Of a stretch of DNA of 64,000 nucleotides, positions 1 to 64,000 are shown piece after piece. Both the position numbers and the translations under genes were made by a program. Source of the DNA: Amycolatopsis japonica (GTDB lineage Bacteria > Actinomycetota > Actinomycetes > Mycobacteriales > Pseudonocardiaceae). The DNA is taken from contig NZ_CP008953.1 of assembly GCF_000732925.1 (NCBI RefSeq), positions 2,976,001-3,040,000 of the forward strand. Reading direction: 5' to 3'. Every line of letters begins with the position of its first letter. Within the stretch, counting starts at the first letter, position 1. The notes beneath the pieces were generated by a model. That model searched no databases, was not told the origin of the DNA, and saw only the letters and a program-made list of their open reading frames with translations.

Positions 1-1
1 C

Positions 2-217
2 GCGGGATCCGCCGACGGCACCGGCGCGATCGGCGTCGTCCGCGCCGACACCTCCTCGACCTCCATCCTGTCCACTGTGGACAACGCGGAGACCGCGGCG
101 GGCCGGGTCACCACGATCATGGCACTGCGGGAGCAGCTCGAAGGCGGCGCCGGGCGCTACGGCATCGCGGGCAACGCCCAGGCTCCCGCCCCCGGGATCG
201 CCGCCGCCGGCAATTGA
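2..217 (+). CDS. mctB: MctB-type copper transporter, C-terminal end only
   Basis: The reading frame enters from the left edge and ends at TGA 215-217, giving the last 71 residues. The tail contains STVDNAETAAGRVTTIMALR followed by EQLEGGAGRYG, which I recognise as the conserved C-terminus of the mycobacterial MctB (Rv1698) copper-efflux outer-membrane protein family. Nearby pyrG, NUDIX and xerD match the mycobacterial gene order, which supports the call. The start, signal region and most of the protein lie outside the window. Five unrelated genes separate it from pyrG here. Confidence 0.72.
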   Translation, partial: AGSADGTGAIGVVRADTSSTSILSTVDNAETAAGRVTTIMALREQLEGGAGRYGIAGNAQAPAPGIAAAGN

Positions 218-224
218 CCCGCTC

Positions 225-244
225 GCATTTAGAGGACTAAATGC
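225..244. terminator. 8-bp hairpin between convergent genes
   Basis: GCATTTAG (225-232), a 4-nt loop and CTAAATGC (237-244) form a perfect 8-4-8 hairpin. The stop codon of the leftward racemase gene (237-239) lies inside the right arm. There is no U-tract. The position between two convergent genes suggests a bidirectional terminator. Near-copies occur at 50376-50395 and 50655-50674. Confidence 0.6.
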
Positions 245-947
245 GGGGCCAGAGGCGGGTTTTCGGGAGTGGACGGGCGTAGGAACCGGCCCGGCTGGTC
301 TTGAGGTTCAGCGCCACCAGGGATTCCGCCAGGCGGACGGCGGCGGCGACGCCGTCGATCACCGGGATGTCCAGCATCGCCGAGATACGGCGATCGAGGC
401 CGGTCATCCCGGCGCAGCCGAGGACGAGGACCTCCGCGCCCGCGTCGCGAGCGCGCCGTCCGGCGGTCAGCAAGGCCGATTCCGTCCGGCGTTCGTCGGT
501 CAGTTCGAGGACGCCGAGCCCCGCACCGAGGACGCCGACACAGTTCTGCGCGACGCCCGCGGCGTGCAGGCTGTCCTCGATGAGCCCGCACGTCCGGTCC
601 AATGTGGTCACGACGCCGTAGCGTCTTCCCAGCAGACAGGCCAGATGCGCGGCGGCCTCGGTGATGTCGACGACCGGGACGTCGAGCAGTTCCCTGGCGC
701 CTTCCCGTCCGTGCTCGCCGAAACCGGCCATCACGAGCGCGTCGAAGGGCTCGTCCAGCCCGTTGAGAAGGTCGAGGACGGCCGCGGCGCTCAGGAAGCT
801 GTCCAGCCAGCCCTCGGCGGATTCCGGACCCCACAACGGTGTTCTGGCCAGGATCTCGGTACCGGGGCTCGCGGCGGCGCGGGCGCCCGCCTCGATCTCC
901 TTGGTCATCGCCTCGGTGGTGTTGCAGTTGGTGACCAGGATCCGCAT
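237..947 (-). CDS. Asp/Glu/hydantoin racemase family protein
   Basis: This 236-residue protein belongs to the Asp/Glu/hydantoin racemase superfamily, two Rossmann-like lobes that usually carry one catalytic cysteine each. The C-terminal cysteine is present (Cys178 in LVLGCAGMTGL). The N-terminal one, normally in a CFGDPG-like motif, is replaced by Gly75 (VMAGFGEHG). A classic two-cysteine racemisation is therefore doubtful, and a one-cysteine isomerase or decarboxylase-like reaction is possible. Its ATG overlaps the TGA of the upstream permease gene (TGATG), so the two are translationally coupled. With an NCS1 transporter and an FCD-type GntR regulator, it probably handles an imported hydantoin, ureide or related nitrogen compound. 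No hydantoinase or carbamoylase gene is nearby, so the substrate is unknown. Confidence 0.75.
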   Translation of the reverse strand: MRILVTNCNTTEAMTKEIEAGARAAASPGTEILARTPLWGPESAEGWLDSFLSAAAVLDLLNGLDEPFDALVMAGFGEHGREGARELLDVPVVDITEAAAHLACLLGRRYGVVTTLDRTCGLIEDSLHAAGVAQNCVGVLGAGLGVLELTDERRTESALLTAGRRARDAGAEVLVLGCAGMTGLDRRISAMLDIPVIDGVAAAVRLAESLVALNLKTSRAGSYARPLPKTRLWPRI

Positions 948-2389
948 CACGCGACCCGCTGCTTGCGCGACACCGCGAAGTAGAGGGCCGCGGCGGAAGC
1001 GGTGCCGATGAACCACGAGTACGGCGCGGCGGGGGCGAAGAACGGCACCAGCGCGATGATCGCGGACAGCGCCGCCGTGGGCAGGAAGGTGACCATCGCG
1101 CGCGGGTTGAAGCCGCGTTTGTAGTGGTACGGCGAATCGGGTCCGGCCACGAACAGTTTGTCCACGTCGATCCGGCCGCGTTTCACCAGGTAGTAGTCCA
1201 CGATCATGATGCCGAACAGCGGACCGAGGAAGGCCCCGAGGCCGCCGAGGAAGTAGTTGACCACCGCGGGCGAGGAGTACAGCTTCCACGGCAGCACGCA
1301 CAACGCCGCGACCGCGCTGATCATCCCGCCGATGGTGAAGGTGATCCGTTTCGGCCAGATGTTGGCCAGGTCGTAGGCGGGGGAGACGAAGTTCGCGACG
1401 ATGTTCACGCCCATGGTGGCGATCGCGAAGGTCAGCGCGCCGATGATCAGCACGGGCGTGTTGTCGATGCGGGCCAGCAGTTCGGCGGGGTCGGTGATGG
1501 CCTCGCCGAACACCTGCAGACTGCCGGCGGTCACCAGCACCGACAGCAGCGCGAACGCCGTCGAGTTGATCGGCAGGCCCCAGAAGTTCCCGCGCCGCAC
1601 CGTTTTCTGGTTCGGGGCGAACCGGGAGAAGTCGCAGAAGTTGAGCATCAGGGTGCCGTAGATGGACAGGATCAGCCCGACGGCGCCGAACCATTGCCGC
1701 ACTTGCTCCCCTGTGGACAGTGCCTTCGGGTTGCTGGTCAAGGAGATGTTCCAGTCGGCCGCGGCCAGCACCCACACGGCGAGCGCGATCATCACCACCC
1801 AGATACCCGGACCGCACCAGTCCTGGAACTTGCGCACGGCCTCCATGCCGCGGGTGAGCACGAGCGCCTGCGCGAGCCACAACGCGATGAAGCAGATCCA
1901 GCCGAGCGCGTGCAGGCCGAGGAAACCGACCTCTGTCAACGGTTTCAGTCCCGGATCGATCGCGAGCACGAGCAGCGTGATGGCCACGGAAGCGAGATAG
2001 GTCTGGATGCCGTACCAGAAGATCGCGATGATCGCGCGGATCAGCGCGGGCAGGTTCGCGCCGAAGGTCCCGAAGCTGATGCGGGCGACGACGGGGAAGG
2101 GGACGCCCGTCTTCTGGCCGATCCGGCCCATCAGGTTCATGCCGAAGTAGATGAGCACGAAACCGGTCAGCAGGGCGGTGAACACCTGCCACGCCGAAAG
2201 CCCGAGGACGAACAGGCCCGCGGCGAAGGTGTAGTTGCCGAGGTTGTGCACGTCCGACATCCACAGCGCGAAGATGTCGTAGACCTTCCAGCGGCGTTCT
2301 TTCGCCGGCGCGAGATCTTCGTTCCAGAGCCGGGGATCGGCGTTCTCGGTGGTAGGCGCTTCGGACCGGGTTGCTGGGGCGGCGGTCAT
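947..2389 (-). CDS. NCS1 family nucleobase/hydantoin/allantoin permease
   Basis: This 480-residue membrane protein has about 12 hydrophobic segments and the NCS1 hallmarks: an N-terminal DIFALWMSDVHNLGNYTFAAG stretch split by the first helix, then a PFPVVARISFGTFGAN segment near residue 95. NCS1 carriers import nucleobases, hydantoins, allantoin or thiamine with Na+ or H+; the sequence does not identify the substrate. The ATG at 2387-2389 was chosen because translation from the next upstream start would run through the operator repeats at 2422-2450. It is the first gene of a two-gene leftward operon with the racemase and is transcribed divergently from the GntR gene, its likely regulator. Confidence 0.85.
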   Translation of the reverse strand: MTAAPATRSEAPTTENADPRLWNEDLAPAKERRWKVYDIFALWMSDVHNLGNYTFAAGLFVLGLSAWQVFTALLTGFVLIYFGMNLMGRIGQKTGVPFPVVARISFGTFGANLPALIRAIIAIFWYGIQTYLASVAITLLVLAIDPGLKPLTEVGFLGLHALGWICFIALWLAQALVLTRGMEAVRKFQDWCGPGIWVVMIALAVWVLAAADWNISLTSNPKALSTGEQVRQWFGAVGLILSIYGTLMLNFCDFSRFAPNQKTVRRGNFWGLPINSTAFALLSVLVTAGSLQVFGEAITDPAELLARIDNTPVLIIGALTFAIATMGVNIVANFVSPAYDLANIWPKRITFTIGGMISAVAALCVLPWKLYSSPAVVNYFLGGLGAFLGPLFGIMIVDYYLVKRGRIDVDKLFVAGPDSPYHYKRGFNPRAMVTFLPTAALSAIIALVPFFAPAAPYSWFIGTASAAALYFAVSRKQRVA

Positions 2390-2421
2390 GCGGGCCTCCG
2401 ATCGACGGGGAGTCCGGTCGA

Positions 2422-2450
2422 TTTGGTATCCCAAAATTTGGCATCCCAAA
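2422..2450. promoter_or_regulatory. Tandem operator, probably for the GntR regulator
   Basis: Two copies of TTTGG-N4-CCAAA (2422-2435 and 2437-2450) lie 15 bp apart in the gap between the permease and GntR genes. Each is a short inverted repeat of the TGG-N4-CCA type known for FCD-subfamily GntR proteins. They sit 33 bp upstream of the permease start, so repression of the permease operon and autoregulation are both plausible. Confidence 0.65.
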
Positions 2451-2536
2451 TATCACCCCGCGGTGGCCCGTCGTCAAGGTTTCTGCCGATAAACTCGGGT
2501 TACGAGCTGTTACGGCAGTGTTGAAGAGGGGGTCAG

Positions 2537-3214
2537 GTGGCCGAGGAAGGACAGCGTCAGCCGCTGGCCGCGACCCGGCAGCGGGTCCGCGACGAGCTGC
2601 GTGAACGTATCCTCGCCGGACGGCTGAAGCCGGGGGACAGGCTGGTCGAACGCGAACTCGCCGAGGATCTCGGCGTCTCGCGCGTGCCGGTGCGCGAAGC
2701 CATCCGCAGCCTGGAGGCCGAAGGATTCCTCGCCGTCCAGTCGCCCCGCCGGATCGTCGTGCGCCAGCTGGCCAAGGCCGACGTCGAGGAGCTCTTCGAC
2801 GTCCGTGAGGCGCTCGAAGGACTCGCCGCCGGGCTGGCCGCCGAACGGGCGGGCAAGGCCGAACTCCGCGCGCTCGAACGGCTGCTCACCGACGCCGCCC
2901 GCGCGACCGAGAGCGGCGACCCGGCCCGGATCACCCAGCTCAACACCCGCTTCCACGACCAGATCGTCGCGCTCGCGGGCAACGGCCTGCTGCACGAGAT
3001 CCTCCGCCCGCTCGAGGGCAGGCTGCGCTGGCTGACCAGCCAGAACGAGCACTGGGGCGAACTGCTCGACGAGCACCGCCGCCTCTACGACGCGATCGCT
3101 TCAGGGGACGCCGACCGCGCGCGGGCCCATGCCGTCGAGCATGTGCGGGTCAACCGCGAAGTGACGTTGAAGACGCTGTTCCCCGAGGATGGCGGAGAAC
3201 GCTCCGCGGGCTGA
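2537..3214 (+). CDS. GntR family transcriptional regulator, FCD subfamily
   Basis: The protein has 225 residues. Residues about 12-75 form a winged helix (RVRDELRERILAGRLKPGDRL, then LAEDLGVSRVPVREAIRSLE), the GntR DNA-binding signature. Residues about 85-215 are an all-helical FCD ligand domain with LFDVREALE, LNTRFHDQIVALAGN and a C-terminal EHRRLYDAI/HAVEHV pair; the Asp and His residues typically bind a metal that holds a carboxylate effector. The GTG start is preceded by a GAGGGGGT ribosome site. It is divergent from the permease-racemase operon and probably controls it through the 2422-2450 repeats, responding to the transported compound or its product. Confidence 0.9.
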   Translation: MAEEGQRQPLAATRQRVRDELRERILAGRLKPGDRLVERELAEDLGVSRVPVREAIRSLEAEGFLAVQSPRRIVVRQLAKADVEELFDVREALEGLAAGLAAERAGKAELRALERLLTDAARATESGDPARITQLNTRFHDQIVALAGNGLLHEILRPLEGRLRWLTSQNEHWGELLDEHRRLYDAIASGDADRARAHAVEHVRVNREVTLKTLFPEDGGERSAG

Positions 3215-3238
3215 ATCGGACATGTCAGACTCGCGGAC

Positions 3239-4174
3239 ATGATCACCGACGAACAACGGGCCGCCCGCACCGCGCGGGCGGTGGCCGCCGCGGTCTCTGC
3301 GGGACGCGACCTGGGTATCACCGTCACCGAACCCGAGGTCCTGTACGACGTTTTCTCCGTCATCGTGCGGCTGGCGCCTTCGCCGGTCGTCGTGCGGGTG
3401 CCGACCGTGCTGCCGCGCACGACGACACCGGAGACGCAGCTGACCGATCAGCGGCGTGAGCTCGCCGTCGCCGGTTGGCTCGGCGAGAAGGGGCTTCCGG
3501 TCGTCAAGCCGAGCCCGCTCGCGCCGGCGGAACCGGTGCAGCGCGACGGTTTCTCGATGACCTTCTGGGAACTGATCGAGTTCGTCGAGGACGCGAACCT
3601 CGCCGTGGAGCACTCGGCCGAGCTCGTCGCGAAACTGCACGCGACGCTCCGCGACTATCCCGGCGAGCTGGCGTTCCTGAACGGGCTCGACCCGTTCATC
3701 CCCGACGGTCTCGCGCAGCTCGAAGGCAGGCCCGACCTGCTCGACGCGGCCGACCTCGACCGCGCGCGCCGCGAATGGGAGGTCTTCCGGCCGCTGCTGG
3801 AATCGGAGGAGGCCTTCGCCAAGGCGTTCCCGAACGCCACCGTGCAACCGGTCCACGGCGACTCGCCGGGCTACAACCTGATCGTCACCACCGAAGGCGA
3901 GCTGTACTCCGACTTCGAATTGGTCAACCGTGGCCCGATCGAACGCGACCTCGCCTTCAACGGACCCGAAGGCATCGCGGCCTACAACGCCGCCGCCGTC
4001 GAACTCGGTCTGCGCGAGGTCGACGAAGACGTGCTGCGGACCTTCGAGGCGCTGGGCCTGCTTCAGGTGATCGCGTGCCTGTCGATGGCGCCCGAACTGC
4101 CGATGCTGGTCGACGGCATGAAACCGATGATCGATCAGTGGCGGGCGACGCCGTTCGCCGGCGGGCTCGCTTAG
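3239..4174 (+). CDS. APH-like phosphotransferase family protein
   Basis: This 311-residue protein has a kinase-like fold of the aminoglycoside-phosphotransferase/choline-kinase type. The visible hallmarks are the Brenner-like VHGDSPGYNLI (catalytic Asp after HG) and the metal-binding SDFELVNRGPIERDLA further on. The N-terminal nucleotide loop is weak, and VVVRVP may supply the ATP-binding strand. The substrate cannot be told; many actinobacterial homologues are uncharacterised small-molecule kinases. It starts 24 bp after the GntR gene on the same strand and ends tail-to-tail with aroA, the two stop codons sharing TTAG at 4171-4174. Confidence 0.75.
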   Translation: MITDEQRAARTARAVAAAVSAGRDLGITVTEPEVLYDVFSVIVRLAPSPVVVRVPTVLPRTTTPETQLTDQRRELAVAGWLGEKGLPVVKPSPLAPAEPVQRDGFSMTFWELIEFVEDANLAVEHSAELVAKLHATLRDYPGELAFLNGLDPFIPDGLAQLEGRPDLLDAADLDRARREWEVFRPLLESEEAFAKAFPNATVQPVHGDSPGYNLIVTTEGELYSDFELVNRGPIERDLAFNGPEGIAAYNAAAVELGLREVDEDVLRTFEALGLLQVIACLSMAPELPMLVDGMKPMIDQWRATPFAGGLA

Positions 4175-5457
4175 CCGAGCATCGAGGTCCAGGCCTCGGC
4201 GAATCCGGGGAAGGTCTTCCCGACCGTCCCCGGGTTCTCCACCTCGACGCCCTCGACCTTCAGCCCGAGCACCGCGGCCGCCATCACCAGCCGGTGATCG
4301 TCGTAGGTATGGAACTTCCCGCCGTGCAGCGGCGCCGGCGTGATCCGCAGGCCGTCCTCGGTTTCGCGGACGTCGGCGCCGAGCGACGACAGTTCGGTGG
4401 CGAGCGCGGTCAGCCGGTCGGTCTCGTGGCCGCGCAGATGCGCCACCCCCGAGATGACCGACGGCCCTTCGGCGAGGCACAGCAGCGCCGCGATCACCGG
4501 CGTCAGCTCGCCGACGTCGTGCAGATCCAGTTCGACGCCGGGGATCGTGCCGCCGCCGGTGACCGTCAGGCCACCCGCGTCGAGTTCGGCGGTGGCGCCC
4601 AAGACGGGCGCCAGGCTGCGCAGCCAGTCCCCGGGCTGGGTCGTCCGCTGCGGCCAGCCCGCGATCCGCACCGTGCCGCCGGTCGCGATCGCGGCGGCGA
4701 CGAACGGCGCCGCCGTCGAGAGGTCCGGCTCGACGATGTACTCGGGGCAGGAGAGCCGTGTCGGGGCGACGTGGAACTCGGTGCCCTCGCGGTCCACAGT
4801 GGCCCCGAACCGGCGCAGCATCTCGACCGTCATCGCGATATGCGGTTCGCTCGGCACCTGGCCGCCCACGAGGCGCACGGTGACACCCTGCTGGAACGAC
4901 GGCCCGGCGAGCAGCAGCGCGGACAGGAACTGGCTCGACGCCGAGGAGTCCAGATCGACCCTGCCGCCCCGCAGACCGCCTTCGCCGTGGACGGTGAAGG
5001 GCGGCGCCTCGCGGCGGTCGTCGTCGATACGGGCGCCGAGGTCGCGCAGCGCCTTCAGCAGCGGCCCGATCGGACGGCGGCGGATGGCCTCGTCGCCGTC
5101 GAACAGTGCCGGGCCGGTACCCAGCGCGGCGAGCGCGGGGGTGAACCGGGCGACCGTGCCCGCGTTGCCGAGTTCCACCCGGACGGTCTCGTCGGGATGG
5201 ACACGGCCGGGGCCGAGCGGGTGCACGAGGTAGCCGCCGATGCTGCCCTGCGAGTGGGCGCCGAGGGCGTAGATGGCGCCGAGCATGAGGCGCGCGTCCC
5301 GGGAGTCGAGCGGGGTCCGCACCCGTGTCGGCGCGCTGGCGAGCGCGGCGAGGACGTAGGCCCGGTTGGTGATCGACTTCGAACCGGGGACGCGGATGTC
5401 CGCGTCGAGCGGGCCTTCCGCGACCGGTGCGGTCCAGGTGTCGTGCGCGTCTGTCAC
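4171..5457 (-). CDS. aroA: 3-phosphoshikimate 1-carboxyvinyltransferase (EPSP synthase)
   Basis: The enzyme transfers the enolpyruvyl group of PEP to shikimate 3-phosphate, the sixth step of the shikimate pathway. The 428-residue protein shows PGSKSITNRAYVLAALA (substrate-binding Lys/Ser/Arg), LGNAGTVARF (PEP loop), DGDEAIRRRPI, SSASSQFLSALL, RGHETDRL and the late YDDHRLVM motif, all in the usual order and spacing. I place the start at the GTG 5455-5457: it has no Shine-Dalgarno site, but TACCCT lies 7 nt upstream like a -10 box of a leaderless mRNA. An ATG 24 bp further upstream is the alternative. It is divergent from pyrG. Confidence 0.95.
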   Translation of the reverse strand: MTDAHDTWTAPVAEGPLDADIRVPGSKSITNRAYVLAALASAPTRVRTPLDSRDARLMLGAIYALGAHSQGSIGGYLVHPLGPGRVHPDETVRVELGNAGTVARFTPALAALGTGPALFDGDEAIRRRPIGPLLKALRDLGARIDDDRREAPPFTVHGEGGLRGGRVDLDSSASSQFLSALLLAGPSFQQGVTVRLVGGQVPSEPHIAMTVEMLRRFGATVDREGTEFHVAPTRLSCPEYIVEPDLSTAAPFVAAAIATGGTVRIAGWPQRTTQPGDWLRSLAPVLGATAELDAGGLTVTGGGTIPGVELDLHDVGELTPVIAALLCLAEGPSVISGVAHLRGHETDRLTALATELSSLGADVRETEDGLRITPAPLHGGKFHTYDDHRLVMAAAVLGLKVEGVEVENPGTVGKTFPGFAEAWTSMLG

Positions 5458-5545
5458 GCCGCGAGGGTAGCGGTTTTCCACTCCATCGGACGCTTGCGGC
5501 GTGGCCGATGAGCGCTACGGCGGGCGTGCGATAAGGTGGAAGCCC

Positions 5546-7246
5546 GTGGGACTTCAGTCGCGGGCTACCAAGTATGTCTTTGTCACCGGAGGCGTTGCCT
5601 CCTCTCTGGGTAAGGGACTCACGGCTTCCAGCCTGGGTCAGCTCCTTACCGCACGTGGGCTCCGGGTCACGATGCAGAAGCTGGATCCGTACCTCAACGT
5701 CGATCCGGGCACGATGAACCCGTTCCAGCACGGTGAGGTGTTCGTCACCGACGACGGCGCCGAAACCGATCTGGACATCGGGCACTACGAGCGTTTTCTC
5801 GACCGGGCTCTCGACGGCAAGGCGAACGTCACCACCGGGCAGGTGTACTCCGAGGTCATCGCCAAGGAGCGCCGCGGTGAGTATCTCGGCGACACCGTGC
5901 AGGTCATCCCGCACATCACCGACGAGATCAAGGCGAGGATCACCGCCGCGGCGGGCGCCGACGAGGACGGGAACAGCCCGGACGTCGTGATCACCGAGGT
6001 CGGCGGCACCGTGGGCGACATCGAGTCGCTGCCGTTCCTGGAGGCCTGCCGTCAGGTCCGCCACGACGTCGGCCGCGACCAGTGCTTCTTCCTCCACGTC
6101 TCGCTGGTCCCGTACCTCGCCCCGTCGGGTGAGCTCAAGACCAAGCCGACCCAGCACTCGGTCGCCGCGCTGCGCAACATCGGCATCCAGCCCGACGCGC
6201 TCGTCTGCCGCGCCGACCGGGAGCTGCCGGAGGACCTCAAGCGCAAGATCGGCCTGATGTGCGACGTCGACACCGAGGCCGTCATCGCCTGCCCCGACGC
6301 GCCGTCGATCTACGACATCCCGAAGGTGCTGCACCGTGAGGCGCTCGACGCCTACGTGGTGCGCCGTCTCGGGCTGCCGTTCCGCGACGTCGACTGGACC
6401 GTGTGGGGCGACCTGCTCGACCGCGTGCACAACCCGTCGGAAACGGTGCGGGTCGCGGTCGTCGGCAAGTACATCGACCTACCAGACGCGTACCTGTCGG
6501 TGACCGAGGCGCTGCGCGCCGGCGGGTTCGCCCACCGCGCCAAGGTCCAGATCGCCTGGGTCCCGTCGGACTCCTGCGAGACCCCGGCCGGTGCCGCGGC
6601 CGCGCTGTCCGATGTGGACGGTGTGCTGATCCCCGGCGGATTCGGCATCCGCGGTATCGAGGGCAAGGTCGGCGCCATCGCCTACGCCCGCACCCACGGG
6701 CTGCCGCTGCTGGGCCTGTGCCTCGGCCTGCAGTGCATGGTGATCGACGCGGCGCGGAACCTGGCCGGGATCAAGGACGCGAACTCGGCCGAGTTCGAGG
6801 ACGGCCCGAACCCGGTCATCTCCACGATGGCCGACCAGCGCGACGTCGTCGCGGGTGAGCGCGACATGGGCGGCACGATGCGTCTGGGCGCCTACGTCGC
6901 GAAGCTCAAGCCGGGCTCGCAGGTCGCGAAGGCGTACGGCAGCACCGAGGTCTCCGAGCGGCACCGCCACCGCTACGAGGTCAACAACGCCTACCGCAAG
7001 CGCCTTTCCGACGCCGGTCTGGTGTTCTCGGGTACCTCGCCCGACGACCACCTGGTCGAGTTCGTGGAGCTGCCCGCCGACAAGCACCCGTTCTTCGTCG
7101 GCACCCAGGCGCACCCGGAGCTCAAGAGCCGCCCGACCCGGCCGCACCCGTTGTTCAGCGCGTTCGTGAAGGCCGTCGTGGACCGCAAGGTCGCCGAGCG
7201 GCTGCCGGTCGAGCTGCCCGAGACGGCTCAGACGGGAGCCCGGTGA
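5546..7246 (+). CDS. pyrG: CTP synthase
   Basis: CTP synthase converts UTP, ATP and glutamine to CTP. The 566-residue protein begins with the amidoligase P-loop ([18 protein letters not shown], about residues 13-30) and carries the class-I glutaminase domain in its second half: GGFGIRG oxyanion strand, nucleophile Cys392 in GLCLGLQ, and the catalytic pair His523/Glu525 in AHPELKSRP. The GTG 5546 start is supported by AAGGTGGA five bases upstream and gives the usual N-terminus. The gene is followed with a 4-nt GTGA overlap by the NUDIX gene, the same pair as in mycobacteria. Confidence 0.97.
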
Positions 7247-7869
7247 CCGAGCCCGGCAAGCACGAGTTCACCGTCGCGTCCACAAGGGACGTCCACATCG
7301 GACGCGTCGTGGGGCTACGGGTCGACGAGGTCGTGATGCCCGGCGGCGGCACCGCCCGCCGTGAGGTCGTCGAGCACCTCGGCGCGGTCGCCGTCGTCGC
7401 GCTGGACGCGGACGGCATGGTGACGCTGATCCACCAGTACCGCCACCCGATCGGGCGGCGGCTGTGGGAACTGCCCGCCGGGCTGATCGACAAGGCGGGG
7501 GAGGACCCCGTCGGCGCGGCCAAACGCGAACTGGTCGAAGAGGTCGGGCTCAGCGCCGAGCGCTGGGAGACTCTGGTCGACGTCGCGGCGTCGCCCGGCT
7601 TCACCGACGAGGTCGTCCGCGTCTACCTCGCCCGCGAACTGTCCGAAGTGGACAGGGAGATGCTCGGCGAGGAGGAGGCCGACCTCGTCATGCGGAAGTT
7701 CCCGCTCGCCGAGGCGGTCCGGATGGCGCTGGCGGGTGAGCTGGTGAACGGGGCGACCGTCGGTGGCGTGCTCGCCGCGCACGCGGTGCTTTCGGGGGCG
7801 GCCTCGTCGCGGCCTTCGGACGCTCCTTGGGAGGACCGGCCGACGAAGTTCGCTTCGCGCGGCCTCTAG
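7243..7869 (+). CDS. NUDIX hydrolase, ADP-ribose pyrophosphatase type
   Basis: This 208-residue protein is a NUDIX hydrolase with the box G-x5-E-x7-REL-x-EE-x-G-L visible as [21 protein letters not shown] followed by VGL around residues 85-108. The [19 protein letters not shown] segment before the box is typical of ADP-ribose pyrophosphatases, and the syntenic mycobacterial gene (Rv1700) is an ADP-ribose pyrophosphatase. It probably hydrolyses ADP-ribose to AMP and ribose 5-phosphate in the cytoplasm. The GTG start overlaps the pyrG stop, so the two are co-translated. The last about 25 residues are low-complexity and probably flexible. Confidence 0.9.
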
Positions 7870-7885
7870 GCCCTTCGCGCGCTAG

Positions 7886-7928
7886 GAACGGTCCTTTCCT
7901 TGCAAATTTTGCAAGGAAAGGACCGTTC
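7886..7928. terminator. Long perfect palindrome between convergent genes
   Basis: Arms 7886-7903 and 7911-7928 are 18 bp and perfectly complementary, and the A/T loop can extend pairing to 21 bp. No U-tract is seen. It lies between the convergent NUDIX and TM2 genes and probably acts as a bidirectional terminator. Its sequence (GAACGGTCCTTTCC / GGAAAGGACCGTTC) is repeated in the hairpins at 15304 and, in part, 16904. Confidence 0.65.
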
Positions 7929-7947
7929 ATTGCATTCGGGAGCGAGG

Positions 7948-8433
7948 TCAGTCGCGGAGACGGCGGCCCTGCGCGTCCGTGCCGCCGTTCGCCAGCAGCA
8001 CGATCCCGTCGACCATCGGCCAGACCACCCCGATGCCGCAGGTGACCAGCACGACCGCCAGCTGGCCGAGGGCGAGACCGATGTGGCCGGTGTAGAACCG
8101 CCCGATCCCGAACGGCAGCACGATCTGCAGCACCCCGGCGGCGATCTTCGACTTCGGCGAGTAGGGCAAGACCGCGGCGGGCCGCTGATACACGGGTACG
8201 AACGGCGGCGGGTCGAACCGCGGCGCCAGGTACTTCGGGAGCGGCGCGGGCAGGTCCTGGAACAGCGGCCGGAGTTCGCCGAGCGTCACGGCCTCGTACG
8301 CGGCGAGGACGCGGCCCTCGTACTCGTCCGGGGTGAGCCTGCCCTGGCTGTAGTGGTCGCCGAGCAGCCGCGCGGCCTCTTCGCGCTCGGCCGTGCCGAC
8401 GCGCATCTCCTCCGGGTCCGGTTGCTGCGACAT
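7948..8433 (-). CDS. DUF1707 and TM2 domain membrane protein
   Basis: This 161-residue protein starts with a soluble DUF1707 domain (residues about 9-62: MRVGTAEREEAARLLGDHYS, then GRLTPDEYEGRVLAA, then a GELRPLFQDLP end), a short helical module found at the N-terminus of many actinobacterial membrane proteins. A proline-rich linker leads to a TM2 domain (about 95-152) with two membrane helices, GIGRFYTGHIGLALGQL and WPMVDGIVLL. The Asp in the second helix is typical of TM2. Function unknown; such proteins are thought to be small membrane adaptors. The ATG at 8431-8433 places the DUF1707 domain near the N-terminus. It is divergent from xerD, 86 bp apart. Confidence 0.85.
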   Translation of the reverse strand: MSQQPDPEEMRVGTAEREEAARLLGDHYSQGRLTPDEYEGRVLAAYEAVTLGELRPLFQDLPAPLPKYLAPRFDPPPFVPVYQRPAAVLPYSPKSKIAAGVLQIVLPFGIGRFYTGHIGLALGQLAVVLVTCGIGVVWPMVDGIVLLANGGTDAQGRRLRD

Positions 8434-8519
8434 GCTCCCAAGGTAGCCCGTTTCACACCCGCGGCGCGGTACGCGCGGCGAACCCCCGATCGGGTCGCGG
8501 GTGGTCCTAGAGTGTCCGT

Positions 8520-9455
8520 GTGTCACGGGCCGGCGGTAGCGGAGTCGCCCAGGTGGTCGCCGCTTACCTCGACCATCTGGTGGTCGAGCGCGGAACCGCG
8601 AGGAACACCCTCGACAGCTACTCCCGTGACCTGCGCCGGTACATCGCGTACCTCGGCGACGCGGACGTCGAGCGCTTCGCCGACGTCACCTCCGCGCACA
8701 TCACCTCGTTCGGCGCGGCGTTGCGCGAGGGCGACGAAGAGCATCGCCCGCTGGCCGCGTCTTCGGCGGCCCGCGCGCTGGTCGCGGTGCGGGGGCTGCA
8801 CAAGTTCGCGCACGCGGACGGCATCACCGAGAACGACCCGGCCCGTGAGGTCCGGCCGCCCGCCGCGGCCAAACGGCTGCCCAAGGCGCTGCCGGTCGGC
8901 GACGTGCTGAAGCTGCTGGAAACCCCGCCGCCCGAGGGTGAACGGCCACTGCGGGACCGGGCGCTGCTGGAACTGCTCTACTCCACCGGCGCGCGGATCT
9001 CCGAGGCCGTCGGGCTCGACGTCGACGACATCGACGACGCCGAACGGACCGTGCTGCTCGACGGAAAGGGCGGCAAGCAGCGCATCGTGCCGATCGGCCG
9101 TCCCGCGCTGGAAGCGGTGCACGCGTACCTCGTCCGCGCGCGGCCCGCCCTCGCCACCCATGGCCGGGGGACGCCGGCGATGTTCCTGAACGCCCGCGGC
9201 TCCAGGCTTTCCCGGCAGAGCGCGTGGCAGGTTCTCAAGGACACCGCGGAATCCGCCGGGATCACGGCGGGCGTTTCGCCGCACACGTTGCGCCATTCCT
9301 TCGCCACGCATCTGCTCGAAGGCGGCGCCGACGTCCGCGTCGTGCAGGAACTGCTCGGCCACGCTTCCGTGACCACCACCCAGGTGTACACGCTGGTCAC
9401 GGTCAACACGCTCCGCGAGGTTTACGCGACAGCACATCCCCGCGCGCTCGGCTAA
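8520..9455 (+). CDS. xerD: Site-specific tyrosine recombinase XerD
   Basis: XerD, with XerC, resolves chromosome dimers at dif near the terminus. The 311-residue protein has an N-terminal SAM-like core-binding domain (about 8-105) and a tyrosine-recombinase catalytic domain with the full set: Arg159 (TGARISE), Lys183 (DGKGGKQR), His255 and Arg258 ([13 protein letters not shown]), His281 (LLGHASV) and nucleophile Tyr290. The GTG start gives the standard family length. The position after pyrG and NUDIX and before parA-scpAB matches other actinobacteria, which favours XerD over XerC or a phage integrase. Confidence 0.93.
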
Positions 9456-9547
9456 TCGACCCGGTCAGTCCCGGCGTGCCTCGTTGGCTCGACTCCCGAA
9501 TCGCGCATAGGCTGCCGAGGATCCTGCCGAAGAGGAGCTTTCGCGTT

Positions 9548-10573
9548 ATGTCGACACCGAACGAGCCGGCGAAGCCGTCCGCGTCCGCCGGTTCGGCTGC
9601 CGCGAGCCTCAGCCAGGTGACCATCGCAACCCCCGCCGAACACGACGGCGACGAACCGTCGGAGGACACGATCTCTTCCCGCGGCCGCAAGGCCAAGCGC
9701 GCCAAAGAAGCCAAAGACGTCAAGCAGCAAGAACGCGACAAGGACGGCATCGGGCCCACCGGCCGTCCGTATCGCGAGATCCCCGACCCGCCGCCGCTGG
9801 ACCGGCACGGCCCCGCACTGGTGATGGCCATGTGCAACCAGAAGGGCGGCGTCGGCAAGACCACCTCGACCATCAACCTCGGCGCGGCGCTGGCCGAATG
9901 CGGCCGCCGGGTGCTGCTGGTCGACTTCGATCCGCAGGGCGCGCTCTCGGTCGGCCTCGGCATTCAGCCGCACGAGCTGGACCAGACGGTCTACAACGTC
10001 ATCATGGAGCGCTCGGTCAGCATCACCGACGTCATCCGGAAGACCCGGGTGGACGGCGTCGACCTGCTGCCGAGCAACATCGACCTGTCCGCGGCCGAGG
10101 TCCAGTTGGTCGCAGAGGTAGGACGCGAACACACTTTGTTACGGGTCCTTCGTCCGGTCATGAACGACTACGACTATGTTCTTGTCGACTGCCAGCCCTC
10201 GCTAGGCCTGCTGACGGTGAACGCACTGACCGCCGCGGACGGTGTGATCATCCCGCTGGAGTGCGAGTTCTTCAGTCTGCGAGGCGTAGCGCTCCTGATC
10301 GACACCATCGAGAAGGTGCAGGAACGCCTCAACCCCAAACTGGACATCACCGGGATTCTCGCCACCATGTACGACCCGAGAACCCTGCACTCGAAGGAGG
10401 TCATGGCGAGAGTGGTGGAGGCATTCGGCGACACCGTGTTCGACACGGTGATCAACCGCACCGTGCGGTTCCCCGAGACGACGGTCGCGGGCGAGCCGAT
10501 CACGACCTGGGCTCCCAAATCGGCGGGCGCGGCGGCTTATCGCGCGCTGGCACGCGAGGTGATCGCTCGGTGA
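9548..10573 (+). CDS. ParA family ATPase, scpAB-linked
   Basis: This 341-residue deviant Walker ATPase has residues about 95-341 as a ParA/Soj domain: MCNQKGGVGKTTSTINLG (signature lysine before GKT), LLVDFDPQGAL, VLVDCQPSLG, and LATMYDPRTLHSKEV late in the fold. The first 95 residues are a non-conserved, highly charged extension (RGRKAKRAKEAKDVKQQERD). It is not the oriC-proximal chromosomal parA, since no parB or parS is seen, but the orphan ParA that precedes scpA in mycobacteria (Rv1708). A GAGGAG ribosome site lies before the ATG. Its stop overlaps the start of a small ribbon-helix-helix-like gene, then scpA and scpB follow in one operon, suggesting a role in chromosome organisation. Confidence 0.88.
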   Translation: MSTPNEPAKPSASAGSAAASLSQVTIATPAEHDGDEPSEDTISSRGRKAKRAKEAKDVKQQERDKDGIGPTGRPYREIPDPPPLDRHGPALVMAMCNQKGGVGKTTSTINLGAALAECGRRVLLVDFDPQGALSVGLGIQPHELDQTVYNVIMERSVSITDVIRKTRVDGVDLLPSNIDLSAAEVQLVAEVGREHTLLRVLRPVMNDYDYVLVDCQPSLGLLTVNALTAADGVIIPLECEFFSLRGVALLIDTIEKVQERLNPKLDITGILATMYDPRTLHSKEVMARVVEAFGDTVFDTVINRTVRFPETTVAGEPITTWAPKSAGAAAYRALAREVIAR

Positions 10574-10995
10574 GCAGGCGAGCTTCCCTGCCCGGAGCGT
10601 CCGAACTCTTCAGGATCACCTCCAGCCCCGCCCTCGATCTCCCGCCCGCGCCCGAACAGCCCGCCCCCGCGAAGGGGAACGGCAACGGGAACGGATCCGG
10701 GACCGAGCCTGGGCACGCGCACAAGGATCAGCTGACCCGTGCCGCGCGCAGCGGTTCCGGGCGGACCAAGCACGACGCGAAGATCACCGTCTACGTCTCC
10801 GGCGACGAACTGCTGGCGATGGAGCAGGCCAGGCTGAACCTCCGGGCGAAGCACGGTCTCGTGCTCGATCGCGGCAGGCTGGTCCGCGAGGCGGTGGCCG
10901 TACTGCTGGCCGACTTCGACGCGGCGGGCGAGGACTCGGTCCTCGTCCAACGCCTGCGGGCGGGCAGCGAGGACGGGAAAGAGACCGAGAACTGA
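10570..10995 (+). CDS. Small protein with ribbon-helix-helix-like C-terminus
   Basis: This 141-residue protein is not recognised from a named family. The N-terminal half is proline/glycine-rich and disordered, including a Gly-Asn repeat (KGNGNGNGSG). The C-terminal half (about 75-125) reads KITVYVSGDELLAMEQARLN then RGRLVREAVAVLLADF: a basic strand followed by two helices, the pattern of ribbon-helix-helix DNA-binding proteins. It overlaps the parA stop by 4 nt (GTGA) and its own stop overlaps the scpA start (TGATG), so it is tightly co-translated with both. It may be the DNA-binding partner of the orphan ParA. The DNA-binding fold is inferred from pattern only. Confidence 0.7.
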   Translation: MSRRASLPGASELFRITSSPALDLPPAPEQPAPAKGNGNGNGSGTEPGHAHKDQLTRAARSGSGRTKHDAKITVYVSGDELLAMEQARLNLRAKHGLVLDRGRLVREAVAVLLADFDAAGEDSVLVQRLRAGSEDGKETEN

Positions 10996-11930
10996 TGGAC
11001 GACCCGGCCGCGGCTGCTCCCAGCGGCTCAGAGCCGGTCGAGCGGACAGAGGCAGACGAGACCCCCGTCGTGCACGAGACCGTGCACGGCGGGATGGTCC
11101 CCGAAGGACTGGCCAGTGAAGAGCTGAGCACGTCCAAGTTCAAGGTGCACCTGGAGAACTTCGAGGGCCCCTTCGATCTGCTGCTCCAGCTGATCTCGCA
11201 GCACCAGCTCGACGTCACCGAAGTCGCGTTGCACCGGGTCACGGACGATTTCATCGCCTACACCCGTGCGCTCGGCACGGAGTGGAACCTCGACGAGACG
11301 ACCGAGTTCCTGGTCATCGCGGCGACCCTGCTCGACCTCAAGGCGGCGCGTCTGCTGCCCGCCGCCGAGGTGGAGAGCGAAGACGACCTCGCCCTGCTCG
11401 AAGCACGGGACCTGCTGTTCGCGCGTGTGCTGCAGTACCGGGCGTACAAGCAGGTCGCGGCGCTGTTCGGCGAGCTGGAGGCCGGCGCGCTGCGGCGGTA
11501 TCCGCGGTCGGTCGCGCTCGAAGACCGGTTCATGGGGCTGCTGCCCGAGGTGATGCTCGGCGTCGACGTCGGGAAGTTCTCCGAGATCGCGGTCGCGGTC
11601 TTCAAACCGAAGCCGCCGCCGACGGTGTCGATCGCGCATATCCACATGGGCCGGGTCTCGGTGCGCGAGCACGCCGCGCTGCTGCGGCTCAAGCTCGCGG
11701 AACGAGGCGAAGCGACCTTCGGCGAACTGGTCGAGGACTGCGAGCACACCGTCGAGATCGTGGCGCGGTTCCTCGCGCTGCTGGAGCTGTACCGGGAGTC
11801 CTCGGTCCAGTTCGAGCAGCTGGAGGCGCTCGCCGAACTGCACGTGCGCTGGACCGGTGGGTCCGTGGCGGAGGCGTCGGTGGCGGCCGAACAGGACCGC
11901 GCCGCCGTCGAGGACGAGGAGTACGGGTGA
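10995..11930 (+). CDS. scpA: Segregation and condensation protein A
   Basis: ScpA is the kleisin of the SMC-ScpA-ScpB condensin. The 311-residue protein has an about 50-residue acidic leader, then the ScpA start FKVHLENFEGPFDLLLQLIS, a helical core (FLVIAATLLDLKAARLLP, then FARVLQYRAYKQVAALF), and a C-terminal winged-helix region (FGELVEDCEHTVEIVARFLALLELYRE) that binds the SMC head. The first residue overlaps the stop of the upstream RHH-like gene, and the last four bases overlap scpB. Confidence 0.94.
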   Translation: MDDPAAAAPSGSEPVERTEADETPVVHETVHGGMVPEGLASEELSTSKFKVHLENFEGPFDLLLQLISQHQLDVTEVALHRVTDDFIAYTRALGTEWNLDETTEFLVIAATLLDLKAARLLPAAEVESEDDLALLEARDLLFARVLQYRAYKQVAALFGELEAGALRRYPRSVALEDRFMGLLPEVMLGVDVGKFSEIAVAVFKPKPPPTVSIAHIHMGRVSVREHAALLRLKLAERGEATFGELVEDCEHTVEIVARFLALLELYRESSVQFEQLEALAELHVRWTGGSVAEASVAAEQDRAAVEDEEYG

Positions 11931-12595
11931 CCCCGGAGAACACCGAAGAGACAGAAACGACCGAAGACGTCCAGGCGGAGACTCCTGCCGCCGAAGCGGA
12001 GCCGCCCGCCGACGAAGGTCTCGTCGCGGCCGGCGACGGCGACTATCCCGACGTCACCTCGGACGAGGCGCTCGAAGCGGCGCTGGAGGCGTTGCTCCTG
12101 GTCGTCGACTCGCCGATCAGCGAGGAATCGCTCGCCGAGACGGTCGCGCAGCCGGTGTCGCGGGTGACCGTGGCGCTGCGCACGATGGCGCAGAAGTTCA
12201 CCGAGCGGACCAGCGGAATCGACCTGCGCCGAGTCGGCGAAGGGTGGCGGTTCTACACTAGGGACGTCTATGCCCCGTTCGTGGAGAAGCTTCTGCTCGA
12301 CGGCCAGCGTTCCAAGCTGACGCGAGCCGCACTGGAGAGCCTCGCCGTGATCGCCTATCGGCAGCCGGTGACCAGGGCCAGGGTCGCCGCCGTCCGAGGG
12401 GTGAACGTGGACGGGGTGATCAGGACGCTGCTGGCGCGCGGCCTGATCGAGGAGATGGGGACCGACCCCGAAACCACTGGCACGCTGTACGTGACGACCG
12501 AGCTGTTCCTGGAGCGACTGGGCCTGTCGTCCCTGGCCGACCTTCCGCCCATCGCTCCGTTGCTACCCGAAGTGGACACCATCGATGACATCTGA
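11927..12595 (+). CDS. scpB: Segregation and condensation protein B
   Basis: This 222-residue ScpB dimerises and binds the middle of ScpA. A glutamate/threonine-rich leader of about 40 residues precedes two winged-helix domains: ALEAALEALLLVVDSPISEE to VGEGWRFYTR, and KLTRAALESLAVIAYRQPVT to GTLYVTTELFLERLGL. The GTG start overlaps scpA by 4 nt. The gene ends inside the first codons of rluB (11-nt overlap), so translation of scpA, scpB and rluB is coupled. Confidence 0.94.
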   Translation: MTPENTEETETTEDVQAETPAAEAEPPADEGLVAAGDGDYPDVTSDEALEAALEALLLVVDSPISEESLAETVAQPVSRVTVALRTMAQKFTERTSGIDLRRVGEGWRFYTRDVYAPFVEKLLLDGQRSKLTRAALESLAVIAYRQPVTRARVAAVRGVNVDGVIRTLLARGLIEEMGTDPETTGTLYVTTELFLERLGLSSLADLPPIAPLLPEVDTIDDI

Positions 12596-13337
12596 CCCGC
12601 ATCCCGACGGCATTCGGCTGCAGAAGGTCCTTTCGCAGGCGGGCGTGGCCTCGCGGCGCGCGGCCGAGGACCTGATCGTGCGCGGTCGCGTGAGCGTGGA
12701 CGGCAAGGTGGTCACCGAACTCGGCCGCCGGGTCGATCCGGACAACTCCGTGATCCACGTCGACGGCACCCGCGTCCAGGTCCGCGAGGACCTCGTCTAC
12801 CTCCTGCTGAACAAGCCCAAGGGCGTGCACAGCACGATGAGCGACGACCGCGGCCGTCCGTGCGTCGGCGACTACCTGCGTGGCCGGTACGAGGAGACGC
12901 CCGGCATCGTGCACGTCGGCAGGCTCGACGAGAACACCGAAGGCCTGCTGCTCCTCACCAACGACGGCGATCTCGGGCACCGGCTGATGCACCCGTCGTT
13001 CCGCGTGCTGAAGACCTACTTCGCCGAGGTCGAGGGCATCGTCCCGCGCGGACTCGGCAAGGAACTGCGCGCGGGTTTCGAGCTGCCGGACGGCATCGTC
13101 AAGGTCGACCAGTTCCGCGTGAAGGACATGCTGGCCGGGCGCACCCAGATCGAGCTGGTCATCCACGAGGGACGCAAGCACATCGTGCGGCGGCTGATGG
13201 CGGCCACCGGGCACCCGGTGCGCAAACTGGTCCGGACCGCGCTCGGCGACGTCCAGCTCGGGGCCCAGCGGTCGGGTTCGATCCGGCGGCTGAACCGCGG
13301 CGAGGTCGGTTCGCTTTACCGCGCGGTCGATCTCTAA
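12585..13337 (+). CDS. rluB: Pseudouridine synthase, RluB/RsuA family
   Basis: This 250-residue enzyme isomerises uridine in rRNA, by synteny the 23S rRNA position modified by RluB. Residues about 10-65 are an S4 RNA-binding domain (IRLQKVLSQAGVASRRAAED). The catalytic domain contains LNKPKGVHSTMSD and the active-site Asp in VGRLDENTEGLLLLTND, with the late GRKHIVRRLMAATGHPV motif. Its ATG lies 11 nt inside scpB. It is the last gene of the parA-scpAB-rluB operon. In mycobacteria cmk comes next; here about 6.5 kb of unrelated genes intervene. Confidence 0.93.
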   Translation: MTSDPHPDGIRLQKVLSQAGVASRRAAEDLIVRGRVSVDGKVVTELGRRVDPDNSVIHVDGTRVQVREDLVYLLLNKPKGVHSTMSDDRGRPCVGDYLRGRYEETPGIVHVGRLDENTEGLLLLTNDGDLGHRLMHPSFRVLKTYFAEVEGIVPRGLGKELRAGFELPDGIVKVDQFRVKDMLAGRTQIELVIHEGRKHIVRRLMAATGHPVRKLVRTALGDVQLGAQRSGSIRRLNRGEVGSLYRAVDL

Positions 13338-13418
13338 GACTTTCCGCTCTACTGCACAACTGATCTCCGCGTTTAGCTCTCCCTGACGGGCTTTCAGCCG
13401 ACGGGGAAGGGCTCAACC

Positions 13419-15299
13419 GTGAAAACAGTTGTGCTGGCAGGGATCTTGGCGGTGGCCGCGGCCGTGGTCGCGGCACCGCAGTCCGCGGCGAAACCGCGGG
13501 GCAGCGAACCGGTCTACGACTTCGCCCAGGCCGTCCGCGAGACGGCCTGGGTGGACATCGGGCTCGACGGGGACGGCGACGGCCGTTCGGACCGGGTCGC
13601 CGCCGACATCATCCGCCCGAAGGAACCGGCGGCGCAGGGCAAGAAGGTTCCGGTCATCATGGACGCGAGCCCGTACTACTCGTGCTGCGGACGCGGCAAC
13701 GAGAGCGAGCTCAAGACCTACGATTCGGCGGGCAGGCCGGTCGGGTTCCCGCTCTACTACGACAACTTCTTCGTCCCCCGCGGGTACGCCGTGGTCCTGG
13801 TGGATCTGGCCGGTACCAACAAATCCCGCGGGTGCACCGACATCGGCGGGCCGTCGGACATCGAATCGGCGCGCAAGGTGGTCGACTGGCTGAACGGCCG
13901 GGCGAACGGCTACACGACGGCGACCGGTCCGGCGAGGACGAACGCGACGTGGTCGACGGGTGCGGTCGGCATGATCGGGAAGTCCTACGACGGCACGGTG
14001 GCCAACGGCGTCGCCGCGACCGGTGTCGAGGGGCTCAAGACCATCGTGCCGATCGGCGCGATCAGTTCCTGGTACGACTACTACCGTTCCGACGGCGCGA
14101 ACCTGCGCCAGGGCAGCCCGGCGGGGCTCGCGCAGACCGTTTCGCAGCGCAACGGCGGACAGAACTGCAGCGCGGCCAACCGCAAACTCACCGCGGGCGC
14201 GACTTCGAACGGCGACTACAACGCGTTCTGGCTCGACCGGGACTACGTGCAGAGCGCCTCGAAGGTGAAGGCGAGCGTGCTCGCTTCGCACGGTCTCGGC
14301 GACCTCAACGTCAAGACCATCAACTTCGGGCAGTGGTGGGAAGCGCTGAACGTCGAGCGCAAGATCTGGCTGACGCAGGCCGGTCACGTCGACCCGTTCG
14401 ACTACCGGCGCTCGGCTTGGGTCGACACGTTGCACAAGTGGTTCGACCACTACCTGCTCGGTGTGGACAACGGCATCGAGAAGACCCCGGGTGCGAGTGT
14501 GGAACGCGAGCCCGATGTCTGGGTGGACCAGCCGGCGTGGCCCGCGGGCAGCGCCGTCACTCTGCGCCCCGCGTCCGGAACCACTCCGGGTGTCGGCACG
14601 CTCGGCAGCTCTCCTGGCACGGGCACGGTGTCGTTCACGGACTCCTCCGGTCAGTCTTCGAACAGCTGGGCCGCGAGGCCGACGGAGACTTCGAACGGGC
14701 GAGTGCTGTTCAGCACCGGCGCGCTGGCGAAGGACCTTCACGTGTCCGGAACGGCGAAGGTGACTGTGACCGCGACGCCGTCGACGTCCACTGCGCGTCT
14801 TTCGGCGATCTTGGTGGACTACGGCCCGGCGACCATCCGGAACTACACCGGACCGAAGGAAGGCATCAAGAACGAGCTGACCCAGTCGTGCTGGGGTTCG
14901 AGCGCTTCGGGCAACGACGCGTGCTACCTGAACACGAGCACCGACGCGGTTTCCGTGGGGCTGAACATCATCAGCCGCGGCTGGGCGGATCTGGCCAACC
15001 ACGGTTCGCTGAGCCAGGAGTCGCCGCTGACGCCGGGGCAGCCGTACACGATGACGTTCCGGCTGGCGAGCACGGATCACGTCGTCCCGCAGGGACATCA
15101 GCTCGCGCTGATCATCGGCGGGACGGACGGCTCGTTCATCTCGGGACCGGCGCAGTACCCGAAGATCACGGTGGATCTGGGCAAGACCTCGCTGGCGCTG
15201 CCCGTCGCGGGCGCGGGTCCGTCGGCGGTGCCGGCGGCGCTCCCGGTGGCTCCGGCGCAGATCGCTCCCGCCACCGTTTCGGGGCTTGAGCGCGGCTAG
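13419..15299 (+). CDS. Secreted S15-family Xaa-Pro dipeptidyl-peptidase
   Basis: This 626-residue protein has a short Sec signal peptide (KTVVLAGILAVAAAVVAAP, cleavage near residue 24). It has the peptidase S15/CocE alpha/beta-hydrolase core with Ser189 (IGKSYDGT), Asp295 (SHGLGDLNV) and His323 (QAGHVDPFDY) spaced as a catalytic triad, and the C-terminal jelly-roll domain (about 390-600) of X-Pro dipeptidyl-peptidases. It should act outside the cell on proline-containing peptides or related acyl substrates. The GTG start has GGGGAAGG eight bases upstream. A long palindrome follows the stop. Confidence 0.88.
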   Translation: MKTVVLAGILAVAAAVVAAPQSAAKPRGSEPVYDFAQAVRETAWVDIGLDGDGDGRSDRVAADIIRPKEPAAQGKKVPVIMDASPYYSCCGRGNESELKTYDSAGRPVGFPLYYDNFFVPRGYAVVLVDLAGTNKSRGCTDIGGPSDIESARKVVDWLNGRANGYTTATGPARTNATWSTGAVGMIGKSYDGTVANGVAATGVEGLKTIVPIGAISSWYDYYRSDGANLRQGSPAGLAQTVSQRNGGQNCSAANRKLTAGATSNGDYNAFWLDRDYVQSASKVKASVLASHGLGDLNVKTINFGQWWEALNVERKIWLTQAGHVDPFDYRRSAWVDTLHKWFDHYLLGVDNGIEKTPGASVEREPDVWVDQPAWPAGSAVTLRPASGTTPGVGTLGSSPGTGTVSFTDSSGQSSNSWAARPTETSNGRVLFSTGALAKDLHVSGTAKVTVTATPSTSTARLSAILVDYGPATIRNYTGPKEGIKNELTQSCWGSSASGNDACYLNTSTDAVSVGLNIISRGWADLANHGSLSQESPLTPGQPYTMTFRLASTDHVVPQGHQLALIIGGTDGSFISGPAQYPKITVDLGKTSLALPVAGAGPSAVPAALPVAPAQIAPATVSGLERG

Positions 15300-15303
15300 G
15301 CGA

Positions 15304-15360
15304 ACGCTAGGAACGGTCCTTTCCTGGCAAATTTCGCAAGGAAAGGACCGTTCCTAGCGT
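15304..15360. terminator. 22-bp perfect palindrome after the S15 peptidase gene
   Basis: Arms 15304-15325 and 15339-15360 are perfectly complementary over 22 bp, with a 13-nt loop that contains CAAATTT as in the 7886 hairpin. The right arm touches the stop codon of the convergent methyltransferase gene. It is a probable bidirectional terminator and shares GAACGGTCCTTTCC with 7886. Confidence 0.65.
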
Positions 15361-16193
15361 CAGCGGGCGGCGGTCACGAGCCAGACGCCGCCGGGGATCC
15401 GCACGCCCTGCGGGGTCTCGAACTCGCCGAGTGCGTCGCGGACCTGGTCACGAAGTCCGGCGATGGAGGCCGCGTCCACGTTCCGCAGGTTGTGCTGGAT
15501 CGGGGCCATCGAGAAGAGGAAGTCCGTCGCGTCGACGGCGTCCGCCCCGAAGCCCATGTCCGCGTCCACCGGACTGATCCCGATGTCACGGAAGCCCGCC
15601 GCCGTGAGCACTTCGGTGATCCGTTCGGGCGTCAGCAGCGAACCCATCCCGCGTGCGGCGGGGGAGGGCTCGCGGAGGTAGGGCGCGAGCGCCGCCGTCG
15701 CCCGGGCGTACGCGCTGTCGACGTCGCCTGACCGCGGTCCCACGAAGGCCAGCCGCCCGGCCGGCGCCATCGCTTCGCGGAGATGCGTGAACGCCGCGAC
15801 CAGGTCGGCGAAGAACATCACGCCGCCTCGGCTGATGACGACGTCGAAACCGGGCCCGTCGAACGGGTGCACCTGCGCGTCTCCCCGTTCGAACGCGATG
15901 TTGGTGATCCCTTCGGCCGCCGCGTCGAAGCGAGCCCTTTCCAGCTGTGGCGCCGAAAGGTCGATGCCCAGCGCGTTCCCGCTTCCGGCCTTCTTCGCGG
16001 CGATCCGGGTGGTGAGCCCGGCGCCGCAGCCCACGTCCAGGACGGCGTGACCGTCGCGGATGTCCGCCGCCTCGAAGAGCGGCGCGTCGAAGGCCGCCAT
16101 CATCCCGTTGTAGCGATCCGGGCGATCCGCCCAGAGCTTGCCCTCCCAGCCGTTCCACGCTTCGGCCTGTTGCTGATTGACGATTGCCGTCAT
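15360..16193 (-). CDS. Class I SAM-dependent methyltransferase
   Basis: This 277-residue protein has a Rossmann-fold methyltransferase domain: motif I is VLDVGCGAGLTTRIA (about residues 51-65), motif II is the acidic LGIDLSAPQLERAR, and FDVVISRGGVMFF is the post-II strand. The N-terminal QAEAWNGWEGKLWADRPDRY resembles UbiE/SmtA-like small-molecule methyltransferases. The substrate cannot be told. It is divergent from a TetR gene with a clear dyad operator between them, so it is probably repressed by that TetR. Confidence 0.88.
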   Translation of the reverse strand: MTAIVNQQQAEAWNGWEGKLWADRPDRYNGMMAAFDAPLFEAADIRDGHAVLDVGCGAGLTTRIAAKKAGSGNALGIDLSAPQLERARFDAAAEGITNIAFERGDAQVHPFDGPGFDVVISRGGVMFFADLVAAFTHLREAMAPAGRLAFVGPRSGDVDSAYARATAALAPYLREPSPAARGMGSLLTPERITEVLTAAGFRDIGISPVDADMGFGADAVDATDFLFSMAPIQHNLRNVDAASIAGLRDQVRDALGEFETPQGVRIPGGVWLVTAAR

Positions 16194-16216
16194 GGCGGCA
16201 CCCCATTCGCATCGTT

Positions 16217-16260
16217 ACTAGAGTTGAACTCTAGTGATTGACTCTAGAGATAGACTCCAG
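16217..16260. promoter_or_regulatory. TetR operator between methyltransferase and tetR
   Basis: ACTAGAGTT-G-AACTCTAGT (16217-16235) is a perfect 9-1-9 inverted repeat. It is followed by two further degenerate half-sites, GACTCTAGAG (16240-16249) and GACTCCAGT (16253-16261). The site lies in the 69-bp divergent intergenic region and ends two bases before the TetR ATG, as expected for autoregulation. Confidence 0.75.
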
Positions 16261-16262
16261 TC

Positions 16263-16892
16263 ATGAGTGGTGTCAAGGGCGCCCGATCCCGGCGGGCGGC
16301 GGAAACCCGGCGGCGGATCATCACGGCCGCCACGGAGCTCTTCCTCGCCGACGGCTATGGCGCGACCACGCTTCAGCAGGTCGCGGACCGGGCGGGCGTG
16401 GCGGTCCAAACGATTTACTTCACGTTCCGCAACAAGCAGACGCTGCTGAAGGAACTGGTCGACGTCGCGATCGCCGGCGACGACGGTCCACTGGCGACGA
16501 TGGAGCGGCCGTGGTTCGCGCGGGTGACGGACGCGCCGGACGCGCGCGAGGCGCTGGCCGCGCTCGTCACCGGCAGCCGGGCCGTGCTCGAACGCGTCGC
16601 CGCCGTCACCGACATGGTCTCGGCCGCGACGGCGGCGCACCCCGAACTGCGGGAACTGTGGCCGGATCAGGAGGATCCGCGCCACGCCGTGCACGCGGCG
16701 GCGGCGAAGGCGCTGATGGGGAAACCGGGCGCGGTCACCGGTCTCGACGTCGACAGGGCGGCGGACATCCTCTACGCGCTCCTCAGCCCGGAGATGTTCC
16801 TGATCCTCACCCGTGACCGCGCTTGGCCGCCGGCCGCGTGGGAGCGCTGGGTGAAGGAGACGCTGGCCGCGCAGTTGCTCGATCGCGGCTAG
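16263..16892 (+). CDS. TetR family transcriptional regulator
   Basis: This 209-residue protein has a TetR helix-turn-helix at about residues 15-62 (RRRIITAATELFLADGYGAT, LQQVADRAGVAVQTIYFTFRNK) and a C-terminal helical ligand domain with HPELRELWPDQEDPRHAVHA. It probably represses itself and the divergent methyltransferase gene through the dyad at 16217-16235. The ligand is unknown. There is no ribosome site apart from the operator sequence, so the mRNA may be leaderless or nearly so. Confidence 0.9.
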   Translation: MSGVKGARSRRAAETRRRIITAATELFLADGYGATTLQQVADRAGVAVQTIYFTFRNKQTLLKELVDVAIAGDDGPLATMERPWFARVTDAPDAREALAALVTGSRAVLERVAAVTDMVSAATAAHPELRELWPDQEDPRHAVHAAAAKALMGKPGAVTGLDVDRAADILYALLSPEMFLILTRDRAWPPAAWERWVKETLAAQLLDRG

Positions 16893-16903
16893 CCGAATGC
16901 AAG

Positions 16904-16946
16904 GAAAGGTCCTTTCCTCGCGAAATTTGCAAGGAAAGGACCTTTC
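16904..16946. terminator. 15-bp palindrome between convergent tetR and khtU
   Basis: Arms 16904-16918 (GAAAGGTCCTTTCCT) and 16932-16946 are perfectly complementary, with a 13-nt loop containing GAAATTT. It is a member of the same family as 7886 and 15304. It is a likely bidirectional terminator without a U-tract. Confidence 0.6.
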
Positions 16947-16967
16947 ATGGCGCGTGCGGGGGCGGGG

Positions 16968-18164
16968 TCAGCCGGTTTGGGAGGCCGGGCTCTTCGACCC
17001 GAAGGGCTTCCGCTGCAGAGCGCGGGCGACCGGTTCGACGATCCGCGCGGCCGTCGGGCCGAGGATCGCCATCAGGAGTACGTACGCCGTCGCGAGGGCG
17101 GCGAGTTCGCCGGTCACCGCGCCCGCCGCCACCGCCAGCCCGGCGATGACGATCGAGAACTCGCCTCGCGCGACCAACGCGGCTCCGGCACGAGCGCGGC
17201 CCATCTTCCCGATGCCCTGCCGCCGCGCGGCCCACCAGCCGGTGCCGACCTTCGTGAGCGTGGTCGCGACCGCCAGCACCACCGCCCAGCCGAGCACGGG
17301 CGGGATCGAAGCGGGGTTGGTGTTGAGGCCGAACACCACGAAGAACACGGCGGCGAACAGGTCCCGCAGCGGTTCGAGCATGTGCGTCGCGTTCTCCGCC
17401 GTCGAACCCGAGATCGCGATGCCGAGCAGGAACGCGCCGACCGCGGCCGAAACCTGCATCGCCGAAGCGACACCGGCGACCAGCAGCGCCGCGCCGAGGA
17501 CCTTGAGGAGGAACACCTCGCGATCCGGGCTGTCCACCGCCGCGGAGACGTACCGGCCGAACTTCAGCGCGATCACCAGGACCACGGTGATGACCATCAG
17601 GGAGATCCCGACGGCCTTCATCCCGCCGAGGAAGCTGACCCCGCCGAGCACCGCGGTGAGGATCGGCAGGTACAGCGCCATCACCAGGTCCTCGAACACC
17701 AGGATCGACAGCACCACCGGGGTTTCCCGGTTACCGAGCCGCCCGAGATCGCCGAGTACCTTCGCGATGATCCCGGACGACGAGATGTAGGTGACGCCTG
17801 CCATCACGATCGCGCCGATCGGCCCCCAGCCGAGGATGAGCGCGACGATCGCCCCCGGCGCGGCGTTGAGCACGATGTCCACGAGGCCCGCCACCCACGA
17901 GCGTTTCAGCCCGGTGAACAGCTCGGCCGCCGAGTACTCCAGGCCCAGCAGGAGCAGCAGCAGGACGACACCGATCTCGCTGGCGAGATGGGTGAAGTCG
18001 CCGATGTCGCCGAGCGGGATCAGCCCGCCCTGCCCGAAGCACAGGCCACCGATCAGGTACAGCGGGATCGGGGACATCCCGATCTTCCCGGCGAGGCGTC
18101 CCAACGCGCCCAGCCCGAAGAAGACCGCCCCGAGTTCGATCAAGGACAGTGCGGTGTGATCCAT
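16968..18164 (-). CDS. khtU: Cation:proton antiporter, KhtU/KefB-like (CPA2)
   Basis: This 398-residue membrane protein of the CPA2 family has about 12 segments. It has the inverted-repeat antiporter core with LYLIGGLCFGQGGLIPLG near the start, FEDLVMALYLPIL (acidic ion-binding helix) near the middle and VGAFLLGIAISGS later. It lacks the C-terminal RCK domains of KefB/C; the regulator is a separate gene immediately upstream, 6 bp away. This two-protein layout is that of the Bacillus KhtTU and Streptomyces Cpe systems, which expel K+ (or another monovalent cation) in exchange for protons. Confidence 0.88.
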   Translation of the reverse strand: MDHTALSLIELGAVFFGLGALGRLAGKIGMSPIPLYLIGGLCFGQGGLIPLGDIGDFTHLASEIGVVLLLLLLGLEYSAAELFTGLKRSWVAGLVDIVLNAAPGAIVALILGWGPIGAIVMAGVTYISSSGIIAKVLGDLGRLGNRETPVVLSILVFEDLVMALYLPILTAVLGGVSFLGGMKAVGISLMVITVVLVIALKFGRYVSAAVDSPDREVFLLKVLGAALLVAGVASAMQVSAAVGAFLLGIAISGSTAENATHMLEPLRDLFAAVFFVVFGLNTNPASIPPVLGWAVVLAVATTLTKVGTGWWAARRQGIGKMGRARAGAALVARGEFSIVIAGLAVAAGAVTGELAALATAYVLLMAILGPTAARIVEPVARALQRKPFGSKSPASQTG

Positions 18165-18170
18165 CCGCGA

Positions 18171-18653
18171 TCAGCCGTACTTCAAGATCTTGACGGCGGC
18201 CTCGAGACCCTCGGAGGTGCCGACCGCGACGAGCACGTCGCCCGCGGTGAGGTTGAAGTCCGGGTTGGGGGAGGGGTGGACCTGACCGGCCCGCATCACC
18301 GCGACCACCGAGACGCTCGTCCGCGTGCGCATGGCGGTGTCGCCCAGCGTCCGCCCGTCGAACGGCGACGACGACTTGATCGGCAGCTGCTTGGTGTTGA
18401 TACCGGGCAGGTCCCGGTGCTCTTCGGTGAGCTGGGCGACCAGCTGGGGTGCGCCGAGCAGGTTCGCCAGCGCGCCCGCCTCGTCGGTGGTGAGCGGAAG
18501 CGACGCCAGGCAGGCGTCGGGATCGTCCGTTTTGGACACGATCAGCTCGACGTGTCCATCGCGATGGGTCACCACCCCGACACGGCGGCCGTTGCGGGTG
18601 GCGAAGTCCTTGCGGACGCCTATTCCGGGGAGCGGGGTCACTTCGACGTTCAC
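18171..18653 (-). CDS. khtT: Antiporter regulatory subunit, KhtT-like RCK_C protein
   Basis: The protein has 160 residues. The C-terminal half (about 85-158) is an RCK_C/TrkA-C domain: SSSPFDGRTLGDTAMRTRTS, VSVVAVMR, and LTAGDVLVAVGTSEGLEA. The N-terminal half (about 1-65) matches the extra domain of KhtT-type antiporter subunits (PGIGVRKDFATRNGRRVGVV). In Bacillus and Streptomyces the RCK_C of such subunits binds cyclic di-AMP and opens the antiporter; that is family knowledge, not visible here. GTG start; 6 bp before khtU in one operon. Confidence 0.88.
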   Translation of the reverse strand: MNVEVTPLPGIGVRKDFATRNGRRVGVVTHRDGHVELIVSKTDDPDACLASLPLTTDEAGALANLLGAPQLVAQLTEEHRDLPGINTKQLPIKSSSPFDGRTLGDTAMRTRTSVSVVAVMRAGQVHPSPNPDFNLTAGDVLVAVGTSEGLEAAVKILKYG

Positions 18654-18668
18654 GTGAACAACAGTAAC

Positions 18669-19061
18669 TCACTGTCCGTTTTGCGCGGGACGGATCAGGA
18701 ACAATGCCGAGATCACGACCATGAGGGCGCACGTCGCGCCGTGGATGCCGAGCGCGGCACCCACGGAACCGTTGTGGGTCAACACGATCAGCATGTCGCC
18801 GAACGGGATGAACGCCAGCGCGAGCATCGCCCAGCCCAGCGCGCGGGCGTTCCGGAACAGGATCAGCGCGAGCACCACGAGCGCCGTGCCGATGTCCCGG
18901 ACGCCCTTGACCGCGAGGATCGGATCGCCCTCGGACGGCATCACCGGCAGCCCGAAGCCACCCGTCTGGGTCGCCGGGAAGAACACGTAACCACTCCCGA
19001 AGTAGAGGACGAAGAGCACGAGGGCGGCGGACAGGATGTAGGCGATCTTGATGCGGGTCAT
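18669..19061 (-). CDS. DUF4267 family small membrane protein
   Basis: This 130-residue protein has four predicted membrane helices (IKIAYILSAALVLFVLYFGSG; VVLALILFRNA; LGWAMLALAFIPFGDMLIVL; ATCALMVVISALFLI). The KGVRDIGTALVVLALILF segment is typical of DUF4267. Function unknown. It is the first gene of a leftward unit: khtT starts 15 bp after its stop. That arrangement may put the antiporter under the same TetR-controlled promoter. The start was taken as MTRIK rather than five codons upstream, because the shorter form begins directly at the first helix. Confidence 0.75.
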   Translation of the reverse strand: MTRIKIAYILSAALVLFVLYFGSGYVFFPATQTGGFGLPVMPSEGDPILAVKGVRDIGTALVVLALILFRNARALGWAMLALAFIPFGDMLIVLTHNGSVGAALGIHGATCALMVVISALFLIRPAQNGQ

Positions 19062-19080
19062 GGTCTCCGACTCCAAAAAG

Positions 19081-19144
19081 CTAGCAGTGCTAGGAACGAT
19101 GCCGACACTAGCGCTAGCACTGCTAGCTTGTCTAGCGGTGCTAG
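19081..19144. promoter_or_regulatory. Cluster of CTAGC-type TetR operators
   Basis: Three odd dyads, CTAGCA-G-TGCTAG (19081-19093), CTAGCA-C-TGCTAG (19114-19126) and CTAGCG-G-TGCTAG (19132-19144), and one overlapping even palindrome CTAGCGCTAG (19108-19117) fill the 92-bp gap between DUF4267 and tetR. The spacing of the last two dyads is 18 bp. CTAG is rare in such genomes, so this cluster is almost certainly a multimeric repressor site. Confidence 0.85.
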
Positions 19145-19153
19145 CATGTCCGT

Positions 19154-19732
19154 ATGGTCACGAATCCCCGGCGCGAGCGGGATCGCTCGCAACGCGAACA
19201 GCTGATCGTCACGACCGCCCGCGAAATCGCCGAGGAAGAGGGCTGGGACGCGGTCACCACCCGGCGGCTGGCGGCGAAGATCGAGTACAGCCAGCCCGTG
19301 CTCTACAGCCATTTCTCCGGCAAGGGGGCGATCATGGCGGCCGCGGCGCTCGAAGGGTGCACCGAAATGGCCGTCCACATGCGGAAGGGGGCCGTGGCGG
19401 AGGAAGGTGCGCGAGCCGCTCTGCTGCGGCTGGCCGACAACTACTTCGACTTCGCCGACCGCAAACCGGCGCTCTACGACGCGATCTTCACCCTCGCCAG
19501 TGAACTGAGCTTCGCCAGCCCGGACAGTCCGGAGCCGTTGAAGGACGCGTTCGGCGCCTTGCTCGAAGTCGTGGGCCCGGTCGCCGGTGGAGACGACCCC
19601 GCCCTCTACACCGAGACCTTCTGGGCCGCCCTGCACGGCCTGGTCACCCTCGAACGCAGCAGGCGGCTCCCGGCGGACGCGCGCGCGGAACGGATCCGCA
19701 TGCTCGTCGACCGGTTCGCCGTGGGCGGCTGA
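19154..19732 (+). CDS. TetR family transcriptional regulator
   Basis: The protein has 192 residues. The helix-turn-helix lies at about 14-60 (QLIVTTAREIAEEEGWDAVT, RRLAAKIEYSQPVLYSHFSG). The C-terminal part contains FWAALHGLVTLERSRRLP, the WHG-type TetR ligand domain signature. The four CTAGC dyads directly upstream make autoregulation and repression of the divergent DUF4267-khtT-khtU unit likely. The inducer is unknown. Confidence 0.9.
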   Translation: MVTNPRRERDRSQREQLIVTTAREIAEEEGWDAVTTRRLAAKIEYSQPVLYSHFSGKGAIMAAAALEGCTEMAVHMRKGAVAEEGARAALLRLADNYFDFADRKPALYDAIFTLASELSFASPDSPEPLKDAFGALLEVVGPVAGGDDPALYTETFWAALHGLVTLERSRRLPADARAERIRMLVDRFAVGG

Positions 19733-19803
19733 GGCGTGTCGCGTACCACCAGGCAGAATGAACGTCGATCAGATGAGCGACGGATGAGCTGAGGAGTGTT
19801 TCG

Positions 19804-20529
19804 GTGGCGGGAGCCCTGCGTGGTGTGGTCGCGATGGACGGCCCGTCCGGAACCGGGAAATCCACGGTTTCGCGGAAGCTCGCGACGAAGCTCGGCGCCG
19901 GTTACCTCGACACCGGCGCGATGTACCGCATGGTCACCCTCGCCGTCCTGCGCGCCGGGACCGACCTGACCGACGCGGACGCGATCGCCGACGTCGCCCG
20001 GAAGGCCGAATTCGGCATCGGGACCAGCCCGGACGAAGCGACCGTGACCCTGGCGGGTGAAGACGTCGCCGCCGAGATCCGCGGCGCGGACGTCACCACC
20101 GCGGTGTCGCCGGTTTCGGCCGTCCCCGCCGTCCGCGAACTGCTGGTCGCCCGGCAGCGCGAGATCATCGCCGAGGTGCTCGGCCGGGTCGGCGGCATCG
20201 TGGTCGAAGGCCGCGACATCGGCACCGTCGTCTCGCCGGACGCCCCGCTCAAGATCTTCCTCACCGCGTCGGCCGAAGTCCGCGCCGCACGCCGCAGCGC
20301 CCAGGATTCCGCCGCCGGTCGCGAGTCCACGGTGGATGTCGCCAAAGCGGCGGTGGAACGGCGCGACCGCCTCGACTCCACGCGGGCGGCTTCGCCGTTG
20401 CGTGCGGCCGACGACGCCGTCGAGGTGGACACTTCGGCGCTCAACATCGACCAGGTGATCGTGGCGCTGGCGGAACTCGCGCTGCACCGCGGTCTTCTCG
20501 AAGGCTGCCCCGCTGAGGCGACGACGTGA
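19804..20529 (+). CDS. cmk: Cytidylate kinase
   Basis: This enzyme phosphorylates CMP and dCMP with ATP. The 241-residue protein has the P-loop [18 protein letters not shown] (about 10-27), [13 protein letters not shown], the NMP-binding [20 protein letters not shown] and the lid arginines [20 protein letters not shown]. Length is standard, with a short C-terminal tail. The GTG start has GAGGAG about eight bases upstream. The order cmk, plsC, der with 4-nt overlap and a 3-bp gap is the same as in other actinobacteria. Confidence 0.95.
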
Positions 20530-21200
20530 GCGCGAAGGGACTTCCCGAAGGCGCGAGCGACCCGTTCCACACCTTCGGCCGGGGGATCTCGAAGTTCCTC
20601 GTCCGGCCCGCGTTCCGGGTCCGGGTGCACGGTGCCGAGCGGATACCGACCTCCGGGCCGGTGGTGTTCATGGCGAACCACAGTTCGATGACGGAACCGG
20701 CGCTGCTGTTCGGAATGTTGTCGCGGCGCACGGCGTTCCTGGTCAAGGCGGAGCTCTTCAAGGGCTTCGTCGGCTGGTTCTTCCCGAAACTGGGCCAGAT
20801 CCCGGTGAAACGGGGCGCGGTGGACCGCAAACCGCTGATGGCGGCGGTCAAGGTGCTCGAGGACGGTGGCGCGGTCGGGATCTTTCCCGAAGGCACCCGC
20901 GGCCTCGGTGACGCCGAAAACTTCGAGCGCGGCGTGGCCTTCCTGGTCCGCGCCGGGAACGCGACCGTGGTTCCGGTCGCCACTCGGGGGACGTACAAAC
21001 CCGCCGGCGCCAAACGGCGTTGGCGGCCACGCGTCGACATCATGGTCGGCGAACCTTTCACTCCCGAGATCGGGAAGGGAAGGACAGGGCTGGAGGAGGG
21101 AACCGAGCGGCTTCGCATCGCGCTCGCGGACCTCGTGAAGGCGCTGGACGAATGGCGCTTGGAGCACGGGCTCCAAGACACGCGACAGAATGTGAAGTAA
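20526..21200 (+). CDS. plsC: 1-acylglycerol-3-phosphate acyltransferase family (PlsC-like)
   Basis: This 224-residue membrane-associated acyltransferase is of the PlsC family. Motif I is [11 protein letters not shown], so the usual HX4D catalytic pair is HX4E here. Motif III is [10 protein letters not shown], and the ARG/PVKRG segment ([15 protein letters not shown]) is present. It should acylate lysophosphatidate or a related glycerol lipid on the cytoplasmic face. The GTG overlaps the cmk stop by 4 nt. It could be a family-wide variant rather than a defect, since the rest of the active site is intact. Confidence 0.87.
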
Positions 21201-21203
21201 CTG

Positions 21204-22673
21204 ATGACAGAGCTTGACGGAGTCGGCGAGATCGACGGCTCCTGGTCCGACGAGTCCGAATTCACCGCGCTCGACGCGCAGATCGCCGCGGGCGAGGCCG
21301 AGGAGGAGGCGCAGCTCGCGCAGCCGGTCCTCGCCGTCGTCGGCAGGCCGAACGTCGGCAAGTCGACCCTGGTCAACCGCATCCTCGGCCGTCGAGAGGC
21401 GGTCGTGCAGGACGTCCCCGGCGTGACCAGGGACCGCGTCGCCTACGACGCGTTCTGGGCGGGCCGCCGGTTCACGCTGGTGGACACGGGCGGCTGGGAG
21501 CCGGACGCGACCGGACTGCAGGCCTCCGTCGCCGCGCAGGCCGAGATGGCGATGGCCACCGCCGACGCGGTGCTGCTGGTCATCGACGCCAGCGTCGGCG
21601 CGACGGCGACCGACGAGGCCGTCTCCAAGGTGCTGCGCCGCTCGAAGAAGCCGGTGCTGCTCGCCGCCAACAAGGTCGACGACGACCGCCTGCTCGCCGA
21701 CACCGCGTCGCTGTGGTCGCTCGGCCTCGGCGAGCCGTACCCGGTCAGCGCGCTGCACGGGCGCAGCTCGGGCGACTTGCTCGACGCCATCGTCAAGGCA
21801 CTGCCGTCGATGCCGCGTGACGGCGACCGTGCTACCACCGGCCCGCGCCGCGTCGCGCTGGTCGGCAAGCCGAACGTGGGCAAGTCCAGCCTGCTGAACA
21901 AGCTCTCCGGCGAAGAGCGGTCCGTCGTGGACTCGGTCGCCGGCACCACCGTCGACCCGGTCGACTCGCTGGTCGAGTTGGACGGTGAGACCTGGCGGTT
22001 CGTCGACACCGCCGGTCTGCGCAAGCGGGTCAACTCGGCCAACGGCGCCGAGTACTACGCGTCGCTGCGGACCAAGACCGCGATCGACGCGGCCGAGGTC
22101 GCGATCGTGCTGCTGGACGCGGCCGAGCCGCTTTCGGAGCAGGACCTGCGGGTGCTGACCATGGTCGTCGAGGCCGGCCGGGCCTGCGTGCTCGCCTTCA
22201 ACAAGTGGGACCTCGTCGACGAGGACCGCCGTCACGCCATGGTCCGTGAGCTGGACCGCGGCCTGGTGCGGGTGCCGTGGGCGGACAAGGTCAACATCTC
22301 CGCCCTCACCGGCCGGTCGGTGCGCAAGCTCGCGCCCGCGCTGCGGACCGCGTTGAAGTCCTGGGACCAGCGGGTGCCCACCGGTCAGCTGAACGGCTGG
22401 CTGGCCGACCTCATCGCCGCGACCCCGCCGCCCGTGCGAGGCGGCAAGCAGCCGAAGGTGCTGTTCGCGACCCAGGCGGGTATCCGGCCGCCGACGCTGG
22501 TCCTGTTCACCACCGGCTTCCTCGAGGCGGGATACCGGCGGTTCATCGAACGGAAGTTCCGTGAGCGGTTCGGTTTCGAAGGCACACCCGTCCGGGTGAA
22601 TGTCCGGGTGCGGGAAAAGAAGCAAAGGCCGAAGGCCGGCGGAAAAGCGGCAGGGAAACCGAAGACTCGCTGA
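21204..22673 (+). CDS. der: Ribosome biogenesis GTPase Der (EngA)
   Basis: Der is a double GTPase needed for 50S assembly. The 489-residue protein has an acidic leader of about 35 residues, then G domain 1 ([28 protein letters not shown]) and G domain 2 ([25 protein letters not shown]), ending in the KH-like domain (about 385-470: [20 protein letters not shown]). The basic tail [18 protein letters not shown] is usual. It is the last gene of the cmk-plsC-der operon. Confidence 0.97.
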
Positions 22674-22704
22674 TTTTCTCACGATGTAGGTGACTATTTC
22701 ACTG

Positions 22705-22744
22705 GGTGGACACGCCGATGACCTCGGGTTTCGGCGTGTCCACC
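22705..22744 (+). terminator. Terminator hairpin of the cmk-plsC-der operon
   Basis: Arms 22705-22718 (GGTGGACACGCCGA) and 22731-22744 are perfectly complementary over 14 bp with a 12-nt loop, 31 bp after the der stop codon. No U-tract follows. Its sequence differs from the GGAAAGG hairpin family seen elsewhere in the window. The rest of the 247-bp gap up to 22920 holds no other gene I can support. Confidence 0.7.
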
Positions 22745-22920
22745 GGTGAGTTTCGACACTCTGCCGAGACCCTCCCGAGATATGTCGTTCACCTGCGGTA
22801 AAGTCGATGGTCTGCTAGCGGGCGCCTCATTCGGAGAGCGAGCCCGAATGACGCACTTCGCGAAAGGTGTGTGATGGGCTTGCGCGCCCATGGTTCCGCC
22901 GTGCCCGTGGTGATCTCACG

Positions 22921-25900
22921 ATGACCCTGACCGCCGACTCACGGCCGATCGCTTGCGTCGCGGACGTCACCGTCGCGCCGTCGCCCGCCCCGGTCGCCGA
23001 CCGCGCCCTGTTCTGGTCCGGTCTCGGCGCGGGCGAGCGCACCCTGATCGACATCCTCGCCGAGACCGCCGCCCGCCACCCCAACGCGGGCGCGATCGAC
23101 GACGGCGAGACCACGCTGTCCTACCGCAAGCTCGTCGAGGAGATCGACGCCTACGGCCGCAAGCTGACCGCCAATGGCGTCGGCGTCGGCGACCGGGTCG
23201 GCGTCCGGATCTCCTCCGGCACCGCTGAGCTCTACGTCGCCATCCTCGCGATCCTGTCCGTCGGCGCCGCCTATGTGCCGGTCGACGCGGACGATCCGGA
23301 GGAGCGCGCCGAACTGGTCTTCGGCGAGGCCGACGTCGCCGCGGTCGTCACCGACGGCGGCGCGATCACCGTGCTCGGCTCGCCGGGCGGCGTCGAGGGC
23401 TCGCCCGCGCCGACCGACGACGCCTGGATCATCTTCACCTCCGGTTCGACCGGGAAGCCGAAGGGCGTCGCGGTCTCGCACGCCTCGGCCGCCGCCTTCG
23501 TCGACGCCGAAGCGCAGCTGTTCCTCGCCGAGGAGCCGATCGGTCCCGGAGACCGCGTGCTCGCCGGGCTGTCCGTCGCGTTCGACGCGTCCTGTGAAGA
23601 GATGTGGCTCGCCTGGCGCCACGGCGCCTGTCTGGTCCCGGCGCCGCGTTCCCTCGTGCGCACCGGCGTCGACCTCGGCCCGTGGCTGGTCGCGCAGGGC
23701 ATCACCGTCGTCTCGACCGTGCCGACGCTGGCCGCGCTGTGGCCCGCCGACGCGCTCGAAGACGTCCGCCTGCTGATCTTCGGCGGCGAAGCGTGCCCGC
23801 CGGAGCTGGCCGAACGCGTCGCCGTCGAAGGCCGCGAAGTCTGGAACACCTACGGACCGACCGAGGCCACTGTCGTCGCCTGCGCCGCGCAGATGACCGG
23901 CGAAGGCCCGGTCCGTATCGGCCTGCCGCTGGTGGGCTGGCAGCTCGCCGTCGTGAACGAGGCGGGTGAACCGGTCGCGATGGGGGAGACCGGCGAGCTG
24001 GTCATCGGCGGCGTCGGCCTCGCCCGCTACTTGGACCCCGAGAAGGACGCCGAGAAGTTCGCGCCGCTGCCTTCGCTGGGCTGGCGCCGCGCGTACCGCA
24101 GCGGCGACATGGTCCGCGCGGAGGCCGAGGGCCTGCTGTTCCTCGGGCGCCTCGACGAGCAGGTGAAACTCGGCGGCCGCCGGATCGAACTCGGCGAGGT
24201 CGACGCCGCGCTCCAGGCGCTGCCCGGCGTGCAGGGTGCCGCCGCCGCGGTCCGCCGCACCAAGGCGGGCAACCAGGTGCTCGTCGGATACGTCGTGCCC
24301 GCGGAGGGGACGAAGTTCGACCACGACGAGGCCGCGACCCGGCTGCGCGAGCAGCTGCCCGCCGCGCTCGTCCCGCTGCTGGCCCTGATCGACGATCTGC
24401 CGACGCGCACTTCCGGCAAGGTCGACCGCAACGCGCTTCCCTGGCCGCTGTCCACTGTGGACGCCGCGAAATCCGGTCTGTCGCCGACGGAGAGCTGGCT
24501 CGCCGAAGGCTGGGCGGAGATCCTGGGCGTCTCGGTCGACAACCCGAAGGCCGACTTCTTCACCAACGGCGGTGGCAGCCTGACCGCCGCCCAGCTGATC
24601 GCGCGGATCCGCACCCGGCACCCGCAGGTGTCGGTGAGCGACATCTACGCCAACCCGAAGCTCGGCGCGCTCGCGTCGATGCTGGACGCGTTGAGCGGCG
24701 AGAAGACCGAACGCCGGGACATCGCGCCAACCCCGCGCAAGGCCGGGATCATCCAGTCGCTGCTGATGATCCCGCTGATGGGTCTCGTCGGCCTGCGCTG
24801 GACGACGATCGCCGCGACGCTGTCGAACGTGCTTTCGCTGGCCGGGTTCGCCTGGGCGCCGACGCTGAACTGGGCATGGATCGCCGTCGCGTGGGTCGTG
24901 CTGTTCAGCCCGGCCGGGCGGATCGCGATCTCCGCGACCGGCTCCCGGCTGCTGCTGCGCGGTGTTCGTCCCGGCAGCTACCCGCGCGGCGGGAGTGTCC
25001 ACTTACGACTGTGGACCGCCGAGAAACTCGCCGAGTTCAGCGGCGCGGACAGTGTCGCGGGCGCTTCCTGGATGACGACGTACGCCAAGGCCCTCGGCGC
25101 GCGGATCGCCAAGGACGTCGACCTGCACTCCCCGCCGCCGGTCACCGGCATGCTGAAGCTCGGCCGGGGTGCCGCCGTCGAACCCGAGGTCGACCTGTCC
25201 GGGCACTGGGTGGACGGCGATCTCGTGCACATCGGCAAGATCCGGATCGGCGCCGACGCGCGGATCGGCGCGCGCAGCACGCTGTTCCCCGGCGCGCGGA
25301 TCGGCAAGGGCGCGGAGATCGCGGCCGGGTCGACCGTCCGCGGCAATGTGCCAGCCGGACAGCGCTGGGCCGGTGCCCCCGCGGCCCGTGCCAGCAAGGA
25401 CGCGCTGAAGTGGCCGTCGAGCCGCCCGCCGCGCTCGCGGTTCTGGTCTTCGGTCTACGGCGCGACTTCGGTCGCACTGGGGCTTCTGCCCGCCGTCGCC
25501 GCCCTGCCCGCCGTCGCGGTGCTGGGCTACGCGATCTCTGGTGCGCCGTCGCTGGGCGCCGCGCTCGGTCAGGCGTTGCTGTTCACGCCGCTCGCGACCG
25601 TCGCGTACTTCCTGACGTACGCCCTGCTCGTGCTCGTCGGCGTCCGTTCGCTGAGCATCGGCATGGTCGAGGGCTACCACCCGGTGCACGGCCGAGTCGC
25701 GTGGCAGGTCTGGGCGACCGAGCGGCTGATGGGCATGGCGCGTGAAGGGCTGTTCCCCTTGTACGCCAGCCTGTTCACCCCGGTGTGGCTCCGGATGCTC
25801 GGCGCGAAGGTCGGCCGCAACGTCGAGGCGTCCACCGTGCTCGCGCTGCCGAAGATGACCCAGGTGGACAGTGGCGCGTTCCTCGCGGACGACACCATGG

Positions 25901-26823
25901 TCGCCACCTACGAACTCGGCCACGGCTGGCTGCACGTCGCCCCGGCGCGGATCGGCAAGCAGGCGTTCCTCGGCAACTCGGGGATGGCCGCGCCGGGACG
26001 TTCGGTGCCGAAACGCGGTCTGGTCGGAGTGCTGTCGTCGGCCCCGCTCAAGGCGAAGAAGGGCTCGTCGTACCTCGGGATGCCGCCGCTGCCGGTCCGC
26101 CGGTCGGTCGGCGAGGCGGACACGAGCCGCACCTTCACGCCGCCGCTGCGGCTGAAGGCGGCCCGCGCGCTCGTCGAACTCTGCCGCATCGTGCCGGTGA
26201 TGTGCGGTGTCGCGCTGACCGTGCTCGTGGCCGCCGGGATCTTCGCGCTGGCGTCGTCGTTCGGCTTCCTGGTCGCGGTGCTGCTCGGCGGGCCGCTGCT
26301 GCTCGCGGCCGGCGCCGTCGCCGCGCTGACCGCCACCGCGATGAAGTGGCTGCTGGTCGGCCGGTTCCGCGCGGTCGACCATCCCTTGTGGAGCTCGTTC
26401 GTCTGGCGCAACGAGCTCGCCGACACCTTCGTCGAAGCGCTCGCCGTGCCGTGGCTGATCGGTTCGCTCGGCGGCACGCCGCTGCTGCCGGCGTGGCTGC
26501 GGACCATGGGCGTCAAGATCGGGCGCGGCGTGTGGCTGGAGACGTACTGGCTGCCCGAGTCGGACCTGGTGAGCCTCGGCGACGGCGCGACGATCAACCG
26601 CGGCTGTGTCGTGCAGACGCACCTGTTCCACGACCGGATCATGACGATGTCGCCGGTGACCCTGGACGAGGGAGCGACGCTCGGGCCACACGGTATCGTG
26701 CTGCCTGGCGCGAGCATCGGCGCGCGGACGACCGTCGGACCTGGTTCCCTGGTGACCCGGGGCGACGCGGTTCCCGCCGACTCGCGCTGGCTGGGTAATC
26801 CCATCTCGGCCTGGACGAAGTAG
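22921..26823 (+). CDS. Pls-type membrane-bound single-module NRPS, poly-lysine-synthetase-like
   Basis: This 1300-residue protein has the layout of epsilon-poly-L-lysine synthetase (Pls, about 1320 residues). An adenylation domain occupies about 35-510 (A3 IIFTSGSTGKPKGVAVSH; YGPTE; A10 TSGKVDRNALP). A carrier domain with phosphopantetheine Ser553 (NGGGSLTA) follows. After residue 600 come three pairs of membrane helices alternating with three soluble, hexapeptide-repeat-like domains (for example IGKIRIGADARIGARSTLFP and GATLGPHGIVLPGASIGART). There is no condensation or thioesterase domain. Aligning to PheA, I read the pocket as D-A-E-S-I-G-T-V-V-K, matching the published lysine code DAESIGSVCK at 8 of 10 positions. 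The product is therefore probably a lysine (or other diamino acid) homopolymer or short oligomer. An M1 peptidase follows 20 bp downstream. ATG 22921 is the preferred start; GTG 22867 is possible. Confidence 0.9.
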   Translation: MTLTADSRPIACVADVTVAPSPAPVADRALFWSGLGAGERTLIDILAETAARHPNAGAIDDGETTLSYRKLVEEIDAYGRKLTANGVGVGDRVGVRISSGTAELYVAILAILSVGAAYVPVDADDPEERAELVFGEADVAAVVTDGGAITVLGSPGGVEGSPAPTDDAWIIFTSGSTGKPKGVAVSHASAAAFVDAEAQLFLAEEPIGPGDRVLAGLSVAFDASCEEMWLAWRHGACLVPAPRSLVRTGVDLGPWLVAQGITVVSTVPTLAALWPADALEDVRLLIFGGEACPPELAERVAVEGREVWNTYGPTEATVVACAAQMTGEGPVRIGLPLVGWQLAVVNEAGEPVAMGETGELVIGGVGLARYLDPEKDAEKFAPLPSLGWRRAYRSGDMVRAEAEGLLFLGRLDEQVKLGGRRIELGEVDAALQALPGVQGAAAAVRRTKAGNQVLVGYVVPAEGTKFDHDEAATRLREQLPAALVPLLALIDDLPTRTSGKVDRNALPWPLSTVDAAKSGLSPTESWLAEGWAEILGVSVDNPKADFFTNGGGSLTAAQLIARIRTRHPQVSVSDIYANPKLGALASMLDALSGEKTERRDIAPTPRKAGIIQSLLMIPLMGLVGLRWTTIAATLSNVLSLAGFAWAPTLNWAWIAVAWVVLFSPAGRIAISATGSRLLLRGVRPGSYPRGGSVHLRLWTAEKLAEFSGADSVAGASWMTTYAKALGARIAKDVDLHSPPPVTGMLKLGRGAAVEPEVDLSGHWVDGDLVHIGKIRIGADARIGARSTLFPGARIGKGAEIAAGSTVRGNVPAGQRWAGAPAARASKDALKWPSSRPPRSRFWSSVYGATSVALGLLPAVAALPAVAVLGYAISGAPSLGAALGQALLFTPLATVAYFLTYALLVLVGVRSLSIGMVEGYHPVHGRVAWQVWATERLMGMAREGLFPLYASLFTPVWLRMLGAKVGRNVEASTVLALPKMTQVDSGAFLADDTMVATYELGHGWLHVAPARIGKQAFLGNSGMAAPGRSVPKRGLVGVLSSAPLKAKKGSSYLGMPPLPVRRSVGEADTSRTFTPPLRLKAARALVELCRIVPVMCGVALTVLVAAGIFALASSFGFLVAVLLGGPLLLAAGAVAALTATAMKWLLVGRFRAVDHPLWSSFVWRNELADTFVEALAVPWLIGSLGGTPLLPAWLRTMGVKIGRGVWLETYWLPESDLVSLGDGATINRGCVVQTHLFHDRIMTMSPVTLDEGATLGPHGIVLPGASIGARTTVGPGSLVTRGDAVPADSRWLGNPISAWTK

Positions 26824-26843
26824 GAAAGCGGGGTTCTTCCCGG

Positions 26844-28181
26844 GTGATTTCGAAGGCATCCGTGCAGCCCTCGCCCGGCGCGGAAACCTCCGGCGACTCC
26901 TATCTGCCCCGTCACGGTAACGGCGGTTACCGGGTCCGGCACTACGATCTGGAGCTGGACTACAAGATCGGTCCCAACCGGTTGTCGGCCGCCGCGGCCA
27001 TCACCGCGGAGGCGACGCAGGCGCTGTCGCGGTTCACGCTCGACTTCGGCGAGTTCCGGATCAACCGGGTGCTGGTCAACGGGAAACCGGCCAAGTACAC
27101 GCGCCGCGCGCACAAGCTGCAGGTGAAGCCGGCGAAGTCGTTGGCGCTCGGCAGCGAGTTCCTGGTGGAGGTCCACTACGTCGGGAATCCGCGGCCGCTT
27201 CCGGGGCTGTGGGGCGACATCGGCTGGGACGAACTGACCGACGGCTCACTCGTCGCGAGTCAGCCGGTCGGGGCGCCGTCGTGGTTCCCGTGCAACGACC
27301 ATCCGGCGGACAAGGCGACGTACCGTGTCGCGCTCACGACGTCGTCGCCGTATCTCGTGGCCGTGACCGGGAATCTCGTCTCCCGGTACACGCGCGCGAG
27401 CACCACTCAGTGGGTCTTCGAACGGCCCGAGCCGACGCCGACGTATCTGATGAGTGTCCAAATCGGACGGTACGACGACATCGTGCTGGCCTCCGGCGGT
27501 GTCCCGCAGCGGGCCGCCGTGCCGCCGCGCCTGCGCCGGGCCTTCTCGCGCGATTTCGGGCGGCAGGGCCAGATCATGGAGTCGCTGCAGCGGTTGTTCG
27601 GGCCTTATCCCTTCGGCGAGTACGTCATCGTCGTCACCGACGACGACCTCGACGACCCGATCGAAGCGCAGGGCATGTCGATCTTCGGCGCCAACCACGT
27701 CGACGGGCGGCGCACGCACGAACGCCTCGTCGTCCACGAACTGGCGCACCAGTGGTTCGGCAACAGCCTGACCGTCGCCGACTGGCGGCACATCTGGCTG
27801 AACGAAGGCTTCGCGACGTACGCGGAATGGCTCTGGTCCGAGGAATCCGGCGGACAGAGCGCGCACGCGTGGGCGAAGACGTGGCACGCGCGGATGAAGG
27901 CGAAGCCCGCGGACCTGCGTCTCGCCGACCCCGGCGTGGCGCGGATGTTCGACGAGCGAGTGTACAAGCGGGGTGGGCTTTTGTTGCACGCCTTGCGTTG
28001 TACGGTCGGCGACGCCGTCTTCTTCCCGCTGGTGAAGGCTTGGGCGGTGGAGAACCGGCACGGTCTGGTGACGACAGCCGGGTTCGTTGCGCTCGCCGAA
28101 CGCTTTGCCGGGCGTTCGCTTGCTTCTTTCTTCGACGCTTGGCTGGATGCTTTGGCGCTGCCTCCACTTCCTCCCGCGTGA
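26844..28181 (+). CDS. M1-family zinc aminopeptidase, candidate poly-lysine-degrading enzyme
   Basis: This 445-residue gluzincin has zinc site His298-Glu299-x-x-His302 and Glu321 in HELAHQWFGNSLTVADW then WLNEGFATYAEW, which is HEXXH-X18-E. The substrate-binding GAMEN motif of classical M1 aminopeptidases is replaced by EAQGMSIFG (about 274-282). The N-terminal beta domain includes SWFPCNDHPADKATY. No signal peptide or membrane anchor is seen. The protein is short for M1 because the C-terminal ARM-like domain is truncated. The GTG start is 20 bp after the synthetase stop, so they form an operon. Streptomyces albulus epsilon-poly-lysine-degrading enzyme is reported as a zinc aminopeptidase with the same HEXXH-X18-E spacing. 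A self-protection or recycling role is therefore likely. Confidence 0.87.
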   Translation: MISKASVQPSPGAETSGDSYLPRHGNGGYRVRHYDLELDYKIGPNRLSAAAAITAEATQALSRFTLDFGEFRINRVLVNGKPAKYTRRAHKLQVKPAKSLALGSEFLVEVHYVGNPRPLPGLWGDIGWDELTDGSLVASQPVGAPSWFPCNDHPADKATYRVALTTSSPYLVAVTGNLVSRYTRASTTQWVFERPEPTPTYLMSVQIGRYDDIVLASGGVPQRAAVPPRLRRAFSRDFGRQGQIMESLQRLFGPYPFGEYVIVVTDDDLDDPIEAQGMSIFGANHVDGRRTHERLVVHELAHQWFGNSLTVADWRHIWLNEGFATYAEWLWSEESGGQSAHAWAKTWHARMKAKPADLRLADPGVARMFDERVYKRGGLLLHALRCTVGDAVFFPLVKAWAVENRHGLVTTAGFVALAERFAGRSLASFFDAWLDALALPPLPPA

Positions 28182-28183
28182 AG

Positions 28184-28236
28184 GTTCCCAATGTCGCATT
28201 TGAGACGCTCAGCGTCCCAAATGCGACATTGGGAAC
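28184..28236. terminator. 26-bp near-perfect palindrome after the Pls/M1 operon
   Basis: Arms 28184-28209 and 28211-28236 pair over 26 bp with a single mismatch (28203) and a 1-nt centre. The left arm begins just after the M1 stop codon. It is the longest stem in the window and contains GCATTT/AAATGC like the 225-244 element. It is a probable terminator. Confidence 0.65.
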
Positions 28237-28241
28237 ACCTC

Positions 28242-28289
28242 GCGAGTTGTCCACAGGGGACGCCGACGGGGCGAGTTGTCCACAGGGGA
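28242..28289 (+). repeat. Two direct 19-bp repeats with DnaA-box cores
   Basis: GCGAGTTGTCCACAGGGGA occurs at 28242-28260 and again at 28271-28289, 29 bp apart in the same orientation. Each contains TTGTCCACA, the consensus actinobacterial DnaA box. They sit directly upstream of the AbiEi/DUF559-like gene. This is not oriC, since no dnaA/dnaN genes flank it. They may titrate DnaA or control the downstream gene. Confidence 0.7.
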
Positions 28290-28338
28290 GCGGATCGGGC
28301 CTGGCGCGGAGCGGGCCGGTAGATCCACGATCGCGTAT

Positions 28339-29328
28339 GTGGTGCGAACCGGCGAATGGCGAAGCGAACGCGAGGCTCTGTGGGAGCTCAGTCGCGGTGG
28401 TGTTATCACCGTCGCGCGGCTGGTGGAGTTCGGCGTTCCCAGGAAGACGTGTTATCGGCGTTGTCGGCCAGGGCAGCCGTGGCAGCGGTTGCTTCCGGGA
28501 GTGCTGCTGCTCGGTTCGGGTAAGCCGACCAGGCGTCAGCTGGTCGATGGGGCCTTGCTCTACGGCGGGCCGCAGGCACTCGTCACCGGTCTCGAAGCTT
28601 GCCGTCGTCAGGGCTTGCGAGGATCGGGAATCGCGGCGAACGGGATCCATCTTCTGATACCGGACTCCTGCAAGGTCAGCAGCGTCGGCTCGGTCACCGT
28701 GGAGCGGACCACGCGAATGCCCCGGCCCGTCGTCGTGGATGGAGTGCCGATGGCGCCCCTCTTCCGGGCTGTTCTCGACGAGTGCCGTCGCTTCAGCGCG
28801 CGTGACCCGGTCCGGGCATTGCTGACCGAAGCGGTCCAAAGAGGAAGGTTGAATCCCGAGGTTCTCATCAGGGAGCTCGAAGCGGGAAGTGACCGCGGTA
28901 GCGCGCTGCCGCGTGAAGTGCTGCGCGACGTCCTGCGAGGAGCGCGGTCGGTGGCCGAGGTCGACGCGATGGCGGTCTGGCGGAGAACGGGGCTCCCGGA
29001 GCCGTTGTGGAACCACGAATTGCGGGACGCATCCGGCCGCTACATCGGAACCCCCGATGGCTACTTCAAGAAGGTCCGGCTCGCTTGGGAGGTCGACTCG
29101 TACGACTTCCACTTCGCGCGGGAGCAGTATGCCGGCACTCTCGAAAGGAACAGCCGGTACGCCGCCGAGGGGATCCTCGTACTCCAGACCCTGCCCAGCC
29201 GGTTGCGATCCGAGCCCGGCAAGGTCGCCGCCGAGCTCGTCGCCGCGTACGACGCCGCGAACTCGATGAACGTTCTTCAACTCCGTGGCGTGCCAACGCG
29301 GCGGTCGAATTTGCTCAACAAGCAATGA
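28339..29328 (+). CDS. AbiEi-antitoxin-like N-domain plus DUF559-like protein
   Basis: This protein of about 329 residues has an N-terminal part with a winged-helix pattern like AbiEi-type antitoxins (GVITVARLVEFGVPRKTCYR, then WQRLLPGVLLLG and LVTGLEACRRQGLRG). The C-terminal about 110 residues resemble DUF559/Vsr-like nuclease folds: GRYIGTPDGYFKKVRLAWEV, DSYDFHF, then RYAAEGILVLQTLPSRLRSEP. A PD-x-E/D-x-D arrangement is possible but not proven. Such solo genes are common in actinobacteria and their role is unknown. No partner toxin gene adjoins. The start is uncertain: a TTG at 28276 lies inside the DnaA-box repeat and is less likely than GTG 28339. Confidence 0.65.
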   Translation: MVRTGEWRSEREALWELSRGGVITVARLVEFGVPRKTCYRRCRPGQPWQRLLPGVLLLGSGKPTRRQLVDGALLYGGPQALVTGLEACRRQGLRGSGIAANGIHLLIPDSCKVSSVGSVTVERTTRMPRPVVVDGVPMAPLFRAVLDECRRFSARDPVRALLTEAVQRGRLNPEVLIRELEAGSDRGSALPREVLRDVLRGARSVAEVDAMAVWRRTGLPEPLWNHELRDASGRYIGTPDGYFKKVRLAWEVDSYDFHFAREQYAGTLERNSRYAAEGILVLQTLPSRLRSEPGKVAAELVAAYDAANSMNVLQLRGVPTRRSNLLNKQ

Positions 29329-29463
29329 ATTGTCCGGTGAGACATCGGATGTCTGTACCGCTGCGCGAGTGAAGGGGGTGGCCAAAGCGCGACTATCTCT
29401 GGAAACATGCCGGTCGCCAGGACTTGATCTGCGGTAAACGTAGTATGAATCTGGAGGCGACCC

Positions 29464-31743
29464 ATGGCCGAGCTGTCCAGGCGATCGATGTTGAGGGTCG
29501 CGGCCGGGGCGGCGGCGCTCGGTGGCCTCTGGGCTCAGGGGGCGCCACCGGCGCTCGCCGGACAAGACGTCCACCGCCGGATCGTCGACGACGCGCGCAT
29601 GGTCTGGAAGCGGATGCCGACGGGCTGGCAGGAGGGCCCGTTCCTCGCCAACGGCTTCCTCGGCGTCCAGTTCTACGCGGGGGCGCAGCCGAACGTCCTC
29701 AAGGTGATGCTCAGCCATTCGCGCGTCCAGGACCAGCGCGGGCAGTGGGAAGCGGGTATCGGGTACTCGCGGCTCCCGATCGGCTACCTCACCCTCACCT
29801 TCGAGGGCGCGATCACGGCGGTCGACTGGCATCTCGACCTGTACAACGCCGAACTCGGCGGCACGATCACCACCACTCGCGGCTCGGTGCGCTTCTCCGC
29901 GCTGGTCCACAACGACCAGGACCTCCTCCTCGTCTCGCTCACCGGGGAGGCGGCGGCGGACTGGGGGTTCACGCCGCTCACGTCGGCGACCACGCGGACG
30001 ATCCGCAAACCGCCCGAGTACACGGCCAATCCCGATCCGAAGCTCGGCAGCGCGGGCGCCGTCCGGTACTGCGAGCAGCCGCTGCACGCGGGTGGCGGGT
30101 ACACGACGGCGTGGCGTGAGCGGACCATCGGCACGCGACGGCTCCTGGCGGCGACGGTCGCGTACGGGTTCCCCGAGCCGACGCACACCGCCGAAGCGAT
30201 CACGAGGGTCGATCGGGCGTCGGCGGCGAACCCGGATCGGCTCGTCGCCGGGCACCGGCGCTGGTGGAACGCCTTCTACCGGCGCAGTTTCGTGTCCATT
30301 CCGGACAAACGGATCCAGCGGTTCTACTGGATCCAGCTGTACAAGACCGCGTGCGCCACCCGCGCGGACGGCCCGGTGGTCGCCGAATGGGGGCCGTGGT
30401 TCCCGGAGGTCGGCAACAGCTGGACGGCGGTGTGGTGGAACCTGAACGTCCAGGTCACCTATCCGATCGTCAACAGCAGCAACCATCCCGAACTCGACGC
30501 CGTCACCGCGACCTTCCGCCGCGACCACGCCAACCTCGAACTCTCGGTACCTCCCGCCTACCGGGACGGCGAAACGTACGCGCTTTCGCATCCGGGCGAC
30601 TGGCGGCTGCGGCCCGGCGGCACCCGTGCGGTCGGGATCCCCGGGCCCGCCACCAAGAACGACCAGACCGGGAACCTGATCTGGGGCCTGCACAACGTCT
30701 GGCTCGCGTACCGGCACAGCATGGACCACCGGGTGCTGCGCGACGTCCTGTATCCGACGCTCGCCAAGGCGCTCAACTACTACCGGCATTTCCTCGCGAC
30801 GGGCCCGGACGGCGCCTTGCATCTGCCGATGACGAGGTCGCCCGAGTACGCCGACGCGGCCGACTGCACCTACGACCTGTCGTTGATCCGCTGGGCCGCG
30901 CGCACTCTTGTCGAATCGGCGGCCAAGCTGCGGATCGACGATCCGCGGGTGCCGGCGTGGCGGGAGATCGGCGAGAAACTGGTGCCGTACCACCAGGATC
31001 CCGCTCAAGGCGTGCTGATCGGCGACGGCGTCCCGCTGGCCGAATCGCATCGGCACTTCTCGCATCTGCTCTGGCTCTACCCGCTGCGCGAGAAACTCTG
31101 GGACCGTCCCGGCGACCGGGACATCATGCGCCGGACCTTCGCGCATTGGTCGAGCGCGCAGGAGAAATGGCACGGCTACAGCTTCGCGGCGGCGTCGTCG
31201 ATGAGTTCCGTGATGGACGAGCCCGAGGAGGCCTTGCGCTATCTGAAGATCTTCCTCGACGGAACCGTCGTCGCGAACACCCAGCTGACGCCGAACACGA
31301 TGTACCGCGAGGGGGCGAACCTCGCGATCGAGAGTCCCATCACCGCCGCGCAGTCCGTTGTGGACATGCTCTTGCAGGGTGATCACGGCGTGCTCAAGGT
31401 CTTCCCATCGGTCTCGTCGACGTGGCCGGACGCGTCCTTCGAAAGCCTGCGCGCGGAGGGGGCGTTCCTCGTGGACGCGTCCCGGCGGAACGGCGTGACC
31501 GAATGGATCCGTGTCCACAGCGAGGCGGGGGAGCCGCTCGTCCTGCGGCACGGGATCCCCGGGGACATCGAGGTCCGCGACGCGCGCGGACGACGGCTTC
31601 CTTGGCGTCAAACGGATCCCGGCACGATCTCGATTCCGCTCCGCCGTGGCGGGACGGCCGTCGTCTCGCGGCGCGGCACGCGTCCGGAACCGGAGCCGCG
31701 GGACGTGCCCGGTGACCGTGGAACTCCGGCTTGGGGGATCTGA
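29464..31743 (+). CDS. Tat-exported GH95-like glycoside hydrolase, first copy
   Basis: This 759-residue protein has a Tat signal (SRRSMLRVAAGAAALGG) with cleavage near residue 32. The (alpha/alpha)6-type body resembles family GH95, which includes alpha-L-fucosidases: GPFLANGFLG near the start, WWNLNVQVTYPIVNSSNHPE (the N-x-N of GH95), SPEYADAADC with the candidate acid Glu, SHRHFSHLLWLYPL, and a C-terminal sandwich beginning VFPSVSSTWPDASFESLRAE. At the place of the GH95 base Asp (QIDGNFG) this protein has AIESPIT, so the base may be Glu. The sugar specificity is unknown. GGAGG precedes the ATG. A paralogue starts 2 bp after the stop, so the pair is one operon. Confidence 0.8.
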   Translation: MAELSRRSMLRVAAGAAALGGLWAQGAPPALAGQDVHRRIVDDARMVWKRMPTGWQEGPFLANGFLGVQFYAGAQPNVLKVMLSHSRVQDQRGQWEAGIGYSRLPIGYLTLTFEGAITAVDWHLDLYNAELGGTITTTRGSVRFSALVHNDQDLLLVSLTGEAAADWGFTPLTSATTRTIRKPPEYTANPDPKLGSAGAVRYCEQPLHAGGGYTTAWRERTIGTRRLLAATVAYGFPEPTHTAEAITRVDRASAANPDRLVAGHRRWWNAFYRRSFVSIPDKRIQRFYWIQLYKTACATRADGPVVAEWGPWFPEVGNSWTAVWWNLNVQVTYPIVNSSNHPELDAVTATFRRDHANLELSVPPAYRDGETYALSHPGDWRLRPGGTRAVGIPGPATKNDQTGNLIWGLHNVWLAYRHSMDHRVLRDVLYPTLAKALNYYRHFLATGPDGALHLPMTRSPEYADAADCTYDLSLIRWAARTLVESAAKLRIDDPRVPAWREIGEKLVPYHQDPAQGVLIGDGVPLAESHRHFSHLLWLYPLREKLWDRPGDRDIMRRTFAHWSSAQEKWHGYSFAAASSMSSVMDEPEEALRYLKIFLDGTVVANTQLTPNTMYREGANLAIESPITAAQSVVDMLLQGDHGVLKVFPSVSSTWPDASFESLRAEGAFLVDASRRNGVTEWIRVHSEAGEPLVLRHGIPGDIEVRDARGRRLPWRQTDPGTISIPLRRGGTAVVSRRGTRPEPEPRDVPGDRGTPAWGI

Positions 31744-31745
31744 GC

Positions 31746-34037
31746 ATGGACATCACTCGCAGGACGGTGCTCGGCGGGGCGTTGGCAGGTGTGGCCACCG
31801 CCGGCCTCACGCCGTCCGCGTCGGCGGTGGAGAACGACTTCGCGCTCGGCGGCCTCGACTGGCCCGGTTTCCTCGGCACGGCCGACCTGATCTGGCGCCG
31901 GATGCCGAAGACCTGGTACGAAGGCCCCTTTCTGGGCAACGGTTTCCTCGGCTCGGGCATCTACGCCGAACCCGGCCGGAACGCCGTCCGGTTCAACGTC
32001 CAGCACAGCGAGGTACAGGACCACCGGCCGGAGTTCGGCTCCCTGTTCGGGCTCGCGCGGCTGCCGATCGGGTATTTCACCCTCGAACCGGTCGGCGCCA
32101 TCACCGGGATCGACTGGCGGATGGACCTCTGGAACGCCGAACTCAGGGGCACGATCACCACGGCCGCGGGCAGCCTGTCGCTGCGGGCGATCGTCCACAC
32201 CGGACAGTCGTTGCTGGCCGTCGAGGTCGAGCCGACCGAGGGGGAGCGCGGTTTCGCGTGGGTCTTCCATCCGGCCGAGGCGGTGAGCCCGAGAACGGAT
32301 CCGAAGTTCGGGAAGCCGCCGCCCGCCGGGTACGTCGCCAACCCGCCCGCGAGGCTGGAAAGCAGTGGTGACAGCAGGCTTTCCGTCCAGAGCCTGCTGG
32401 CGGGCGGCGAGCATGTCACGGCGTGGCGCGAGGTCGCCCAGGGCTCGAAACGGACGCTGTACACGTCCGTGGCCTGGTCGTTTCCGAAGCGGACCGCCGC
32501 GCGAGAGGCGTTGAAGACGGTCCGCCGGGCCGAGCCGTTCTCGGCGTTGACGGCGGGACATCGCCGCTGGTGGCATGACTACTATCGGCACGGCTTCCTG
32601 TCCATTCCGGACACCCGGCTCCAAAGCTTCTACTGGATCCAGCTGTACAAGATCGCCTCCGCCGCGCGCCGGGAAGCTCCGGTGATGGCGACCTGCGGGC
32701 CGTGGCTGGAGCCGACCCCGTGGCCCGCGACGTGGTGGAACCTCAACGTCCAGCTCGAATACTGGCTCATCCACGGCTCCAACCATCTCGAACTGGACGC
32801 CGTCGGCCACGCGCTCGGCAAGTACCGGGCCAACCTGACGAGCCAGGTCGCCGAGCCGTACCAGCACGATTCGGCGGGCATCCCACGTACGACGGACATG
32901 AACCTGCTCAACGGCGCGGTCGGGACGAACGCGGGGTTCCCGGTCGGCATCCCCGGCAAGGAGACGCCGACGCCGGAGGTCGGGAACCTCACCTGGGCGC
33001 TGCACAACGTCTGGCTGTCCTATCGGCACACGATGGACCGGCGGCTCCTACGGGAGACCTTGTTCCCCTTGCTGCGCAAGGCGATCAACTACTACCTCCA
33101 TTTCCTGGCGCCCGGCAGGGACGGGAAGCTGCACCTTCCGGCGACGTTCTCCCCGGAGTACGGCGTCAACGCGCCCGACTGCAACTACGACCTCGCGCTG
33201 ATCCGCTGGGGTTGCAAGACCCTGCTGGAGGCGGCGGCGGAACTGCGCGTCGACGATCCGCTCGCGCGGCGGTGGCGGGAGGTCCTGGCCACGCTCGTCC
33301 CGTATCCGGCCGATGCCAACGGCTACATGATCGGAGCGGGTGTGCCGTTCGCGAAGTCGCATCGGCACTACTCGCATCTGCTGCAGATCTACCCGCTGTA
33401 CGAGATCACCTGGGAGCGGCCGGAGCACCGGCGGATCATCGAGACCTCGCTCGATCACTGGGTGGGCTTCGAGGGGGCGCTGCAGGGCTACACGTTCACC
33501 GGCGCCGCGTCGATGTCGGCGCAGATGCTGCGCGGTGAGAAGGCGGAGTTCTACCTCGGCGAACTGCAACGGCGCTACATCCAGCCGAACACGATGTACA
33601 AGGAATCCGGTCCCGTGATCGAGACGCCGCTTTCGGCCGCGCAGTCGCTGCACGACATGCTCGTGCAGAGCTGGGGCGGCGTGATCCGGCTCTTCCCGGC
33701 GGTGCCCGCGAAATGGGCGGACGCCGCGCTGCGCGACTTCCGCACGGAGGGAGCGTTCCTGGTCAGCGCCTCTCGGCAGGGCGGGAAGACCCGATGGGTC
33801 AAGATCACCAGCGAGGCTGGGGCGCCCTGCGTGCTGCGGACGGATCTCGACGGCGAGCTGACCGTCCGTGACCGGTGGGGAAGGCCGAAACGCTGGCGGC
33901 GGCTGCCGAACGGGGACGTCCGGATCGACCTGCGGCGCGGTGAAGAGGCCGTCGTGCACCGTGCGGGCGACCAGCCGGATTTCGAGCTCCGGCCCGTCCC
34001 GGCGAACGGGGACGGCGCACCGTGGGGGATGCCGTGA
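31746..34037 (+). CDS. Tat-exported GH95-like glycoside hydrolase, second copy
   Basis: This 763-residue paralogue of the preceding gene aligns over its whole length. It has a Tat signal (TRRTVLGGALAGVATAG), GPFLGNGFLGSGIY, WWNLNVQLEYWLIHGSNHLE, SPEYGVNAPDCNYDL, SHRHYSHLLQIYPL and VIETPLSAAQSLHDMLVQS. The same Asp-to-Glu change as in the first copy is present, so it is a feature of this subfamily. The two copies are clearly diverged, which suggests an old duplication and different substrates. It probably acts in the cell envelope or outside on an oligosaccharide. Confidence 0.8.
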   Translation: MDITRRTVLGGALAGVATAGLTPSASAVENDFALGGLDWPGFLGTADLIWRRMPKTWYEGPFLGNGFLGSGIYAEPGRNAVRFNVQHSEVQDHRPEFGSLFGLARLPIGYFTLEPVGAITGIDWRMDLWNAELRGTITTAAGSLSLRAIVHTGQSLLAVEVEPTEGERGFAWVFHPAEAVSPRTDPKFGKPPPAGYVANPPARLESSGDSRLSVQSLLAGGEHVTAWREVAQGSKRTLYTSVAWSFPKRTAAREALKTVRRAEPFSALTAGHRRWWHDYYRHGFLSIPDTRLQSFYWIQLYKIASAARREAPVMATCGPWLEPTPWPATWWNLNVQLEYWLIHGSNHLELDAVGHALGKYRANLTSQVAEPYQHDSAGIPRTTDMNLLNGAVGTNAGFPVGIPGKETPTPEVGNLTWALHNVWLSYRHTMDRRLLRETLFPLLRKAINYYLHFLAPGRDGKLHLPATFSPEYGVNAPDCNYDLALIRWGCKTLLEAAAELRVDDPLARRWREVLATLVPYPADANGYMIGAGVPFAKSHRHYSHLLQIYPLYEITWERPEHRRIIETSLDHWVGFEGALQGYTFTGAASMSAQMLRGEKAEFYLGELQRRYIQPNTMYKESGPVIETPLSAAQSLHDMLVQSWGGVIRLFPAVPAKWADAALRDFRTEGAFLVSASRQGGKTRWVKITSEAGAPCVLRTDLDGELTVRDRWGRPKRWRRLPNGDVRIDLRRGEEAVVHRAGDQPDFELRPVPANGDGAPWGMP

Positions 34038-34097
34038 CCTCCTGAACGGCGATACGCAAGAGTGTTCCCGTACTTCCTCCGGACGACAGGAGCACAG

Positions 34098-35066
34098 ATG
34101 TCCCAGCCGCCGCAGCCGGGCGAGCCCGAAGGCCAGGCGCCCGACCCAGGCCCTCAGCCGGGGCAGCCGTACCCGCAGCAGCCTTATCCGCAGCAGCCCT
34201 ACCAGCAGCAAGGCTGGTACGGCGCGCCGCAGCAGCCGCCGCCGTCTTCGAACAAGACGGCGCTGTGGGTCGGGCTCGGGGTGCTGGGACTCGTCGTGGT
34301 GGTCGCCGTCGTGGCGATCCTCGGGTTCGTGGCGCCAGGGTTCTTCCTGTCGGACACGAAGGGCGAGAACGCGGTCGCGTCGTCCTCGTCGGCTCCGGCG
34401 TCCAGCACTCAGGACACGGCGACGCAGAGCCCGGTGGACATCCCGTCCGCCCGCACCGAACTGCCGAAACGCACGACGCCGCTCGCGGATCCGACGGAGT
34501 GCGCCTACCCGGCGGACACCAGCAAGGAGGCGGCGAAGAAGGTGAACCCGCCGACGGCGGGACCGACTCCGGCTTCCGGCACGTCGGCGGTCACGGTCAA
34601 GACGACCGCGGGTGACATCGGACTGACCCTGGATCGCGGTCTCGCGCCGTGCACCGTGGCGAACTTCCTTTCGCTGGCGCAGCAGGGCTACTACGACGGC
34701 ACCTCGTGCCACCGGCTCGGCGTTTCGGGGCTGCAGATGCTCCAGTGCGGCGACCCGGAGGGCACCGGAATGGGCGGGCCGGGTTACACGATCCCGGACG
34801 AGATCTTCCCCCAGCTCAAGTACGGCCGCGGGCTCATCGCGATGGCGAAGACACAGAACCCGGACTCGGGTGGCAGCCAGTTCTTCATGGTCTTCGGTGA
34901 AGCACCGCTGCCGCCGGAGTACACGGTGTTCGGGAGCATCTCCGACGAGGGCCTCCAGACACTCGACAAGGTCGCGCGCGGTGGCGTGGACGCCGAGAAG
35001 GGGACCGGAGACGGGACGGGTCCGCCCCGGATCGAGGTGAAGTTCCAGTCCATCGCGGTGGGCTGA
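34098..35066 (+). CDS. Membrane-anchored cyclophilin-type peptidyl-prolyl isomerase
   Basis: This 322-residue protein begins with a proline/glutamine-rich cytoplasmic head including a tandem YPQQP repeat (about 25-50). One membrane helix follows (LWVGLGVLGLVVVVAVVAILG, about 57-78), then a Ser/Thr-rich linker and an extracytoplasmic cyclophilin domain (about 155-320): VTVKTTAGDIGLTLDRGLAP, CHRL, GYTIPDEIF, GGSQFFMVF, YTVFGSI. The usual catalytic Arg falls in SCHRLG. It probably assists folding of exported proteins. ACAGGAG lies just before the ATG. A 16-bp palindrome follows the gene. Confidence 0.88.
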   Translation: MSQPPQPGEPEGQAPDPGPQPGQPYPQQPYPQQPYQQQGWYGAPQQPPPSSNKTALWVGLGVLGLVVVVAVVAILGFVAPGFFLSDTKGENAVASSSSAPASSTQDTATQSPVDIPSARTELPKRTTPLADPTECAYPADTSKEAAKKVNPPTAGPTPASGTSAVTVKTTAGDIGLTLDRGLAPCTVANFLSLAQQGYYDGTSCHRLGVSGLQMLQCGDPEGTGMGGPGYTIPDEIFPQLKYGRGLIAMAKTQNPDSGGSQFFMVFGEAPLPPEYTVFGSISDEGLQTLDKVARGGVDAEKGTGDGTGPPRIEVKFQSIAVG

Positions 35067-35071
35067 ACCCG

Positions 35072-35104
35072 CGGTTGCCAGGAAAGGGCCTTTCCTGGCA
35101 ACCG
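35072..35104. terminator. 16-bp palindrome after the cyclophilin gene
   Basis: Arms 35072-35087 and 35089-35104 are perfectly complementary with a single central base and contain GGAAAGG/CCTTTCC, the word shared with the other hairpins. It lies between convergent genes and is a probable bidirectional terminator. Confidence 0.6.
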
Positions 35105-35109
35105 TCGTC

Positions 35110-35730
35110 TCACCCGGCGGTTCGCGGTTCTTCGCGCAGGATCCGCCAGCACAGATAGAGGCAAACGCCCGCCGCGGGCGCACCACCCAGCAGGGTGGCG
35201 GCGATGCCGAGCGGGATCACCGTCCCCGCCAGGTACAGCGGCACCAGCGCGGCCGTGGCGATCGCGAACTTCGCGAGGAACACCGCCGTGCACAGGTAGT
35301 ACCGCCGACGCTGCCGTCGATCACGCCGCCAGGTCTGACGTTCGCCGCGTAGCCTGCCCAGCACCAGCCCGATGACCGGCCGTCGCACCAGGATGGACAG
35401 TCCGAACAGCACCCCGCCTCCCGCCTGCCAGAGGATCGTGCTCAGGTAGAAGTCGGCCGCGTGGCCGGAATTCCCGGCCAGCAGTGCGGACACCCCGACC
35501 ACGATCACCCCGATCGCCGGCTGCCAGACCTTACGGTCGGTGAACAACCGCACGACGGCCAGTACGACCACGCCGCCGACCGTGATCAGTGCCGACGTCA
35601 GCACCTGCCCGGTCACCAGGTACGCGACGAGGAACACCACCCGTGACGCGACACCTTCGGCGACCGTGCGCCAGCCGCCCACCGCGCTGAACAACGAGAG
35701 CGACTTCTGGGTCAGCATGTTCAGGCTCAT
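35110..35730 (-). CDS. DUF3159-like integral membrane protein
   Basis: The protein has 206 residues. Several membrane helices (about 5-6) are visible: RVVFLVAYLVTGQVL, ALITVGGVVVLAVVRLF, AIGVIVVGVSALLAG, YLCTAVFLAKFAIATAALVP. The N-terminal LFSAVGGWRTVAEGVASRVVF and the central AGGGVLFGLSILVRRPVIGLVLG are the pattern of the VC0807/DUF3159 family of intracellular-septation-like membrane proteins. Function unknown. Its ATG overlaps the stop of the upstream monooxygenase remnant by 4 nt, so the two were an operon. Confidence 0.72.
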   Translation of the reverse strand: MSLNMLTQKSLSLFSAVGGWRTVAEGVASRVVFLVAYLVTGQVLTSALITVGGVVVLAVVRLFTDRKVWQPAIGVIVVGVSALLAGNSGHAADFYLSTILWQAGGGVLFGLSILVRRPVIGLVLGRLRGERQTWRRDRRQRRRYYLCTAVFLAKFAIATAALVPLYLAGTVIPLGIAATLLGGAPAAGVCLYLCWRILREEPRTAG

Positions 35731-36038
35731 GTGCTCGCCTTCGCGAAACCGTTGCGGCGCATCGTGTCCTCGTAGGCACCGATCGTGTCGAGCAGGCCGA
35801 GCCGTCCACGGCCCGGGGCCGGGTGGATGGCGTCGCCGAGGAGCGTCACCGGACGGGCCGGCCAGACCGGCGGTGGCGGAATCATGCCGCAGCGCAGCGT
35901 GACCGTGAGCTCTCCGTCCACATCGGACAGTTTCAGCGTCTGTTCGCGCGGTCCTCCCGTGGTGGCCTCGACCATCGCGAAATGGGCCGGATCGAGCGTC
36001 AACCCGCCGAGACCGGCGCCGATCACGATCACCTTCAT
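35727..36038 (-). pseudogene. FAD-dependent monooxygenase, large internal deletion
   Basis: This is an open frame of 103 codons. It begins with an FAD dinucleotide-binding motif (MKVIVIGAGLGGLTL) and then jumps to late parts of the family: VTLLGDAIHPAPGRGRLG is the GD motif normally about 280 residues downstream, followed by DTIGAYEDTMRRNGFAKAS. Most of the FAD and substrate domains are missing, with the frame kept, so an in-frame deletion of about 250 codons is inferred. The product could not bind FAD normally. The start/stop overlap with the DUF3159 gene and the divergent TetR are intact, so the loss may be recent. Confidence 0.75.
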
Positions 36039-36052
36039 GGCGTCACCCCATT

Positions 36053-36104
36053 CTTCACCGGCTGATGAAGAACACGGTACCGAAAACTTCACCGAGTGGT
36101 GAAG
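36053..36104. promoter_or_regulatory. Two TetR operators upstream of the monooxygenase remnant
   Basis: CTTCACC-N4-GATGAAG (36053-36070) and CTTCACC-N4-GGTGAAG (36087-36104) have the same 7-4-7 architecture. Their starts are 34 bp apart in the gap between the flavoprotein remnant and tetR. The second is a perfect dyad. They are the likely binding sites of the adjacent TetR. Confidence 0.75.
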
Positions 36105-36130
36105 AAAGCGGTGTTAGGCTTCGGCTCGTC

Positions 36131-36739
36131 ATGACGGAACACGAGAACAACCGCCGCTCCGGGCGCTGGCGGTCCGGCGCGGAGAGCAAGCAGCGGATCC
36201 TGCGCGTCGCTCGTGAGCTGTTCCACGAGCACGGCTACGGCGGCACGACCGTGCGCATGATCGCCGCCGCCGCCGAGGTCGACCCGGCGATGGTCTTTTA
36301 CTTCTTCGACACCAAACAAGGCCTGTTCAGCGCCGCGATCGAGATCTCCGGCGATGTCCCGCCCGCCGTCGAGGCCCTTTTCGACGGCGGCCTCGACACC
36401 ATCGGCGAGCGCCTCGTCCGGACGCTCGTGGAGAACCTCGACAAATCCGACCGCACGCCGCTGATGATGCTGACGCGGTCGGCTCCCACCGACTCCCGGT
36501 CCGAAGCGCTGCTGCGCGAGTTCATCGACCGGGAGATCACCGGCAGGCTCGCCGCGCTGCTCGACACGCCGGACGCCGCGCTGCGCGCGGGCATGGTCAA
36601 CGTGCAGATCCTGGGGCTCGCGGTCGCCCGGTACATCATGCGCATCGAGCCGATCGCGTCGTCGTCCGTCGACGAGCTGGTCGCCACGTTCGGCCCGCTC
36701 GTGCAGCACTGCCTGACGGGGCCCGCGACACGCGCGTGA
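36131..36739 (+). CDS. TetR family transcriptional regulator
   Basis: This 202-residue protein has its helix-turn-helix at about 18-65 (KQRILRVARELFHEHGYGGT, VRMIAAAAEVDPAMVFYFFD). The C-terminal ligand domain has LMMLTRSAPTDSRSEALLRE, typical of the TetR_C_17-like group. ATG 36131 starts the conserved part; TAGGCT about 11 bases upstream could be a -10 box of a leaderless message. It probably represses itself and the divergent monooxygenase/DUF3159 unit through the CTTCACC dyads. Confidence 0.88.
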   Translation: MTEHENNRRSGRWRSGAESKQRILRVARELFHEHGYGGTTVRMIAAAAEVDPAMVFYFFDTKQGLFSAAIEISGDVPPAVEALFDGGLDTIGERLVRTLVENLDKSDRTPLMMLTRSAPTDSRSEALLREFIDREITGRLAALLDTPDAALRAGMVNVQILGLAVARYIMRIEPIASSSVDELVATFGPLVQHCLTGPATRA

Positions 36740-36751
36740 TCACCCTTGTAT

Positions 36752-36766
36752 CTCCCCCGAGGGGAG
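36752..36766. promoter_or_regulatory. MerR-type operator in the merR promoter
   Basis: CTCCCC-CGA-GGGGAG (36752-36766) is a perfect 6-3-6 dyad. It lies in a longer imperfect dyad from ACCCTTG (36743) to GAGGGT (36776). It starts 31 bp before the MerR ATG, as expected for an autoregulatory MerR promoter. Confidence 0.65.
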
Positions 36767-36782
36767 GTGCGAGGGTAGGCGA

Positions 36783-37496
36783 ATGGACGACCCCCGGTAC
36801 TCGATCGGCGAGCTGTCCCGGCGGACCGGGCTGACCGTCAAGACCATCCGCTTCTACTCCGACCGAGGCATCTTGGCCCCGTCGGGCCGCACCGCGTCCG
36901 GGCACCGCCGCTACGGCGTCGACGCACTCGCGCGCCTGGAGCTCGTGCGCACGTTGCGTGAGCTGGGACTCGACCTGGCCACGATCCGGAAGGTCGTCGA
37001 AAGCGAAGCCACCCTTCCCGATGTCGCCGAGGCGCACTTGCGGGCGCTGGAAGCGCAGATCCACGTGCTGCGTCTCCGTCATGCGGTGCTGAAAGCCGTG
37101 ACCCGGCGCGGAACCACTCCCGAGGAGATCACTCTCATGCACGATCTTGCCAAGCTGACCGAGGAAGAGCGCCGCCGTCTGATCGACGACTTCCTCGACG
37201 CCGTCTTCGGCGGTCTCGAGCATCCCGGGTTCGCCGGGATCGCCCGCTCGATGACGCCCGAACTACCCGAAAGTCCCGCGGTCGAACAGGTCGACGCCTG
37301 GGTGGAACTCGCCGGGCTGGCCAGGGATCCGGATTTCCGGGCCCTCATGCGACGCCTCGCCGAAGGGTACGACGCGGCCCCGCGGCGAGATCTGCCCTGG
37401 CTGGACATCGCCGACGATCCCCGGCGGGAGCGGTATCTCGAGCTGCTCGCCGTGATCAACGGGTGGGCGGCTCCGGATCACCGCCGCGTTCCCTGA
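36783..37496 (+). CDS. MerR family transcriptional regulator
   Basis: This 237-residue protein has an N-terminal MerR winged helix (YSIGELSRRTGLTVKTIRFY, SDRGILAPSGRTASGHRRYG) and dimerisation helix (to about 110). A helical C-terminal domain of about 120 residues follows, with LTEEERRRLIDDFLDAVFGG and LDIADDPRRERYLELLAVIN. There is no cysteine cluster for metal sensing, so it probably binds an organic ligand. The 3' end overlaps the convergent MarR gene by 19 nt. The target may be itself only, since no divergent gene adjoins its promoter. Confidence 0.88.
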   Translation: MDDPRYSIGELSRRTGLTVKTIRFYSDRGILAPSGRTASGHRRYGVDALARLELVRTLRELGLDLATIRKVVESEATLPDVAEAHLRALEAQIHVLRLRHAVLKAVTRRGTTPEEITLMHDLAKLTEEERRRLIDDFLDAVFGGLEHPGFAGIARSMTPELPESPAVEQVDAWVELAGLARDPDFRALMRRLAEGYDAAPRRDLPWLDIADDPRRERYLELLAVINGWAAPDHRRVP

Positions 37497-37921
37497 TCGG
37501 GGGAGAGGATCTCGGCAAGCCGAAGGGTGTCTTCGAGGTAGCGCTCGTACGGGAAGCCCGCCGCGATGAGCCCGGCGCGGAACTCGTCGTAGAGCGGTTT
37601 TCCGGCGGCGTGGAAGGCTTTCCGGCCGACCTCGGTGAGGCGGACGAGCCGTCGGCGCGCGTGTTCGGGGTCGACGGCGATCTGTACCAGGCCGTCCGCC
37701 TCGAGTGGTCGTAGCGCCCGGCTGATCGCCGGGTCGGACACCGAAAGCGCCTGCGCGAGCCGATGCTGCGTCGCCGGCTCGATCTCCTCGAGCGTGCCCA
37801 AAAGCCGTATCTGGCTGTAGGTCAAACCGTCGGTGTCTTCGGTGCGCCGCCGGGCGTTCTCGCCCAGCAGCATGACCACGCGGTGCAACAGGTCTGCGAG
37901 TCCGTCATCCACGAGGATCAC
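37478..37921 (-). CDS. MarR family transcriptional regulator
   Basis: This 147-residue protein has the MarR winged helix with TYSQIRLLGTLEEIEPATQH, RLAQALSVSDPAISRALRPL and the wing DPEHARRRLVRLTEVGRKAF. The GTG start at 37921 is preceded, on its own strand, by a near-perfect palindrome at 37940-37953 that is shared with the divergent membrane gene. It probably represses both. The ligand is unknown. Confidence 0.88.
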   Translation of the reverse strand: MILVDDGLADLLHRVVMLLGENARRRTEDTDGLTYSQIRLLGTLEEIEPATQHRLAQALSVSDPAISRALRPLEADGLVQIAVDPEHARRRLVRLTEVGRKAFHAAGKPLYDEFRAGLIAAGFPYERYLEDTLRLAEILSPDQGTRR

Positions 37922-37939
37922 TATACCTGATTGTTGACG

Positions 37940-37953
37940 AGTTAATATTAACT
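37940..37953. promoter_or_regulatory. MarR operator
   Basis: AGTTAATATTAACT is a perfect 14-bp palindrome of A/T-rich sequence in a 48-bp divergent gap inside a GC-rich genome. TTGTTGAC lies immediately to the left and may supply a -35-like element for the rightward gene. Confidence 0.75.
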
Positions 37954-37969
37954 AGGTAAGACTGAAGGC

Positions 37970-38476
37970 ATGGACAACTTCTCTTACCTCGCCCAATCCG
38001 CCTTCCCGCTGGTCTGGATGCTGGTGCCGGCCATCGGGGCCTTCCTGCGGGCTCGTCACGCCCCGACGACCCGGGAACGGCTGGAGATCTGGCAGCGCTG
38101 GTGGGCGATCGGCGCCTTGGGCTTCGGCAGCCTGTGGATGACGGTCGCGTTCCTCGCGTTCCCGGAGGTCATGGCCACCGCCATCGGCTTCGAGCGGACG
38201 CCCTTCCTGTTCGAGATCGCCTTCGCGAACCTCGGACTGGCCGTCATGGGATTCCGCGCCGCCTCGGCGTCCGCGCGCGAACGCGTCACCATCGGGCTCG
38301 GCGCCGGGATGTTCCTCTGGGGAGCCCTGGTCGGCCACGTCTACCAGTGGTTCGTCAACGGCGTCCACAGCCCCGGCAACACCGGTGGCGTCCTCGCCAA
38401 CGACCTGCTCATCCCCGCCGTCATGATCATCCTGGCCGTGTGGTCCAGGAAGCTCCGCCCGGCGACCGTCGCCTGA
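37970..38476 (+). CDS. DUF6790-like small membrane protein
   Basis: This 168-residue protein has four predicted membrane helices: SAFPLVWMLVPAIGAFL, GALGFGSLWMTVAFLAF, FEIAFANLGLAVMGFRA with VTIGLGAGMFLWGALVGHVY, and LLIPAVMIILAVWSR. The order and the GHVYQWFVNGVHSPGNTG loop match the DUF6790 group of uncharacterised actinobacterial membrane proteins. Function unknown. It is the first gene to the right of the MarR operator. The TMEM175-like gene starts 22 bp after its stop, so the two are probably an operon under MarR control. Confidence 0.65.
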   Translation: MDNFSYLAQSAFPLVWMLVPAIGAFLRARHAPTTRERLEIWQRWWAIGALGFGSLWMTVAFLAFPEVMATAIGFERTPFLFEIAFANLGLAVMGFRAASASARERVTIGLGAGMFLWGALVGHVYQWFVNGVHSPGNTGGVLANDLLIPAVMIILAVWSRKLRPATVA

Positions 38477-38498
38477 CCCAGAGGGAGATTTCCGCATC

Positions 38499-39101
38499 AT
38501 GGCGACTCAGGCCCCTCCCGAGCGGCTCACCATGTTCATCGACGCGGTGATCGCGATCGCGCTCACCTTGCTGGCGCTGGAACTTCCCGTCCCCACCGGC
38601 GACACCACCGAGGCGATGCTGAGTTCGGTCGCGGACCACGGCAAGGAGTATCTGGCGTGCGGCGTCAGCTTCGTGGTGATCGCCGCCCATTGGCGGGCCC
38701 ACCACGAGATCTTCGGCCATGTCCGCTCGCTGAACAGCCGTCTGATCAGCCTCACCCTGGCCTGGCTGTTCATGCAGGTGCTGACGCCGTTCGCGACGCG
38801 GGTGATCACCGCGGACGGTGCCTTCCCACCCCGGTTCAGCCTGTACGCGATCGTGCAGGTGCTGGCGTCCGCGTCGTTCGCGCTGATCATCCGGGAGATC
38901 CGGCGCGAACACCTTTACCGCCCGGACACGCCGCCGTGGGCGTTCAGCCAGAACCTGGTGCGCAGTGTGTGCCTGGCGGCGGTGTTCGGGGTTTCGATTC
39001 CTGTTTCGTTTGTTACTTCGGGTACTTGGGCTTACTTGTGCTGGGTGGCGGCGCCGCTTGTGCTGGCGGTGGCCGGGCGGGTTCAGGGGCGAGCGCGGTG
39101 A
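38499..39101 (+). CDS. TMEM175-like (DUF1211) potassium-channel family protein
   Basis: This 200-residue protein has six helices. The first carries RLTMFIDAVIAIALTLLALE, the place of the family signature R-x3-FSD-x3-AI-x3-T; here FSD reads FID. Bacterial TMEM175 proteins are tetrameric K+ channels whose selectivity filter lies in helix 1. The GAHW-like AAHWRAHHEIFGHVRSLNSR loop between helices 3 and 4 is also typical. The Ser-to-Ile change could alter the helix-1 hydrogen-bond network. It is co-transcribed with the DUF6790 gene. Confidence 0.8.
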   Translation: MATQAPPERLTMFIDAVIAIALTLLALELPVPTGDTTEAMLSSVADHGKEYLACGVSFVVIAAHWRAHHEIFGHVRSLNSRLISLTLAWLFMQVLTPFATRVITADGAFPPRFSLYAIVQVLASASFALIIREIRREHLYRPDTPPWAFSQNLVRSVCLAAVFGVSIPVSFVTSGTWAYLCWVAAPLVLAVAGRVQGRAR

Positions 39102-39121
39102 GGTCGGGTAGGCATGGTGGC

Positions 39122-39610
39122 ATGACCGACCGTGTTCCGTGGCAGGCCGACGCTTATCTCGATCTCGCCCGCCGAGCCTGTTTCGTCTGCGAACTTCTCG
39201 ACGGCAACCCCGACTATCCGCATCACATCGCCTACCGCGATGCCGACGCGGTGGTCTTCGCCAGTCGTTTCCCGTCCGTGCTCGGGCACTTTCTGATCGC
39301 GCCGATCAAGCATCGAGAGCACGCCATCGGCGACTTCACCGCCGACGAGTACTTGGCCATCCAGCGTGTTGTGCACCTTGCGGGCAGCGCATTGAGCGGC
39401 TTGCTGACTGTCGAACGGCTCTACGTTTTGTCCTTGGGCAGCCAACAGGCCAACCGGCACGTCCACTGGCACCTCGCGCCCTTGCCGCCCGGCGTTCCGT
39501 ACGAACAGCAGCAGACCGCGGTGTTCGATCCTGCGCGTGGCTACTTGGACGTCCCCGATGACGAACTGGCGGATCTTGCGCGCAGGCTCGGCGAACGCAT
39601 GACCGACTGA
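39122..39610 (+). CDS. HIT family protein
   Basis: This 162-residue HIT-fold nucleotide hydrolase or transferase has the histidine triad in ANRHVHWHLAPLP (H-x-H-x-H-x-x), with CFVCELLDGNP near the N-terminus as a possible metal-binding CxxC. The HIT family hydrolyses dinucleoside polyphosphates or adenylated small molecules; which one is not visible. ATG 39122 lies 21 bp after the TMEM175 stop, but the product is cytosolic and probably unrelated to it. Confidence 0.88.
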   Translation: MTDRVPWQADAYLDLARRACFVCELLDGNPDYPHHIAYRDADAVVFASRFPSVLGHFLIAPIKHREHAIGDFTADEYLAIQRVVHLAGSALSGLLTVERLYVLSLGSQQANRHVHWHLAPLPPGVPYEQQQTAVFDPARGYLDVPDDELADLARRLGERMTD

Positions 39611-39623
39611 GTGCTCGCCGGGC

Positions 39624-39676
39624 CGGGACTGTGTGGATTTTGGGGCGTTAGATGACCAGAAATCCACACAGTCCCG
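39624..39676. terminator. 17-bp palindrome between convergent HIT and udh genes
   Basis: Arms 39624-39640 (CGGGACTGTGTGGATTT) and 39660-39676 are perfectly complementary with a 19-nt loop. It is located between convergent genes and has no U-tract. The sequence differs from the GGAAAGG family. Confidence 0.6.
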
Positions 39677-39724
39677 TCGAAGCGGCGTCACCCTGACAGC
39701 TCCGCGTTACCGGCTGCCGAAATC

Positions 39725-40549
39725 TCAGAGCGGGTTGTGCGCCCCCAGCGGCGCGGTGCAGAACGGCCCGCCGACGTACTCCGCAGCCACCCCGGTCGGC
39801 GCGGGCAGGTCCGCCAACTGATCGGCGTAGGTCTCCGCGTTGTCGAGCGATTTGTAGCCCAGTTCCTCGGCTTCGGCGAGCGAGTAGATCCGGCGCGTGT
39901 TGTCGGAGACGCCCCAGATCAGCCGGTAGCCGGGGGAGGGGTAGCTCAGGCAGGCCTCGAACAGCCGGGCGCCGTCGTCGGGGGAGAGCCACGTCGTGAG
40001 TCCGCGCGGGCCGAGGACGAGCGGGCTTTCGAAGCAGGAGCCGATCCGGATGACGATCACGTCCATGCCGAACCGCGAGTGGTACAGGCTGCCGAGCGCT
40101 TCGATGGCCGCCTTGCTGACGCCGTAGTAGGTGTCGGGGCGGGGCGTCGAGTCGGCGGGGAGGCCGTCGGCGCCCGCCTCGTCGTTGCGGCGGAAACCGA
40201 CGGAATGGTTGCTGGAAGCCAAGATCACGCGCGGCACACCGGCGGCACGCGCGGCTTCGAGGACGGTGTGGGTGCCGTTGATGTTCACGTCGAGCGTGGC
40301 TTCCCACGAGCTCTCTCGGCTGTGCCCGCCGAGGTGGATCACGGCGTCGACGCCGGCGCAGGCCTTCGCCATCGCTTCCGGGTCGGTCACCGAAGCGGTG
40401 ATCAGCTCGACGTCCTCGCCGCCCGAAGCTTCGGGCTGCGCGGCCAGGTCGAGCAGGCGCAGCACCCGTCCGGAACGGCGCAGCCGCGGCCGCATCAGGG
40501 TGCCGACGATACCCGCCGAGCCGGTGATCAGGACGCGCTGGTCTGCCAT
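39725..40549 (-). CDS. udh: Uronate dehydrogenase (NAD-dependent)
   Basis: This 274-residue short-chain dehydrogenase/epimerase-fold protein is called uronate dehydrogenase from context and motifs. It has ITGSAGIVGTLMRPRLRRSG at the N-terminus, catalytic Ser in ASSNHSVGF and Tyr142-x3-Lys146 in TYYGVSKAAIE. Uronate dehydrogenase oxidises D-glucuronate or D-galacturonate to the aldarolactone with NAD+. The neighbouring genes for glucarate dehydratase, KDG dehydratase and 2-oxoglutarate-semialdehyde dehydrogenase complete the oxidative route, which supports this over a generic epimerase. It lies 37 bp downstream of iclR on the same strand. Confidence 0.85.
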   Translation of the reverse strand: MADQRVLITGSAGIVGTLMRPRLRRSGRVLRLLDLAAQPEASGGEDVELITASVTDPEAMAKACAGVDAVIHLGGHSRESSWEATLDVNINGTHTVLEAARAAGVPRVILASSNHSVGFRRNDEAGADGLPADSTPRPDTYYGVSKAAIEALGSLYHSRFGMDVIVIRIGSCFESPLVLGPRGLTTWLSPDDGARLFEACLSYPSPGYRLIWGVSDNTRRIYSLAEAEELGYKSLDNAETYADQLADLPAPTGVAAEYVGGPFCTAPLGAHNPL

Positions 40550-40586
40550 GGGAACCCCTTGTCAGTGAAGGAAAGGACGAATCAGG

Positions 40587-41393
40587 TCAGCGGATGCCGG
40601 CGCGGCGCAGTTGCTGGCCGAGTTCCGCGGTGATTTCGGCGAGGAGTTCGCCGACGCGCTGGGCGTCGGCGTCGGTGACTTCGGTGACCGGCATGGAGCA
40701 ACTGATCGCGTCGGTGCCGGGGATGCGGTACGGGATGACGGCCGCGACGCAGCGGACGCCGAGGCTGCCTTCCTCGATTTCCGAGGCATAGCCGCGTTCG
40801 CGGGTCTTCGCGCATTCGGCGTGCAGCGCGTCCGCCGTGGTGATGGTGTTCGGCGTGAGCGCCGACAGCTCTCCGGTCAGGAGGCCGTCGATCTCGTCGT
40901 GCGTCAGTTCGGCCAGCAACGCCTTCCCCAGCGCGGTCGCGTGGGTGGGCAGCGTGCGGCCGACACGGGACACGAGATGCGTCGAGTGCCGGGACTCGCG
41001 CGTCTCCAGATACACGACGTCGGTGCCCTCGCGGCGCGCGAAATGCGCCGTGTAGCCGGTCTTCTCCCGGATCCGCTCCAGCGCTTCGGTCGCGTACGGG
41101 ACGACCGGGTCGCGGTCCAGATAAGCCGTGCCGCAGATCAGCGCGCGGACGCCGAGGCGGTAGCGGGCGGTGTTGGTGTCCACTTCCAGCCAGCCGGCTT
41201 CGAGCAGGGTGCGGAGCAGGCCGTGCAGGCTCGACCTGGGGAAGCCGGTCCGCGCGTGGAGATCGGACAGCGAAAGCCACACGTCGTTCGCGGCGAAGGT
41301 CTCGATGAGGTCGATCGCCCGCCTGGCCGACTTCACTCCGGCGGGTTCAGGCGCGCCGTTCGCCACCGTGACAGCGGCTTCCTGCTGCGGCAT
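40587..41393 (-). CDS. IclR family regulator of the uronate cluster
   Basis: This 268-residue protein has an N-terminal winged helix (VKSARRAIDLIETFAANDVW, LSDLHARTGFPRSSLHGLLR) and the IclR effector domain (about 95-265) with VGRTLPTHATALGKALLAEL and GSLGVRCVAAVIP. The ATG at 41391-41393 has a strong GGAGGAG site 7 nt upstream, which decides the start over two upstream candidates. It is co-directional with udh and divergent from the transporter operon, with two 16-bp dyads between. It probably senses a pathway intermediate such as glucarate or a keto-deoxy acid and controls both arms. Confidence 0.9.
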   Translation of the reverse strand: MPQQEAAVTVANGAPEPAGVKSARRAIDLIETFAANDVWLSLSDLHARTGFPRSSLHGLLRTLLEAGWLEVDTNTARYRLGVRALICGTAYLDRDPVVPYATEALERIREKTGYTAHFARREGTDVVYLETRESRHSTHLVSRVGRTLPTHATALGKALLAELTHDEIDGLLTGELSALTPNTITTADALHAECAKTRERGYASEIEEGSLGVRCVAAVIPYRIPGTDAISCSMPVTEVTDADAQRVGELLAEITAELGQQLRRAGIR

Positions 41394-41453
41394 CCGCGCT
41401 CCTCCATCCGGCCGTTGACTTGTGACTCCGGCCATATTAGCGTCCCGAACAGC

Positions 41454-41506
41454 GTTCTTATGGATGAACATAATCACTATAACAGACTCCGTTCATGGAT
41501 GTGAAC
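41454..41506. promoter_or_regulatory. Two IclR-type operators
   Basis: GTTCTTATGGATGAAC (41454-41469) and GTTCATGGATGTGAAC (41491-41506) are 16-bp dyads with GTTC/GAAC ends and share the GTTC-N8-GAAC layout, 37 bp start to start. They lie in the divergent gap between iclR and the symporter, 40-94 bp upstream of the symporter GTG. Confidence 0.75.
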
Positions 41507-41547
41507 AGGTCGGGCTGGGCCTTCGTGAACGCGGAAAGGAGTCAGCG

Positions 41548-43059
41548 GTGCATTTACTGGACTGGATCATGGTGTCCGCGTACTTCGTCCTGATGGTGGT
41601 GATCGGCTTGTGGTCGCACAGCCGCGTCAACACGGTCAGTGACTTCTTCACGGCCGGCGGCAAGATGCCATGGTGGCTGGCCGGCATCTCCCACCACATG
41701 TCCGGCTACAGCGCCGTGCTGTTCGTCGCGTACGCGGGCGTCGCGTACACGGACGGCATCACCGTCTACTTCTGGGGAATGGCCAGTATCGGTATCGGTG
41801 TCGGCATCGGCAGCTGGCTGTTCGCCTCGCGGTGGAACCGCCTGCGGTCGAAGCTCGGTGTCGCGTCGCCGCTCGAGTACCTGGCGAAGCGCTTCAACGT
41901 GCCCACTCAGCAGGCACTCGCCTGGAGCGGCAGCCTCCTGAAGATCTTCGACATCGCGGCCAAGTGGTTCGCGGTCGCGACGATCCTCAACGTCTTCGCG
42001 GGCGTGCCCTACACCTGGGGCATCATCATCACCGGTTCGATCACGCTGATCTACTGCACCGTCGGCGGGCTCTGGGCCGACGCGCTCACCGACTTCGGCC
42101 AGTTCGTCATCCAGGCCATCGCGGCGATCGTGATGCTGTGGGTCGTGCTGGACAAGCTCGGCGGCGTTTCCGGGCTGTGGACCGTGTGGGGGGACCTCCC
42201 GCCCGCCCACCTGAACCCGACCACTTCGAAGTTCACCACCATCGTGTTGCTCGTCTACGTGCTGGTGAAGACGCTGGAGTACAACGGCGGTATGTGGAAC
42301 CTGGCGCAGCGCTACATGGCCGCGCCGAACACCTACGAGGCCCGTCGCGGCGCGCGGCTCTCCTCGATCCTGTACCTGGTGTGGCCGCTGGTGATGATGT
42401 TCCCGATGTTCGCCGCCCCGCTGCTGATCCCGAACATCTCGAACCCCAACAACGCCTACGCGATCATGACCACGACGTTCCTCCCGCCGGGTCTGGTCGG
42501 GCTGGTGCTGGCCGGGATCTTCTCGCACACCATGGCGATGGTCTCCTCGGACGCCAACGCGATCTCCGCGGTCATCACCCGCGACATGATGCCGGTGCTG
42601 TGGAAGAAGGCCCGCAACTTCACCGAATCACAGGGGCTGCTCGCCGCGCGGATCTCGACGGTGATCTTCGTCGTGCTCACCATGGCGGTGGCCACGCAGG
42701 CCGAGAAACTCGGTGGTGTGCTCGGTATCGTGGTGCTGTGGGTCGCCGCCCTGATGGGCCCGATCTCGGTGCCGCTGCTGCTCGGCATGCTCCCCGCGTT
42801 CCGCCGCTCCGGCTCCCGCGCGGCCCTGATCTCGTGGGCGGGCGGTCTCATCGCCTACGCGATCGCTTACTACGGCTACAACGCCACCCTCGCGGTCACC
42901 GTGTCCACCCCGATCCTGGTCTCGCTGGCGCTGTTCATCGGGCTCGGCTACCTCATGCCCGAGCGCAAGGCCTCCACCGACGAGATCATCGACACGATCG
43001 ACCGCGACGACGACGTCCTACCCCGCAAGTCGCAGGACGGCACCACCGTGCCCGCCTGA
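41548..43059 (+). CDS. Sodium:solute symporter (SSS family), probable uronate/aldarate uptake
   Basis: This 503-residue SSS-family (LeuT-fold) transporter has about 13 helices: HLLDWIMVSAYFVLMVVIGL, DFFTAGGKMPWWLAGISHHM (the conserved GG-x3-P-W loop), GISHHMSGYSAVLFVAYAG, SLLKIFDIAAKWFAVATI, and a late SHTMAMVSSDANAISAVITR (Na+-site Ser residues). The GTG start has GGAAAGGAG seven bases upstream. It heads the operon symporter-kdgD-gudD-unknown-KGSADH, so its substrate is probably a uronate or aldarate. That is inferred from neighbours, not from the sequence. Confidence 0.87.
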   Translation: MHLLDWIMVSAYFVLMVVIGLWSHSRVNTVSDFFTAGGKMPWWLAGISHHMSGYSAVLFVAYAGVAYTDGITVYFWGMASIGIGVGIGSWLFASRWNRLRSKLGVASPLEYLAKRFNVPTQQALAWSGSLLKIFDIAAKWFAVATILNVFAGVPYTWGIIITGSITLIYCTVGGLWADALTDFGQFVIQAIAAIVMLWVVLDKLGGVSGLWTVWGDLPPAHLNPTTSKFTTIVLLVYVLVKTLEYNGGMWNLAQRYMAAPNTYEARRGARLSSILYLVWPLVMMFPMFAAPLLIPNISNPNNAYAIMTTTFLPPGLVGLVLAGIFSHTMAMVSSDANAISAVITRDMMPVLWKKARNFTESQGLLAARISTVIFVVLTMAVATQAEKLGGVLGIVVLWVAALMGPISVPLLLGMLPAFRRSGSRAALISWAGGLIAYAIAYYGYNATLAVTVSTPILVSLALFIGLGYLMPERKASTDEIIDTIDRDDDVLPRKSQDGTTVPA

Positions 43060-43105
43060 CCGGGCCCGTACCCGGGACCATCCACAAAGAACGAAAGAGA
43101 AATCC

Positions 43106-44050
43106 ATGGCACAGCCCAAGATCGAACTCGACGGCCTACTGGCGTTCCCCCTGACCCCCTTCACCGAGGGGCTGGAACTCAACCTCGACGCGTTCGCGGA
43201 AACCGTCGAGAGCCACGTGGCCGCCGGAGCCGGTGCGCTGTTCGTCGCCTGCGGTACGGGCGAATTCAGCTCGCTGTCCCCGGACGAGCACGCAGCGATC
43301 CTGCGTAAGGCTCGTGAGGTCGTGGCCGGGCGCGTGCCCGTCTGGGTCGGCGCCGGCGGCGGTGCGGCCTCGGCCCGTGCCGGGATCGCGGCGGCGGAGG
43401 CGGGCGGCGCGGACGGCGTCCTCCTCCTGCCGCCGTACCTGGTCACCGGCCCGCCGTCCGGGCTGGTCGACCACGTCCGGTACGCCGTCGGCGATTCGTC
43501 GATCCCGGTGATCGTCTACCACCGTTCCACCGGCGTGTTCACCCCGGACTCGGCGGTGAAACTGCTCGACATCCCGTCGGTGGTGGGCATCAAGGACGGC
43601 TTCGGCGACGTCGAACTCATGAGCCGGATCATCACCACGATCCGCTCCGTCGGCACCGACCGGGCCAAGGATTTCCTGTTCTTCAACGGTCTTCCGACGG
43701 CGGAGGTCTCCGCGCGCGCCTACGCCGCGGTCGGCGTGGCGCGGTACTCCTCGGCCGTGCACTGCTTCGCGCCCGAGATCGCGGCCCGGTTCCACCGCGC
43801 GCTCGCGGAGAACGACGACGCCGTCATGGAGGCGCTGCTCGCCGGCTTCTACCTCCCGCTGGTCGCGTTGCGGGACGAGGGACAGGGCTTCGCCGTGTCG
43901 CTGGTCAAGGCCGCGGCGCGGCTGCGTGGGGACAAGGTCGGCTCGGTACGGCCGCCGCTGGTCGAGCCCACCTCGGACCAGATCGCCCGCCTGGAGAAGA
44001 TCATCGACGACGGATTCGCCGTCCTCAAGTCCGTCGAGGCCGGTGCCTGA
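43106..44050 (+). CDS. kdgD: 5-dehydro-4-deoxyglucarate dehydratase
   Basis: This dehydratase/decarboxylase of the DHDPS-like TIM-barrel family turns 5-dehydro-4-deoxy-D-glucarate into 2,5-dioxopentanoate plus CO2 and water. The 314-residue protein has ACGTGEFSSLSPDEH (the G-T-G-E/T-x-x phosphate-like loop), Tyr138 in VIVYHRSTG and Schiff-base Lys163 in VVGIKDGFGDVEL. Sequences with GTGEFSSLS and FFNGLPTAE are typical of this family rather than DapA. GudD starts 2 bp after its stop. Confidence 0.93.
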   Translation: MAQPKIELDGLLAFPLTPFTEGLELNLDAFAETVESHVAAGAGALFVACGTGEFSSLSPDEHAAILRKAREVVAGRVPVWVGAGGGAASARAGIAAAEAGGADGVLLLPPYLVTGPPSGLVDHVRYAVGDSSIPVIVYHRSTGVFTPDSAVKLLDIPSVVGIKDGFGDVELMSRIITTIRSVGTDRAKDFLFFNGLPTAEVSARAYAAVGVARYSSAVHCFAPEIAARFHRALAENDDAVMEALLAGFYLPLVALRDEGQGFAVSLVKAAARLRGDKVGSVRPPLVEPTSDQIARLEKIIDDGFAVLKSVEAGA

Positions 44051-44052
44051 CG

Positions 44053-45309
44053 ATGAAGGTTCTCGACGTCGTCCTGACCCCGGTCGCGTTCGCCGACCCT
44101 CCGCTGCTCAACGCGATGGGTGTGCACGAGCCGTTCGCGCTGCGCGGGGTCGTCCAGCTGATCTGTGAGGACGGGGTGGTCGGCCTCGGCGAGTCCTATG
44201 GTGACCTCGCGTTCCTCGACCAGGTGCGGAAGGTGCTGCCGGAGCTCAAGGGACACGACGTGTTCGACCTGCCCGGCCTCCGCCGGAAGGTCGCGACCAC
44301 GCTGGGCGAGGTCGTCTTCGCCGACGCGCACGGGCTCACCGGCGGTTTCTCCGTCAGCAAGACCGTGGCGAGTGTGTACTCGCTGTTCGAGGTGGCCGCG
44401 CTCGACGCGCAGGGGCACTACCTCGGCAGGCCGGTCGTGGACCTGCTCGGCGGCAAGGCGCGCGACGCCGTCGACTTCTCCGCCTACCTGTTCTACAAGT
44501 TCGGCGCCCACATCGGCGCCGAGGAGGACTCCTGGGGCGAGGTGACCACGCCGGACGCGCTCGTCGGCGAGGCGCGCCGCATGGTGGAGGAGTACGGCTT
44601 CGGCTCCATCAAGCTCAAGGGCGGCGCCTTCGACCCCGACCAGGAGATGGACGGGATCCGCGCGCTCGCGGACGCCTTCCCGGACCACCCGCTCCGCATC
44701 GACCCGAACGCGGCGTGGACCGTCGAGACGGGGATCCGGGTCGCCGAAGAACTCGACGGCGTCCTGGAGTACCTCGAAGACCCGACGCCGGGTATCGAGG
44801 GCATGGCGCGCGTCGCGGAGAAGGCGAACATGCCGCTGGCCACGAACATGTGCGTCGTGCGCTTCGCGGACATCGAGCCCGCATTCCGGCAGCGAGCGGT
44901 CGGGGTCATACTTTCGGACCATCATTACTGGGGTGGTCTGCGGGACACCCAGGCCCTCTCCATCACGGCGGAATGCTTCGACGTGGGCCTTTCCATGCAT
45001 TCGAACAGTCATCTCGGGATCAGTCTGGCCGCTATGGTGCACGTGGCCGCGGCGACGCCGCACCTGACCTACGCCTGCGACACCCACTGGCCGTGGAAGA
45101 CGGCCGACGTCATCGCCCCGGGTGCGCTGGAGTTCGTCGACGGTGCGGTCGCGGTGCCCGACAAGCCGGGGCTGGGGGTCGAGCTCGACCCCGACGCGCT
45201 GGCGCGGGCCCATGAAGACTATGTCCGAAGTGGACAGACCAAACGGGATGACGTGACCTATATGCGGAAGTTCGTCGGAAGCTTCGAACCGAACACGGCA
45301 CGGTGGTGA
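44053..45309 (+). CDS. gudD: Glucarate dehydratase (enolase superfamily)
   Basis: The enzyme dehydrates D-glucarate (and often idarate) to 5-dehydro-4-deoxyglucarate. The 418-residue member of the GlucD subgroup has Lys187 and Lys189 in SIKLKGG, Mg2+ ligands Asp217 (RIDPNAAW), Glu242 (EYLEDPT) and Asn265 (ATNMCV), and the general base pair Asp289 (LSDHHYWGG) and His316 (MHSNSHLGIS). It is immediately after kdgD. A four-base gap separates it from the next gene. Confidence 0.93.
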   Translation: MKVLDVVLTPVAFADPPLLNAMGVHEPFALRGVVQLICEDGVVGLGESYGDLAFLDQVRKVLPELKGHDVFDLPGLRRKVATTLGEVVFADAHGLTGGFSVSKTVASVYSLFEVAALDAQGHYLGRPVVDLLGGKARDAVDFSAYLFYKFGAHIGAEEDSWGEVTTPDALVGEARRMVEEYGFGSIKLKGGAFDPDQEMDGIRALADAFPDHPLRIDPNAAWTVETGIRVAEELDGVLEYLEDPTPGIEGMARVAEKANMPLATNMCVVRFADIEPAFRQRAVGVILSDHHYWGGLRDTQALSITAECFDVGLSMHSNSHLGISLAAMVHVAAATPHLTYACDTHWPWKTADVIAPGALEFVDGAVAVPDKPGLGVELDPDALARAHEDYVRSGQTKRDDVTYMRKFVGSFEPNTARW

Positions 45310-45313
45310 CGAG

Positions 45314-46459
45314 GTGAAGGTCACCGGATACGCCTACCCCTGGGACGTCGTCGACGATCCCGGCTTCGTCGAGCGTGTACGGGAACTCGGCGTCGACGAG
45401 GTCGCCGTCGCCGTGTCGTACCACAGCGCCCGTGCGGCGACGCCCTGGTCGCCCGAGCGCACCTCGGTCGTCGCGCGGCACGCGGCGCTGTACCGGCCGG
45501 TGCGCGACGAGGCGTGGGGTGAGCTGAAGCCCGCCGAGCCGGACTGGGTGGAAAGCCGCGACAGCGCGGGCGACGCCGTCCGGGCGCTGAACGAGGCGGG
45601 CATCCCGGCCGCGGCGTGGGTCGTGCTGACGCACAACTCCCAGCTGGGCACGGAATTCCCGGATTTCACCGTGCGCAACTGTTTCGGCGAGCGGTATCCG
45701 TGGGCACTGTGTCCCGGCGTACCCGCGGTCCGCGAGTACGCGGCCAACGTGACGGCGGAGAGCCTCGCCGGGCTCGACTTCGCCACGGTCGTCCTCGAGG
45801 CCTGCGGTCCGCTCGGCGCGGTGCACCAGCACCAGCACGAGAAGACCGACGGTGTCTGGTCGCCGGCGGTGGCGCGGCTGCTGTCGATCTGCTGCTGCGA
45901 CGACTGTCTCGACGCCTGGGCCGCGGCCGGCCAGGATCCGGCGAAGGCGCTGGGCAAGCTGCGGGCCGAGGTCCGGCGGCTGATCGACAGCGGTGACCTG
46001 CGTGCCACCGAGGACAAGATCCTGCCCACGTTGCGGCAGGTCCTGCTCGACACGCGCCAGAACGCGACCGACGCCCTCCGGCGCGCGGTGCTCGAGAAGA
46101 TCCCGTCCGGGCCCCGGATCGTGCTGCACGGCGCGATGGACCCGTGGGTCACCGGCGCGCTGCCGGGGCTGACGCCGTCGGCCCCGGACGACGTCGACGC
46201 GGTGGTGCTGCAGAACTGGGCACCCGGTCACCCCAGCGTGAACGCGGTCGCGGCGGCACGGGCGAAACTGCCGGAGAAGGTCGCCGTCGGCAGCTACATC
46301 ACCGCGGTGGCGGCGAGCCCGGTGCCCGACATCGAGGCCTACACCACCGAACTCGGCAAGGCAGGCGCCACCGAGCTGCACCTGTACCACCTCGGCCTCG
46401 CCGGCCCGGGGCGCTGGGCGGATCTCATCGCCGCCGTCAGCGCCGCGCAAGAACTCTAG
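45314..46459 (+). CDS. Unidentified protein in the uronate operon, possible TIM barrel
   Basis: This 381-residue protein, not recognised from a named family, lies between gudD and the KGSADH gene with short gaps (4 and 14 bp). The strand/helix alternation (MKVTGYAYPWDV, LGVDEVAVAVSYHS, AGIPAAAWVVLTHNS, FATVVLEACGP, RIVLHGAMDPWV, DAVVLQNWAPGHP, ELHLYHLGLAG) looks like a (beta/alpha)8 barrel, as in GHL/GH5-like glycoside hydrolases. A cysteine knot LLSICCCDDCLDAW (about 193-206) could bind a metal. HQHQHEK is just before it. It has no signal peptide, so it is cytosolic. It may fill a missing step (lactonase or unsaturated glucuronyl handling), but that is a guess. Confidence 0.72.
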   Translation: MKVTGYAYPWDVVDDPGFVERVRELGVDEVAVAVSYHSARAATPWSPERTSVVARHAALYRPVRDEAWGELKPAEPDWVESRDSAGDAVRALNEAGIPAAAWVVLTHNSQLGTEFPDFTVRNCFGERYPWALCPGVPAVREYAANVTAESLAGLDFATVVLEACGPLGAVHQHQHEKTDGVWSPAVARLLSICCCDDCLDAWAAAGQDPAKALGKLRAEVRRLIDSGDLRATEDKILPTLRQVLLDTRQNATDALRRAVLEKIPSGPRIVLHGAMDPWVTGALPGLTPSAPDDVDAVVLQNWAPGHPSVNAVAAARAKLPEKVAVGSYITAVAASPVPDIEAYTTELGKAGATELHLYHLGLAGPGRWADLIAAVSAAQEL

Positions 46460-46473
46460 GAGAAGCAAGAATC

Positions 46474-47934
46474 ATGAGCCAGGCAACGGATCCCGCCACG
46501 CTCGAACAGATCCTCGCGGCCGCCGCCGATGCGGCAGGCACGGCGGCGGCCGCGACCCCAGCCCAGCGCGCCGGATGGCTGAACGCGGCCGCGGACGCCC
46601 TCGACGCGGCGGCCGAAGAGCTGATCGCGCTGGCCAACCAGGAGACGCATCTCCCGGCCTCCCCGCGGCTGCAGGGCGAGCTGAAGCGCACGACGTTCCA
46701 GCTGCGCCTGTTCGGCGAGGTGCTGGCGGACGGCGAGTTCCTCGGTGCCACCGTCGACCACGCGGACGCCGCGTGGCCGATGGGACCGCGGCCGGACATC
46801 CGCCGTCTGCTCACCCCGATCGGGCCGGTGCTGGTGTTCGCCGCCAGCAACTTCCCGTTCGCGTTCAGCGTCGCGGGCGGCGACACCGCGTCGGCGCTGG
46901 CCGCGGGCTGCCCGGTCGTGCTCAAGGCACACTCCGGGCACCCGGAGCTGTCCGCCCGCACCGGCGAGGTCCTGCGCGACGCGCTGGTCGGGGCCGGTGC
47001 GCCGGAAGGGATCTTCGCGGTCATCTACGGCCAGCAGAACGGCGTCACGGCGCTGAAGGACCCGCGGATCCAGGCGGCGTCGTTCACCGGTTCCGTGCCG
47101 GGCGGGCGCGCGCTGTTCGACATCGCGACCTCGCGGCCGTCGCCGATCCCGTTCTACGGCGAACTCGGCAGCGTCAACCCGGTCGTCGTCACCCAGGGCG
47201 CGATCGACGCGCGCGGTGAGGCGATCGCCAAGGGCTACGCGGGTTCGTTCACCCTCGGTGCCGGACAGTTCTGCACCAAGCCGGGGCTGCTGTTCCTGCC
47301 CGAGGGCCACGGCCTCGAAGACACGCTGCGCGAGGCCGTCGCGGCGATCCCGGCGCAGCCGATGCTCAACGAGCGCATCGCGGCGGGCTTCGCCGACGGA
47401 CTGGCGAAGCTCAGCGACGTCGACGGTGTCGAGGTGCTGTCGGAATCCGGTGGCGCGGAAGGGATCTCGCACGGCGCGACGTTGCTCGCCACCACCGCCA
47501 AGGCGTTCCTCGCCGACGCCGACACGGTTCGCGAGGAGTGCTTCGGCCCGGCTTCGCTGATCGTCACCTACACCGACCAGGCCGAGCTGATCAGCCTGCT
47601 CGGGGTGATGGAACCGGGGCTCACCGCGACCATCCAGGGTGAAGAGTCCGATGTGGACTGGATCCGTCCGGTCCTCCCGTCGCTGACCAGGGTCGCCGGC
47701 CGTCTGCTGTGGAACGACTGGCCGACCGGCGTCACCGTCACGTGGGCACAGGAACACGGTGGTCCCTACCCGGCGACCACCGCGCCGGCCAGTACCTCGG
47801 TCGGCACTGCCGCGATCGAGCGGTTCCTGCGACCGATCGCCTGGCAGGGCTTCCCCGACGCGCTGCTGCCGGAACCGTTGCAGGAGAACAACCCGTGGGA
47901 CCTGCCCCGCAGGACCGACGGGAAGCGCCAGTAA
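46474..47934 (+). CDS. 2,5-dioxopentanoate (2-oxoglutarate semialdehyde) dehydrogenase
   Basis: This 486-residue aldehyde dehydrogenase oxidises 2-oxoglutarate semialdehyde to 2-oxoglutarate with NAD(P)+. It has Asn126 and Lys151 of the cofactor site (FAASNFPFA, VVLKAHSGHP), general base Glu230 (FYGELGSVNP) and nucleophile Cys267 (GAGQFCTKPG). The FTGS-x-PGGRALFD motif and the position after the kdgD/gudD genes make this a KGSADH rather than a general ALDH. It is the last enzyme of the oxidative uronate route and the last gene of the operon; a palindrome follows. Confidence 0.92.
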   Translation: MSQATDPATLEQILAAAADAAGTAAAATPAQRAGWLNAAADALDAAAEELIALANQETHLPASPRLQGELKRTTFQLRLFGEVLADGEFLGATVDHADAAWPMGPRPDIRRLLTPIGPVLVFAASNFPFAFSVAGGDTASALAAGCPVVLKAHSGHPELSARTGEVLRDALVGAGAPEGIFAVIYGQQNGVTALKDPRIQAASFTGSVPGGRALFDIATSRPSPIPFYGELGSVNPVVVTQGAIDARGEAIAKGYAGSFTLGAGQFCTKPGLLFLPEGHGLEDTLREAVAAIPAQPMLNERIAAGFADGLAKLSDVDGVEVLSESGGAEGISHGATLLATTAKAFLADADTVREECFGPASLIVTYTDQAELISLLGVMEPGLTATIQGEESDVDWIRPVLPSLTRVAGRLLWNDWPTGVTVTWAQEHGGPYPATTAPASTSVGTAAIERFLRPIAWQGFPDALLPEPLQENNPWDLPRRTDGKRQ

Positions 47935-47940
47935 ACCTCA

Positions 47941-47978
47941 TGAGTGGCAAGGACGGCCCCAACCGTCCTTGCCACTCA
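47941..47978 (+). terminator. 16-bp hairpin after the uronate operon
   Basis: Arms 47941-47956 (TGAGTGGCAAGGACGG) and 47963-47978 are perfectly complementary with a 6-nt loop, 6 bp after the KGSADH stop. It separates the operon from the lyase gene. It may attenuate rather than fully end transcription into the lyase, which starts 62 bp on. Confidence 0.65.
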
Positions 47979-48040
47979 CGAGCCTCAGCACCCGCCGCCG
48001 CCCTTGATCGCCGTCTTTCGACCCTTTGGGAGGCACTGTC

Positions 48041-50383
48041 ATGCCCGGATTCGGTAACTTCGACAGGAGAACGGCCTTGCGGGGAGGCGCGGCAGCGGCC
48101 GCTTCGGTGGCGCTCACCTCGGCACTCGCGGGCACTTCGTCCGCGCAGCCCGTCGCTCCGGGCTCGTCGTCCATCGTGACCGGCTATCGCGAACTGCAGA
48201 CCGGTATCAACCGGCCGTCGGCGGAGCGCACGGCCGCGCTGGCGAACCTCGACAGGGTCGCGAAGGCCTACCACGACAGCATGACGGTTGGCGATGGTCC
48301 ACTGTGGAGAGATCTCCCGCTCGGCCCCGGCAGCGACTTCACGACGTCGATGTACGCACGGCTCCGGGCGATCGCGGTCAATTGGGGCACTCCCGGCGGA
48401 GCGCTCGCGGGTGATCCCGCCGTGCTCGCCCGGATCAAGGGCGCGCTGGAACTGTTGTACAGCAGCGATCAGTACAGCGAGAAGACCGCCGAGATCGGCA
48501 ACTGGTACACCTACGAGATCGGCATCCCGCTCTACCTGCTGCACATCCTTGCGACGGTCGCCGACGAGCTCACCCAGGACGAGCTCGCCAAGTATCTGAA
48601 GCCGGTGCTGAAATTCTCCGGCAACCCGAACCTCCGCACGAACAACCCGAGTGTCGTCGAGACCGGCGCCAACCGCGCGGACAAGTCGACGATCTCCCTC
48701 GTCTCCGGCGCGATGCTGGGCGACGCCGAGCGGATCAAGCGCGGCGTCGCGGCGTTCACCGATGTCGAAGGCGGGGGAGCGGCGAGTGTCATCGCCAAAC
48801 TCCACCGCGCGGCGGGCGACGGTTTCCACACCGACGGCTCGTTCCTGCAGCACGATTCGGTGCCGTATCCCGGGCACTACGGGATCATCCTGCTCACCGC
48901 GATCGCGTCCGCCATCCACGTCACCAAGGGCACGGAGTTCGAACTGCCCGCCGACGTCCGCGACGCGGCGTACGCGCTGGTCTCCGACACGTTCGCGCCG
49001 TTCGTGTACGCGGGCGCGCTGATGGAGTCGGTCCGCGGCCGGTTCCTTTCCCGGCAAGGGGAATCCGCGCACGACATCGGGCACCAGCTCACCGGAGCGG
49101 TGGTCCTGCTGGCCCGGTCGGCGAGCGGGAAGCGCAAGGAGGAGCTCGGCGGTCTCGCCGCGAAGTGGATCACCGAGGACACTTTCGCGCCGTATCTCAA
49201 GATCCCCGACCCCGAGCGGTTCGCGCCGGGGCCGGACCTCGTCGGCATCCCCGGCATCGAGTTCGCACAGGAGCTGCTGGCGACCAAGGTGCGGGCGACA
49301 CCGACGGTCGCGACGCATCGCGTGTTCGGCCAGCAGGACCGGATGGTGCACATCACCGAAGGCTGGTCGGCCTCGCTCGGCGTCGCCTCGACGCGGATCT
49401 CGCGGTACGAGTCGATCAACTCGATGAACCTGCACGGCTGGTACGTCGGTGACGGCTCGCTGTATCTGTTCCTGCCCAAGGCGAAGGGGCACTTCACCGA
49501 CGCCTACTGGCCGACGGTCGATCCGCAGCTGCTGCCGGGGACGACCACCAAGAGCGGCCCGACCCCGAAACTGGAGTCGGTACCGCTGACCGGCAAGGAC
49601 CACTGCGGCGGTGTCCGCTGGGACGCGCGGCACGGCGCGCACGCCCTCGACTTCGTCTCGCAGGACGGCACGCTGACCGCGAAGAAGTCATGGTTCTTCA
49701 CGCTATCGGGCGTGGTGTGCCTCGGTGCCGGGATCACCGACTCCTCCGGCGAGCGGATCCGGACCACGATCGAGAACCGCAACCTCGGCGAGAACGGCAC
49801 CGGGGTTCTGCTGGCCGACGGGCATCTCGTCGGGGGCTCGGAGTCGTTGCGGCGCAGGCGATGGCTGCATCTCGAACGGGTCGGCGGTTACGTCCTGCTC
49901 GACGACGCCGAGGTCACCGCGCTGCGCGAGGACCGGACGGGGACCTGGCGCGACATCGACAAGGGCGCCAACACCAAGGGCACCACGGTGCCGTACACGC
50001 GGCGCTACCAGAAGCTGGTCATCGAACACGGCGCGAAGCCCTCGAACGCGACGTATGCGTACGCCGTCCTGCCGACCGCGTCGGTGCTGCAGACGATCGC
50101 TTCGGCCTGGTCGTGGCGCGTGCGGTCCAACACCGCGACCGTGCAGGCGGTCCGGCTGTGGGACGCGACCCTGCTGGCGAACTTCTTCGCCGCCGGCTCG
50201 GTCGACGAGGTGTCGGTGTCCGGTCCGGCGTCGGTGGCGCTGGGCCGGACCGGGAACGGTTGGCGGCTGGCGGTTTCGGATCCGACGCAGCGGCAGGAAG
50301 TCGTGCGCGTGACCGTGCGGCGGAAGACCTTCGAGGTGCCGGTGAAGGACACCTTCGGCGCCACGCAGACCGTCCGCATTTAG
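48041..50383 (+). CDS. Tat-exported polysaccharide lyase family 8 (hyaluronate/chondroitin/xanthan lyase)
   Basis: This 780-residue lyase cleaves uronic-acid-containing chains by beta-elimination. It has a Tat signal (DRRTALRGGAAAAASVALTS, cleavage near residue 35), the (alpha/alpha)5-6 domain with NWYTYEIGIPLYLL, and catalytic Asn211 in VETGANRADKS, His271 and Tyr280 in DGSFLQHDSVPYPGHYG. His-to-Tyr spacing is 9, as in pneumococcal hyaluronate lyase. The beta-sandwich domains follow (MNLHGWYVGDGSLYLFLP). GGGAGG precedes the ATG. It is next to the uronate catabolic genes, so it probably feeds them with uronate; the exact polymer is not visible. Confidence 0.9.
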   Translation: MPGFGNFDRRTALRGGAAAAASVALTSALAGTSSAQPVAPGSSSIVTGYRELQTGINRPSAERTAALANLDRVAKAYHDSMTVGDGPLWRDLPLGPGSDFTTSMYARLRAIAVNWGTPGGALAGDPAVLARIKGALELLYSSDQYSEKTAEIGNWYTYEIGIPLYLLHILATVADELTQDELAKYLKPVLKFSGNPNLRTNNPSVVETGANRADKSTISLVSGAMLGDAERIKRGVAAFTDVEGGGAASVIAKLHRAAGDGFHTDGSFLQHDSVPYPGHYGIILLTAIASAIHVTKGTEFELPADVRDAAYALVSDTFAPFVYAGALMESVRGRFLSRQGESAHDIGHQLTGAVVLLARSASGKRKEELGGLAAKWITEDTFAPYLKIPDPERFAPGPDLVGIPGIEFAQELLATKVRATPTVATHRVFGQQDRMVHITEGWSASLGVASTRISRYESINSMNLHGWYVGDGSLYLFLPKAKGHFTDAYWPTVDPQLLPGTTTKSGPTPKLESVPLTGKDHCGGVRWDARHGAHALDFVSQDGTLTAKKSWFFTLSGVVCLGAGITDSSGERIRTTIENRNLGENGTGVLLADGHLVGGSESLRRRRWLHLERVGGYVLLDDAEVTALREDRTGTWRDIDKGANTKGTTVPYTRRYQKLVIEHGAKPSNATYAYAVLPTASVLQTIASAWSWRVRSNTATVQAVRLWDATLLANFFAAGSVDEVSVSGPASVALGRTGNGWRLAVSDPTQRQEVVRVTVRRKTFEVPVKDTFGATQTVRI

Positions 50384-50724
50384 CCGACCAAATGCGAGGA
50401 GACGCCGGTCCGTGAAGGCCTCCTTGAGGGACTCTGGGTCCCTCAAGGAGGCCTTCACGGACGAATGCGGCGGTCGCCACGGTGGGCCAAAGACAGTGTT
50501 GCGAAGGGGACTTTCGTCGCATCGGATGCAGGGAAAGCTCCCTTCGCCCCTGACGAGGGGCACGCCTTGAACAGAGGCGGCCTCGTCGTGAAGGGCCCCT
50601 TCGCTACTTTCAGGGTAGGGAAGGAGGCCTTCACGGACGGACGCGAACGTGGATGCGTTTAGTCGACTAAATGCGAGGGGGATTTAGGTCAGGATCTGGC
50701 CTGAATGAGCCCTACGGTCACCTC
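50384..50724. repeat. Repeat-rich 340-bp intergenic stretch without a gene
   Basis: Between the lyase and the epoxide hydrolase there is no gene I can support; short open frames here are low-complexity. The stretch holds a 24-bp palindrome (50408-50431 with 50439-50462). It also holds a second copy of the 19-nt right arm (AAGGAGGCCTTCACGGACG at 50445-50463 and 50621-50639), an imperfect GAAGGG/CCCTTC hairpin at 50503-50548, and two copies of the GCATTTAG-N4-CTAAATGC element (50376-50395 and 50655-50674, each with one mismatch). Confidence 0.8.
50408..50462. terminator. 24-bp perfect palindrome after the polysaccharide lyase
   Basis: Arms 50408-50431 and 50439-50462 are perfectly complementary with a 7-nt loop. 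It lies 25 bp after the lyase stop and has no U-tract. Its sequence family (GAAGGCCTCCTTGAGG) is distinct from the GGAAAGG hairpins. Confidence 0.65.
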
Positions 50725-51873
50725 ATGACCGACATCGAGCAGTTCCGCATCGACATCCCGCAGTCCGATCTGGACGACCTGACCGACCGGCTGGCCCGCA
50801 CCCGCTGGCCGTCGGCGCTGCCCGGTGCCGAGTGGAGCCGGGGCGTCCCGGTCGCGTACCTCAAGGGCCTGGCCGAATACTGGCGAGACGGCTACGACTG
50901 GCGCGCGTGGGAGAAGCAGCTCAACGAATTCCCGCAGTACACCACCGAGATCGACGGCCAGCGCGTGCACTTCCTGCACGTCCGGTCGCCGGAACCGGAC
51001 GCGATCCCGCTGATCATGACGCACAGCTGGCCCAATTCGATCGCCGAGTTCCTGAACGTCCTCGGCTCGCTCACCGACCCGCGAGCCCACGGTCTCGACC
51101 CCTCGCGCGCCTTCCACGTCGTCGCGCCGTCCTTGCCGGGCTTCGGTTTCTCGCCGTTCCCGGAGCCCGCCGACGAACGTCCGTGGGACATCGCGCGGGT
51201 GGCGCGGACCTGGGCCGAGCTGATGAGCCGCCTCGGTTACGAACGTTATGGCGCGCACGGGAACGACGCCGGCGCGCTGGTGACGCCCTGTCTCGCGGCG
51301 CACGCGCCCGAGCACGTCATCGGCTCGCACATCACGTCCGGGCTCGGTGTGCCGATGGGCGACCCGGCCGACTTCGACGGGCTCACCGAACAGGATCAGG
51401 CCGAGTTGGCAGGCCTGATGGAGCGTTTCGCGGGCGGCAGCGGATACGCGCCGTACCTGACGAACAGGCCGCAGACGCTGAGTTTCGGCTTCCTCGATTC
51501 GCCGGTCGCGCAGCTGGCGTATCTGGTGGAACGGTTCAAGGAGTTCGACGGCTGGCCCGACGGCACGGCGCCCGCCGAGCCGATCGACCGCGACCTGCTC
51601 CTCACCAACGCGACGCTGTACTGGCTGACCGGGACCGGCGGCACCTCGCTGTGGCCGTACTACGAGGGGCAGGCCGCGATGCCGATGGACCAGACGGCGG
51701 TGCCGACCGGCGTCTCCCACGGCGGGCCGTCCGCGTTGCGCGTGATCGCCTCGCGGAAGAACGACGTCGTGCGCTGGGCGGATCACGAGAGCCCGAGCCA
51801 TATGGTCGCGATGGCCGTGCCGGGCGACGTGGTGGCCGAACTCCGCGAATTCTTCGGAAATCTCCGGAAGTGA
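50725..51873 (+). CDS. Epoxide hydrolase (EHN-type alpha/beta hydrolase)
   Basis: The protein has 382 residues. An N-terminal EHN domain (about 1-100: FRIDIPQSDLDDLTDRLART, WRAWEKQLNEFPQYTTEIDG) precedes the alpha/beta-hydrolase core with oxyanion-type THSWPNSIAEF, nucleophile Asp in AHGNDAGALVTP, and the late ESPSHMVAMAVPGDV with the catalytic His. This is the layout of microsomal-type epoxide hydrolases, which hydrate epoxides to diols through an ester intermediate. The nucleophile motif here is GND where many have GGD. The substrate is unknown. The ATG gives the standard N-terminus. Confidence 0.87.
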   Translation: MTDIEQFRIDIPQSDLDDLTDRLARTRWPSALPGAEWSRGVPVAYLKGLAEYWRDGYDWRAWEKQLNEFPQYTTEIDGQRVHFLHVRSPEPDAIPLIMTHSWPNSIAEFLNVLGSLTDPRAHGLDPSRAFHVVAPSLPGFGFSPFPEPADERPWDIARVARTWAELMSRLGYERYGAHGNDAGALVTPCLAAHAPEHVIGSHITSGLGVPMGDPADFDGLTEQDQAELAGLMERFAGGSGYAPYLTNRPQTLSFGFLDSPVAQLAYLVERFKEFDGWPDGTAPAEPIDRDLLLTNATLYWLTGTGGTSLWPYYEGQAAMPMDQTAVPTGVSHGGPSALRVIASRKNDVVRWADHESPSHMVAMAVPGDVVAELREFFGNLRK

Positions 51874-51942
51874 TGTCGAGCGGTGGTCATCCGCTCCGAC
51901 CCAGTGCCGAAGCTAGAGTGAAGCGACCCTGCGGAGGACCTG

Positions 51943-52740
51943 ATGACCACCTCGTTCGAGACCGTGACTTCGGCCGACGGCACCCCGATCGCCTTCGACC
52001 GCACCGGGGAGGGCACGCCGGTCATCCTGGTCGGTGGTGCGTTCAACGACCGGACGACCGTCGCCGGGCTGGCCGCGACCCTGTCGCCGGAGCACACCGT
52101 GATCGCCTATGACCGGCGCGGCCGGGGCGAAAGCGGTGCCGGCGCGGTCTATTCGGTGGAGCGCGAGGTCGAGGATCTCGCCGCGCTGATCGAGCACGTG
52201 GGTGGTTCGGCGGCGGTGTTCGGGCACTCCTCGGGTGCGGTGCTGGGGCTGGAGGCGGCCGCCAGAGGCGTCGCCATGACCAAGCTCGCCGTGTACGAGC
52301 CGCCGTACGTCGTCGACGACAGCCGGGAGAGGCCCGCGGCCGACCTCTTCGACCGCGTCCGTGCCTTGATCGCCGACGGCGACCGCGACGGCGCGGCGGA
52401 ACTGTTCCTCGTCGAGGGGACCGCGACGCCGGAAGAGGTCGTCAAGGGGATGCGGAACGACCCGTTCTGGGCATGGTTCACAGGCCTCGCCCACACGCTG
52501 CCCTACGACCTTGCGCTCTGCGGTCCCGGAAACGTGCTGCCCGCGGACCGGCTGGCCAAGATCTCGGTGCCCACGCTGGTCATCGACGGCGGGGAGAGCG
52601 ACGCCTGGATGCGGGCGGGCACCCGCGCGGTCGCCGACACGGTCCCCGGCGCGCGGTATGCCACCGTCGCAGGGCAGGACCACGGCGTCCTCCACCAGCC
52701 GGACACGTTGCGAGAGCTGCTCACCGGGTTTCTCGGCTGA
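51943..52740 (+). CDS. Alpha/beta hydrolase
   Basis: This 265-residue cytosolic alpha/beta-hydrolase has nucleophile Ser in VFGHSSGAVLG, acid in VIDGGESDAW and His in GQDHGVLHQPDT. The strand-loop VILVGGAFNDRTT forms the oxyanion hole. The sequence resembles small actinobacterial esterases/lactonases with no known substrate. GGAGG precedes the ATG. Its 3' end overlaps the convergent LysR gene by 20 nt. It is 69 bp after the epoxide hydrolase and may be its operon partner. Confidence 0.87.
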   Translation: MTTSFETVTSADGTPIAFDRTGEGTPVILVGGAFNDRTTVAGLAATLSPEHTVIAYDRRGRGESGAGAVYSVEREVEDLAALIEHVGGSAAVFGHSSGAVLGLEAAARGVAMTKLAVYEPPYVVDDSRERPAADLFDRVRALIADGDRDGAAELFLVEGTATPEEVVKGMRNDPFWAWFTGLAHTLPYDLALCGPGNVLPADRLAKISVPTLVIDGGESDAWMRAGTRAVADTVPGARYATVAGQDHGVLHQPDTLRELLTGFLG

Positions 52741-53632
52741 CGGGCTCGGCCTGTTCGAGGAGTTCGGCCAGCGCGGTCAGCGATGGGCTGACGTGGCCGG
52801 TCCGCCAGACGAGACCGAGCTGGCTGGATTCTTCCAGGCCGCGGACCGGGACATAACGTAGATCGGTGCGAGTGTGCTGTTCGGTCAACGGACGGCACAC
52901 CAGCATCGTGTGCGTCCCGGACGCTGCCAGCGCCATTCCTTGCTGGATGGTCGTGATCCCCGCGGTCGAGGGAATCGGTGTTCCCGACGGAGTGGCGGGC
53001 GGGGTGCGCGCGGCCTTCCAGTAGCCGGGTCCGTCACCGGCACGGTGGAGCAGATCGAGTTTCGCGAGATCTTCCGCATCGATCGACTTGCGCTCCGCGA
53101 TGGGGTGATCGGCTCCGACCATCACGTACTGGTCTTGCGGCGGGAACAGGAAGCCGACCGTGAGCTCGCTTTCGTGGACCGGGAGTTCGGCGATGACGGC
53201 GTCGATCTCGCCGTCGAGTACGGCGGTGAACGGTGAGCCGAGCGGGACGTCGTGGGTGTGCACGGCCACGCCGTGCCGCTCGCGTAGCGCGCGGAAGATC
53301 GAAGTGACCTCCTCGTAGACCATGCCGGTGAATCCGACCCGCAGTTCTTCGACGGCGCCGCGCATCGCCCGTTCACGCGCGCGTTCGAAGGTGCGGAGCA
53401 GCGTGCGATGGGCGGGCCGGATCTCTTTGACGAACTGCGCGCCGGCGCGGGTGAGCCCGACCTTGCGGCTGGTGCGCTCGACCAGCCGCGCGCCGACCTT
53501 CGTCTCCAACGTGGCGATGAGCTGGCTCACTCGCGATTGCGAGTAGCCGAGCCGTTCCGCCGTACGCCCGAAATGCAGCTCCTCCGCCAGCGTGAGCAGG
53601 CATTCGATCTGCTGCAGATGCGCCTGGTGCAT
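52721..53632 (-). CDS. LysR family transcriptional regulator
   Basis: This 303-residue protein has its N-terminal winged helix at about 4-62 (LQQIECLLTLAEELHFGRTA, RLGYSQSRVSQLIATLETKV) and the effector domain (ELRVGFTGMVYEEVTSIFRA, IDAVIAELPVHESEL). The ATG at 53630-53632 begins at the conserved helix. It is divergent from the MFS gene with a strong palindrome between them, so it probably regulates that exporter. The inducer is unknown. Confidence 0.88.
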   Translation of the reverse strand: MHQAHLQQIECLLTLAEELHFGRTAERLGYSQSRVSQLIATLETKVGARLVERTSRKVGLTRAGAQFVKEIRPAHRTLLRTFERARERAMRGAVEELRVGFTGMVYEEVTSIFRALRERHGVAVHTHDVPLGSPFTAVLDGEIDAVIAELPVHESELTVGFLFPPQDQYVMVGADHPIAERKSIDAEDLAKLDLLHRAGDGPGYWKAARTPPATPSGTPIPSTAGITTIQQGMALAASGTHTMLVCRPLTEQHTRTDLRYVPVRGLEESSQLGLVWRTGHVSPSLTALAELLEQAEPVSRETR

Positions 53633-53651
53633 CCTCGGAAGATAACACCGG

Positions 53652-53684
53652 ATCGATGAGCTTTCCTCATCGATCGATGAGGAA
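53652..53684. promoter_or_regulatory. LysR operator between lysR and the MFS gene
   Basis: ATCGATGAG-N5-CTCATCGAT (53652-53674) is a perfect 9-5-9 dyad, and it overlaps a perfect 22-bp palindrome at 53663-53684. The combined site has three phased ATCGATGAG/CTCATCGAT-type elements in the 96-bp divergent gap, suited to a LysR tetramer. Confidence 0.8.
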
Positions 53685-53728
53685 GACGTCGTTGTTCGCA
53701 GGTGCCGCGCGGTGATGGGCTGGACGGC

Positions 53729-54910
53729 ATGAGTTCCTCTGTCTCTCACCCGGATCCGGTCCTGTCGCGATGGGTCGCCGTCGGCGTGCTGACGCTGAGC
53801 ACGTTCCTGGTGGTGACCGCCGAGATGCTGCCGGTCGGGATGCTCACCCCGATGGCGGACGGTCTCGGCATCTCCGCGGGGGCGACCGGGCTCAGCCTGA
53901 CCGTCACCGGTCTGGTTTCGGCGGTCACCGCTCCCGTGGTGCCGCGGCTGCTCGGGGATCTCGACCGGCGCCGGGTGCTGGCCGCGGCCGTGGCGGTACT
54001 GGCCATCGGAAACGGGCTGACCGCGATCGCCGTCGATTTCGGGCTGCTCATGATCGCGCGGATCGTGCTCGGGGTCGGCATGGGCGCCGTCTGGGGGATG
54101 GCTTCGGCCGTGGCCATCAGGCTGGTCGCGGCTCGCGACAGCGCACTGGCGGTTTCCTTCACCGTCGGAGGCGTCGCCGCCGCCTCGGTGCTCGGAGTGC
54201 CGTTGGGCACGTTCGTGGGCAACGCTTTCGGCTGGCGTGCGGCCTTCTGGTCGCTCGCGGTGTGCGCGTCGCTGCTCGCTCCCGCCTTACTGCTGGCCTT
54301 GCCCGAGCTTCGCCGTCCCGCGGTCGTCGAAGAGACCGGCACCGGACAGCGCCGCTCGTTGTTCCGTCCCGCCGTGGTCACCGGCCTCGCCGTGGTGGTG
54401 TTGCTGGTGACCGCGCATTTCGCCGCGTACACCTACGTGCGTCCGGTCCTCGAAGAACTACCGCGGATGCCGGCGGGCGCGATCGCCTCGCTGTTGCTCG
54501 TCTACGGCTTTTTCGGGCTGATCGGCAACTTCGTGGCCGGAGCCGCTGCCGGGCGCAGGCCGCGGGCGACCGTGCTGCTGCTGGCGGCCGGGATCGCCGT
54601 CGCGCTCGGGCTTCTGGCGCTTTTCGGTGCCTCCGCGCTCATCGCCGGGGTCGCGATCGCCCTGTGGGGGATGGCCTACGGCGGACTGTCGGTCGGCGGG
54701 CAACTGTGGATGACCGCCCTCGCACCGGATCGCGTCGAGCATGTCACCGGTCTTTACGTCGGCGTGTTCACCGGTTCGATAGCCCTCGGCGCTTTCGCCG
54801 GCGGCTTGGTCGTCGAGGGCGCGGGTGTCGTGCTGTTGCTGTGGAGTACGGCGGCGCTCGCCGTGGTCTCCCTGCTGGTGGGTTCGGTCGGCAGGCCCAT
54901 CGCGGCGTAG
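53729..54910 (+). CDS. MFS transporter, drug-efflux DHA1-like
   Basis: This 393-residue protein has 12 membrane helices. The N-terminal FLVVTAEMLPVGMLTPMADG and the helix-4/5 region ARIVLGVGMGAVWGMASAVA are typical of DHA1 efflux pumps of the AraJ/Bcr type. The substrate is unknown. It is controlled by the divergent LysR. The 3' end overlaps the convergent regulator gene by 157 nt, so the last about 52 codons are antisense to it. Confidence 0.9.
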   Translation: MSSSVSHPDPVLSRWVAVGVLTLSTFLVVTAEMLPVGMLTPMADGLGISAGATGLSLTVTGLVSAVTAPVVPRLLGDLDRRRVLAAAVAVLAIGNGLTAIAVDFGLLMIARIVLGVGMGAVWGMASAVAIRLVAARDSALAVSFTVGGVAAASVLGVPLGTFVGNAFGWRAAFWSLAVCASLLAPALLLALPELRRPAVVEETGTGQRRSLFRPAVVTGLAVVVLLVTAHFAAYTYVRPVLEELPRMPAGAIASLLLVYGFFGLIGNFVAGAAAGRRPRATVLLLAAGIAVALGLLALFGASALIAGVAIALWGMAYGGLSVGGQLWMTALAPDRVEHVTGLYVGVFTGSIALGAFAGGLVVEGAGVVLLLWSTAALAVVSLLVGSVGRPIAA

Positions 54911-57561
54911 TGCTCCCGCGCGGCTCCGACCTGTCCCAATCCGGCCAGCGCGCGGGCTTCCTGCAACCGGTAGCCGATCCGCTTCGCCGTTTCGAGCGCG
55001 AGCCGATGCCGCTTGAGGCCCGTCTCCGTTTCACCGAGCGCGAGGCAGGCGGTGCCCAGGCTGTTGGCCGCCATCGCCAGCAACAACGGGTGGTTGAGCC
55101 GCGTGAGGATCGCGCACGCGTGTTCGGCCTGCTCACGCGCGTCGCCGGGGCGATCGGCGAGCAGCAGGGCGTCGGCGAGGTCGATCCGGCTCCACGCCTC
55201 GCCGAACAGGTAGCCGAGATCCCGCGAGGCGGTGATCGACCGTTCGATGACCTCGAAGGCCTCGCCGAAACGGCCGAGCCGGGACAGGACGAGGCCGAGC
55301 TGGGCCGAACTCAGGATCACGCCGCGCTCGTCCTCGCGCAGGTCCACCGCTCGCCGGGCGGAGGCCAGCGCGTCGTCCAGCCTGCCGAGGACCTCCTGGG
55401 CGTTGCTGAGATTGGTCCACAGTGTGGCGGCGCCGGTCTCGCCGACGACGGCCAGGCCGTCACGGTAGAACCGGATCGCCTCGGGGTAACGGCCGAGCAT
55501 GCCGTGCAGCGCGCCCGCCCTGGACAGCGCGATCGCCTCGGCCCCGCGGTCGCCGGACGCGCGGACGACGTCCAGCCGTTCGAGGGCGCAATCCATTCCC
55601 TCGGTGAGCCGCCCGTTTTCCCAGAACGCCAGGGTGAGGCTCGCCAGGCTCAGCTGGATCGCTTGCGGGTCACCGATCCGGCGGGCGGCGGTGATCCCCG
55701 TCCGTGCCACGTCGAGCAGTTCGTCTAGGTGCCCGCTTTCCCGGAGGTGGTCCGCGGTGTCCGCGGCGATCCGCCAGGCGTACTCGTCCAGACCGGCATC
55801 GAGCGCGTGCCGGGTCACCGCGACGAGGTTCGCCCGTTCCGTCCGATACCAGTCAAGGCCGCCTCCGTCGCGGTAATGATCGAGGAGCCGACGCACGGCA
55901 GGACCGGATTCCTCGTCGCGGGCGGCGTTGCGGGCGTGCTCGGCGATCAGGTCGTGGAACGCGTAGCGGCCCAGCGCAGGCTGCCTGACCAGGTGGGCGT
56001 CGAGCAGGTCCTCCAGCAGACGTTCGGCCTCGCGTTCCCCGATGCCGGCCAGCGCGGCCGCCGCGGGCACGCCGATGTCGGCACCGGGATTGTGCCCCAG
56101 CAAACGAAACATGCGCTGTTGCGCGGCATCGAGTTCCCGATAGGACAGTGCGAAGGCCGCGGCCACGTCCCGTCCGGCGACCTTCAGCTCGGCCAGCCGG
56201 TCGTGTTCGGAGCCCAGCCGCTCGGCCAGGGCCTGAACGGTCCACTGTGGACGATTCTGCAGCCGGGCGGCCGCGATGCGGATCGCCAGCGGCAGGTTGC
56301 CGCACAACGCGGCCACCCCCGTGTCCGGTCGCCCGGACGCCGCCGCGAACAGGGCACCCGCCTCCTCGTCCGGCAGCACTTCGAGACTGATCGACGCGGC
56401 GCCGTCGACCGCGGCGAGGCGGCGCCTCCCGGTGACCAGGAGGGCGACCGTCGCCGAACCCGGCACCAGCGGCCGCAGCTGTTCCGCGCTCGCGGCGTTG
56501 TCGAGCACCACGAGCAGCGACCGGCCTGCCGTCCTGGTCCGCCACAGCTCGGCCCTCCGGTCGACACCGCCGGGAAGCCGCGAAGCCGGGATGTCCAGCT
56601 GCCCGAGCAGGGCTTCGAGCGCGGCCTCGGGCGGAAGCGGTTCGCGGGTGGGGGAGTGGCCGTGCAGATCCACGAACAGCTGACCGTCGGGGAAATCGGC
56701 GGCGAGCCGATGCGCGGCGTGGACGGCGAGCGACGTCTTGCCGACACCGGCCATCCCGTCGACGACGACCGGGCGCCCGAGCCGGACGGCGTCGAGCAGG
56801 CGGCGGATCTCGGCCTCGCGTCCGGTGAAATCCGGGACGTCGTAAGGGAGGAAGCAGCGGGTCTTGCCGTATTCCGGCTCGTCGCGCAGGATCCGCTCGT
56901 AGAGCTCGCGCAGCTTCGGGCCGGGGTCTATCCCGAGTTCCTCCACCAGTCGCGTCCGCGCCTGCCGGTAGACGTTCAGCGCGTCGGCCTGCCTGCCCTG
57001 CTGGTGCAGCGCGCGCATGAGCAAGCCGGCGAACGGCTCCCGGAGCGGGTGTTCGGCGACCAAGGCCGTCAGCTCCGCGACGGAGTCTTCCCCGGCGGAG
57101 ATCTCTTCGTCGAGGCAACGTTCCACAACGGACAGACGACGCTCGTCGAGTTCTTCGGCTTCGCCTCGCAAAGCCGCACTATCCACACCGGACAGAGCCG
57201 GTCCGCTCCAGCACGCGAGAGCTTCGCGGAACTCCCCACGCGAGACGTGCGCCTCGAACGAGCGCAGGTCGAAGGAGCCCGGACGAAGGACGAAGCCCGG
57301 CCCTTCGGCGGTCAAGACGTCGTCGGCGGCGCCCTCGGCGAGGAGCGTGCGCTTCAACGCGGTGGTGAGGTTGCGGATCTGGCGGGTGGCGGTGGCGGGC
57401 GGATCCTCGTCCCAGACGACGTCCACCAGCCGCGAGACCGAGACGACGCGATCGGCGCCGAGCAGCAGCGCGGCGAGGATCCGCTCCTGCCGCGGACCCG
57501 CCAGTTTCACCGGTCGTGCCCCGTTCCGGCACTGCACCGGCCCCAAGATCCGGAACTCCAT
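54754..57561 (-). CDS. SARP-NB-ARC-TPR regulator (AfsR/DnrI/RedD family)
   Basis: This 935-residue AfsR-like protein has an OmpR-type winged helix (about 1-90: MEFRILGPVQCRNGARPVKL, then RILAALLLGADRVVSVSRLV), the BTAD helical domain (about 95-240), and an NB-ARC ATPase (about 255-560) with Walker A GMAGVGKTSLAVHAAH, Walker B SLLVVLDNA and GNLPLAIRIAA. TPR-like repeats follow to the end (about 600-880). Such proteins bind direct heptamer repeats and activate secondary-metabolite genes. The ATG at 57559-57561 has GGAAGGGGG upstream. The last 52 codons overlap the MFS gene in antisense. A candidate heptamer site lies 52 bp upstream at 57613-57630. Confidence 0.9.
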   Translation of the reverse strand: MEFRILGPVQCRNGARPVKLAGPRQERILAALLLGADRVVSVSRLVDVVWDEDPPATATRQIRNLTTALKRTLLAEGAADDVLTAEGPGFVLRPGSFDLRSFEAHVSRGEFREALACWSGPALSGVDSAALRGEAEELDERRLSVVERCLDEEISAGEDSVAELTALVAEHPLREPFAGLLMRALHQQGRQADALNVYRQARTRLVEELGIDPGPKLRELYERILRDEPEYGKTRCFLPYDVPDFTGREAEIRRLLDAVRLGRPVVVDGMAGVGKTSLAVHAAHRLAADFPDGQLFVDLHGHSPTREPLPPEAALEALLGQLDIPASRLPGGVDRRAELWRTRTAGRSLLVVLDNAASAEQLRPLVPGSATVALLVTGRRRLAAVDGAASISLEVLPDEEAGALFAAASGRPDTGVAALCGNLPLAIRIAAARLQNRPQWTVQALAERLGSEHDRLAELKVAGRDVAAAFALSYRELDAAQQRMFRLLGHNPGADIGVPAAAALAGIGEREAERLLEDLLDAHLVRQPALGRYAFHDLIAEHARNAARDEESGPAVRRLLDHYRDGGGLDWYRTERANLVAVTRHALDAGLDEYAWRIAADTADHLRESGHLDELLDVARTGITAARRIGDPQAIQLSLASLTLAFWENGRLTEGMDCALERLDVVRASGDRGAEAIALSRAGALHGMLGRYPEAIRFYRDGLAVVGETGAATLWTNLSNAQEVLGRLDDALASARRAVDLREDERGVILSSAQLGLVLSRLGRFGEAFEVIERSITASRDLGYLFGEAWSRIDLADALLLADRPGDAREQAEHACAILTRLNHPLLLAMAANSLGTACLALGETETGLKRHRLALETAKRIGYRLQEARALAGLGQVGAAREHYAAMGLPTEPTSRETTASAAVLHSNSTTPAPSTTKPPAKAPRAIEPVNTPT

Positions 57562-57612
57562 CGCACCCCCTTCCGCGAGGTTAACCGGCCACGCGCCGGG
57601 GCCGGTGCGGAA

Positions 57613-57630
57613 GTGATGCAGCTGTGATGC
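57613..57630. promoter_or_regulatory. Possible SARP site: two GTGATGC heptamers 11 bp apart
   Basis: GTGATGC occurs at 57613-57619 and 57624-57630, an 11-bp period, which is the classical spacing of SARP-binding direct repeats. The site lies in the divergent 123-bp gap between the SARP gene and the SnoaL-like gene. The heptamer sequence itself is not a published consensus I recall, so the match rests on spacing. Confidence 0.45.
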
Positions 57631-57684
57631 GCCGCCCGGCGAATCTCCTGCTGGACGGAGTACGGACGTGATGAGGAGAACCCC

Positions 57685-58173
57685 ATGCGCAAGCGGTATT
57701 ACGCGGCGTTGGCCGGGCTGGTCGTGGCCGCGGCGGGAATCGGCGTGCCCGCCGCGGCGGCGGCGGGAGAGCAGCAGGCGGAGTCGGAGCGACAGGCCTG
57801 CCAACGCGCGTTCGACCGCGCGGTCTGGGAGGACATGGACAGCTTCAACAAACGCGACGAGGCGCGTTACCGGGCGATCATCCACCGGGACATGGTGACC
57901 GTCGGTCGCCGGGGACAGCTGTTCATCGGCTACGACGCCAACGTCGACCCGGTGGTCAACGAGCAGTTCAAGGTGCCGTACGAGTACAGCATGCCGTGGA
58001 CGGTGACCCACACCGTCGTCGAGGACTGCAAGATGGGCTTCGCGATCCTCGACGCGTACTACAAGGTGCCGTCGCAGAACATCAACCGGCACTACACGAT
58101 CAGCCTGACGCTGGTACGCCAGCACGGCAAGTGGCAGGTCATCAAGGACACCGTGACCGACGTGCTGCCCTGA
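57685..58173 (+). CDS. Secreted SnoaL-like (NTF2-fold) protein
   Basis: This 162-residue protein has a Sec signal peptide (RKRYYAALAGLVVAAAGIGV, cleavage near residue 27). The rest has the NTF2/SnoaL-like pattern: AVWEDMDSFNKRDEARYRAI, HRDMVTVGRRGQLFIG, NRHYTISLTLVRQHGKWQVI. Enzymatic residues cannot be assigned, so it may be a binding protein or small cyclase-like enzyme. GAGGAGAA precedes the ATG. It is divergent from the SARP gene and may be a direct target. Two cysteines (Cys39, Cys115) could form a disulfide. Confidence 0.75.
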   Translation: MRKRYYAALAGLVVAAAGIGVPAAAAAGEQQAESERQACQRAFDRAVWEDMDSFNKRDEARYRAIIHRDMVTVGRRGQLFIGYDANVDPVVNEQFKVPYEYSMPWTVTHTVVEDCKMGFAILDAYYKVPSQNINRHYTISLTLVRQHGKWQVIKDTVTDVLP

Positions 58174-58196
58174 TCCGGGGGAGGCGAGGGGGAAAC

Positions 58197-58249
58197 GTCA
58201 GGAAAGGGTCGTTCAGGACATCTTTCGTCCTGAACGACCCTTTCCTGAC
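58197..58249. terminator. 23-bp perfect palindrome between convergent genes
   Basis: Arms 58197-58219 and 58227-58249 are perfectly complementary over 23 bp with a 7-nt loop and contain AGGAAAGGG/CCCTTTCCT. It lies between the SnoaL-like gene and the convergent methyltransferase gene. It has no U-tract and is a likely bidirectional terminator of the shared family. Confidence 0.65.
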
Positions 58250-58258
58250 ATCCTGGGC

Positions 58259-59071
58259 TCAGGGTTTCCGGCCGACCCCGGCGTACGGCAGCGAGTTGAT
58301 CTCCGGGTCTTCGGACATGTCGCCGGCGCCCTGGGGGTTCCACATCGCGCAGCCGACGACGCCGGGCTCGATGACGTCGAAGCCTTCGAAGAACGAAAGC
58401 ACCTGGTCGTGGGTCCGGGGGATGGGGTCGTTCTGGGTGCTCTTGTACGCCTCGATGGCCTCGTCGAGGCCGCTCGAGTTCGCGTCGGCGGCGACGTGCG
58501 AAATCGCCAGGAAGCTGCCGGAGGCCATCCGCTCCCGATAGCGGGCCAGGATGGCGTGCGGCTCCCACGAATCCGGCACGAAATGCAGCAGCAGCAACAT
58601 GAACAGGCCGATCGGCTGGTCGAGGTCCAGCAGTTCCCTGGTCTCGGGCGCGTCGAGGATGTCGTTGGCGTCGCGGAGGTCGGCCTGGATAGCCGCGCAC
58701 CGGTCGTTGCCGCGCAGCAGCAGTTTGGCGTGTGCCACGGCGACCGATTCGCGGTCGACGTAGACCACCCGGCAGGACGGGTCGATCCCCTGGACGATCT
58801 CGTGGAGGTTGCCGACGGTCGGGATGCCGGAGCCGATGTCGAGGAACTGCCGCACCCCCGCCTCCACCATGTGCAGCGCGGCACGCCGCAGGAAGGCGCG
58901 GTTGAGCCGGGCCGCGTCGCGGATACCCGGCATGATCTTGAGGATCTGTTCGCCCAGCTCACGGTCGGCCTGGAAGTTGTGGTCGCCGTTGAGCCAGTAG
59001 TCGTAGACCCGGGCGGGATTCGGCACGGTCGTGTCGACCTCGGGAGGCACCCAGCTCAGGTTCGAAGTCAC
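58259..59071 (-). CDS. SAM-dependent methyltransferase, DUF574 (Methyltransf_19) family
   Basis: This 270-residue protein begins with the family signature NPARVYDYWLNGDHNFQADR, followed by the Rossmann motifs FLDIGSGIPTVGNLHEI (motif I), VVYVDRESVAVAHAK (motif II) and FMLLLLHFVPDSWEPHAI. This abundant actinomycete family has many copies per genome and unknown substrates. No operon partner is visible. Its start is 171 bp from the divergent P450 start; the gap shows no clear dyad. Confidence 0.9.
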   Translation of the reverse strand: MTSNLSWVPPEVDTTVPNPARVYDYWLNGDHNFQADRELGEQILKIMPGIRDAARLNRAFLRRAALHMVEAGVRQFLDIGSGIPTVGNLHEIVQGIDPSCRVVYVDRESVAVAHAKLLLRGNDRCAAIQADLRDANDILDAPETRELLDLDQPIGLFMLLLLHFVPDSWEPHAILARYRERMASGSFLAISHVAADANSSGLDEAIEAYKSTQNDPIPRTHDQVLSFFEGFDVIEPGVVGCAMWNPQGAGDMSEDPEINSLPYAGVGRKP

Positions 59072-59242
59072 CGTCGTCGCCGCCGTTCGGTTGGGATCCG
59101 TTGGGGCACAGGAGTCTAGCGGCCGCGCGGGACCGGGCTGCCATCGTCCGATCGTGTGGATGTGCGGCGGCGGAAGCCCCTCCGCGGTCTCGCGGTCCTA
59201 AGGTGACCGGGTTCAGCGTCCAGGCACCGGGAGACGAGCACG

Positions 59243-60586
59243 ATGGCAACACCTCCGGACGTCGCCGTCGCACCGGGCCGGTGGCCGGTACTGGGGCATA
59301 CCGTGCCGATGCTCCGTGACCCGCTGAAACTGTTGTCCTCACTGAGTTCGCACGGCGACGTCGTGCGGCTCGACTTCGGCCCGATGCCGGTCTATCTGGT
59401 CACGACCCCGGAGCTGGCGTGGCGGCTGCTCGCCGTCGACGCGGGGAAGTTCGACAAAGGCATCGTGTTCGACAAGATGCGGCCGTTGTTCGGCGACGGG
59501 CTCGCGACTTCCAACGGTGCCTTCAACCAGCGGCAACGTCGGATGATGCTGCCCGCGTTCCAGCGAAACCGGATCGCACTCTACGCCGAGACGACGATGA
59601 CGAAGCTCGCTGTAGACCTTGCCGACTCGTGGAAACCGGGCGAGGTCGTCGAATTCGACCGGCGTATGCAGGAACTCGCGCTGACCATCTCCGGGCGCAC
59701 GCTGTTCTCCACCGAACTCGGCGACGACGCGCTCACCGAGATCCAGCGGTCGATCCCGATCATGCTGAAGTACGTCATGGTCCGGGCGTTCTCGCCGAAG
59801 TTCGTGGAACGCCTGCCGATCCCGGCGAACCGCGAGTTCGACGCGGCGGCCGCGAGGCTGCGGCGGGTCATCGGCGACGCCGTCCTCGAAGCGCGCGAGA
59901 AGGGCGGCGATCAGGGCGATCTGCTGTCGATGTTGTTGCTGGCCGAGGACGACGAGACCGGCGAGAGGATGACCGACCGGCAGGTGGAGGACGAGGTCAT
60001 CACGATCCTCACCACCGGCGCCGAGACCACGGCCGTCGCGCTCGCGTGGTTCTTCCACGAGATCGGGGCACGGCCGGACATCGAGCGCCGCTTCCACGCC
60101 GAGGTCGACGAGGTGCTGGCGGGCGGGCCCGCGCGGTTCGACCACTTGCCGCGGCTGGTCTACACGCAGCGGATCATCAACGAGGTCGTCCGCCGGACCC
60201 CGCCGGTGATCCTGATGCGGCGGGCGCGGGAGGACGTAGAACTCGGCGGCGTAAGCATCCCCGCCGGGACCGAGGTCGCGGTCAGCCAGCACACGGTGCA
60301 TCGCGATCCGCGCTGGTTCCCCGATCCCGAACGGTTCGACCCGGATCGCTGGGAACCCGAGCGCGCCGCCGAGGTGCCGAAGGGCGCGTTCATCCCGTTC
60401 GGCGCAGGCGCCCGGCTGTGTCCCGGACATCAGTTCGCTCCCACGGAGATCGCGTTGGTGGCGGCGACGATCGGCGCCCGGTGGCGGCTGGAACCGGTGC
60501 CGGGGGTGAAGGTGTTCCCCAAGATCAAAGCGACGATGCAGCCGAACCGGTTGCCGATGATCGCGCGGCCGCGAACCCGAGGCTGA
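59243..60586 (+). CDS. Cytochrome P450
   Basis: This 447-residue soluble bacterial P450 has an I-helix oxygen-binding groove TTGAETTAVALAW (A/G-G-x-x-T), ExxR as NEVVRRTPP, a PERF-like FPDPERFDPDRW, and a heme-thiolate loop FIPFGAGARLCPGHQF with ligand Cys393. The overall pattern resembles CYPs acting on terpenes and other lipophilic substrates, but the substrate is unknown. No ferredoxin or ferredoxin reductase gene adjoins, so electrons must come from elsewhere. The neighbour is a secreted alpha/beta hydrolase 70 bp downstream. Confidence 0.95.
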   Translation: MATPPDVAVAPGRWPVLGHTVPMLRDPLKLLSSLSSHGDVVRLDFGPMPVYLVTTPELAWRLLAVDAGKFDKGIVFDKMRPLFGDGLATSNGAFNQRQRRMMLPAFQRNRIALYAETTMTKLAVDLADSWKPGEVVEFDRRMQELALTISGRTLFSTELGDDALTEIQRSIPIMLKYVMVRAFSPKFVERLPIPANREFDAAAARLRRVIGDAVLEAREKGGDQGDLLSMLLLAEDDETGERMTDRQVEDEVITILTTGAETTAVALAWFFHEIGARPDIERRFHAEVDEVLAGGPARFDHLPRLVYTQRIINEVVRRTPPVILMRRAREDVELGGVSIPAGTEVAVSQHTVHRDPRWFPDPERFDPDRWEPERAAEVPKGAFIPFGAGARLCPGHQFAPTEIALVAATIGARWRLEPVPGVKVFPKIKATMQPNRLPMIARPRTRG

Positions 60587-60656
60587 CGGTGAGCGTTCGA
60601 TCACCAGGTGTAGGGTTCATGCTCCTTCCGAGCGTCCCGATTCCGGAGAGGGTTCT

Positions 60657-61712
60657 GTGAGAATGCCGCTCAAACTGGCCACCGCGGTGGCCACCTGCTG
60701 CGTGCTCCTCGGCGGTTTCCTGGTCGCGGCCCCGGCCGAGGCCGTCGACGTCCGCTGTTCCGATCTGGATCTGCCGGTCACCGGCCCGCTCGGCGAACCC
60801 GCCACGGTGCACGGCCGGTTCTGCCTGCCCGAGGGGCCGGCGCCCGAAGCGGTCCAGCTGCTGGTGCACGGCGGCACCTACAACAGCGCCTACTGGGACC
60901 TGCCCTACGACCCGGATCGCTATTCCTACCAGCGGGACATGGCGAAACACGGCTACGCGACGTTCGCCGCGGACCAGCTCGGTTCGGGCGGGAGCAGCAA
61001 ACCGGTCAGCCTTCCGCTCCTGCTGCCGGTGCTGGCGCGGTCGATGCACGAGGTGATCGGTCACCTGCGCGCCGGACGGGTCGGCGGCACGCCGTTCGAG
61101 AAGGTCGTCATCGTCGGGCATTCGGTCGGTTCGGGCATCGTGGCGGCCGAGGCCTCGACGTATCAGGACGTCGACGGTGTGATCCTCACCGGAATGACGC
61201 ATCTGCCGTCGGTTCCCGCGCTGACGTTCGGGGTGCTTTTCGGTCTTCAGCCCGCGTTCACCGATGGCCGACTCGGTTCGCTGGGCAGCGATCCGCTCTA
61301 TTTCACGACGAAACCGGGAGCGCGTGCCGGACTGTTCTACGCGACGGAAAATACCGACCCCCAGGTCATCGAGGCGGATGAGGCGACCAAGGATCAGGTT
61401 TCGGTCCCGGGAATGGGGACCGTCGCCGTGTTCGGCATCGTGTTGCCCGCGACGAAAGCGATCCGGGTTCCCGTTCTCCAGGCCGTCGGGTCCGAGGACA
61501 TCCTGTTCTGCGGCCTTTTCTCGCTTCGCGACTGTTCGAGCGCCGAGTCGCTGCGTCCGGCGGAAGCGCCGTACTACCGGCCCGAAGCCGAGCTTTCCAC
61601 GTATGTTCTGTCCGGTGCCGGACATTCGCTGGCGTTACATCGCAACGCGTCCCAGTATCGGGACGCCACCCGCGATTGGCTGAGGGAAAAGGTCGGTGTT
61701 GCAGTACCGTAG
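60657..61712 (+). CDS. Secreted alpha/beta hydrolase
   Basis: This 351-residue protein has a Sec signal peptide (LKLATAVATCCVLLGGFLVA, cleavage near residue 29). The alpha/beta-hydrolase core has oxyanion LLVHGGTYNSAYWDLPY, nucleophile Ser in VIVGHSVGSGIVAAEA, and late SEDILFCG (acid) and SGAGHSLALHRN (His). It resembles secreted esterases or lipases of actinomycetes; the substrate is unknown. The GTG start has GGAGAGG upstream. Four cysteines in the mature part could form two disulfides. Confidence 0.87.
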   Translation: MRMPLKLATAVATCCVLLGGFLVAAPAEAVDVRCSDLDLPVTGPLGEPATVHGRFCLPEGPAPEAVQLLVHGGTYNSAYWDLPYDPDRYSYQRDMAKHGYATFAADQLGSGGSSKPVSLPLLLPVLARSMHEVIGHLRAGRVGGTPFEKVVIVGHSVGSGIVAAEASTYQDVDGVILTGMTHLPSVPALTFGVLFGLQPAFTDGRLGSLGSDPLYFTTKPGARAGLFYATENTDPQVIEADEATKDQVSVPGMGTVAVFGIVLPATKAIRVPVLQAVGSEDILFCGLFSLRDCSSAESLRPAEAPYYRPEAELSTYVLSGAGHSLALHRNASQYRDATRDWLREKVGVAVP

Positions 61713-61763
61713 GGTCACCACCCGATCGGGTGACCGTCAAACCGTGAGTACGGCTTCAGAATC

Positions 61764-61782
61764 GTGGAGGATGTTCCTCCAC
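61764..61782 (+). promoter_or_regulatory. Leader hairpin upstream of the GGDEF gene
   Basis: GTGGAGGA (61764-61771), a 3-nt loop and TCCTCCAC (61775-61782) form a perfect 8-3-8 hairpin. It lies in the probable mRNA leader 36 bp before GTG 61818 and contains an AGGA purine tract that could mimic or sequester a ribosome site. An in-frame GTG at 61764 is an alternative start, which would put the hairpin inside the coding region. Confidence 0.45.
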
Positions 61783-61817
61783 CACGGAATACGAAAGCGA
61801 CCCCAGGACCGGCGGAC

Positions 61818-63932
61818 GTGACTGCCCCACTTCCGGACGGCGATGAGTTCCCCGTATCGCCGGACGCCCCGAAGCCAACTTCATCCTCCGCGGCACCGAA
61901 GCGGAAGAACGCCGCGCCGACCCGCGCCACGCTGGCCCGCAAGTGGGCCTACCTGGTCACCGGTACGGCGTATCTTCCGTATACCCACGCCCAGATCGAA
62001 GAGCATTTCGCCGCTCTGCTGGACGAGGTCTTCGACGCGGTGCTGAGCGGCGACGCCGAGCCCGCGCAGGCCACCGAAGCCGGCGCGCGGCTCGTCGCGC
62101 TCAGGTGCGTCGGGCCGGACAGCCTGCGTCGCACGATGGACGTACTCGGCAAGGGGCTTTTGCACGAACCGGAGTTGCGGGGCGTGAAGTCGCTCCCCGA
62201 ACGGGTGTTGCAGGTGCTCGGCGCGCTCGCGTCCGGCTACGGCGAGGCGTTGCGCGAGAGCATCCAGACACAGCAAGAGGATCTGAGCCGCACGCTGGTC
62301 ACGCTCGAACGCGAGACACGGCGTGAGCTGGTGCTGACCCAGGCGCGTTTCGAGCAGCTGTTCACCGGCTCCGCGACTGGCGTGGCCGTCACCAGGGTCG
62401 ACGGCCGCGTCCAGCGGGTGAACCCGGCGTTCGCCGAAATGCTGAACCGGCCCGTCGCGGATCTGAACGGGCTCAACCTCTACGACCTCGTGCATCCGGA
62501 CGACGCCGACGGCCTGCGTGAGGGCTACCGGAAGCTCCTCGAAGGCGAGAGCCAGCGGCTGGAGCTGTCGCGAAGACTCGTGACCGAGGACGAGGAACCG
62601 CCGTGGGCCGCGTTCACCGGCGCCGTCATCCGCGATCCGGCGGGTGAGGCCCAGCAGCTGATCACCCTGGTCGACGGCGACACGGACGTCTCGCTGCTGC
62701 AGCGACAGCTCAGCCGTCAGGCGTTGCACGATCCGCTCACCGGCCTGCCGAACCGGCAATGCTTCGGCACCCGCCTGGAGAAGGCGTTGCGGCACGCCGA
62801 CCCGTCCTTCGGCGTCACGGTCTACCACCTCGATCTGGACGGGTTCTCGCTGATCGCGGGCGGGCTCGGCCAGAAGCAGAGCGACGATCTGTTGAAGAAC
62901 GTCGCCGCGAAGCTGCGGGCCGTCGTCGGCGGCGAGGACGCGCTCGTCGCCAGGATCGGCGGCGACGAATTCGGCATCCTCATCCAGAACACCGCGACCA
63001 GCCCGGACGTCGCCACCGTCATCGGCATGATCAACCAGGAGCTGTCCGAACCGGTCTACCTCGAGAGCGGCAGCGGCGTCGCGGTCTCGGCCTGTGTCGG
63101 CGTCGTGCACCGGCCGCCGAGGGACATCGCGCCGAACGAACTGCTGCGCGTCTCGGACATGACACTGCGCCGGGCGCAGGCCAACGGCTACCGGCAATGG
63201 GCGCTGTCCGATTCCGTGCTCGACAGCCGGGAGCGGCACGAGTTCGGCCTCGCCGTCTCCATGGCGGGTGCCTGGGAGACCGGTGAGATCGAGGTCGGCT
63301 TCCGGCCGCTGACGTGGCTCGCGGACAGCAGGCCGGCGGGTATCGAGGCGAGGCTCGCGTGGAACCATCCGCGTCACGGCCGGATCGGGCACGACACCTG
63401 CGTCCGCTTCGCCGACGAGACCGGCCTGATCGTGCCGCTCGGCGAATGGCTCATCCGCACCGCCTGCGAGGAATCGGACGACAGGCTCCCGATGGTGGTG
63501 GGGCTGACCCCGCATCAGGCGGCCGATCCCGATCTCGTCGGGTCGGTGCGGACCATCCTGGCCGCGACCGGCCTCGGGCCGTCACGGCTCCGGCTGGGCT
63601 TTCCCACCGAGGCCGTGCTCTCGGATGTGGGCGAGACGGTCGACAATCTGCACCTCCTCGCCGAGATCGGCGTGGACGCGGAACTGCAGGGCTTCGGCGC
63701 GGGCGGCGACGTCGTCTGCCTGGTCGACGTGCCCGTGCGGACGGTCCGGATCGCTCCCCGGCTGGTGGAGCGGCGGACGGAACCACTCGCGGAACGCACG
63801 CTGCGGAACCTCATCGACACCGCGAGCATGGCGGGCGTGACGGTGATCGCGGACGGCATCGACTCGACCGGCGACGCGGGCTGGTGGCAGTCCGTCGGAG
63901 CCCACATCGGCGCCGGACGGTATTTCGGTTAG
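61818..63932 (+). CDS. PAS-GGDEF-EAL protein, probable diguanylate cyclase with degenerate EAL
   Basis: This protein of about 704 residues has an N-terminal helical domain (about 35-150), a coiled coil, a PAS domain (about 165-290: RFEQLFTGSATGVAVTRVDG), GGDEF (about 310-465) and an EAL-like domain (about 475-700). The catalytic loop is intact (ARIGGDEFGILI, GGDEF at 381-385). The inhibitory I-site RxxD is absent (GGED in its place). The EAL domain is degraded: EAL reads EAR, the DDFG metal loop reads LQGFGAGG, and the final Glu motif AEGVE reads ADGID. It probably makes cyclic di-GMP without product inhibition, and the EAL part may bind or regulate. The start is uncertain (GTG 61764 or 61818). 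Confidence 0.85.
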   Translation: MTAPLPDGDEFPVSPDAPKPTSSSAAPKRKNAAPTRATLARKWAYLVTGTAYLPYTHAQIEEHFAALLDEVFDAVLSGDAEPAQATEAGARLVALRCVGPDSLRRTMDVLGKGLLHEPELRGVKSLPERVLQVLGALASGYGEALRESIQTQQEDLSRTLVTLERETRRELVLTQARFEQLFTGSATGVAVTRVDGRVQRVNPAFAEMLNRPVADLNGLNLYDLVHPDDADGLREGYRKLLEGESQRLELSRRLVTEDEEPPWAAFTGAVIRDPAGEAQQLITLVDGDTDVSLLQRQLSRQALHDPLTGLPNRQCFGTRLEKALRHADPSFGVTVYHLDLDGFSLIAGGLGQKQSDDLLKNVAAKLRAVVGGEDALVARIGGDEFGILIQNTATSPDVATVIGMINQELSEPVYLESGSGVAVSACVGVVHRPPRDIAPNELLRVSDMTLRRAQANGYRQWALSDSVLDSRERHEFGLAVSMAGAWETGEIEVGFRPLTWLADSRPAGIEARLAWNHPRHGRIGHDTCVRFADETGLIVPLGEWLIRTACEESDDRLPMVVGLTPHQAADPDLVGSVRTILAATGLGPSRLRLGFPTEAVLSDVGETVDNLHLLAEIGVDAELQGFGAGGDVVCLVDVPVRTVRIAPRLVERRTEPLAERTLRNLIDTASMAGVTVIADGIDSTGDAGWWQSVGAHIGAGRYFG

Positions 63933-63936
63933 GCCG

Positions 63937-63993
63937 ATCACGCGTGCTTCGGGCCGTGACTCGCGTGATTGGAGGCGGAACTCGTGAGTTCCG
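63937..63993. terminator. Hairpins after the GGDEF gene, cut by the window edge
   Basis: ATCACGCG (63937-63944) pairs with CGCGTGAT (63962-63969), and CGGAACTC-GT-GAGTTCCG (63976-63993) is a perfect 8-2-8 stem. With G-T pairs, the second stem can extend left to about 63968 and past position 64000, so the full palindrome cannot be judged here. Confidence 0.5.
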
Positions 63994-64000
63994 TCTTCAA

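Follow-up and report, generated by a model that had tools for sequence, protein, structure and literature searches.

The two adjacent genes examined here raise the question of which polymer, if any, their products make and break down, and in which cell compartment they act. The genes lie on the forward strand of the window, by which we mean the whole 64,000-nucleotide stretch of DNA that was analysed. The host is a soil actinomycete, and poly-lysine is an antimicrobial polymer. The two open reading frames are at positions 22921–26823 (1300 residues) and 26844–28181 (445 residues), 20 bp apart on the same strand; the coordinates given in a preliminary description proved to be right. The first gene is pls-like, with an architecture of adenylation domain, carrier domain and TIGR02353 region; it starts with ATG at 22921, while an alternative GTG at 22867 would give 1318 residues. 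The second encodes an M1 zinc peptidase of the PldII type. Third-position GC is of the coding type in both (0.92 in the pls-like frame and 0.87 in the M1 frame). As argued below, the pair very probably represents a pls-pldII operon for making and degrading epsilon-poly-L-lysine (ePL).

A Pfam scan (E 0.001) of the synthetase found the AMP-binding, AMP-binding_C and PP-binding domains and no match to Condensation or Thioesterase domains, while TIGR02353 matched residues 629–1313 of the 1318-residue form with 738.9 bits, the cut-off being 423.1. This bears out the Pls layout proposed earlier, with one adenylation and one carrier domain and neither a condensation nor a thioesterase domain. Specifically, the adenylation core (PF00501; 23059–24027) holds all pocket residues but the last (DAESIGTVV); the tenth, a lysine (residue 518 of the 1318-residue form), is located in the AMP-binding_C subdomain (PF13193; 24196–24420). 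The carrier domain (PF00550; 24496–24684) contains NGGGSL, judged by eye to be the likely phosphopantetheine site, and it is followed by the membrane polymerisation region (TIGR02353; 24751–26805) with three repeats and hydrophobic stretches, all on the forward strand. The three C-terminal repeats, likewise noted before, could be confirmed in that every pair aligns with 22–31% identity and E-values from 1e-9 to 4e-6; a 100% match between repeat segments 2 and 3 is their overlap only. A simple hydropathy scan placed hydrophobic stretches at residues ∼625–646, 670–692, 862–937 and 1098–1165, the first two forming a clear pair and the last two being merged stretches that are each long enough for two helices. 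Six transmembrane helices are therefore plausible, on a crude scan that also flags two stretches within the adenylation domain. On its sequence, the protein is a Pls/PosA-family synthetase (TIGR02353) of the ePL branch.

The pocket columns of the adenylation domain were placed by the core motifs of PheA and not by superposition, and they read D-A-E-S-I-G-T-V-V-K, as in the preliminary description. The top PDB match of the synthetase was the ePL synthase adenylation domain 7WEW (681.6 bits, the next match scoring 389.4), and the pocket read off the alignment to 7WEW was identical at 10 of 10 positions. The earlier count of 8 of 10 identities to the lysine code DAESIGSVCK is arithmetically correct for a comparator that was that description's own. 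Furthermore, DAESIGTVVK is common to 79 of 80 Pls relatives (the best 80 of at least 592), and the remaining one differs at one residue. A non-lysine pocket, considered as a candidate, was rejected on the match of these residues to 7WEW. With 10 of 10 positions shared with 7WEW and 79 of 80 relatives agreeing, the case for the predicted lysine specificity is stronger than the preliminary description could make it.

Conceivably, the synthetase could make another cationic polymer, built from ornithine, diaminobutyrate, diaminopropionate or beta-lysine, which the peptidase would then cleave. Enzymes of this kind are reported to occur in the family (PMC10522769), and the second TIGR02353 protein of the host genome itself has a Phe-type pocket, DFECLSVVTK. 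The window pocket, however, is that of 7WEW and resembles neither this one nor DMEHNGTVSK of PosA or DGESISVVNK of the S. hindustanus beta-lysine synthetase. Pocket position 2 is described as Ala in Lys enzymes, Phe in Dap/Dab enzymes and Met in Orn enzymes, and the same source reports no odd-pocket members in its ePL group 2 (PMC10522769). The window synthetase has Ala at this position, whereas PosA, the delta-poly-L-ornithine synthetase of Acinetobacter baumannii, has the same TIGR02353 architecture with Met (PMC10522769). In addition, peptidase context has been reported to distinguish Pls from the three other synthetases compared (PMC8117764). We consider a cationic polymer other than poly-lysine most improbable.

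The preliminary description had also named a zinc M1 peptidase with HELAH-X18-E 20 bp downstream of the synthetase gene. Indeed, the 445-residue product of the second gene (GTG start) matched PF17900 and PF01433 in the Pfam scan and has the zinc site at 27735–27806 (residues 298–321). The canonical GXMEN motif of M1 enzymes seemed to be absent, which made a degenerate peptidase a candidate. This was rejected, as Glu274 of PIEAQ (27657–27671), the counterpart of GXMEN, falls at the position of the GXMEN Glu in the alignment rows of 4gaa and 3cia and in a residue tally; with this residue kept, the peptidase looks intact. The peptidases behind pls at loci L036, L037 and L041 also combine HEXXH-X18-E with Glu at the GXMEN position, L036 serving as the stand-in for S. 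albulus PldII (its adenylation domain is 92% identical to the 7WEW query). Judged from its alignments, the window peptidase is homologous to the M1 peptidases behind pls in Streptomyces.

Linkage of the M1 gene in relatives had been named as a check on the cassette. In the genus, sampled with one genome per species, 79 of 80 genomes have the M1 gene directly downstream of pls. Among the best 80 of at least 592 Pls relatives, 69 of the 77 testable loci have M1 behind pls; three loci (L038, L077 and L082) were not counted, as their contigs break off within or at pls. This set is no neutral sample, since it was chosen for resemblance to S. albulus Pls and limited to the 80 best-scoring relatives. 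The other 8 of 77 loci, including all four Kitasatospora loci, gave no M1 match with tblastn over the whole locus, and they include L088, where only ∼750 bases beyond pls are available. The locus sets overlap in four cases (L136/L050, L141/L113, L146/L051 and L148/L067). In 120 genomes of the family, all 60 of the 60 close M1 homologs lie directly behind a TIGR02353 gene, the cut for a close homolog (at least ∼430 bits) having been set after a gap between 432 and 296 bits was seen. Conversely, of 65 family genomes in which TIGR02353 matched strongly, 6 showed no adjacent close M1 gene. Together with the 8 loci lacking M1, this indicates that such a synthetase can occur without the peptidase. 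The pls-M1 pair is widespread in actinobacteria, and its conservation in genus and family, along with the E-values, excludes chance. Distances among the M1 enzymes correlate with those among the Pls proteins (n=70, r 0.927, with 0 of 2000 permutations as high), a correlation that could arise from shared vertical descent alone.

The M1 enzyme of a conserved pair might still be a general cytosolic aminopeptidase acting on normal peptides, its gene simply lying downstream of pls. The generic M1 catalytic motifs would suit such an enzyme, as would its nearest PDB relative, the putative zinc metalloprotease 6a8z. Against this stand the association of all close homologs in the family with Pls-type genes, albeit under a cut chosen after the gap was seen, and the persistence of the linkage where the surrounding genes differ. 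Moreover, acidic residues such as D129, D270 and E371 are kept across the linked enzymes and are absent from four short M1 paralogs of the same genome, and degradation of ePL has been reported for PldII, the Streptomyces relative (PMC9223678, PMC8117764). A housekeeping aminopeptidase is thus a very unlikely reading.

The pair is usually preceded in the genus by a der/engA-type GTPase gene (21204–22673, forward strand), which is outside the pathway. Co-location could accordingly be the by-product of a fixed, vertically inherited core locus der-pls-M1 whose members share no functional link, and in 78 of 79 genus genomes der is indeed found on the same contig and strand as M1, at a distance of 4.1–5.2 kb in 77 and of 6.5 kb in one (G004). 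However, der was found at only 5 of the best 80 of at least 592 loci (four Amycolatopsis and one Prauserella), a count that may miss a few der genes because some loci span less than 7 kb upstream, yet M1 follows pls at 69 of 77. We therefore rejected the M1 linkage as an effect of the der locus, and an association by inheritance alone seems extremely unlikely.

In the proposed pathway, the synthetase would adenylate L-lysine and load it onto its own carrier domain, after which the membrane domain with its three repeats would link lysines from alpha-carboxyl to epsilon-amine, giving ePL. The two-domain M1 zinc peptidase would hydrolyse this polymer, and its gene is probably co-transcribed with pls. 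The earlier reading as a cationic-homopolymer cassette in a non-Streptomyces actinomycete is very probably right, but the operon type is already published for S. albulus and Corynebacterium. The S. albulus pls-pldII operon shares with the window pair the adenylation-carrier-three-repeat layout, the same ten pocket residues and an adjacent M1-type peptidase with homologous catalytic motifs; its genes overlap by 4 bp (PMC4361855), as compared with the 20-bp gap in the window. Corynebacterium likewise has a pls-peptidase operon, that of C. variabile resembling the window pair in its gene order outside Streptomyces and its lysine-type pocket, and C. variabile Pls made ePL when expressed in S. coelicolor (PMC8117764). 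No ePL was detectable from native C. variabile or from its Pls in C. glutamicum (PMC8117764), so production by the window host cannot be assumed. In Amycolatopsis, the genus that we infer the window to share, antiSMASH called ePL (NAPAA) clusters in every strain of one study, a software prediction of the same cluster type (PMC11004387). As a gene cassette for synthesis and degradation, the window pair is a further, ordinary case of a known arrangement.

The main unexpected detail is that the degrading enzyme apparently stays inside the cell. S. albulus PldII is reported to be exported, outside the membrane (PMC9223678), and 8 of 11 Streptomyces partner peptidases carry a Tat-like N-terminal signal, as judged by eye from a twin Arg and a hydrophobic stretch. 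The window peptidase is 40–48% identical to these eight enzymes but has no hydrophobic N-terminal segment, its maximum 12-residue mean being 0.11 as compared with 1.47–1.88. By this hydropathy window, the signal is absent in 61 of 69 linked peptidases (from the best 80 of at least 592 Pls relatives), 5 of the 61, all from Lentzea, having N-termini too short to score, and in 49 of 49 linked peptidases of the genus and family, the window enzyme included. Loci L015, L016 and L020 are without M1 and hence are not pls-M1 loci in this survey. A signal was scored in each of the four short M1 paralogs of the same genome that are not linked to pls; two longer M1 matches of this genome (L131 and L132) were left out of the scoring. 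Because three Streptomyces loci (L062, L071 and L073) also have a peptidase without a signal, the split follows branches and not genera, with one change of state on the tree of linked peptidases examined. All these calls come from the hydropathy window, applied to proteins whose ORF starts had been chosen, and not from a trained predictor; they are compatible with non-classical export. The missing segment places the window enzyme in a sister branch and not in PldII proper, and 'turnover' in the earlier synthesis-and-turnover reading, which pocket and M1 linkage otherwise fit, has to be qualified. Whereas Streptomyces PldII is exported, the peptidase of this lineage probably acts in the cytosol, where it would remove intracellular polymer or fragments. 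Our literature search, with most subscription papers outside its reach, returned no account of partner-peptidase export signals outside Streptomyces.

The role of PldII itself is contested, as a review states that yield and chain length were unaffected when it was inactivated (PMC8506220), whereas CRISPRi repression led to longer chains (PMC9223678). The PldII model in the latter study assigns its two zinc ions to residues outside a HEXXH site and does not fit the M1 assignment made here. If the peptidase is truly intracellular, the location of ePL before secretion and the purpose of the enzyme become testable questions. One doubtful idea is that poly-lysine in most pls actinobacteria is mainly intracellular and turned over, not a secreted antibiotic; the polymer might then be, for example, a reserve of lysine or nitrogen or a partner of polyanions, with the cytosolic M1 enzyme recycling it, and the antibiotic form would be marked by the exported peptidase of one Streptomyces clade. 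This is compatible with the absence of a signal outside one Streptomyces clade, the fixed locus in nearly all 80 genus genomes and the lack of detectable ePL from native C. variabile. Peptidases of the exported Streptomyces type make up a minority at the loci examined, and throughout an actinomycete genus the poly-lysine genes are nearly fixed instead of forming a sporadic antibiotic cluster.

Directly 3′ of the peptidase stop codon, a very stable hairpin (28177–28244) marks a possible end of the operon. An arm of this hairpin recurs elsewhere in the genome.

The pls-like synthetase gene (22921-26823) and the M1 peptidase gene (26844-28181; PF17900 and PF01433 matches) lie on the same strand of the window, 20 bp apart, in a genome of 9.05 Mb. 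The synthetase matched TIGR02353 ('Pls/PosA family non-ribosomal peptide synthetase') with 738.9 bits (cut-off 423.1). At E 0.001, a domain search of this protein returned AMP-binding, AMP-binding_C and PP-binding but neither Condensation nor Thioesterase. In its C-terminal half, three repeats resemble one another, and hydrophobic stretches possibly form six helices in a crude scan that merges individual helices. Family match, domain search and repeat similarity thus bear out the Pls layout of the preliminary description (A and carrier domains, no C or TE domain, three repeats).

The top PDB match of the A-T part was the A domain of an epsilon-poly-L-lysine (ePL) synthase, 7WEW, with 681.6 bits (runner-up 389.4). 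The ten pocket positions, located via the core motifs, read DAESIGTVVK and are identical in 7WEW in their pairwise alignment. This code was common to 79 of 80 named relatives, the best 80 of 592 ranked by similarity to Streptomyces albulus Pls; the exception was DAESIGTVIK in Kocuria (L080). Among 30 genus loci including the window, an A-domain match was found in 27, all with the same code, and was absent from L015, L016 and L020. At pocket position 2, Lys enzymes are reported to carry Ala, PosA Met and Dap/Dab enzymes Phe, and the ePL group 2 of that study is reported to have no odd-pocket members (PMC10522769). Since the pocket equals that of 7WEW, with Ala at position 2, L-lysine is the expected substrate, a prediction from sequence that agrees with the lysine-type pocket described earlier.

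The preliminary description also proposed M1 adjacency across the Pseudonocardiaceae as a check, and such adjacency was observed in genus and family. The nearest named M1 sequences and the der-acyltransferase-cmk gene surroundings point to Amycolatopsis as the genus. TIGR02353 was present in 80/80 genus genomes, the genus as drawn in the genome collection being narrower than species names suggest. By coordinates, an M1 homolog (at least 68% identity per matched piece) directly followed the TIGR02353 gene in 77/80. Two more pairs emerged on reading the DNA, one in G030, where the synthetase match is split between two frames, and one in G037, where the pair sits at the edge of a contig, giving 79/80. 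The exception, G062, is an assembly of 180 contigs (96% completeness, 6% contamination) that also lacked a match at E 1e-100 to der, the der/engA-type GTPase gene usually upstream of the pair; the missing M1 is therefore possibly due to an assembly gap. In G030 (L116) and in Saccharomonospora sp. CUA-673 (L057) the synthetase match is broken across frames, by frameshift or sequencing error. In a family survey of 120 genomes, five of them from the same genus, 79 had a TIGR02353 match at E 1e-120. A close M1 homolog occurred at 60 places in 59 genomes, directly behind a TIGR02353 gene in 60/60. Among the 65 listed genomes in which TIGR02353 scored about 690 bits or higher, six had no adjacent close M1.

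Conceivably, such linkage could be a by-product of a single der locus, as der and M1 shared contig and strand in 78/79 genus genomes (median distance 4268 bp). This was rejected, since der was found in only 5 of the 80 named loci, some of them with less than 7 kb of upstream sequence, while M1 followed pls on the same strand in 69 of the 77 testable ones. M1 was absent from the other eight: S. rimosus (L042), four Kitasatospora (L045, L046, L054, L064), Kocuria (L080), Pseudonocardia acidicola (L088) and Streptomyces sp. MJM8645 (L104).

Domain matches and motif confirmed the downstream gene as a zinc M1 peptidase with HELAH-X18-E, as first described. A Glu is retained at the GXMEN position, and VYKRGG, which we take to hold the M1 catalytic Tyr, is kept and nearly invariant across linked relatives. 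The PF01433 match stops at residue 433 of 445, and the enzyme has no counterpart of the large C-terminal domain found in longer M1 enzymes. Acidic residues common to linked enzymes and absent from four own-genome paralogs, among them D129 (100%), D270 (96%) and E371 (96%), are candidates for cation recognition. A signal-bearing M1 paralog at locus L130 apparently lacks both the GXMEN and HEXXH Glu in the alignment columns and is perhaps a pseudoenzyme.

In S. albulus, pls shares 4 bp with pldII (PMC4361855), the gene for ePL-degrading enzyme II (PldII), which is reported to lie outside the membrane (PMC9223678), whereas the window peptidase follows a 20-bp gap and shows no export signal by hydropathy. 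A hydropathy scan found a Tat-like signal (twin Arg plus hydrophobic stretch) in 8 of the 69 named linked peptidases, with 12-residue peaks of 1.47-1.88. All eight are from Streptomyces, and in seven the gene shares 4 bp with pls; no signal was seen in three further Streptomyces peptidases (L062, L071, L073). Of the other 61, 56 lacked the hydrophobic stretch (highest 1.14) and five, from Lentzea, have N-termini too short to score. It was likewise absent from 49 further linked peptidases (29 genus including the window, 20 family; highest 1.13), a set overlapping the 69 in at least four organisms. Four short unlinked own-genome paralogs scored 1.72-3.04. In a quick-method M1 tree rooted on these paralogs, for which the tool flagged long branches joining at the root, the signal-bearing group formed one clade (SH-aLRT 95), requiring one change; gain and loss are indistinguishable because the rooting paralogs themselves carry a signal. 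A search of open-licence papers turned up no description of the missing export signal. This signal-less branch and the near-universal presence in one genus merit specialist attention.

The sequence comparisons establish family membership, an identical pocket, intact catalytic motifs and a conserved pairing, and support the proposed synthesis-and-turnover cassette. The cassette type itself is known: pls-peptidase operons are published for Streptomyces (PMC4361855) and Corynebacterium (PMC8117764), and antiSMASH called ePL clusters in every Amycolatopsis strain of one study (PMC11004387). Corynebacterium Pls yielded 26-35-mer ePL in S. coelicolor; per the same report, neither the native host nor C. 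glutamicum expressing this Pls gave detectable ePL (PMC8117764). By analogy with the named families, the synthetase would adenylate L-Lys and load its own carrier, the membrane domain would polymerise the loaded lysine, and the M1 peptidase would hydrolyse the polymer. Every ePL residue bears a free alpha-amine, the group M1 enzymes recognise, which could explain the reported endo-type 'aminopeptidase' action of PldII. As it lacks an export signal, the window peptidase would encounter polymer or fragments in the cytosol, and might serve self-protection ahead of export or lysine recycling. Against this simple picture, inactivation of Pld and PldII left yield and chain length unchanged according to a review (PMC8506220), whereas CRISPRi repression gave longer chains (PMC9223678); the PldII model of the latter study uses no HEXXH zinc site.

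A second own-genome TIGR02353 synthetase (C1:3970314-3972395; L120:5184-9947) is ~29% identical to the window Pls, its A domain starting only at residue 280 of a 1587-aa ORF. Its pocket, DFECLSVVTK, carries at position 2 the Phe reported for Dap/Dab enzymes, and no M1 match occurred in the 18 kb fetched. L118 and L124 are lysine-code Pls loci (by elimination from the tally), 52-55% identical to the window Pls and without an M1 match in the fetched stretch; similarly scoring TIGR02353 matches occur in other genus genomes. In split systems at L123:6368-13499 and L125:1910-9142, a carrier-TIGR02353 protein without A domain adjoins a separate A-T protein, with genes for a TauD-type dioxygenase and a member of the ornithine-cyclodeaminase family coming next. 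The A-T pocket, DIWQSTASDK, is without the Glu that enzymes for cationic polymers retain, and the product is possibly a non-cationic or modified polymer. In a further split system at L121:4646-10479, a carrier-TIGR02353 protein adjoins an NRPS protein (AMP-binding, carrier, Thioesterase; sub-threshold Condensation match; pocket DIWESTANHK).

Directly 3' of the peptidase stop lies a long-stem hairpin (28177-28244; -48.8 kcal/mol, z -9.2). Its arm has 10 genome sites with at most one mismatch, two being the arms here (control pattern 0). The hairpin may be a terminator or else a palindromic element of the dispersed type. Two adjoining GH95-type glycosidase genes occupy 29464-34037.
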